From Bacteroidales bacterium (GTDB lineage Bacteria; Bacteroidota; Bacteroidia; Bacteroidales; Muribaculaceae): a DNA stretch of 32,648 bases. Where the stretch lies: positions 1 to 32,648 of the forward strand of contig JAAVFK010000013.1 in NCBI GenBank assembly GCA_014800785.1, read 5' to 3'. The position numbers and the translations under genes were made by a program. Below the pieces are notes generated by a model. It was not told the origin of the DNA and did not search any database. It worked only from the letters and a program-made list of their open reading frames with translations. Of the stretch, positions 1 through 32,648 are shown piece after piece. Each line of letters begins with the position of its first letter. The first letter of the stretch is position 1.

Positions 1-90
1 AAGAGAGAGTTGGACGCAAAAATTTGATATGCATGCACAAACGCGTGCACATAATAAGAGATAATAAAAAACTAATTAGTAATCAGACGC

Positions 91-567
91 TTGAAGTGGT
101 TACGTCCCTCTCTCATAATAGGGGATCTAACGTTCTTTTATGATATGAATGCCTTATGGAACAATTATATTGGCAGCAATCTTCGAATTCTTCTTTGTAA
201 TAATAAAGGCGGATCGATAATGCATATGCCTCAGAGACCTCCGAGGGCAACCGAACTTCTGCCTAATTATATCTCAGCAGGAAAAGGACCGAACATATCA
301 GCAAAAGCATGGTCGGAAGATCGGGGATTCGAATACTTAAGTGCGACTAATGATGAGGAATTAGACTTAGCTCTCAAGAAGTTTATTCGTTCCGATAGTA
401 AAAGTCCAATCATTCTTGAGATTTTCTCCGACATGATAGAGGATACATTTATTTTAAAGAACTTCTATTCAAAAATTAATCCCTATATTCCGACTCTAAG
501 AGAACGGGTTTCGGCTCATATTCCCACGCAAATTAAGAGTATGGCAAAAAGGGTCTTGCGCAAGTAG
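91..567 (+). pseudogene. MenD-like thiamine-pyrophosphate enzyme, C-terminal domain only (5'-truncated remnant)
   Basis: GDLTFFYDMNALWN..NLRILLCNNKGGSIMHMP...SKSPIILEI resembles the MenD C-terminal TPP domain; stop codons lie in the same frame at about 25-75 and the N-terminal domains are absent. Confidence 0.65.
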
Positions 568-614
568 AGAATAGAAGATTCATAAATCCTTTACAAATAG
601 TAGTTAATCGAAGA

Positions 615-1706
615 ATGAAAATAGGAATTCTTACTCTACCCTTGCACACCAATTACGGAGGGATCCTCCAAGCTTGGGCTCTTCAGACTGTACTTGAACG
701 TATGGGCAATCAGGTTGAGGTATTTGGGCTTAAGGAAGAATCTGCTATACGACCTATATTATGGAGTAAACGACTAGTTCTGAAGATACTGGGAAGATAT
801 AAGGGCCCCTGCTGTATAGAGTATATAAAGAAGTCTAATGGTGTAAACCTAAAAAGGTTTGTCGCAGATAATATTCATACTAGAGAAATTAAAGGCCTTA
901 ATTTTCTATGCAGTGAGGAATACGATTTAATAATTGTGGGAAGTGACCAAATATGGAGAAAAGACTATATTAGAGGATTATGGAAATGCACAGACTATTC
1001 AGATGCATTTCTAAATCTTGAAGCTTTACAGATTCCAAGAATTAGCTATGCAGCATCTTTCGGATTGGGAGATTGGCAATTTGATAAAGAAACCACAAGA
1101 AAGATAAAGAAAGCGTTAGATAGCTACATAGCAATATCCGTAAGAGAAAATTCAGCAAAAGAAGAGCTTTGGGATCAGCTAAACCTTGAAGTTCAGAATG
1201 TGATAGACCCCACATTATTACTCAATTCCAGTCTATATATTAATAAGTTTGATATAGATACAAATAAAAAAAGTAATAATTTGGTAAGTTACATCCTTGA
1301 TGATTGTTCGGAAAAGAGAGAGATCATAGAAATACTATGCTCCAAAAATAAATTAAAAAATAAGGAACTGAACAGGGATATACTTAAGGACAAAAAAATA
1401 CCGGTAAAAGATTGGTTAACTAGCATCGCAAATGCTGAAATTATAGTAACTGATAGTTATCATGGGTGTATCTTCAGCATTATCTTTAGAAAAAGATTAG
1501 TATTTATTAAGAATATGAGTCGTGGTAATACAAGATTTGATACACTTATAGATTGGTTTGGAATTGATAATAATTGTGTGAGTTCAAAAGAGGATTTATT
1601 AAATAAGGACTTTGCTTTACCCACAGATATAGATGTTAGATTGGATAAGCTTATGAAAGAATCCATGTCTTTCTTAAACAATAGTATTGCAAAGATTAAA
1701 GAATAG
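615..1706 (+). CDS. polysaccharide pyruvyl transferase family protein
   Basis: MKIGILTLPLHTNYGGILQAWALQTVLERMG, VGSDQIWR, TDSYHGCIFSIIF motifs. Confidence 0.9.
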   Translation: MKIGILTLPLHTNYGGILQAWALQTVLERMGNQVEVFGLKEESAIRPILWSKRLVLKILGRYKGPCCIEYIKKSNGVNLKRFVADNIHTREIKGLNFLCSEEYDLIIVGSDQIWRKDYIRGLWKCTDYSDAFLNLEALQIPRISYAASFGLGDWQFDKETTRKIKKALDSYIAISVRENSAKEELWDQLNLEVQNVIDPTLLLNSSLYINKFDIDTNKKSNNLVSYILDDCSEKREIIEILCSKNKLKNKELNRDILKDKKIPVKDWLTSIANAEIIVTDSYHGCIFSIIFRKRLVFIKNMSRGNTRFDTLIDWFGIDNNCVSSKEDLLNKDFALPTDIDVRLDKLMKESMSFLNNSIAKIKE

Positions 1707-1717
1707 CGAAGGAATTA

Positions 1718-2728
1718 ATGGTGAGTGCGTCTATAATCCTAACGACCTATAATCGAAAAGATTTATTAGAAGAGATGGTTTCAAACATCCAATCTCAGAT
1801 TTTTCAAAACTATGAACTGATTATAGTCAACGATGGAAGTACTGATGGAACTGATCAATGGTTAATTGATAATTGTGAAAGTAATTCTAACATTAGAATA
1901 GTAAACAAAGAGAATGGTGGAATTAGTTCTGCTCGTAATGCCGGTATAGATGTTGCGAAAGGAGACTATATCCTATTTGTAGATGACGATGACGACATAC
2001 CCACTACTTTTCTGTCAAACTTCTTCAATTGTCAAAAAAGAGAATATGATTTAATCGTGGACTCGTACTCACATAAAGCCGATAATAAGAAGCCTACCTT
2101 AATATCTTTTCCTGAGTGCGAAGTAACTGGAAACAAAGATATTTTGGATTACTTCTTTCATAATCTAAAAAACAAACCTTTCCCATATTTCGTCTATGCG
2201 AAGTTGTTCAAAAGGTCATTAATAGTAAATAATCATATTCGATTTAGACCTGATATTTGTTTGGGTGAAGACCGTTGTTTCGTATTAGACTATCTACAAT
2301 ACTGTAACTCCCTTAAATTCATTAACACTCACTCATATACAGTACGAGAAAGAAGTAATCAGAACTATCGTCTTAGCCAGGGTACACGTAAACCGGCTAA
2401 TTATTTTTGGCGAAATTTTGATCTCTCCTACGATTACTTGGTCGAGTATTCAACTAAAATGGGAATGCCCATAATTGCTCGATATGCCAATAACTATTTA
2501 GCGGAGAAACTTTACTACTACATCTTGGTGCCGTACTCACAGGGTAAATACGAACGCAGTGCAATTAATAAGATTATGCCGTCAGTACAACAAAAACTTG
2601 AAAACTTAAAGCTCAGGGATATCAAATCCTCTGAGATGCGATTAATAATCGGTTTGTTTCGGAGTAATCCCCGAATTGCTGTCAGTCTTCTCAAATACAG
2701 AATGAAATTATCAAAACTGATTAAGTGA
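1718..2728 (+). CDS. glycosyltransferase family 2
   Basis: SIILTTYNRKDLLEEMVSNIQSQ...IIVNDGSTDGT...GGISSARNAGID...FVDDDD. Confidence 0.92.
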   Translation: MVSASIILTTYNRKDLLEEMVSNIQSQIFQNYELIIVNDGSTDGTDQWLIDNCESNSNIRIVNKENGGISSARNAGIDVAKGDYILFVDDDDDIPTTFLSNFFNCQKREYDLIVDSYSHKADNKKPTLISFPECEVTGNKDILDYFFHNLKNKPFPYFVYAKLFKRSLIVNNHIRFRPDICLGEDRCFVLDYLQYCNSLKFINTHSYTVRERSNQNYRLSQGTRKPANYFWRNFDLSYDYLVEYSTKMGMPIIARYANNYLAEKLYYYILVPYSQGKYERSAINKIMPSVQQKLENLKLRDIKSSEMRLIIGLFRSNPRIAVSLLKYRMKLSKLIK

Positions 2729-2732
2729 CTTT

Positions 2733-3785
2733 ATGTTCGGATTAACTCATTTTCAGACACTATATTTTAAGTTTAAAGTTATCAGAATCCTTAATCGGTT
2801 TAAAGGTAATTCTAAGCTATCTCTAAATATTAATACCGAGAAAAAGAAGTGTTTCATCTTTCTTGCTGCTGATTATGGTAATCTTGGAGACGTTGCCATT
2901 ACTTACGCACAGAAAAAATTCTTACAAGAGAATTATCCGGATTATGAGGTTGTAGAAATTCCGATTGCACAGACTCTTCATTTGATGGATAAAGTGAAGA
3001 GAATTGCGACTAAAGATGATATCATCACAACCATTGGAGGCGGCAATATGGGAGACATGTATGGAGACATTGAGCTTCTTCGATTAATGGTAGTAGATCT
3101 ATTCCGAGATCATAGAATCATATGCTTTCCGCAAACAATAGATTATAGTGAGTCAGAAGAAGCCGAATATCTAATGCGATTATCTTGTAAAATTTATTCT
3201 CAAGCAACTAATGTAACAATGTGTGCCAGAGAAAATATTTCCTATAAAACAATGATTGAGCTATATCCTACCATTAAAGTTCTCCTTACACCAGATATAG
3301 TAATGGGATTGGATACTAACATCAAAGAATGTAGAGACAATATAGTGACTCTATGTCTGAGAAAAGACAAAGAAAAGAAAGACAATTCTCTCTATGTTGA
3401 AAAATTAATGTCAGAAATAGATAATTTCCATTTAAGTGTACAAATGTATGATACACATATTGGTGGAGCAAGATACACAGAGGAACAAAAATACTTTGAG
3501 TTAGATAAAATATTAAAGCAATTCAGTAAAAGTAAAATAGTAATTACTGACAGATTGCATGGAATGATATTTGCATATATCACCGGTACTCCTGCGGTGG
3601 TTTTACCTAACTCCAATTTTAAAGTTCGAGCATGTTATGAATGGATCAAGAATTGTGGCCATATTAAATTCTATGACGAAATAGAAGAGGGAGGCATAAT
3701 GAATATGATTATGAGATGTAACACCTCCTTTTTAGCGCATCGTCATCAGTCTTTAATTCAATCAAAACTCAAGTCTATAATATGA
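2733..3785 (+). CDS. polysaccharide pyruvyl transferase family protein (ExoV/CsaB-like)
   Basis: FLAADYGNLGDVAITYAQKKFL, GGGNMGDMYGD, TDRLHGMIFAYITGTPAVVLPN. Confidence 0.9.
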   Translation: MFGLTHFQTLYFKFKVIRILNRFKGNSKLSLNINTEKKKCFIFLAADYGNLGDVAITYAQKKFLQENYPDYEVVEIPIAQTLHLMDKVKRIATKDDIITTIGGGNMGDMYGDIELLRLMVVDLFRDHRIICFPQTIDYSESEEAEYLMRLSCKIYSQATNVTMCARENISYKTMIELYPTIKVLLTPDIVMGLDTNIKECRDNIVTLCLRKDKEKKDNSLYVEKLMSEIDNFHLSVQMYDTHIGGARYTEEQKYFELDKILKQFSKSKIVITDRLHGMIFAYITGTPAVVLPNSNFKVRACYEWIKNCGHIKFYDEIEEGGIMNMIMRCNTSFLAHRHQSLIQSKLKSII

Positions 3786-4909
3786 AGAAGACTAAATTAC
3801 TGTTCCTTCATTTCGATCTCGGTAATGGTGGAGCGGAAAATGTTTTAGTGAACTTACTTAATCGTTTGGATAAAACCAAGTATGATATCACTCTTCGAAC
3901 GGTCTTTTCTGGAGGTGTCAATCGCGAACGGTTAAGTAAAGATGTGAATTTCAAGGCACTATTCCCACGCAAAGCATTTCCGGGAACGTCGCATATTTTT
4001 AAATTTATACCCAACTTCATTCTTGAAAAACTTTTTGTTTCTGGAGAATTCGATTATCAAATTGCATTTTTGGAGGAAATCCCTACGAGAATTTTAGGAG
4101 TAAGCAAAAAGAGACAAAATTGTAAACGTTATGCGTGGTATCACAACACCGTAGATTCTCACATGTATTCTTTCCATTCATTCAGAAGTGAAAAAGAATT
4201 CTTTAGAGTATATTCTAATATTGACAAGATAGCATTTGTATCGGCAGGGGCTCTTCAATCGTTCGAAAACAACTTTAAAATAGATACGCCTAAGGAAGTT
4301 GTTTATAACGTATGTGACTTTGAGAAGATCAAAGAAGCTTCAAAATCCGAGATAGACATTAAACTGTCCAAAAATGTGTTGAATTTATGTAGCGTCGGTC
4401 GATTGACAGGTCAAAAGGGATATCATAGATTGATTAAAGCCTTGGGAAAAATCAATCAAGAAGGCGTTGATAATTGGCACTTGTATTTGATTGGGGATGG
4501 TCCGGAGAAACAAAATTTAGAATCACTGATAGAACGATTTGGACTCAGTAACATGGTTACGTTATTAGGATTTAAATCCAATCCTCACAGCTATGTTGCT
4601 AAAATGGATTTTTTTGTCTGTTCCTCTTATAAGGAAGGATACAGTACTGCTGTAACTGAGTCCATTGTTTTAGGTACACCAGTTCTTACTACAAGATGTT
4701 CAGGTATGGAAGAAATATTCGGTGATTCTAATTGTGGATTAATTGTGGATAATACCCAAGAATCTCTTGAAAAAGGGCTACATCAAATTTTGAAATATTC
4801 AAAAGAAGATGTTAGTCGGATTAAGCAAAATGCAGTTGTGCGTTCAGGTGATTTTTCCACTGACTCAAGAGTTATAATGTTTGAGAAATTCATTGGTACC
4901 TATGAGTAA
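3782..4909 (+). CDS. glycosyltransferase family 4
   Basis: LGNGGAENVLVNLLNRL, VGRLTGQKGYHRLIKAL, CSSYKEGYSTAVTESIVLGTPVLTT; start overlaps the upstream stop (ATGA). Confidence 0.92.
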   Translation: MKKTKLLFLHFDLGNGGAENVLVNLLNRLDKTKYDITLRTVFSGGVNRERLSKDVNFKALFPRKAFPGTSHIFKFIPNFILEKLFVSGEFDYQIAFLEEIPTRILGVSKKRQNCKRYAWYHNTVDSHMYSFHSFRSEKEFFRVYSNIDKIAFVSAGALQSFENNFKIDTPKEVVYNVCDFEKIKEASKSEIDIKLSKNVLNLCSVGRLTGQKGYHRLIKALGKINQEGVDNWHLYLIGDGPEKQNLESLIERFGLSNMVTLLGFKSNPHSYVAKMDFFVCSSYKEGYSTAVTESIVLGTPVLTTRCSGMEEIFGDSNCGLIVDNTQESLEKGLHQILKYSKEDVSRIKQNAVVRSGDFSTDSRVIMFEKFIGTYE

Positions 4910-5906
4910 TGGTCCTCTAATATCAATAGTGATGCCTATGTATAATGTAGAAACATTTATTGGGCAGGCTATTGAAAGTATTCTAAGTCAGTCAATTTCT
5001 GAATGGGAATTGATCATAGTTAATGATGGCTCTAAAGATTCAAGTCTCGATATAGCAAAAAGATATGTTTCCAAAGATTGTCGTATAAGGATTCTTAATA
5101 AACAAAATGGAGGTCTCTCAGATGCAAGGAATTATGGTTTAGAAGCAACTGAGGGCCAATACGTTCATTTTTTCGATTCTGACGATTGGGTATCTTCAGA
5201 TTTTTATGAACAAATGTTAGATAGTATTCCTCCACAAAGTGATCCAGATATAATCATAGGAGGATATGTAGTTGAGACTTTTGACAATAAGAAACATTGG
5301 TCAACAGAACGACGCCCAAATACAGATATACAAGACCCTAAGGAACTCTCCAATCTTTTATCCGGATTTCTGAATTTTGCATGGAATAAATTATTTAAAA
5401 GAGAATTCCTCATAGAACATAAATTGACCTACGAGAAAGGATTGAAACTCATTGAAGATTGTGAGTTTATGTCTAGGGTAGTTGATTATAATCCTAAAAT
5501 AAAGTATTCTCAAGCAATTGGATATCATTATAGGAATGATAATAGACCCACCTTAAGCAAATTTTTTGACAATTCTCTCATCGAATTAAGTGAGAGAAGA
5601 ATAAAGTCAAGTAGAAAGATTCTGAGTTTCATTCATACGCAAAAATCATTTATCGAACAGTCACTTAATATTGTTAGGATTAATACTATTAGATTTTTGA
5701 TTCATTCTCTATTCGCGTTTACTCACAATATCCCTATTTGGAAGAAATATGAGACAATCAAGAGAATTCTCGGAACTACAGAACTGAAGATCACGAAACA
5801 GGTAAATGGGTTAACATCCGTTAGTGATAGAATAACAAGTTTGTTGATAACTCACAGAGCTACCTTACTTCTAACGATATTATATTTTGCCAAGGAACGG
5901 AAATGA
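4902..5906 (+). CDS. glycosyltransferase family 2
   Basis: PLISIVMPMYNVETFIGQAIESILSQS...LIIVNDGSKDSS...NGGLSDARNYGL...FFDSDDW; start chosen at ATG 4902, overlapping the upstream stop. Confidence 0.92.
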   Translation: MSNGPLISIVMPMYNVETFIGQAIESILSQSISEWELIIVNDGSKDSSLDIAKRYVSKDCRIRILNKQNGGLSDARNYGLEATEGQYVHFFDSDDWVSSDFYEQMLDSIPPQSDPDIIIGGYVVETFDNKKHWSTERRPNTDIQDPKELSNLLSGFLNFAWNKLFKREFLIEHKLTYEKGLKLIEDCEFMSRVVDYNPKIKYSQAIGYHYRNDNRPTLSKFFDNSLIELSERRIKSSRKILSFIHTQKSFIEQSLNIVRINTIRFLIHSLFAFTHNIPIWKKYETIKRILGTTELKITKQVNGLTSVSDRITSLLITHRATLLLTILYFAKERK

Positions 5907-7036
5907 TTGAGATATCTACCATTAATATCGTTCGTATTGCGATAATTTCAATCATGGTTTTGTTTTATACCGCAATTCCAGATTCTACTCTACTTAACGA
6001 TAAAAGAAATATTCAAGTTTCTACACTCAGTAGTATAGTAACCATTTCTATCGGAGTTCTATTCATTTACCTTTTTGGTCTAAGAAATTATATAAGTACT
6101 GATTCCGGAGACTCCTTTCTATATGCGTATGCCTATCAACATATTGAAACAATCGTAGGACCTACTTTTGATGATGCATTAAAATCAAGAGAATGGGCGT
6201 GGGCAACACTTCTCCTTTTCTTATATCAACATCATATAGATGTAAGCGGATTTTTTACAATTGTTTCCGTATTGTATATGGTCCCTATATTGTATGGGTG
6301 TATTAAGTTAGGAAAAAGTAATTCTTGGATATTACTCTTAGCATTCCTGTTAGGTATAACTTTTATGTCTAATGGCATGAATGGAATCAGAAATGGTGTT
6401 GCTTGTAGCATTGCGTTCTTGGGACTTCTACAGATTACTGATCATAGTAAGCTCAAATTAAGTAATTTTTTATCTGCTGTAGCCCTGTGTTTAATTGCGC
6501 ATGGTATTCATGGAGCAAGTGTAATACTTATTATACCTGCATTTATAGTTTTATTCTTTATTAAAAGTTATAAAACTGCACTTATATTATGGTTGTCTGC
6601 AATTGTTCTCAGCCTTATTTTTGGAAATAGAATTGCCTTTTTAGTAGCAGACTTCGACGCCTCTGAGCGGGCTCTTTCCTATCTTCAGGGAGGTGAGAGT
6701 GAAAGTAATATGGCAAAATTTGCTCATAGTGGCTTCAGATTAGATTTTCTTCTCTATTCCGCTATACCAATAGTAGTTGGATACTATATCTCAATAGTTA
6801 AAAAAATTCATGATCGTAGATATAATATTTTATTATTCACGTATATGTTAGCTAACGCTGTATGGATTATTTTTATATATGCCGCATATTCAAATAGGTT
6901 CGCAATGATTAGCTGGTATTTGTTCCCTCTTACGATAATATACCCCTTTATTAGCATATCACAACTTGGAGATTTTCGAATACGTCTTTCTAAAATATCA
7001 ATAGTTGGATTGTTTATTTTCTTCTTCGTCTTATAA
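5903..7036 (+). CDS. EpsG-family / O-antigen polymerase-like membrane protein
   Basis: Multi-TM protein; FGLRNYISTDSGDSFLYAYAYQ and NGIRNGVACSIAFLGL / AHGIHGASVILI layout typical of EpsG; ATGA overlap with the upstream gene. Confidence 0.8.
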   Translation: MIEISTINIVRIAIISIMVLFYTAIPDSTLLNDKRNIQVSTLSSIVTISIGVLFIYLFGLRNYISTDSGDSFLYAYAYQHIETIVGPTFDDALKSREWAWATLLLFLYQHHIDVSGFFTIVSVLYMVPILYGCIKLGKSNSWILLLAFLLGITFMSNGMNGIRNGVACSIAFLGLLQITDHSKLKLSNFLSAVALCLIAHGIHGASVILIIPAFIVLFFIKSYKTALILWLSAIVLSLIFGNRIAFLVADFDASERALSYLQGGESESNMAKFAHSGFRLDFLLYSAIPIVVGYYISIVKKIHDRRYNILLFTYMLANAVWIIFIYAAYSNRFAMISWYLFPLTIIYPFISISQLGDFRIRLSKISIVGLFIFFFVL

Positions 7037-7059
7037 AGAAGTTATAAGTACATCTTAAT

Positions 7060-7968
7060 ATGCTTTTAACAATTTTTACTCCTGCTTATAACCGTGCGCA
7101 TACCATTGGGCGAACTTACGAGAGTCTTTTGCGCCAAACGTGTAAAGATTTTGAATGGTTGGTTATTGATGACGGCTCTACAGACAACACCGAAGAACTG
7201 GTGCGTGGATGGATCAAAGAGAATAAGATTTCTATTCGCTACATCAAACAGAAGAATCAAGGTATGCACGGTGCGCATAACACCGCTTACCATAACATCA
7301 CAACCGAGCTCAATACCTGTATTGATTCGGATGACTATATGCCCGATGATGCCGTTGAGAAGATTGTCAGTCTTTGGAAAGAGAAAGGATCGGATAATTA
7401 TGGTGGCATTATAGGTCTTGATTGCATGGAAAATGGGGATATTATCGGAACAAAATTCTCTGAGGATCTCAAGGAGACAACCTTGACAGGTATCTATGCT
7501 GCCGGAGGATCAGGAGATAAGAAACAGGTATATCGCACAGATGCAATAAACAGCTATCCTGATTATCCTATTTTTGAGGGAGAAAAATATGTTGGATTAG
7601 CTTATAAGTATATCCTCCTGGATCAGGACTACAAACTTCTAACAATTAATTCACCGTTGGTTGTTGTAGATTACCAACAAGATGGATCGAGCTATAATAT
7701 GTATAATCAATATTGGAAAAATCCGAAGGGCTTTTCTTTCTTTAGAAGAACAGAGATGGTATACGCACCATCCTTAAAGCGCACATTTATTTCCTGTATT
7801 CATTACGTTGCGAGTTCGATAATTGCTAAAGATAAGAACTTCCTGAAAGAATCGCCAAAAAAGCTAATGACAATATTAGCTATTCCTTTCGGTATTGCCT
7901 GGTACTATCGAATCAAATCGAAAGTCAAGGCAGGTGGCAAGATGAATTTTAAAAGAAATAATCATTGA
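7060..7968 (+). CDS. glycosyltransferase family 2
   Basis: LTIFTPAYNRAHTIGRTYESLLRQT...WLVIDDGSTDNT...GMHGAHNTAY...CIDSDDYMPD. Confidence 0.92.
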   Translation: MLLTIFTPAYNRAHTIGRTYESLLRQTCKDFEWLVIDDGSTDNTEELVRGWIKENKISIRYIKQKNQGMHGAHNTAYHNITTELNTCIDSDDYMPDDAVEKIVSLWKEKGSDNYGGIIGLDCMENGDIIGTKFSEDLKETTLTGIYAAGGSGDKKQVYRTDAINSYPDYPIFEGEKYVGLAYKYILLDQDYKLLTINSPLVVVDYQQDGSSYNMYNQYWKNPKGFSFFRRTEMVYAPSLKRTFISCIHYVASSIIAKDKNFLKESPKKLMTILAIPFGIAWYYRIKSKVKAGGKMNFKRNNH

Positions 7969-7975
7969 CTCTGAT

Positions 7976-9070
7976 ATGAAGATTCTCCAGGTTATCACCT
8001 CCCTGCGAACCGGTGGAGCAGAGAAACTGATGATCGATCTGATTCCGAGGCTTAAAGAGAGAGGATTGGAGGTTGATCTGCTTCTATTCGATGGAACTGA
8101 TACTCAGTTCAAGAGTGAGGGTATTAAAAAAGGGATTAAGATATTCGATCTTGGTATCGGTGGCTCAGTTTACGATCCACGACGCTTGATGAAGTTGATT
8201 CCGTTTATGCGCAAGTATGATATTATCCATACGCATAATACAGCTCCACAGTTTTTTGTAGCTTTCGATAAAGTCTTTGGAAAAGCGCAGTTTGTGACTA
8301 CTGAGCATGGGGGATCTAATAGGCGAAGACAGTGGAAATGGTTTAAAGGAATTGACAGATGGATGTACGATCGCTATGACAAGGTTATATGCATTTCACA
8401 TCAAGCGGAGAAAAACTTGCGTGCACATATTGGCTATTCAAAATCAAATATCATCACAATTAACAATGGTGTGGATATAAAGAAATATGCAACAGCTACA
8501 CCAAGTGAAGAGCTTGAAAGACTTGCCCCGGGTACTCGAAAGCTCATTATGGTTGCGGGTTTCAGATGGGAAAAGGACCAAAGTACACTTATACGAGCGC
8601 TGAATTATCTTCCTGATATCTTCCATCTATTCTTAATAGGCGATGGTGTGAGAAGAGAGGAACTCCATAAACTTACCGAAGAAAAAGGTGTGGCTAATAG
8701 AGTACATTTTTTAGGTGTACGATCTGATGTTCCCCAGTTACTCCACGCAGCTGACTATGTAGTAATGTCCTCTCACTTTGAGGGATTATCACTTTCGTCA
8801 GTTGAGGGAATGTCTGTTGGTAAGCCATTCATAGCGTCTGATGTTGATGGGCTCAAGGAGGTAGTTGAGGGTGCAGGTATACTCTTTCCTTATCAACATG
8901 AAAAAGTTCTTGCGCAATATATTATGGAGTTAGAGAACGATCTCCACAAATATAGGTTAACCTCAGAAAGGTGTGTTGCTCGAGCTCAAAATTATGACAT
9001 CTCAAAGATGGTTGATGCTTACATAAAAGAGTATAACTTGTTAATAAGTAAATCATCTAAATTTCAATAA
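7976..9070 (+). CDS. glycosyltransferase family 4
   Basis: MKILQVITSLRTGGAEKLMIDLIPRL...IINNGVDIKKY...SSHFEGLSLSSVEGMSVGKPFIASDVDGLKEVV. Confidence 0.93.
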   Translation: MKILQVITSLRTGGAEKLMIDLIPRLKERGLEVDLLLFDGTDTQFKSEGIKKGIKIFDLGIGGSVYDPRRLMKLIPFMRKYDIIHTHNTAPQFFVAFDKVFGKAQFVTTEHGGSNRRRQWKWFKGIDRWMYDRYDKVICISHQAEKNLRAHIGYSKSNIITINNGVDIKKYATATPSEELERLAPGTRKLIMVAGFRWEKDQSTLIRALNYLPDIFHLFLIGDGVRREELHKLTEEKGVANRVHFLGVRSDVPQLLHAADYVVMSSHFEGLSLSSVEGMSVGKPFIASDVDGLKEVVEGAGILFPYQHEKVLAQYIMELENDLHKYRLTSERCVARAQNYDISKMVDAYIKEYNLLISKSSKFQ

Positions 9071-9097
9071 TATAAACGCTTTATTATTCCTTACATA

Positions 9098-10300
9098 ATG
9101 CCTTCAATCACATTAATAACTCTCCATACCCCTACTCCGGAAAATGTTCGAGCTGCTTCAGCGCTTCCATATCATCTTATTGGTGCTCGCCCTAAAAATG
9201 TGAAAGTAATTATATACTCTTACAATTTAAATCAAATTGAACGAGAGGAAATTATAAAAATTGAGAAAGACTTAGATGTTACAATCTTTACGCTATCAAT
9301 AAGCAAATTTGTAAGATCGCTATTAAGTAAGAAAGGATCTTTCTTAAGGGCCATACTTTCTCGACCAGCATTAAATTATTTAGAGTTACCAAGTGAAATA
9401 CAGAAGAAGATTCTATCTCATTCTGACTACATTTGGATATATGGTGAGGATATCGGACATTTCTCAAAATACTTCAACGCATTCATATCTTGTGTTGTCA
9501 CGGGTCCGGATTGTGAAGCCCTTTATTATTGGAGAATGTTAGGATGTCCAGAAAAATTAAATAAATTTTTCACTATTGTGAGATACTCAAGAGCGTATGG
9601 TCATTATTTATCCCTAACAAAAGATTTACCCTATAAGAATGTCTTTTACCACCTGGTAGGGGATGAAGATGCCAAATATCTAACCAAGGTAAATTCAAAA
9701 CTAAATGTAGAATTTATTAATCATCCACATTATGAAGGTAACTTAGATAGAGAAATTGGCTTTTCTTCACCTAAAATTCGACTACTAATCTCAGGAAGAA
9801 ATGATTTCTATGTAGAAAAAGGAATAAATGAAGCTATTGGGGCCTTGATAGAACATTCAGAGCTCAGAGAATCTTATTCCGTAACATTTCAGGGGAAAGG
9901 TTGGTCTCCTCTTGCAAATAAGCTTAGAGGTGCAAATTACGAAGTAACTGAAGTTGGATTTGTTACGAGTTATAAGGATGAACTATGTTGCCATGATGTG
10001 CTTCTATCCACAATAGGTGTAGGAACTGGAACCAAAGGAAAAGTATTAGATGCTTTCATAAATGGATTGCTGGTAGTAGGTACTCTTCGTAGTGTTGAAA
10101 ATATTCAGGTACGGGATAAGGAGCATTACTTCCTCTATGAAGAAAAAGAAGATCTTATAAAAATTTTGAAATGGATAGCAACTCATAAAGAGCAAGCAGA
10201 AAAAATAGCCATCAGTGGAAGAGAGAGAGTTCTTCAAGAACATGGCATAAAACATGTATCAGATCTCTTTTATTCTCTGTTCCCAAATCTTAAAAAATAA
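9098..10300 (+). CDS. putative GT-B fold glycosyltransferase (weakly recognisable)
   Basis: C-terminal LLISGRNDFYVEKGINEAI, STIGVGTGTKGKVLDAFINGLLVVGTLRSVENIQV resembles a GT-B donor-binding region. Confidence 0.6.
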   Translation: MPSITLITLHTPTPENVRAASALPYHLIGARPKNVKVIIYSYNLNQIEREEIIKIEKDLDVTIFTLSISKFVRSLLSKKGSFLRAILSRPALNYLELPSEIQKKILSHSDYIWIYGEDIGHFSKYFNAFISCVVTGPDCEALYYWRMLGCPEKLNKFFTIVRYSRAYGHYLSLTKDLPYKNVFYHLVGDEDAKYLTKVNSKLNVEFINHPHYEGNLDREIGFSSPKIRLLISGRNDFYVEKGINEAIGALIEHSELRESYSVTFQGKGWSPLANKLRGANYEVTEVGFVTSYKDELCCHDVLLSTIGVGTGTKGKVLDAFINGLLVVGTLRSVENIQVRDKEHYFLYEEKEDLIKILKWIATHKEQAEKIAISGRERVLQEHGIKHVSDLFYSLFPNLKK

Positions 10301-10305
10301 CTTTT

Positions 10306-11634
10306 ATGCAAATAGTATTATTATCTGGCGGATCTGGAAAACGTCTTTGGCCTTTATCTAATGGTATCCGATCAAAACAATTCCTGAAGGTATTAAGAGC
10401 ACCATCGGGAGAATTGGAATCAATGGTGCAAAGAGTTTATCGACAGATTAGAGAAGCCGGCATTAATGCGCAAGTCACAGTTGCTACATCAGCAAATCAA
10501 AAAGATTCCATAATATCACAGTTAGATGATAAAGTTGATATTGTTACTGAGCCAGAAAGACGAGATACTTTCCCTGCAATTGCTCTTTGTGTAACATATC
10601 TGAACAAGGTAAAGCACATTGATCCGGACGAAACTATAATCGTAATGCCGTGTGATGTGTTCGCAGACAGCAGTTATTTCGATAAAATATCCCAGATGGC
10701 TAAGGAGGTAGAATCTAATAAAAGCGATTTAGTCTTAATGGGAATTGTACCAACATATCCATCTTCTAAGTTTGGTTATATTATGCCTAATCGCCTAAAT
10801 CCAGGAAAGATTGATGGATTTATGGAAAAACCTACTCTTGAACTTGCAAAAGAATTAATCCAAAATGGTGCGGTCTGGAACGGTGGTGTATTTGGGTTTA
10901 AGTTAGGCTATCTTATCGATAAAATTACTAAATATTTCAATGCTCAGACATTTGATGAATTCATACATCGATACGTGGAACTCCCTAAGATAAGTTTTGA
11001 CTATGAGATTGTAGAAAAAACTTCTAATTTAAGCGGTGTATATTATAAAGGAAGATGGAAAGATCTGGGAACTTGGAATGCTCTGAGTGAAGAGCTTTCT
11101 TCATGTAAAATCGGAAATGTTATTCAGTCAGAATGCTTGGGAACCACAACGATCAATGAATTGAGTATTCCTATTTTATGCCAAGGGACAAATAATCTAA
11201 TCGTGGCAGCTTCTCCGGACGGTATATTAGTTGCGGATAAATCTAAATCGGAAGATATTAAGGATGGAGTAAACGCCATCAATTCACGTCCTATGTACGA
11301 AGAAAGAAGATGGGGTTCATATAAAGTAATCGATAATGTAGAATTTAAGGATGGCTTCTGCGCTTTGACAAAACAGTTAACGCTCAATCTGGGATGTTCA
11401 ATTAGTTATCAAAGACATTCGTATAGAGATGAGGTATGGACATTTATAGATGGGTCAGGAGAAATTGTCATTGATGAGAAGAGATCCCTTGTCAAGCGAG
11501 GAGATGTAATTATTATTTCAAGAGGTACCCTACATGCACTTAGAGCTGTAACTTCATTAACATTCATTGAAGTACAGCGAGGGGAAAATCTTGTAGAAGA
11601 AGATATCGAAAGATTTGAATATAACTGGGGATGA
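10306..11634 (+). CDS. manC: mannose-1-phosphate guanylyltransferase-like, fused to a C-terminal cupin (ManC/CpsB type)
   Basis: IVLLSGGSGKRLWPLSN, FMEKP, VWNGGVFGFK, C-terminal EERRWGSYKVID..QRHSYRDEVWTFIDGSGEIVID. Confidence 0.85.
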   Translation: MQIVLLSGGSGKRLWPLSNGIRSKQFLKVLRAPSGELESMVQRVYRQIREAGINAQVTVATSANQKDSIISQLDDKVDIVTEPERRDTFPAIALCVTYLNKVKHIDPDETIIVMPCDVFADSSYFDKISQMAKEVESNKSDLVLMGIVPTYPSSKFGYIMPNRLNPGKIDGFMEKPTLELAKELIQNGAVWNGGVFGFKLGYLIDKITKYFNAQTFDEFIHRYVELPKISFDYEIVEKTSNLSGVYYKGRWKDLGTWNALSEELSSCKIGNVIQSECLGTTTINELSIPILCQGTNNLIVAASPDGILVADKSKSEDIKDGVNAINSRPMYEERRWGSYKVIDNVEFKDGFCALTKQLTLNLGCSISYQRHSYRDEVWTFIDGSGEIVIDEKRSLVKRGDVIIISRGTLHALRAVTSLTFIEVQRGENLVEEDIERFEYNWG

Positions 11635-11674
11635 GTATAGGGTAATTTAAGTAGATCATGCGTCTGATAATCGA

Positions 11675-11887
11675 TTGGTATTGTGTCTAAGTATGCTCAA
11701 AGATATTTTTCTAAAGTTGAGAAATATTAAAACGCTTGCCCAAAATATCCTGGATTTAGAGAAAGATTCTGTTACCTATGCTGAGGTGGCAGACAGATGT
11801 GCAAAGCGGGCTGGAGACTTCGATATCTCCAAAATGGTCGATGGGTACGTTAACGTTTATAACTCATTGAATGAGAAAGACCACTAA
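11675..11887 (+). pseudogene. GT4 glycosyltransferase C-terminal fragment
   Basis: RCAKRAGDFDISKMVDGYVNVYNSL parallels the C-terminus of the 7976..9070 GT4 (RCVARAQNYDISKMVDAYIKEYN); no N-terminal or catalytic domain. Confidence 0.65.
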
Positions 11888-12490
11888 AATAATACGGACA
11901 ACAACATTCCCCACTTCATTGAATACATTTTGTCGTGGGCTTCTGAGAGAATTGGAAGAGCAGGATGGATATGAGATTGTGGCTGTCAGTTCACACGGTA
12001 AGGATCTTGAGAAGATTGCGGAGCGCGAGGATGTGAGAACTATAGCTGTTCCGATGCACCGCCAGATTTCTCCACTCAATGATCTCAAGAGTTTATGGGG
12101 TCTGATCAAGGTATTCCGCAAGGAAAAGCCGACAATGGTTCATTCGATGACACCGAAGGCCGGATTGCTGTCAATGATGGCGGCTTGTGTGTGTCGCGTG
12201 CCGGTACGTCTCCATACCTTTACCGGTCTGGTATTTCCTACCTCAACTGGCCTTAAGCAGAAGATTCTGATCTTCACAGACCGCCTGACCTGTGTATGCG
12301 CCACCCATATCGTCCCCGAGGGTGAGGGAGTGAAGAACGACCTCATCAATTACAAGAATCTTTATCGGCCGTCTTGTCAGAGACAAGGGGATAAATGAGC
12401 TGGTCGAGGCTTTCAAACGGCTCAATGAGAAGTATCCCGACACATGTCTGATTCTTATAGGATCGTAGGAACGGGAACTTGATCCGCTGA
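11871..12490 (+). pseudogene. GT4 glycosyltransferase (PglA-like), internal deletion plus stops
   Basis: Homologous to 16500..17696; NDLINY then jumps out of frame to IGRLVRDKGINELVEAFKRLNEKYPDTCLILIG followed by in-frame stops; about 131 bp missing relative to the intact copy. Confidence 0.85.
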
Positions 12491-12525
12491 GATAAGGAAC
12501 AATTGATGAAATCTAAAAATAAGCT

Positions 12526-13191
12526 ATGTACGCAAGATATATAAAACGCTTTCTTGATATTACAATCTCTTTCTGCGGGCTTTTAGTTATCTCCCCGCTC
12601 TTACTTACTCTATGCTTTCTTGTTAGGTCGAAGCTTGGGAGTCCTATATTCTTCCGACAACAACGCATTGGGAAAGACGAAAAGCCTTTCATGATGATAA
12701 AATTCAGGACAATGACTGATGCGCGAGATAAGGATGGCAAGCTACTTCCAGATACCGAAAGATTTACTAAGTTCGGTAATTTTTTAAGAAATTCCAGTCT
12801 TGACGAACTTCCCGAACTTTTCAATGTGATTAAGGGAGATATGTCTCTCGTTGGACCACGTCCACTTTATCCCATCTACCTTCCCTATTATACCGAAGAG
12901 GAAGCTAAGCGCCACAAGGTAAGAGGGGGAATAACAGGATTGGCTCAGATAAATGGACGTGCGCTTTGCCGGTGGAAAGAGAGATTCAGCTATGATGTAA
13001 AATATGTTGACGAGCTATCTTTCAAGAATGATGTAAAAATTCTTTGGAGAACATTCTTTAAAGTTGCTGCTAAAGAAGATATTGGAACACCATCAGTAAC
13101 AGATGAGGGAGGACTACATATTATCCGAGAAATTCAACGTCCTGATTTAGTTGAAAAAGTGAAGAATATGAATTGCAGAAGCAATATTTAA
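12526..13191 (+). CDS. initiating bacterial sugar transferase (PglC/WcaJ-like phosphoglycosyl transferase)
   Basis: RFLDITISFCGLLVISPLL...KPFMMIKFRTMTDARDKDGKLLPDTERFTKFGNFLRNSSLDELPELFNVIKGDMSLVGPRPL. Confidence 0.95.
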   Translation: MYARYIKRFLDITISFCGLLVISPLLLTLCFLVRSKLGSPIFFRQQRIGKDEKPFMMIKFRTMTDARDKDGKLLPDTERFTKFGNFLRNSSLDELPELFNVIKGDMSLVGPRPLYPIYLPYYTEEEAKRHKVRGGITGLAQINGRALCRWKERFSYDVKYVDELSFKNDVKILWRTFFKVAAKEDIGTPSVTDEGGLHIIREIQRPDLVEKVKNMNCRSNI

Positions 13192-13204
13192 ATCTAAATT
13201 ATCT

Positions 13205-14407
13205 ATGAAAGTCAAAAATTGGGAAGTTGGAAGTCACTGGTTTGGAGATCTTGATGGGAAAGAATATCAAAATTCGGACTTATCCTATATTTATAAAATT
13301 CCGGCAACTGCCTGTCAACCTATTGAGCCACTTGAAATGGAGTTTTTATCGACTTGCAGAAGTGCCATAGGCAAAAGTATAGATAATATCTCCTTTGTAG
13401 GTGATGACAATGACGTGGCTTTAGTCCCGGCTTTTACATGCCAAAGTGTTCTGGAACCTTTTATTCAACGACGAATAAAGTGTATACCATATCCGATCAA
13501 TATGGATCTTTCCATAGATGTCGAAACTTTATTTGATCTAATAAAAGAACATATAATTAGACCTTGCAGAATATTTAGACCTTGCAGAATATTAATTCAT
13601 GCATATTTTGGTTTTGACACTCTTGTCGAATTAAGAAGAAAGTTAAAAGAGGAAGATTGTTTCATGCATTTATGTACCATTGAAGATAGGACTCAGTCAA
13701 TGTTCTCCAACCTACCCAAATTGGAGACCGTTACTAAGGTTGGCAGTATTCGTAAATGGTTTCCAATTCCAGATGGGAGCTATGTTGCTTATGACATAGA
13801 CCCCGACGATCAAATATCGCACGAACAATTTTTTGGTTGTTATCCTGAACACACCGATTTAATCGATGCCAAGAAACTTGCCTTCAGACTAAAGAATAAT
13901 TATATCATGAAGGGAGAGGGATCTAAAAATATTTATATGCAGTTTTATTCAGCTGCGGAGCAAATTTTAAATTCACGAACAACCTGTTATGCCATGTCTA
14001 CAGCATCAAAAAACTATCTTAGCCATGTGGATTATGACGCTATGAAAATTCAAAGGATAAATAACTATCAGCTCCTTTCTAATAGGCTAAGAAAACATGA
14101 ACCATATATTCATACCCTCTTTCCTGAAGTGGAGAATGGCATCGTACCCTTCATGCTTCCTGTACTTATTCGAGAGAAGAGAAAGGAATTTCAAGACTTC
14201 ATGGCCAAACACAATGTCTTTCCTACTATCATCTGGAGTTGTCCTGATACATTCAGACCTTTTATTTATGGGTCAGGAAAGTCGAAAATTAATTACAGCG
14301 ATACAAAAGCTTTATACGATTCTATACTTTGTTTCCATATCGATCAGAGATATAATGAGAGGGATATGGAAAAAGTTGCAGATATTATTGATCAATTCTC
14401 ATTTTAA
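13205..14407 (+). CDS. PLP-dependent aminotransferase-fold protein of polysaccharide loci
   Basis: VALVPAFTCQSVLEPF..IKCIPYPI...LIHAYFGFDT...EDRTQSMFS...GSIRKWFPIPDGSYVAYD. Confidence 0.6.
   Translation: MKVKNWEVGSHWFGDLDGKEYQNSDLSYIYKIPATACQPIEPLEMEFLSTCRSAIGKSIDNISFVGDDNDVALVPAFTCQSVLEPFIQRRIKCIPYPINMDLSIDVETLFDLIKEHIIRPCRIFRPCRILIHAYFGFDTLVELRRKLKEEDCFMHLCTIEDRTQSMFSNLPKLETVTKVGSIRKWFPIPDGSYVAYDIDPDDQISHEQFFGCYPEHTDLIDAKKLAFRLKNNYIMKGEGSKNIYMQFYSAAEQILNSRTTCYAMSTASKNYLSHVDYDAMKIQRINNYQLLSNRLRKHEPYIHTLFPEVENGIVPFMLPVLIREKRKEFQDFMAKHNVFPTIIWSCPDTFRPFIYGSGKSKINYSDTKALYDSILCFHIDQRYNERDMEKVADIIDQFSF
13557..13592 (+). repeat. perfect 18-bp tandem duplication (ttagaccttgcagaatat x2) inside a CDS
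   Basis: 13557-13574 and 13575-13592 are identical; encodes RPCRIF-RPCRIL. Confidence 0.95.
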
Positions 14408-14409
14408 GA

Positions 14410-15540
14410 ATGACCCAAACAAATAATAAGTTGGTGATACTTGGTACGAACGAGTATCAAAATCCCTTAATCGTAAGAGCCAAAGAGTTGGGTTATGAGA
14501 CCCATGTATTTGGCCTTCAAAGAGGTGAAATCGGAGAAACTACCGCCGACTTCTTTCATGCGGTAGACATTATGGATTACAAAAGGCTATGGGATGAATG
14601 TAAGAAACTTAGTCCATGTGGAGTGGCATCTGTTTGCTCGGAACTCGCAATGCATCCAATGAACTTTCTTCTCAGGAAAATGGGAATCCCTTGTAACTCT
14701 CTAAAAACAGAAATCCTAACGACTAATAAATACCTGATGAGAAAGGAAATGGCTGATGCAGGTATTGATGGACCGGAATTTACATTGGTCAGGAGAGGAG
14801 AAGAGATCGAGAAAATTGAGGAGAGACTTTCTAAATTCAAATATCCTCTGATAGTTAAGCCTTGTGACTTGAGCTCCAGTCGCGGAGTCTACAAAATAGA
14901 TACTCCGACACAACTGCTGGAAGGAATTCTATACGCCATGGAATGGTCCCAAACTGGCGAGGCAATTCTTGAAGAATTTATAAAAGGACCAGAATATAGT
15001 GGTGAAAGTATCGCTTACAAAGGTGAATACAACTTATTGGCCATTACCGAAAAGTCTACAACAGGTGCCCCTCATTTTGTTGAAACCGGCCATCGTCAGC
15101 CTGCTCGATTAGATCATGTAACTATTGAACGAGTACGTGAAACCCTATTCAAGGCATTCAAATCACTCGGGATCGAATATGGAGCTATACATCCGGAGTT
15201 CAAGATAACAGAGGATGGACGAATCATTTTTATGGAAATCGCAACCAGAATGGGGGGAGATTGTATCGGTACAGACTTGGTACCTCTCTCTTCAGGCTAT
15301 GATTATCTCGGAATGGTAATTAACATCTGTTGCGGTCAGAAACCAACCTTTGATAAAATAAGAGAGCCGGGGATAGCCCAAAACCACTATCTTATGACCC
15401 ATAACGACCTTGAGGAATTCCAAAAGATCCAATTGGAGACTCCGGAAAAAATATGGCGTCATAGCACCTTCAAACCTATTTCCGACTCTCCTATACTTAA
15501 AAGCGCAGATAGGGCCGGATATTATATTACAGTAGAGTAA
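14410..15540 (+). CDS. ATP-grasp domain ligase
   Basis: LVILGTNEYQNPLIVRAKELGYETHVFG...FKYPLIVKPCDLSSSRGVYKI...EEFIKGPEYSGES...EIATRMGGDCIG. Confidence 0.88.
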   Translation: MTQTNNKLVILGTNEYQNPLIVRAKELGYETHVFGLQRGEIGETTADFFHAVDIMDYKRLWDECKKLSPCGVASVCSELAMHPMNFLLRKMGIPCNSLKTEILTTNKYLMRKEMADAGIDGPEFTLVRRGEEIEKIEERLSKFKYPLIVKPCDLSSSRGVYKIDTPTQLLEGILYAMEWSQTGEAILEEFIKGPEYSGESIAYKGEYNLLAITEKSTTGAPHFVETGHRQPARLDHVTIERVRETLFKAFKSLGIEYGAIHPEFKITEDGRIIFMEIATRMGGDCIGTDLVPLSSGYDYLGMVINICCGQKPTFDKIREPGIAQNHYLMTHNDLEEFQKIQLETPEKIWRHSTFKPISDSPILKSADRAGYYITVE

Positions 15541-15619
15541 TATCAATGAAACTTCTCGAATAAGTAAGAGCTTTATCTTTTTGGACAATTGATTCATTGC
15601 ACTGAGGAAGGATCCGTTG

Positions 15620-16190
15620 TTATTTAAAAAATATAACGGAGATCAAAGACGACCCTATAACTGAACAAGAATTAGATGCATACTACAAGCAGCATTTACT
15701 TCGGTTATTAAAACATTCCGTTCACAGTGTTCCACAATATGCCAATTTTTCAGAGTTACTAAACAAAGACAATCCTATTGAAAAATGGCCAATAATGGAT
15801 AAGGCCAATCTCAAAGCTTCCGGGGGACAATTGTTTGTCGAACATATTTAACAAAGAGTCCCTTATTCCTATGTCTACCAGTGGCTCAACAGCCACACCA
15901 TTTACATGTTGGCAAAATTCAGATAAAAAAGCGTCATGTAAATGCTGAAGTACCATATTCTAATGGTAGAATTGGGTTTTCTATAGGCAGAAAAATAATT
16001 TATTTTCGATCTATAGTAAATGAAGTTAGAAAATCAAAGGTTCAACAGTATCTTCTGAACATCAATCTTCTTGACTGCTGTAACCTTAATGTAGAGGTAA
16101 TCAAAGAACGATTAGTAGAAATAAAGAAACTATCGGCTAAAGGAGGAGCCATCACGTGGAATTCGTGCTTTCTGGAGTCTTATGCTTATA
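15620..16190 (+). pseudogene. CapK/PaaK-like (phenylacetate-CoA-ligase family) adenylating enzyme, frameshifted and 3'-truncated
   Basis: HSVPQYANFSELL..KWPIMDKANLKA | LIPMSTSGSTATPFTCWQNSDKK | KKRHVNAEVPYSNGRIGFSIGRKIIYFRSIV spread over different frames; one frame change at the A-run near 15925-15930. Confidence 0.75.
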
Positions 16191-16325
16191 CTACTTCCTA
16201 TAGCTCTCCTTTTTGTCGAGAAGCCGCTATATAGCCTTCAAGGCGTGACCATAATCGCCGCGTTTCCCATCGGAATACTTCTTATACTGATAGTATGGAG
16301 TTTCTTTAAAGACTGTAATTCTTAG
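16149..16325 (+). pseudogene. BCCT-family transporter C-terminal fragment
   Basis: Frame gives SRGIRAFWSLMLILLPIALLFVEKPLYSLQGVTIIAAFPIGILLILIVWSFFKDCNS*, matching the BCCT C-terminal 'R.FW ... LQ..tIiaAfPf.i' pattern. Confidence 0.55.
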
Positions 16326-16499
16326 CTTAAAGGGTAATAAGTCTTTACGATATTATCTGCTGAAAAGTTAAGTAAATTTTTTCTATACTTCCCGAATAGT
16401 GGTAAGATATTAGAGATCCTTGTGCAACCGATTGAGTCTATCGTGATGACTAAACGCAAAATCAAAAGCAAACCCATCATATAAGTAAACTTAATAAGC

Positions 16500-17696
16500 A
16501 TGGTTCAAAAATTTGAAATAAATAAAAATATCGAAATTATGAGTCGTCTAAAGCCAAAGATAATTAGAGCTTGTACTGTCCCAAATTCTATAGGATTTGT
16601 AACAGGTATGATACCGGAACTTTTGGAAAAATTTGAAGTAGGAGTTTTAGCCTCACCCGGTAAGTATTGGGAAGCATTAGATAAGTATGGAAATGAGGTA
16701 AAACGATTAAAAGTAGCCATGGAAAGACAAATTTCACCATGGAAAGACTGTATAAGTCTTTGGAAACTAATTCGAATTTTTCATAAGGAACGACCGGATA
16801 TAGTACACTCGATGACCCCAAAGGCCGGATTACTTTGTATGATAGCTGCTTGGCTAAATCGTGTACCTATAAGAATCCATACCTTTACCGGGCTGGTATT
16901 TCCAACCTCGACCGGCCTTAAGCAGAAGATCCTGATCTTCACCGACCGTCTTACCTGCGCATGCGCCACCCATATTGTCCCCGAGGGTGAGGGAGTAAAG
17001 AACGATCTCATCAATTACAATATCACGAAGAAACCCCTGAAAGTACTGGGCTACGGCAACGTACAAGGCATAGATCTGAACCGCTTCAATCCAGAACTGC
17101 CCGAAGTAAAAGCCGAAGCCGGGAAGATCCGCAAAGAAGATGTCTTCACTTTCGTCTTTATCGGACGTCTTGTGGGAGACAAAGGAATCAACGAATTGGT
17201 CTCAGCGTTCACGCGCTTGAACCAAAAATACCCGGATACTCGACTGATTCTTGTTGGGAGATATGAGTCAAGACTTGATCCCTTGCAGGTTGAAACAGAA
17301 GAAGAGATCAAAAATAACCAAGCAATATGGGCGTCGGGTGAAACTCCAGATGTACGCCCTTGGCTTTTGGCCTCAGACACCCTTGTCTTTCCGAGTTATC
17401 GAGAGGGTTTTCCGAATGTGGTGATAGAGGCCGGGGCTATGGGGTTGCCCTCTATTGTCACAGACATTAATGGCTCGCGCGAGATCATTATTGAGGGTGA
17501 GAATGGAACCATCATCCCATCAAAAAATACACAGGCACTTGAAGAGGCGATGGAGCGAATGATTGTGGATAAACATTCAACTGAGTTCATGGCTTCCAAA
17601 GCTCGACAGATGATCGCGGAAAGATTTGAACAGCACTATGTCCGCAAGTGCCTGAAGGAGTACTACGAAGAAATTCTTAACTCTCGTAAGAAATGA
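16500..17696 (+). CDS. glycosyltransferase family 4 (PglA-like), intact paralogue of the 11871 pseudogene
   Basis: HSMTPKAGLLCMIAAW...HTFTGLVFPTSTGLKQKILIFTDRL...FIGRLVGDKGINELVSAF...PSYREGFPNVVIEAGAMGLPSI. Confidence 0.93.
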   Translation: MVQKFEINKNIEIMSRLKPKIIRACTVPNSIGFVTGMIPELLEKFEVGVLASPGKYWEALDKYGNEVKRLKVAMERQISPWKDCISLWKLIRIFHKERPDIVHSMTPKAGLLCMIAAWLNRVPIRIHTFTGLVFPTSTGLKQKILIFTDRLTCACATHIVPEGEGVKNDLINYNITKKPLKVLGYGNVQGIDLNRFNPELPEVKAEAGKIRKEDVFTFVFIGRLVGDKGINELVSAFTRLNQKYPDTRLILVGRYESRLDPLQVETEEEIKNNQAIWASGETPDVRPWLLASDTLVFPSYREGFPNVVIEAGAMGLPSIVTDINGSREIIIEGENGTIIPSKNTQALEEAMERMIVDKHSTEFMASKARQMIAERFEQHYVRKCLKEYYEEILNSRKK

Positions 17697-18310
17697 AACC
17701 ATACAGAGATTTTTTCAAACGCATTATTGACGTGACGGCTTCGGGCTGAGCATTAATAGTATTATCTATACCTTTGGTTATTGTTTCCATTTGGTTTTAT
17801 TATGCCAATAATGGGGCCGGGATCTTCTTCTCTCAGGAACGACCCGAAAAAGACGGAAAGATATTCCGGATTTGGAAGTTCATGTCAATGACAGATGAAC
17901 GCGATAGTAACGGAGAATTGCTTCCTAACGAACAGAGAATTACTACGGCGGGTAGATTTATTCGGAATGCCTCAATAGATTGGTTGCCCCAACTATGGAA
18001 CGTGTTGAAAGGAGATATGTCTCTTATTGAGTCACGTCCATTGCCCATACGCTATCTGGAATTGTACAATGCCCGTCAGGAACGACGTCACGAAGTCAGA
18101 CCTGGGATATCAGGATGGGCATAGGTAAACGGTCGCAATAAGATATCTTGGGGTCAGAAAATTGAGTATGATTTCTTTTATATTGATCATCTGAATTTCA
18201 AATTTGACCTAAAGATCCTATTCATGGCAATTAAAAAAGTTTTTGCCGGTTCGGATATCGATGCCGGTGTCAATAAAATAGGAGGAATTGGTTTTAATGG
18301 ACACAAGTGA
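17693..18310 (+). pseudogene. second initiating sugar transferase, frameshifted near its 5' end and with an in-frame TAG
   Basis: PYRDFFKRIIDVTASG (one frame) then IPLVIVSIWF..GIFFSQERPEKDGKIFRIWKFMSMTDERDSNGELLPNEQRITTAGRFIRNASIDWLPQLWNVLKGDMSLIESRPLP..GWA*VNGRNKISW..; TAG at 18122-18124. Confidence 0.88.
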
Positions 18311-18804
18311 AAAAGACAATGGCGTTGGCCGGAGGCAACGAGATAAAACTGATAACCGATCTTCGAAAGCGCTTTCCTGAAATAGAGATTATTCTAATTG
18401 ACATGAATCCCAATGTCCGCTCACGAGAATAGGCGGACCGTATGCTAGTCTTCCGTACAATGGATTAATATGGTTCTGGAAGCTGCTCGGACAGAAAATA
18501 TAAATCTACTATTATCTGCTTGCGAAGATCAGCTAATGAGAACATTGACTTACGTTTTTGAAAATTGGGATTGACTTATTATCTGTCATTTGATCGTACA
18601 TAGAGACTCCCCAACAAGGAGCTAATGAAGCCAATGAAGCCAATGAGGATCGAAGTCGGTATCCCAACATCGCGATTCCGGCGTTTTCGTCCCGAAGAAA
18701 ACTCAAGCTTTGATGATCGGAATTTACGAGGTAAGAGAAGCCCATATTTAACAAAGGTAAATCCTCAGACGCAGTTCCATATCATTGACAATAGGATAGA
18801 GTAA
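18307..18804 (+). pseudogene. ATP-grasp ligase, N-terminal part only, multiply frameshifted
   Basis: VKKTMALAGGNEIKLITDLRKRFPEIEIILIDMNPNVRSRE*ADRMLVFRTMD / MVLEAARTENINLLLSACEDQLMRTLTYVFENWD / LTYYLSFDRT*RLPNKELMKPMKPMRIEVGIPTSRF..FRPEEN across frames. Confidence 0.75.
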
Positions 18805-18985
18805 TAGCTAACCTCACAATTCAGAGAGAAAGCAATCTAAGTAATCACATAGTGGGTGTATAGATTTAAAGGGTCGGAAACCAAGGTGCAAGATCGTGAA
18901 ATCAACAACCATAAGTATTCTAAAATCCATTATCCTTTAAATCAAAGCCCATACAAAGGTTCTACGATTATAAAATTATATCAAT

Positions 18986-20065
18986 ATGAAGACTATATTA
19001 GTCACTGGAATAGGTGGATTAACTCCTCGTTCCATTACAGGAATCATCCGAGAGAATCATCCGGATTATCATATAATCGGGGTAGACTCAAACAAAAAAG
19101 CCGTAGGATTCTTCATGAAGAATCTTGTAGACGAGTATTTCGTCTGTCCCCGATGTGATTCTCCCGATTACTTCCCTTTTATCGAAAAACTTATAAAAGA
19201 GAAGCAAATCGACTACGCATTCGTTCAACCTGAAAGTGAGATCGTAAAGTGGGGTGAGTATTTTGATGAGAAAGGAAAGTTCCCATGTCCGGTATTCATG
19301 GGCTCGAAAACTCTTTCTGAATCATTGAGAGATAAGTCTATAATGGCCGAACTTCTTGAAGGCAGCAAGTTTATCCCCAAAACAATAAAAGTCACTCAAG
19401 ATAATCCACGATTTGAGGAAGTCGAAAAAAAGATCGGTTTTCCTTGCTGGATACGAGCGACAGAGGGTACCGGTGGCCTTGGATCTCTAAAATTAGAGGA
19501 TATCAGTAGCTACAGAAGTTGGCTATTTATCAATCGGGCTATTCCGGAATTCACTATTAGCGAATTCCTCCCGGGACGTCACTTGGCCAACGAAATGCTG
19601 TACTACAACAACGAGTATGTTAAAGGAGCCGCTTTGGAATGCGCGGAATATGTTATGGCTAACACAGCTCCGTCAAAAGTAACGGGCAACACAGCATTCG
19701 GTCGCTTCCTTAACGAGGACCGTATAAATAAGTTCTGTGACGAGTGTATCAAATATCTGTGCAATAAGCTTGGAGTGCAGGCACATGGTATATTGTCCTT
19801 TGATCTCAAGGAGGACAAGAATGGGGAACTGAAAGTAACGGAAGTTAACATTAGACATATGGCCTATGCCGGTGTAATGGCGCATGTTGGTTTCGATCTG
19901 ATCGAAGATACTATTAAATTGCTTGAGGACGGTAATGCAGATGGCCTCCAGAGAGATCCGTTCCACCATTATGACAAACCATATATCTTTCTCCGGGACG
20001 TAGACGTAGAACCTATCATTCTGGAAAGTGAAGATATCTTCAACTCAATCCCTATACTAAATTAG
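18986..20065 (+). CDS. ATP-grasp domain (carbamoyl-phosphate-synthase-like) ligase
   Basis: MKTILVTGIGGLTPRSITGIIRE..YHIIGVDSNKKAVG...FPCWIRATEGTGGLGSLKL...VTEVNIRHMAYAGVMAHVGFDLIE. Confidence 0.85.
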   Translation: MKTILVTGIGGLTPRSITGIIRENHPDYHIIGVDSNKKAVGFFMKNLVDEYFVCPRCDSPDYFPFIEKLIKEKQIDYAFVQPESEIVKWGEYFDEKGKFPCPVFMGSKTLSESLRDKSIMAELLEGSKFIPKTIKVTQDNPRFEEVEKKIGFPCWIRATEGTGGLGSLKLEDISSYRSWLFINRAIPEFTISEFLPGRHLANEMLYYNNEYVKGAALECAEYVMANTAPSKVTGNTAFGRFLNEDRINKFCDECIKYLCNKLGVQAHGILSFDLKEDKNGELKVTEVNIRHMAYAGVMAHVGFDLIEDTIKLLEDGNADGLQRDPFHHYDKPYIFLRDVDVEPIILESEDIFNSIPILN

Positions 20066-20196
20066 ACTGAATGGTCTGCCAGGAAGTTCATAATCTCATT
20101 CCGATGCTGATGTATGACGACGTCGTGGTCTGCAAGGCTGACGATCTCGTCGATCGCAACTTCAAGACCATCTGATCCGTCACAATATACCAATCG

Positions 20197-20237
20197 AGCA
20201 GAGGACATCCGACTAAATCGGTTGCCCTCTGCTTTTT
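20197..20237 (+). terminator. Rho-independent terminator with an internal second stem
   Basis: AGCAGAGG(20197-20204) / CCTCTGCT(20226-20233) followed by a T-run; internal CCGA-CTAAA-TCGG. Confidence 0.75.
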
Positions 20238-20295
20238 GATATGGGTAATAATAGGTTGTGTAATTGGTGAGCTTGAGCAGATCAATAATTGATCA

Positions 20296-20391
20296 TTACT
20301 TTTTCTGCGGTGAGTTGACGCAGTTCTTCTTTCTTCCTTTCTTGGCGTAGGCGATCTGGTCGTAGCTTTTGCAGAGATAGTCTGATTTCAT
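20296..20391 (-). pseudogene. small Rpn/PD-(D/E)XK transposase-like C-terminal remnant
   Basis: Minus-strand MKSDYLCKSYDQIAYAKKGRKKN..; an adjacent frame gives EELRQLTAEKV; resembles RDRHNQMAYAKKEAREE...EELRQL of 22893..23279. Confidence 0.5.
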
Positions 20392-20553
20392 GATCCAAGT
20401 TCATTAAATTTGTGATTTTCGTGAGGAAAAGTGGAGATTCTCGGTGCTGAAAGACAAATTTTGAAGTTTTTTTGGGGATTTTTTGGGGAATATTTGGTGG
20501 TTTGGAAGAATTGGTGTAATTTCATGGCCTTAACCATAAAAAACACTAACAAT

Positions 20554-22641
20554 ATGAAGAAGTTAAATGGGCGCGGATTAAGTCTTGTAGCCCGTTTTCT
20601 GTTTATGGCGGTTGCTGCGGTTTTTGCCGTGGCTTCTGCTTCGGCTGCTGATACGCTTTATCTGCGTGCGGTGAACGGCGATTGGGACGCTTCGGCTTCT
20701 GATCAGTATAAGATGACACTCGTCAAAGACGAAGGCGACCTTCAAGTCTATAACTGGACCGGCAAGATCCCATCCTCATTCGTAATCGCCTCTGACGCCT
20801 ATTCGGTTTGTCTGGGACGCTCGGTAGATATAGACGTTAACTCAAAGACAACATCTGAACTTTTTTCTTTCGATGCAAATGATGACAGCTCATTAATAAA
20901 ATTGACTGGTTCTAAAAGAGTTTATCCGGAGATGATAGTCGTCACGAAAAAAGGTAATTCTTGGGATATTAAACCTGTTCTTGCTCTTGAAATCGCAATT
21001 CTGGATGCGGAAACTCCTTATAATCCGGCGATGATAGCAAGTTGTATTGAAGACAAGGTTATTTATGAGTGGGATGGAATTTTCTATACGAATGAGGAAA
21101 ATTTCAAAATTAACACGAGAAGTGGAACCGCTGTGTGTAATAATTCTCCTTCTGGAGGTATAGTCCTCAATACAGAATTTAGAATTAATTTGATAACTAA
21201 TAAGTATATAATGTGTACCGTCACAGACGTACCATTGCATTTTACGATAACCTATGATGAATCTCAAGGTACATATTCCTTGTTAGCGGAAGAAATTGTC
21301 GAAGAAAAAGAACTTGCCTACTGTCTCCTTCAGGAAGACGGGTCTATATGGCAGTTGGAAGCTGACGAGTCGGTTTATTCGCTGACGACGGACTTTGCGT
21401 TTGGCGGTTTTGTGGTAGCTGAGTATGATCGGGCTATTGAGAATCCGTCGTATTCGGATCTGACGGGCTATTACACGAATAGGGGAGGGGTGTCCTATTA
21501 TTATGATGAGTTGCTCTCCAAAATAAAGGGAATGCCGGAAAATCAGGAGGATGTGGCGTTCATGACGCTTGCTGATCTTCCGGACGCGGAACGTGAGATG
21601 ACTTTCAAGTTCAATCCGGAGAAGTCTACTCTTCGAGTGGATGGCGATACCGAGTGTGTGCATATTCCGATCTATTTCTTTAACGGGAATTTGAAACATG
21701 GCGAAGAAGCTCGTTTTGAAAAACCGCACATTCGTGTGGAGAACACGAGTGGAAAATACTATACGGATCCCCAGGGTTCGGCTATGTACCAGCATGAGGT
21801 GAATCTTTATGACGCGGACCCTTCCTTCTGGCGTTTTGATCTCTGGATTCCTGAGAATGAACTCAACTTAGCCAAGAACGGTGCGGATGGTCCGTCGAAA
21901 GCTGTAGCGCCTTATGCAGCTTCTCAATTATTTATCACACCGAATCGTGCCTCGACCATTGGGTCTTCCAATCTTCATCTGACTTTCACCGACGGCAAAG
22001 GCACGTCTGATCCTCAGTTCGCAAAAGCTCCGATTCTTAAGGCCGGCGTATATTCTCTGAACGAAGATGACTATTTCGTTTCGCCTCTCAATAATATTTA
22101 TATGATAATTGAGGTAGGAGGCGGGAAGAGCGCAATAGTACTTCCGCAATCTACGGATGGTCAGTATCTTTTCACAGGAACGATCGGGCCTGGTCTCATG
22201 ACAGAAAATTCGCCGGAGTTATCTTTCTACATCGCTACAAAAGTTGACAACAACAATCAGCCGGAAGGAACCGTTTATGGCGCGCCGGAAGATGTGACGA
22301 CCGATGTCATTTCTGCTGATCTGAATTCTGCGATAACCCACAATAACTATGAAGGTACTATGGTGCGCGGAAGTGATAACCCCTGGGTCATCGACTACAA
22401 CCAGTTACCGGCCGACCGCAAGGACCAGGATATCGCTTTCTCCATTGAAATCGGACCCGACAATGCTCCGACAATCAGCTTCGGCTATTCGGCAAACGAT
22501 TTTCAGACCGTAGTTGAGGAGAACGTCGGCACAGATGACGAGATCATTTGGTTCAACCTACAAGGTGTCCGCCTCTCCGCCCCGGCCCCCGGCCTCAACA
22601 TCATGGTCAGAGGCTCGAAGGCCCAGAAAGTCCTTATCTAA
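20554..22641 (+). CDS. secreted hypothetical protein with signal peptide and Bacteroidales-type C-terminal tail
   Basis: MKKLNGRGLSLVARFLFMAVAAVFAVASASAADTLYLRAVNGDW...; ends ...IIWFNLQGVRLSAPAPGLNIMVRGSKAQKVLI. Confidence 0.85.
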   Translation: MKKLNGRGLSLVARFLFMAVAAVFAVASASAADTLYLRAVNGDWDASASDQYKMTLVKDEGDLQVYNWTGKIPSSFVIASDAYSVCLGRSVDIDVNSKTTSELFSFDANDDSSLIKLTGSKRVYPEMIVVTKKGNSWDIKPVLALEIAILDAETPYNPAMIASCIEDKVIYEWDGIFYTNEENFKINTRSGTAVCNNSPSGGIVLNTEFRINLITNKYIMCTVTDVPLHFTITYDESQGTYSLLAEEIVEEKELAYCLLQEDGSIWQLEADESVYSLTTDFAFGGFVVAEYDRAIENPSYSDLTGYYTNRGGVSYYYDELLSKIKGMPENQEDVAFMTLADLPDAEREMTFKFNPEKSTLRVDGDTECVHIPIYFFNGNLKHGEEARFEKPHIRVENTSGKYYTDPQGSAMYQHEVNLYDADPSFWRFDLWIPENELNLAKNGADGPSKAVAPYAASQLFITPNRASTIGSSNLHLTFTDGKGTSDPQFAKAPILKAGVYSLNEDDYFVSPLNNIYMIIEVGGGKSAIVLPQSTDGQYLFTGTIGPGLMTENSPELSFYIATKVDNNNQPEGTVYGAPEDVTTDVISADLNSAITHNNYEGTMVRGSDNPWVIDYNQLPADRKDQDIAFSIEIGPDNAPTISFGYSANDFQTVVEENVGTDDEIIWFNLQGVRLSAPAPGLNIMVRGSKAQKVLI

Positions 22642-22662
22642 TCCTCCAACCCAATAACTTCA

Positions 22663-22696
22663 GGCGCGCCACCGAGTTCTTACTCGGTGGCGCGCC
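22663..22696 (+). terminator. perfect 14-bp GC-rich inverted repeat, probable terminator or palindrome
   Basis: GGCGCGCCACCGAG-TTCTTA-CTCGGTGGCGCGCC just downstream of the 22641 stop; no T-tract. Confidence 0.65.
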
Positions 22697-22892
22697 GCTA
22701 TTGTCAACCATAATAAGCTCGTACTTTTCAGACCCAATCCCACAAAGAATGTTAGAGCGGTATATTTTCGCGTTCTCGTTGTTCAGCCCATTTTTTGCGT
22801 TTACGCTTCTTCATAAGCGTATCAATATTTTCTTCCAGTATAAATCGTAACCATTCCGGGTGTTTCTATTTAGAGAGTGTTTGAGTTGATGC

Positions 22893-23279
22893 TTACAGTT
22901 GGCGCAGCTCCTCCGGGGTGATATTGAGAATGGAGGCTATCTGGGAGTCGGTGAGTTCGAGTTCCTTCACGTTCGCGATAGCTTCTTTCAAAGTCTGGCG
23001 TCGCCCTTCGGCGCGTCCTTGTACACGTCCTTCGGCGAGACCTTCCTCACGGGCTTCCTTTTTTGCGTATGCCATCTGGTTATGGCGGTCGCGGGCGTAT
23101 TTGAGTTCGCGTTCGCAAGTCAGCAGGTCATCGTTCGAGAGATTCGCTACCGAGGCGATTCTTCCGAGTTTATGGAATATCGGGGTGTTGAAGGGCATCG
23201 TATCCATATTCTGTAAATTTTTAATGCAGTAAATCCATCTTTCCATATCGTCTTTGCATTCTTCCTCTTGCTCTCGCAT
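22893..23279 (-). pseudogene. Rpn-family PD-(D/E)XK nuclease / putative transposase, C-terminal remnant
   Basis: RDRHNQMAYAKKEAREEGLAEGRVQGRAEGRRQTLKEAIANVKELELTDSQIASILNITPEELRQL; the N-terminal nuclease core is missing. Confidence 0.75.
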
Positions 23280-23289
23280 CGGCAGAAGC

Positions 23290-23686
23290 TAAGACCCCAC
23301 CCCGCAAGAAATGTTAAAGCCAGGGCGGTGTATTTTCGAGGGAATTTCGTTTATCTCGGAGGGAGTGATGTGAGCATTGCTTCATATTGAGTTGTTTTTA
23401 TAGGTATTCAGCGATTTCCAATTGTGACCGGAGAGATAGACGAAATTCATCGGAAAGGCACCGGGCAAAGAATTCTTTTATATAGGAATGGTAGCAGGAA
23501 GTTAAAAAATCAATAAATGTCCCTCAGCAGCAAGAGATGAAATATTACCACTAGACCGCAGATGTGCCCCGCCTTCGGCCTTTTGGTTCAGTCGCATAGC
23601 CCGCTATGCTCCTTCACACTGCAAGGCCAAATTCGGGGCACATCTGCGACCCTGGCTTTAATATTTATTGTGGGATGGGGTCTTAG
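23290..23686. repeat. 37-bp inverted repeats (23290-23326 / 23650-23686) bounding a non-coding segment
   Basis: taagaccccaccccgcaagaaatgttaaagccagggc versus the reverse complement of accctggctttaatatttattgtgggatggggtctta, 5 mismatches in 37 by hand count; a diverged third copy starts near 22731. Confidence 0.8.
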
Positions 23687-23810
23687 TCAAGAACACTACT
23701 GCGGAGAGTGGGACAGCGAAGAAGACTTCGCCCGGCATATTATCGAGGAGTGCTACAATCTTGAATTGGAAATCGCTGAATACCTATTGCATAAACTCAA
23801 TATGAAGCAA
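23377..23810. repeat. 47-bp inverted repeat pair (23377-23423 / 23764-23810) interleaved with the pair above
   Basis: aattggaaatcgctgaatacctat-[6]-aactcaatatgaagcaa on opposite strands, 42/47 identical by hand count. Confidence 0.85.
23557..23648. repeat. 92-bp cruciform-forming palindrome
   Basis: 15-bp perfect arms CGCAGATGTGCCCCG (23557-23571) / CGGGGCACATCTGCG (23634-23648), inner GGCC-containing arms and an apical GCATAGC-CC-GCTATGC hairpin. Confidence 0.85.
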
Positions 23811-23950
23811 AAGATGATGGGTAGCCTCGCCAACTACTTCGACTATGAAGCGTTCTTGCTGTGCAAGCGACAAGTCGATAACGGACGCGCTTCATGTGGG
23901 ACTACAACATGGGAGCGAACGGTCACGTATTCCGCCGAATCTGACCCTCA
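23689..23950 (+). pseudogene. ardA: ArdA-family antirestriction protein, 5'-truncated, interrupted and frameshifted
   Basis: YCGEWDSEEDFARHIIEECYNLE...MGSLANYFDYEAF then, in another frame, RTRFMWDYNMGANGHVFRRI*. Confidence 0.7.
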
Positions 23951-24025
23951 GACCACTCCAAAAAATGGGCTTTTGGCTAGGTCAAGCCTCGCCGAGCTAA
24001 AGGTTCCGAAAGGGAAGGCTCTTTT

Positions 24026-24622
24026 TTAGAATGTATTATTTACAATATTATGGTACTCTATTTTAGCCTTGTCGTTGGCAGCCACATCTCGATAACTTAA
24101 TTCAACTAATCCACCATTCCCTCTTGGGGCACAAGATATTCTTACTTCACCAATGACTTTATTACTTGCGTTTTTTATATAATAATACAACGCAAACATT
24201 TCTTTAAATTTATTGGACCCATCATGAATATAACCTAAATCCGACTTATTCTCTTCACGATGTCCTCCATATTTTTCTTCCAATACTTTAACAAGAAGCA
24301 TTACATTTCCCTGTAAATCGGAAGAATGGGAATGTGTGCAAATCGTTCTAAATACGGTATTCGTTTCCCGGGATGAAAATGCCCAAAAATACCATTTTTC
24401 TGAATTTATGAAAGTGCTACCCCAATATCCGTTACAAATGTCTGAATTATAAATTTCATCTGACTTACTCCTGTAATATTTAGAATCCTCTCCCTTACAA
24501 AAATCTTTCATAAAAGTGGCTACATTCGTTCCAAAGGTGGCACCACTAAAACGAATATTATTTTGTGCATATATCGTAGCAAACGATATAAGGCACACTA
24601 TTATTAATAGTATTTTCTTCAT
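24026..24622 (-). CDS. small secreted hypothetical protein
   Basis: Signal peptide MKKILLIIVCLISFATIYAQ; upstream minus-strand TATCTTTG -7-like box (24654-24661). Confidence 0.7.
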   Translation of the reverse strand: MKKILLIIVCLISFATIYAQNNIRFSGATFGTNVATFMKDFCKGEDSKYYRSKSDEIYNSDICNGYWGSTFINSEKWYFWAFSSRETNTVFRTICTHSHSSDLQGNVMLLVKVLEEKYGGHREENKSDLGYIHDGSNKFKEMFALYYYIKNASNKVIGEVRISCAPRGNGGLVELSYRDVAANDKAKIEYHNIVNNTF

Positions 24623-24737
24623 TTTTTGGTCTTTATTATATCATTCAAAACTGCAAAGATACGAAAAATTCCTGAAATATCGCGTCTTTTCCACCCCTAA
24701 TATACAGCGGTAACTTCGTGGCAAAGTTAGTTTTGCC

Positions 24738-25802
24738 ATGCCTAATATCGCTTACAACATATCGCTTAAAGGCTAAGTCGGAGGCATGGACTTCGACCGC
24801 TCAAAGGTTGACAAGGAACTTGTCAAAAACGATGACAAGGAGGTAAATGTGCTGATCGACAGACTCGGCGGTTCTCTTGCAACCGATCTGTCTATCTCCG
24901 TCGCTTTCCGCAATCACGGCGATGTTGCCGTGCATTTTGTCGGACTAAATGCTTCTGCCGCCACAATCGCTTCACTCGGTGCGGCTCACATCTCCATTGA
25001 CCGCGGCGGAATGTATCTCGTCCATAAGTGCTCCACCGCCTTCTTCGAGTGGGGCACTATCAACAGCGACCCGTTCGATACTCTCATTGCCGACTGAGAG
25101 AAGATTAAGGCTGACCTTGACAAGCTCGACCTTAATGTAGCCCAACTCTATGCCGCCAAGTGCCGCAAATCGGTGACGAATCTGCTCGCACTTATGAAAG
25201 TCGGCGGTTGGCTAACCGCTAAGGAAGCTCTCGACTGGGGCTTCGTGGACGAGATTACTGACCTTGCCGACGAACAGGCTCCAAAACTCACAGACGCTAT
25301 CGCTTCCGCTATGGCTAATGCCGGTATGCCGATACCGAACATTTCCATATCCGACTCCGAGAAGGAGTCGGCGTTAAGCAAGTCCCTCGCCGAACTCACT
25401 TCGTTCTTTCGACCTAATTCACCCACCGTTTCCAATACCATTCAGACCATCATGCACAAGACCTAAAAATTCTTGTCGGCTATCCTTGCCGACAAGCCCC
25501 TAGCCGTGACCGACGGCAAAGCCTCCGTGACCGAGGCTCAGCTTGACTCCATCGAAGCTCCTCTCGCCGATAAAGACAGAATCGCCAATGAAAGGCAGCA
25601 GAAGATTGACGCTCACGAAGCGACAATCCGCGAGAAGGATGCGACTATCGCTGACCTTCAGGCGAAACTCGCCAAGAAACCTGCCGAAGAATCAAAGCAG
25701 GTCGTTGACAGCGGCTCGAAAGGCGAGTCCGCCGACAAGACCGAGACTGAGATTTACTGCGATACAGTCAACTCCGCCCGAAAACTCTTCAACGAGGTTT
25801 AA
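24738..25802 (+). pseudogene. prophage ClpP/SppA-like head maturation protease with in-frame stops
   Basis: One frame throughout: NIAYNISLKG*VGGMDFDRSKVDKELVKNDDKEVNVLIDRLGGSLATDLSISVAFRNHGDVAVHFVGLNASAATIASLGAAHISIDRGGMYLVHKCS...KVGGWLTAKEALDWGFVDEITD...; stops at 24774, 25095 and 25464. Confidence 0.85.
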
Positions 25803-25852
25803 CCCCTACAATACTCATTTCCCACTATCGATAATTCCTAACATTCAATACT

Positions 25853-25985
25853 ATGGCAGAAAAACTTTCATTTACCCTCGCCCAGTATCAGGAAGCTGCA
25901 ACCATCTACCGCAAGGATCTGCTCATGTTGCTGATTATTGGCATACAGGAGTCCTTGCAGTATATGACCGGACGCCCCGGGTTGA
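25853..25985 (+). pseudogene. phage major capsid protein N-terminal fragment
   Basis: MAEKLSFTLAQYQEAATIYRKDLLMLLIIGIQESLQYMTGRPG directly after the protease, then unrelated sequence. Confidence 0.6.
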
Positions 25986-26109
25986 CCGCTAACCCTGTCA
26001 GCCACTTTTCCCCTCTCCCTCCCCACGCTGGCAAAATCTTGATATATTTCAACACACAATAGAACCTTTAATATTTTAAACCGCCGAAACCGGCACAAAT
26101 ATTTAAATT

Positions 26110-26553
26110 ATGAAGACATATTCTTTTAAATTTAACGGATTTTGGATGCAGTTCAACCTTAACACATTCCCCAATTAGAGTGGCATTTACGCCATAGATC
26201 GATGCGATTACAATGTACGCACAAACAGAGTTGACATAAAAGAACTTCTGTATATCGGACAGGCTCAAGATGTGAATGACCGAATCAGCAAACATGAAAA
26301 CCACCCGGTGTTCCAAAAGAAGCTGCAGTACGGTGAACAGATTTGTTTGGCATTTGCACCTCTCTCGCTTAGCGACCTCGATCGCGTGGAAAATGCGCTC
26401 ATTTGCACTCAGAAACCGCCGTTGAACAAAGACCTGACGGACTCATTCAAACATCCATCAACGACGGTTGAAGTTCCCGGACATTACGCCTTGTTTAAAC
26501 CAGGGACATGGAAACCAAATGACGGCAGAGAAATATTCATCGTTACGAGATAG
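26110..26553 (+). pseudogene. GIY-YIG domain protein with a single in-frame TAG
   Basis: MKTYSFKFNGFWMQFNLNTFPN*SGIYAIDRCDYN..KELLYIGQAQDVNDRISKHENHP...; TAG at 26176-26178. Confidence 0.8.
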
Positions 26554-26607
26554 TACCTTGTTTGCGAACACATAACCCATCTCCAAAACAGTTTGGAATT
26601 GCACAAA

Positions 26608-26644
26608 AGAGAGGATCGGCATCACACACCGAACCTCTCTTTTT
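26608..26644 (+). terminator. Rho-independent terminator after the GIY-YIG gene
   Basis: AGAGAGG-a-TCGG-CATCACACA-CCGA-a-CCTCTCT followed by TTTT. Confidence 0.8.
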
Positions 26645-27043
26645 ATACTCCTTTTTGCATTAATCAAAAGATATAACGAGCAATACAACATAATGATTAA
26701 ATTTGCGTCAAGAATCACTGAGTATTTACTATAATAACATTAAAGTAAATAACCGAACAGGCAAAAGAAAAACTAAGAACATGGCTAAGCCAGTTCCCTG
26801 AATCAACACACCTACTCGACAGCCGAAGAATGTATGGACTCGTTATAGAGCTGGAGGACACCGAAACTACAATCTATGATGAGATATCCGAGAGATGTTG
26901 AAAGAATGTAAGCTCAAATGGCTGAAGACGATATAGAAGTCTTCATACACGACAAGCAGTTTCTCATAAGCGAGCTTCACCACTTCCTCGACTACTACCG
27001 CTCCCTCCAATAACATCCCATAATACTCCGGACCGGTCCCCAC

Positions 27044-27063
27044 CGCGGATCCGTCCGCGTTTT
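27044..27063 (+). terminator. short Rho-independent terminator
   Basis: CGCGGA-TCCG-TCCGCG followed by TTTT. Confidence 0.6.
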
Positions 27064-27327
27064 AACTCCTTTTTTTGATAGCAGTTACTGATCTACCTGA
27101 TACTATCGCTATAAAGAATGCTTGCAGGAAAAGTGGGGGATGTTTACTTACGAGCAGTAGCTCCAAATATTAGAGTTAAATATTGTAAAATCTGCTGTAA
27201 AACATATTTTTAGTATCTTCAGGATGCCTAAGTTCTTAATCATCTGATAGTAAGCGGTTAATATTCTCTATTATGCCATAGAATAGAAGAATTCAATGTG
27301 TATCAATCACATAACTCTTCCTATGAT

Positions 27328-27359
27328 ATTGTGTATTCGAACTAAAATAGCTAATTTTG
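27328..27359 (+). promoter_or_regulatory. Bacteroidetes-type promoter for the 27459 operon
   Basis: ATTG (27328-27331) - 20 bp - TAATTTTG (27352-27359); consensus TTTG-N19-21-TAnnTTTG. Confidence 0.6.
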
Positions 27360-27370
27360 CGTTTCAAAAC

Positions 27371-27441
27371 AAAGCACTTCACCCTCTAAGCTCTCTGGGG
27401 CAGTGAGTGCTTTAACCAATAAATAAGTCTTACAAGAGAGC
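27371..27441 (+). promoter_or_regulatory. structured 5' leader with H-type pseudoknot potential
   Basis: AAAGCACT (27371-27378) / AGTGCTTT (27406-27413) stem; loop GCTCTCT (27390-27396) complementary to AGAGAGC (27435-27441) just 5' of the ribosome-binding region. Confidence 0.45.
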
Positions 27442-27458
27442 GAACAAGGAGAACGCCT

Positions 27459-28118
27459 ATGTGCAACAGCCCAAGTACTCTCGACCGCTATAGGGAAGAG
27501 TTACAGAGATGTGCCTCTGGACATTTGTCTGCGCGAATCACCAACAAAAATGAGGATTATGCGGCAGCCTTTTACGGTGAATTATTTAGAAACACAGAGA
27601 CTACTGCAAAGATTTTCTGTGAGGGAGCACATTCGTGCATATGGCGCAATTTTGAGTTCCAAACAGCTTTTGAGGAGTTACTAAATAAGTCCAGAGTTCA
27701 TATTTGGGTCTTAACAGAGGAGAATGAAAGGAATTTAGATCGATTCCCAGAGTACCTTCAGAAGGTAATTAGGGATAAATCTTCACATATCGAGTTTCGA
27801 CACCTAACCACAAAGGCACGAGAAATTATTACTTCTCGTTTTGAGGACGATGTAAATTTTGCCGTCTTTGACAATGATAAGTTTAGATTCGAATTTGATA
27901 AAACTCATTATACTGCGTACGGATCTTTCAATGATCCGGATATAGTGAAGGAGATAAATAAATATTTCGATGAGGCTTTTGAGACGTCAGAAGTAACAGA
28001 GTTTAATTTACCGAATTCATCATTTGACGTTGCCATTAACAGTGCAGAATATAGGTATATAGGTGATGGATCGGAAAGTACTACTATTACCTCGGACACT
28101 ACTCACATATCAAGATAA
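27459..28118 (+). CDS. uncharacterised soluble protein, faint phospholipase-D-like layout
   Basis: 219 aa, FAVFDNDKFRFEFDKTHYTAYGSFNDPDIVKEINKYFDEAFE; no confident family. Confidence 0.75.
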   Translation: MCNSPSTLDRYREELQRCASGHLSARITNKNEDYAAAFYGELFRNTETTAKIFCEGAHSCIWRNFEFQTAFEELLNKSRVHIWVLTEENERNLDRFPEYLQKVIRDKSSHIEFRHLTTKAREIITSRFEDDVNFAVFDNDKFRFEFDKTHYTAYGSFNDPDIVKEINKYFDEAFETSEVTEFNLPNSSFDVAINSAEYRYIGDGSESTTITSDTTHISR

Positions 28119-28120
28119 AA

Positions 28121-29131
28121 TTGAGTTCAAATTTGGAACAGATAACATGCTTAACTCCATATGCTCCCGTTATTCAACTAATAGCGGGAGTATATTTAAT
28201 CTTTTTCTATCAAACGGTATTTGATGAAAAATTCTTAGACGGTAGTATTCAAAAGAAACTTATCAGTAATTTAAATCAGGTTCTAAGAACAGGAGGAGAA
28301 TATATATCGGAAAAGACATTTAATTCTGATATAGAAAAATTTTATACATGGTGGGAGAGATATACTAATAGCGTGAAAGCTGTTGCGAGGATGGGAGGAG
28401 TATATGGCATTACCCTTTTAATATATTGTGGCATAGAGGGATTTGAGAAAAAATTAGGTCTAGAGGCTGTCTTAGTAGACTCCATTATTTATGCTGTATA
28501 TGCGTTAATAGTAGTGTTTGTGGCAAGAAAAGGCTGGTTGTGTAATTCTAAGACATGGGTATTAGGTGCTTTTATATATGGCGCAATAGGATATATTTTT
28601 CCTCCGCAAGATTCAATCGCTTTTGCAAATGGAGTATGGGGCTTAACACTAACCCAAGCATTACAAACAATTGTTTGGATTGCTCCATTAGGGATAATAT
28701 TGGCAATATGTAGGTATCAGTTTGATGAGTGGCATTACGATCATACAAATAAATGCTTTAATAGGACAACGAAAATTCAAAATGATTTTTCAAATATTCG
28801 AATGACTATTATTACAACGGGTAATAATATGGATAAGGCAATGTCGATGTTTTATGAGGAATACGGGGATTTGTTGGAGATGCAAAAATGGAAATATGAA
28901 AAGCAAAATGAGACAAGAGATAGAAGAGAGTGGGGTGAAATTTTTGCGATATATTACAGAGATAGATACAAATATTGGGTTTCTCCAATACATAAAAAAA
29001 TAATTTACCAAGTTATCCACTCTCCAAGAAAAATCTGTTATTGGAGAGCCCATTTCCCATGTCATTTTAGTATGTGTGTCGTATTGATTTGCTTGGGAAT
29101 ATTCTGTTGGTTGGTATCTTACTTTTACTGA
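28121..29131 (+). CDS. uncharacterised membrane protein (about 6 predicted TM segments by eye)
   Basis: TTG start 2 bp after the upstream stop; hydrophobic segments VIQLIAGVYLIFFYQ, YGITLLIYCGI, IIYAVYALIVVFVA, WVLGAFIYGAIGYIF, IVWIAPLGIILAI, MCVVLICLGIFCWLVSYFY. Confidence 0.75.
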   Translation: MSSNLEQITCLTPYAPVIQLIAGVYLIFFYQTVFDEKFLDGSIQKKLISNLNQVLRTGGEYISEKTFNSDIEKFYTWWERYTNSVKAVARMGGVYGITLLIYCGIEGFEKKLGLEAVLVDSIIYAVYALIVVFVARKGWLCNSKTWVLGAFIYGAIGYIFPPQDSIAFANGVWGLTLTQALQTIVWIAPLGIILAICRYQFDEWHYDHTNKCFNRTTKIQNDFSNIRMTIITTGNNMDKAMSMFYEEYGDLLEMQKWKYEKQNETRDRREWGEIFAIYYRDRYKYWVSPIHKKIIYQVIHSPRKICYWRAHFPCHFSMCVVLICLGIFCWLVSYFY

Positions 29132-29183
29132 TAATATAATATATAAAGAAGTTATTTTATGATAGGAAAGTTAAGCACCATAC

Positions 29184-29330
29184 ATGAGCATGTTGATACT
29201 TACTATTTTTCATTTAATTGATTTACTGAGTAATCCTATACAGGAAACATTAGATCCAGTGACAGTTAAATTTCTGTACGCAGCACTCTATTCTACTCTC
29301 CGTATGCTTATTAATATAAGATTTGAATGA
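29184..29330 (+). CDS. possible 48-aa hydrophobic small ORF downstream of the membrane gene
   Basis: MSMLILTIFHLIDLLSNPIQETLDPVTVKFLYAALYSTLRMLINIRFE*; no clear RBS. Confidence 0.3.
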   Translation: MSMLILTIFHLIDLLSNPIQETLDPVTVKFLYAALYSTLRMLINIRFE

Positions 29331-29518
29331 ACGATACACAAGCTTTTTATTGTTCATAGACTTTAGTAGGGGAATTACAATGATTGATAGGGTTATACCT
29401 TGATGTAAAAAACGACCTTCTCTTCGAAAGTGGCGACCTTTCGCCTGATAAGGACTTTTACCGTTCATTATGCCTTTTGAGGGATTTTGAAACTCTACGA
29501 CCTTGAACCTGTTGTTAC

Positions 29519-29546
29519 ATCGCCTCTCATCGGGGCGATTTTCTTT
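29519..29546 (+). terminator. Rho-independent terminator-like hairpin
   Basis: ATCGCC-tctcatcgg-GGCGAT followed by TTTCTTTTTC. Confidence 0.55.
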
Positions 29547-29909
29547 TTCTGCACCTCGTCTGCCAGGCTTCAATACATAAGACTTACGCTTCACCTTCAA
29601 CGGCGAAAGCTTCACGGAAGAAATCGAAGCCCGCACTGCCGATGAAGCACAGGAAATCGAAGCATTGGTGTACGATGAAGTCGACTACAGAATGGTTCAG
29701 GGCTGCTTTGCAGATCGGTGAACCTCCTCTATCTCGCCAAAGGGTCTGACCTCCGGTACAGCCTTTTAGGTTGCTCTTTTGTCGACACCGTTGGAGCGAC
29801 ACCGTTTTTAATCCTTACGGTCAAATTAATTTATGATTGATTACTTTTATCTGCCCAAATTTTAGTAAATTTACAATATATTACTCTCAAATTTACCTGC
29901 TTACGCTCA

Positions 29910-30140
29910 ATGAATACCTTCCAAATTCCATCCAAGGTAATAGATGCTTTGGAGAGCAACTTAAAAAAACCATACATAATCGTATTGGGACTCCCTCATA
30001 CGTATTCATACTTTCAAATCGAAAATATAAAATGGCGGCCAATACGTACGTCTTCTGCTCTACTTAAATTACTGATAAATTCAAAAGAGAATCCTGATTT
30101 TGAAATTATGGAAAACTTTGTTAGTTACTATTTTCGTTAA
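29910..30140 (+). CDS. hypothetical 76-aa protein upstream of the EVE-HNH gene
   Basis: MNTFQIPSKVIDALESNLKKPYIIVLGLPHTYSYFQIENIKWRPIRTSSALLKLL...; 14 bp before the next gene. Confidence 0.45.
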   Translation: MNTFQIPSKVIDALESNLKKPYIIVLGLPHTYSYFQIENIKWRPIRTSSALLKLLINSKENPDFEIMENFVSYYFR

Positions 30141-30154
30141 ATTTAGAATGATAA

Positions 30155-30892
30155 ATGGCGTATTGGATATTACCATGGAATAAAGAGATTTTCAACTTGC
30201 CCCAATGTTTAATAGACTTCGGGTTTGTTGAATGGCGACAGCGAAATAACCTCGCTGTCGGAGACATTGTTTTCATATACTGCTCTAATCCATTAAGGCA
30301 AATTAAGTATATGATGAAAGTGTCTAAAATCAATATTCCTCGAAATGAAACTGTCAATGATCAGTACCTTTTCGGGTATGAGTATAACTTAAAGCCTACG
30401 GACTATTATGCCCGCTTTGAGCCTATCGCTGAAACAACCGATAGCAATACTAAACTATCGTTGTCCTCGCTACGTGAGTTTGGTATAACATCAAATTTTC
30501 AAGGAGGTATAAAAGTCCCTTACAACATCTTACAATGGCTCTTAGATTGCTTTGATGTTGTATTCGATGACTTATCACAAATATTCTACGAACAATCATT
30601 CAGTTACCTCATATGAGAGAAACCAGCAAGCAAGAGAAAAATGCTTATCGTATTTTGGCTATTCATGTCAAATATGCGGCATAAATTTTGAGAAGGTATA
30701 TGGAGAAATTGGCAAAGGATTTATTCATGTTCACCATGTAGATTTTATTTCTTCTTTTGACGGTGCAGCACACGAAATAAACCCTTGCGAAGAACAGATT
30801 CCTGTTTGTCCTAATTGTCATGCAAGCTCCATCGGAAGCTGAACGGTAAATATTTAACACCTGATGAATTGAAAAATATCGTACAACAATGA
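30155..30892 (+). pseudogene. EVE(PUA-like)-HNH endonuclease, two frameshifts
   Basis: EVE-like MAYWILPWNKEIF..WRQRNNLAVGDIVFIYCSNPLRQIKYMMKV; HNH SYFGYSCQICGINFEKVYGEIGKGFIHVHHVDFISSFDGAAHEINPCEEQIPVCPNCHA then, in another frame, LHRKLNGKYLTPDELKNIVQQ*. Confidence 0.8.
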
Positions 30893-31020
30893 ACGACTTT
30901 GATAATTTAGATACTTACAATGGAGATTTGGGGCATGACGGCTGGGTAGACTTCGACTATAACGAAAACACGGGCGACGTGTCGGCCCTCTTTGAGGATT
31001 CCGACAGCGACAACTATTAA
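30889..31020 (+). CDS. 43-aa highly acidic miniprotein
   Basis: MNDFDNLDTYNGDLGHDGWVDFDYNENTGDVSALFEDSDSDNY*; ATGA overlap with the HNH stop; 13 D/E and no K/R. Confidence 0.55.
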   Translation: MNDFDNLDTYNGDLGHDGWVDFDYNENTGDVSALFEDSDSDNY

Positions 31021-31037
31021 CGGCCGGGGATTGACTT

Positions 31038-31814
31038 ATGCGCATCATCAGTTGGAATATAAATGGTATCAAGGCGCACTTCGATGCCCTTAAAGACCTC
31101 GTAACTCGTTATGAACCGGACATCTTGTGTCTCCAAAAGGTAAAATCTTCAAAAGGGATAGAAGCCTTTCCTTTGGAGGGCTATGAATCATTTGATATTT
31201 CCACTTATCGATCTCGGTATAACGGAGTCGGCACTTATTATCGGAACATTGATTTTCCGTTGATGAACTTCCCAAACAACCTTGCGGCGGAAGGGCATTT
31301 TCAGGCTCTCCGTATAAGACCGCAAATGCATGTTCTCTTCAATATTTATGCTCCTTTCAGCTGTCTGAGAGACCTGAAATATAGTGAGGCGCGCAGGAAA
31401 TGGGATGATCTGTTATTCCTTTTTGCAAAGGATGTATCGTCATATACGCTCCTTATCATGTGTGGCGATTTCAACGTGGTGAACCAGTCATACGACACAT
31501 GGACCCGCAACTGCAATCATGACAAGCCTTGTTACTACTCATGGGAGCGTGCCAATTTCGGCAAATTACTTCAGCAGTGGGACCTTGTGGATGCATTCCG
31601 GCAACTGCATCCCCAGGAGATGAAGTTTACATACTTCGACAGTAAGGGGGATGACCGAGCCTCCAATCAAGGCGACAGCATAGACTATTTTCTCATCAGC
31701 CGTTCCTTAATGCCATACATAACCCGCTGCGATATCATCGATAATATAACCGCCTCCAACAGCAATCCGATCCTTGACTGCAGCGTTGCGGTGCCGTCGC
31801 CGGCCAATCGTTAA
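31038..31814 (+). CDS. exodeoxyribonuclease III (Xth)-family homologue with substituted catalytic residues
   Basis: MRIISWNINGIKAHFDALKDLVTRYEPDILCLQKVK...CGDFNVVNQSYD...QGDSIDYFLISRSL...ASNSNPILDCSV. Confidence 0.88.
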   Translation: MRIISWNINGIKAHFDALKDLVTRYEPDILCLQKVKSSKGIEAFPLEGYESFDISTYRSRYNGVGTYYRNIDFPLMNFPNNLAAEGHFQALRIRPQMHVLFNIYAPFSCLRDLKYSEARRKWDDLLFLFAKDVSSYTLLIMCGDFNVVNQSYDTWTRNCNHDKPCYYSWERANFGKLLQQWDLVDAFRQLHPQEMKFTYFDSKGDDRASNQGDSIDYFLISRSLMPYITRCDIIDNITASNSNPILDCSVAVPSPANR

Positions 31815-31882
31815 TACAGGCGTAAGGTTTCGACGATCAGGCTAACTTCGAATAACTGATTATGGTAGTCATCCGATAATAA

Positions 31883-32030
31883 AGTCGAGCATAGAACCAT
31901 AGGGCCATATCTTCGTTGGTCTGTCTCTTTTTTATTTTTGGCCGTAGAACTATAGTAGCAAATTTTCTTTGGTTTGTTCCTTTGTTTTTTGACCATAGGA
32001 CCGTAGGACCATATTTTTCTTTGGTATGCT
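31883..32030 (+). repeat. degenerate tandem repeat, about 50-bp period, three units
   Basis: [accatagggccatatcttcgttggtctgtct..tttttg][gccgtagaactatagtagcaaattttctttggtttgttcctttgttttttg][accataggaccgtaggaccatatttttctttggtatgc]. Confidence 0.7.
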
Positions 32031-32336
32031 TTTCCTCAAATATGCCTACGGCAGATACAAAAAAGTTGAAGTCGAACTTATGAAGAATCGTCCGTCGCGG
32101 GGTGGAGTAGTCAACCCTGTAACAAAGGTGGACATCGACTCCAAGAGTGCGTTGTGCCTACCTCGCGAGGCTCACTGACGTCGAGCCGCTGAGTTTCACC
32201 GTCCGTTGCTTTACGGAGGTTGGCGCAACGTCAAGTTGCTTTCCTTCGGCGAATGTCGCATAATCGCTTTAGCGCTTTGCTTGCAAATAAATCCGCGACT
32301 GCTGCATCTTCCAAGTAAACGATTGCGAGGTATTTC

Positions 32337-32367
32337 TTTGATAACTCGCGGATTATCCGTAACTTTG
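32337..32367 (+). promoter_or_regulatory. Bacteroidetes consensus promoter
   Basis: TTTG (32337-32340) - 19 bp - TAACTTTG (32360-32367), 20 bp before ATG 32388. Confidence 0.75.
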
Positions 32368-32387
32368 CAGAAAATTTATGCCAAATT

Positions 32388-32648
32388 ATGAAATCCAAAG
32401 TCAAATATAGCCAATATGTTACAATCTTAACAGCAATTATATACGGGGTGCTGTTTGTAGGGTGCATCGCAACTGTGAAAGAAGAACCTGAGTTTTTCTG
32501 TCTCTTGGGTATTTTCCTCATATTGTTTTTTTGCGCATTATTTTATGGCGTAGCCTATATTAAGGTAACTGGTGACTATATTATTATGGGTAGCCTTCTT
32601 AAAAGCAAGAAGATTCTAATGCGAAATGTGGAAAGTGTAGAACTTTTC
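32388..32648 (+). CDS. membrane protein, partial (runs off the window end)
   Basis: MKSKVKYSQYVTILTAIIYGVLFVGCIATVKEEPEFFCLLGIFLILFFCALFYGVAYIKVTGDYIIMGSLLKSKKILMRNVESVELF; open to the window end. Confidence 0.65.
   Translation, partial: MKSKVKYSQYVTILTAIIYGVLFVGCIATVKEEPEFFCLLGIFLILFFCALFYGVAYIKVTGDYIIMGSLLKSKKILMRNVESVELF

Follow-up and report, generated by a model that had tools for sequence, protein, structure and literature searches.

The question raised by this locus is whether two adjoining open reading frames, which lie intact among partly broken accessory genes of a Bacteroidales bacterium, form a genetic system of their own and, if so, what kind of system they encode. The two genes, here called A and B, were analysed in a window of 32,648 nucleotides (the whole stretch of DNA that was examined), for which an initial annotation had proposed an undescribed defence or membrane-stress operon.

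Both reading frames were confirmed as annotated, an intact gene for a soluble protein followed by an intact gene for a membrane protein, with a 2-base gap between the stop of A and the start of B (Table 1). The TTG start of B fits because B homologues open with the same N-terminal segment. The promoter-like box noted earlier corresponds to the Bacteroides −33/−7 pattern, and this pattern was also matched in full 5′ of A in related loci L012, L013, L023, L024, L025, L029 and L030, at variable distance. Two other annotated elements fall outside the system and should be dropped. The supposedly structured leader (27365–27470) folds at z = −0.69, within the range of shuffled sequences, gave no match in an Rfam search, and was rejected as a structured element; the 48-aa hydrophobic ORF (29184–29330) had no homologue in any related locus and no Pfam match, and was rejected as a third component since it has no counterpart in those loci.

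Table 1. Positions of the A–B gene pair and associated features in the window.
Feature	Position	Strand	Description and basis
Promoter-like element, Bacteroides type TTG-N20-TAATTTTG (−33/−7 pattern)	27329–27359	+	Consensus match only
Shine-Dalgarno-like AAGGAG	27447–27452	+	6 nt 5′ of the gene A ATG; direct sequence reading
Gene A	27459–28118	+	Intact ORF, ATG start; 219 aa, soluble
Pseudo-active-site region of A, residues 131–158	27849–27932	+	Alignments
Gene B	28121–29131	+	Intact ORF, TTG start; 336-aa membrane protein, 5–6 TM predicted
Hairpin, 16 pairs, in first TM codons of B	28159–28195	+	Folding and comparison across B genes

The genes on either side had been described as broken. This was found for a prophage head-maturation protease, which lies in two pieces (24786–25097 and 25173–25466), for an ArdA antirestriction protein remnant (23562–24029) and for an HNH ORF (30552–30842) that is out of frame with 30155–30616; an Exo_endo_phos protein (31038–31814) is near full length, so the neighbours are not uniformly broken, and the EVE and GIY-YIG labels of the initial annotation had no Pfam match in the window. 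Upstream of the pair, positions 1–20 kb were read by us from the proteins as a polysaccharide glycosyltransferase cluster. By the same reading, a glycosyltransferase occurs twice in this cluster (11871–12398 and 16500–17696, sharing near-identical stretches), as does an initiating sugar transferase (12526–13191 and 17774–18124), and one copy of each duplicated gene is truncated.

The operon is a real, conserved gene pair. In 18 of 18 loci, ranging from Bacteroidales to distant Bacteroidota classes, a B-type multi-TM gene was found directly 3′ of A, with spacings from overlapping ORFs up to a gap of ~40 nt, and neither gene turned up without the other; the co-occurrence that the initial annotation had named as a check was thus seen everywhere the genes were found. 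A B profile searched against 198 genomes matched only in A-bearing genomes, with the limit that it misses the distant B of genome G127. Used as single queries against 200 relatives, B recovered three other congeneric genomes and A the same three and one more distant genome. Comparison by hhalign joined the Bacteroidales and distant A subfamilies into one family (E 1.1e-30) and, over the N-terminal part, the Bacteroidales and distant B subfamilies (Prob 94.6, E 6.6e-8) into another; the closest homologue is only ~36% identical. The B gene of G393 is divided between two ORFs, and the G782 pair straddles a contig break. No homologues with a housekeeping role, which had been named earlier as evidence against the idea, turned up.

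The distribution of the pair is rare and patchy. With A profiles, members were found across the order, across the phylum including other classes, and in a related order, and searches of the classes of G809 and G782 yielded no further members. A scan of named genomes gave members in Phocaeicola and Bacteroides caecigallinarum; further hosts were Heminiphilus faecis and Prevotellaceae/Muribaculaceae MAGs. The frequency was ~1–2% of sampled genomes (5/200, 7/393, 2/249 and, after removal of two false matches, 6/396). Loci L040 and L041 were discarded as members, their frames being read as glycosyltransferases. No A–B homologue was found in plasmids (72,556 records), phages or viral contigs.

Protein A was modelled with AlphaFold2 (pLDDT 78.6, pTM 0.74), residues 1–180 being confident and folded and residues 187–219 of low confidence, and is confidently predicted to have a PLD/TrmB-type fold, as a lone PLD-like domain with one helix before it. 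Foldseek against the PDB placed TrmBL2 first (5bpi, E 1.9e-7), followed by the poxvirus F13 protein, phosphatidylserine synthase (PssA), BJ-TSA-9, the TrmB sugar-binding domain (2f5t, E 7e-5) and Nuc (1BYR); the probability for PLD-fold proteins was 1.00, TM-scores were moderate (~0.5 on the query), so the likeness is one of fold level, and a viral structure library returned distant PLD-fold proteins only. TrmBL2, the TrmB sugar-binding domain and BJ-TSA-9 among these top matches are non-catalytic binding domains. A resembles the archaeal TrmB/TrmBL2 regulators in its non-catalytic, effector-binding PLD-like domain and differs from them in its membrane partner, in an identity of 11–15% and in lacking the N-terminal winged HTH DNA-binding domain, for which reason A was rejected as a TrmB regulator. 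With the HKD phospholipase D/Nuc superfamily it shares the predicted fold and, in Bacteroidales members, a GSxN-like motif, whereas the catalytic HxK is lost and the spacing departs from HxKx4Dx6GSxxN: the HKD lysine (position 133) is replaced in all A members by N, H, F or Y (N in the window), and 17 rather than 7 residues separate D138 from the GSxN-like motif. Because the catalytic lysine is missing in every member, A is probably a binding pseudo-enzyme and not a catalyst, and with the HKD motif lost it was rejected as an active nuclease or lipase. Residues D138, R143, E145 and A153 are invariant in the alignments, a pattern that would suit a binding pocket evolved out of a former active site. 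The sole recurring Pfam match of A is DUF7931 (PF25559), which runs weakly along most of the protein, the best score being 19.5 bits and all A members tested falling below the gathering cut-off of 27 bits. A metabolic fold had been named at the outset as an outcome that would speak against a special role; the fold predicted for A is that of a PLD/TrmB-type domain without catalytic function, not that of a metabolic enzyme.

Protein B had been annotated with six TM helices. Hydropathy prediction gave five in the window protein (11–29, 87–105, 116–134, 179–197 and 314–332) and an additional one near residues 140–158 in most relatives, so that five to six is a fair description. The first TM is conserved as [FY]-A-P-[LV]-I-Q-L-x-A-G (FAPLIQLWAG type), and a GIE motif follows TM2. 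Searches of B against Pfam, NCBIfam, PADLOC and PHROGs gave no meaningful match. An AlphaFold2 model of the Prevotellaceae member L031 was all-helical and poor (pLDDT 60.7), and a structure search with this low-confidence model gave no significant match. The earlier statement that neither protein matches a nameable family therefore stands for B; A has only the sub-cut-off DUF7931 match, together with its predicted PLD/TrmB fold.

A hairpin in the codons at the start of B is kept in Bacteroidales beyond what synonymous codon choice would lead one to expect. Across nine Bacteroidales B genes, which are partly close relatives and represent about five independent lineages, its mean z was −2.8 against shuffles keeping protein and codon usage (individual values −1.1 to −5.2); the next best of 143 positions, overlapping windows aside, reached −0.74, the positions scattering with an sd of 0.54. 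Pair counting gave 88.9% of cells paired, with two pairs changed on both sides, and covariation exceeded that of shuffles modestly only. The hairpin lies at the same codons in L012, L022, L023, L029 and L030, that of the window is offset by one register, and distant B genes mostly lack it. It is terminator-like because a T-rich stretch of B codons follows it on the 3′ side, and a possible role is that of an attenuator by which B is held to a lower level than A. This conserved hairpin within a coding sequence is a separate regulatory feature that can be tested directly.

Genomic context was assessed with PADLOC on neighbours within ~6 kb and, in addition, in G782. The pair is surrounded by a TIR-type Aga, a pAgo and a type IIG RM system in L046 (G809), lies beside a Pycsar system with PycC (cyclase) and PycTM in L047 (G782), is directly followed by Menshen NsnB/NsnC in L029 (Phocaeicola), shares its locus with a ThsA-like SIR2 protein and an integrase in L044 (G769), and is near PDC-M56A/B in L024 (G338). 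An integrase-like ORF adjoins the pair in L025 and L044, and L066 carries phage-like genes and a caspase-like ORF. Named or candidate defence systems were present at 5/18 pair loci and 0/26 control stretches from the same genomes (one-sided Fisher ~0.008, calculated by hand, with a criterion set post hoc). The 26 controls gave single PADLOC matches (RtcR, PycTM-like, mad3, PDC-S13, PDC-S01), strong single matches were not much more numerous in the pair loci than in the controls, and 13/18 loci had no system nearby that PADLOC recognised within ~6 kb; in L010, L013 and L022 the pair lies among polysaccharide or housekeeping genes. The enrichment near defence genes for which the initial annotation called is hence seen by the strict criterion and is weak by raw PADLOC matches, and because that criterion was chosen after the data were seen the defence association of the pair is graded as suggestive.

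Several genes near the pair were recorded in their own right. Peptidoglycan transglycosylase-like ORFs lie close to it in two unrelated genomes (L024:9113–9688 and L043:8900–10411; no PADLOC match), the former adjoining a nucleotidyltransferase-like ORF. In L012, tandem ORFs of 519, 199 and 536 aa (3023–6819; no PADLOC match), the first two read as PLD-like, occur near the pair, as do a 5-TM ORF (6931–7968) and a GHKL-like ATPase ORF (10346–12196). The caspase-like ORF of L066 (G1120; 1885–2673, own reading) lies in a phage- or element-like stretch 3–4 kb from the pair.

Kiwa (KwaA membrane and KwaB soluble) and Pycsar (cyclase and PycTM) combine a soluble partner with a membrane component. 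The A–B pair is comparable to them in manner of working only. It encodes no nucleotide cyclase; window A and B match no model of PADLOC-DB 2.0.0 (E ≤ 1), including, for B, the TM effectors of Pycsar and CBASS (PycTM, 2TM), and the Pycsar beside the L047 pair is a separate system. No description of the pair and no paper on DUF7931 was found in the literature covered, which left out most preprints and subscription papers.

We favour, with about even confidence, the view that A and B form an obligate two-part accessory signalling module with a role in defence or conflict, A being the sensor and B the membrane effector. This view fits best because it accommodates the strict pairing of a sensor-like domain, itself non-catalytic, with a membrane protein, the sporadic distribution and the recurrent defence or mobile-element neighbours. 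A would be a cytosolic PLD/TrmB-fold pseudo-enzyme whose former active site, now remodelled, binds a ligand or a partner, and B a multi-TM protein kept inactive or triggered by A; on sensing of an invader- or damage-derived signal by A, B would act by altering membrane permeability or integrity, and growth or infection would be halted, with the hairpin as a possible attenuator holding B below A. Physical interaction of A and B, sensing by A, the membrane effect of B and the defence purpose are all inferred. A bolder version, in which a dead PLD/TrmB sensor gates a multi-TM effector throughout the phylum as an immune module of Bacteroidota, with B restrained by an intragenic attenuator hairpin in its first-TM codons, is offered tentatively and is rather doubtful. 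For the original proposal of an undescribed defence or membrane-stress system, the pairing, the non-metabolic fold and several defence-adjacent copies speak in favour, while the enrichment is clear only post hoc and the B model is poor.

Much of the same evidence is shared by a toxin–antitoxin or mobile-element maintenance pair, in which B would be a membrane toxin, A an antitoxin that binds B, and phage protection secondary. The bicistronic, antitoxin-first order with its tight coupling, the patchy occurrence and mobile-element neighbours, and an attenuator-like hairpin that could limit B all suit such a pair; we nevertheless regard it as possible rather than probable, as the size and degree of structure of A would be unusual in an antitoxin, its conserved residues (D138, R143, E145) cluster at a pocket and not just at an interaction surface, and the plasmid records searched lack the pair. 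Unlikely, in our judgement, is an accessory module for envelope stress or lipid sensing that has nothing to do with phage, with A binding lipid or phosphate head groups in a PLD/PssA-like pocket and B acting as a transporter or regulator: in its favour, A resembles phosphatidylserine synthase and PLDs in structure and the pair has ordinary chromosomal contexts in L010, L013 and L022, whereas an occurrence in 1–2% of genomes across the phylum is unlike envelope housekeeping and B matches no transporter family. A catalytic role for A, as a nuclease or phosphodiesterase brought to the membrane by B, is very improbable, for although A has a PLD fold, Nuc is among its structural matches and a histidine stands at motif position 131 in L027–L030, no member keeps the motif lysine and the GSxN-like motif lies at an altered distance from D138. 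That two unrelated frames lie open side by side in decaying DNA merely by chance, as the broken neighbours might suggest, is already refuted by the conservation of both families, in unchanged order, across 18 genomes.

For the sensor–effector module, confirmation would yield a defined pair of families, B being un-annotated in the four collections searched, and a testable question, the ligand of the A pocket. If this reading is true, gut and environmental Bacteroidota would carry a two-gene module with a new type of sensor, a non-catalytic PLD/TrmB domain, that sometimes lies in neighbourhoods with known defence genes.
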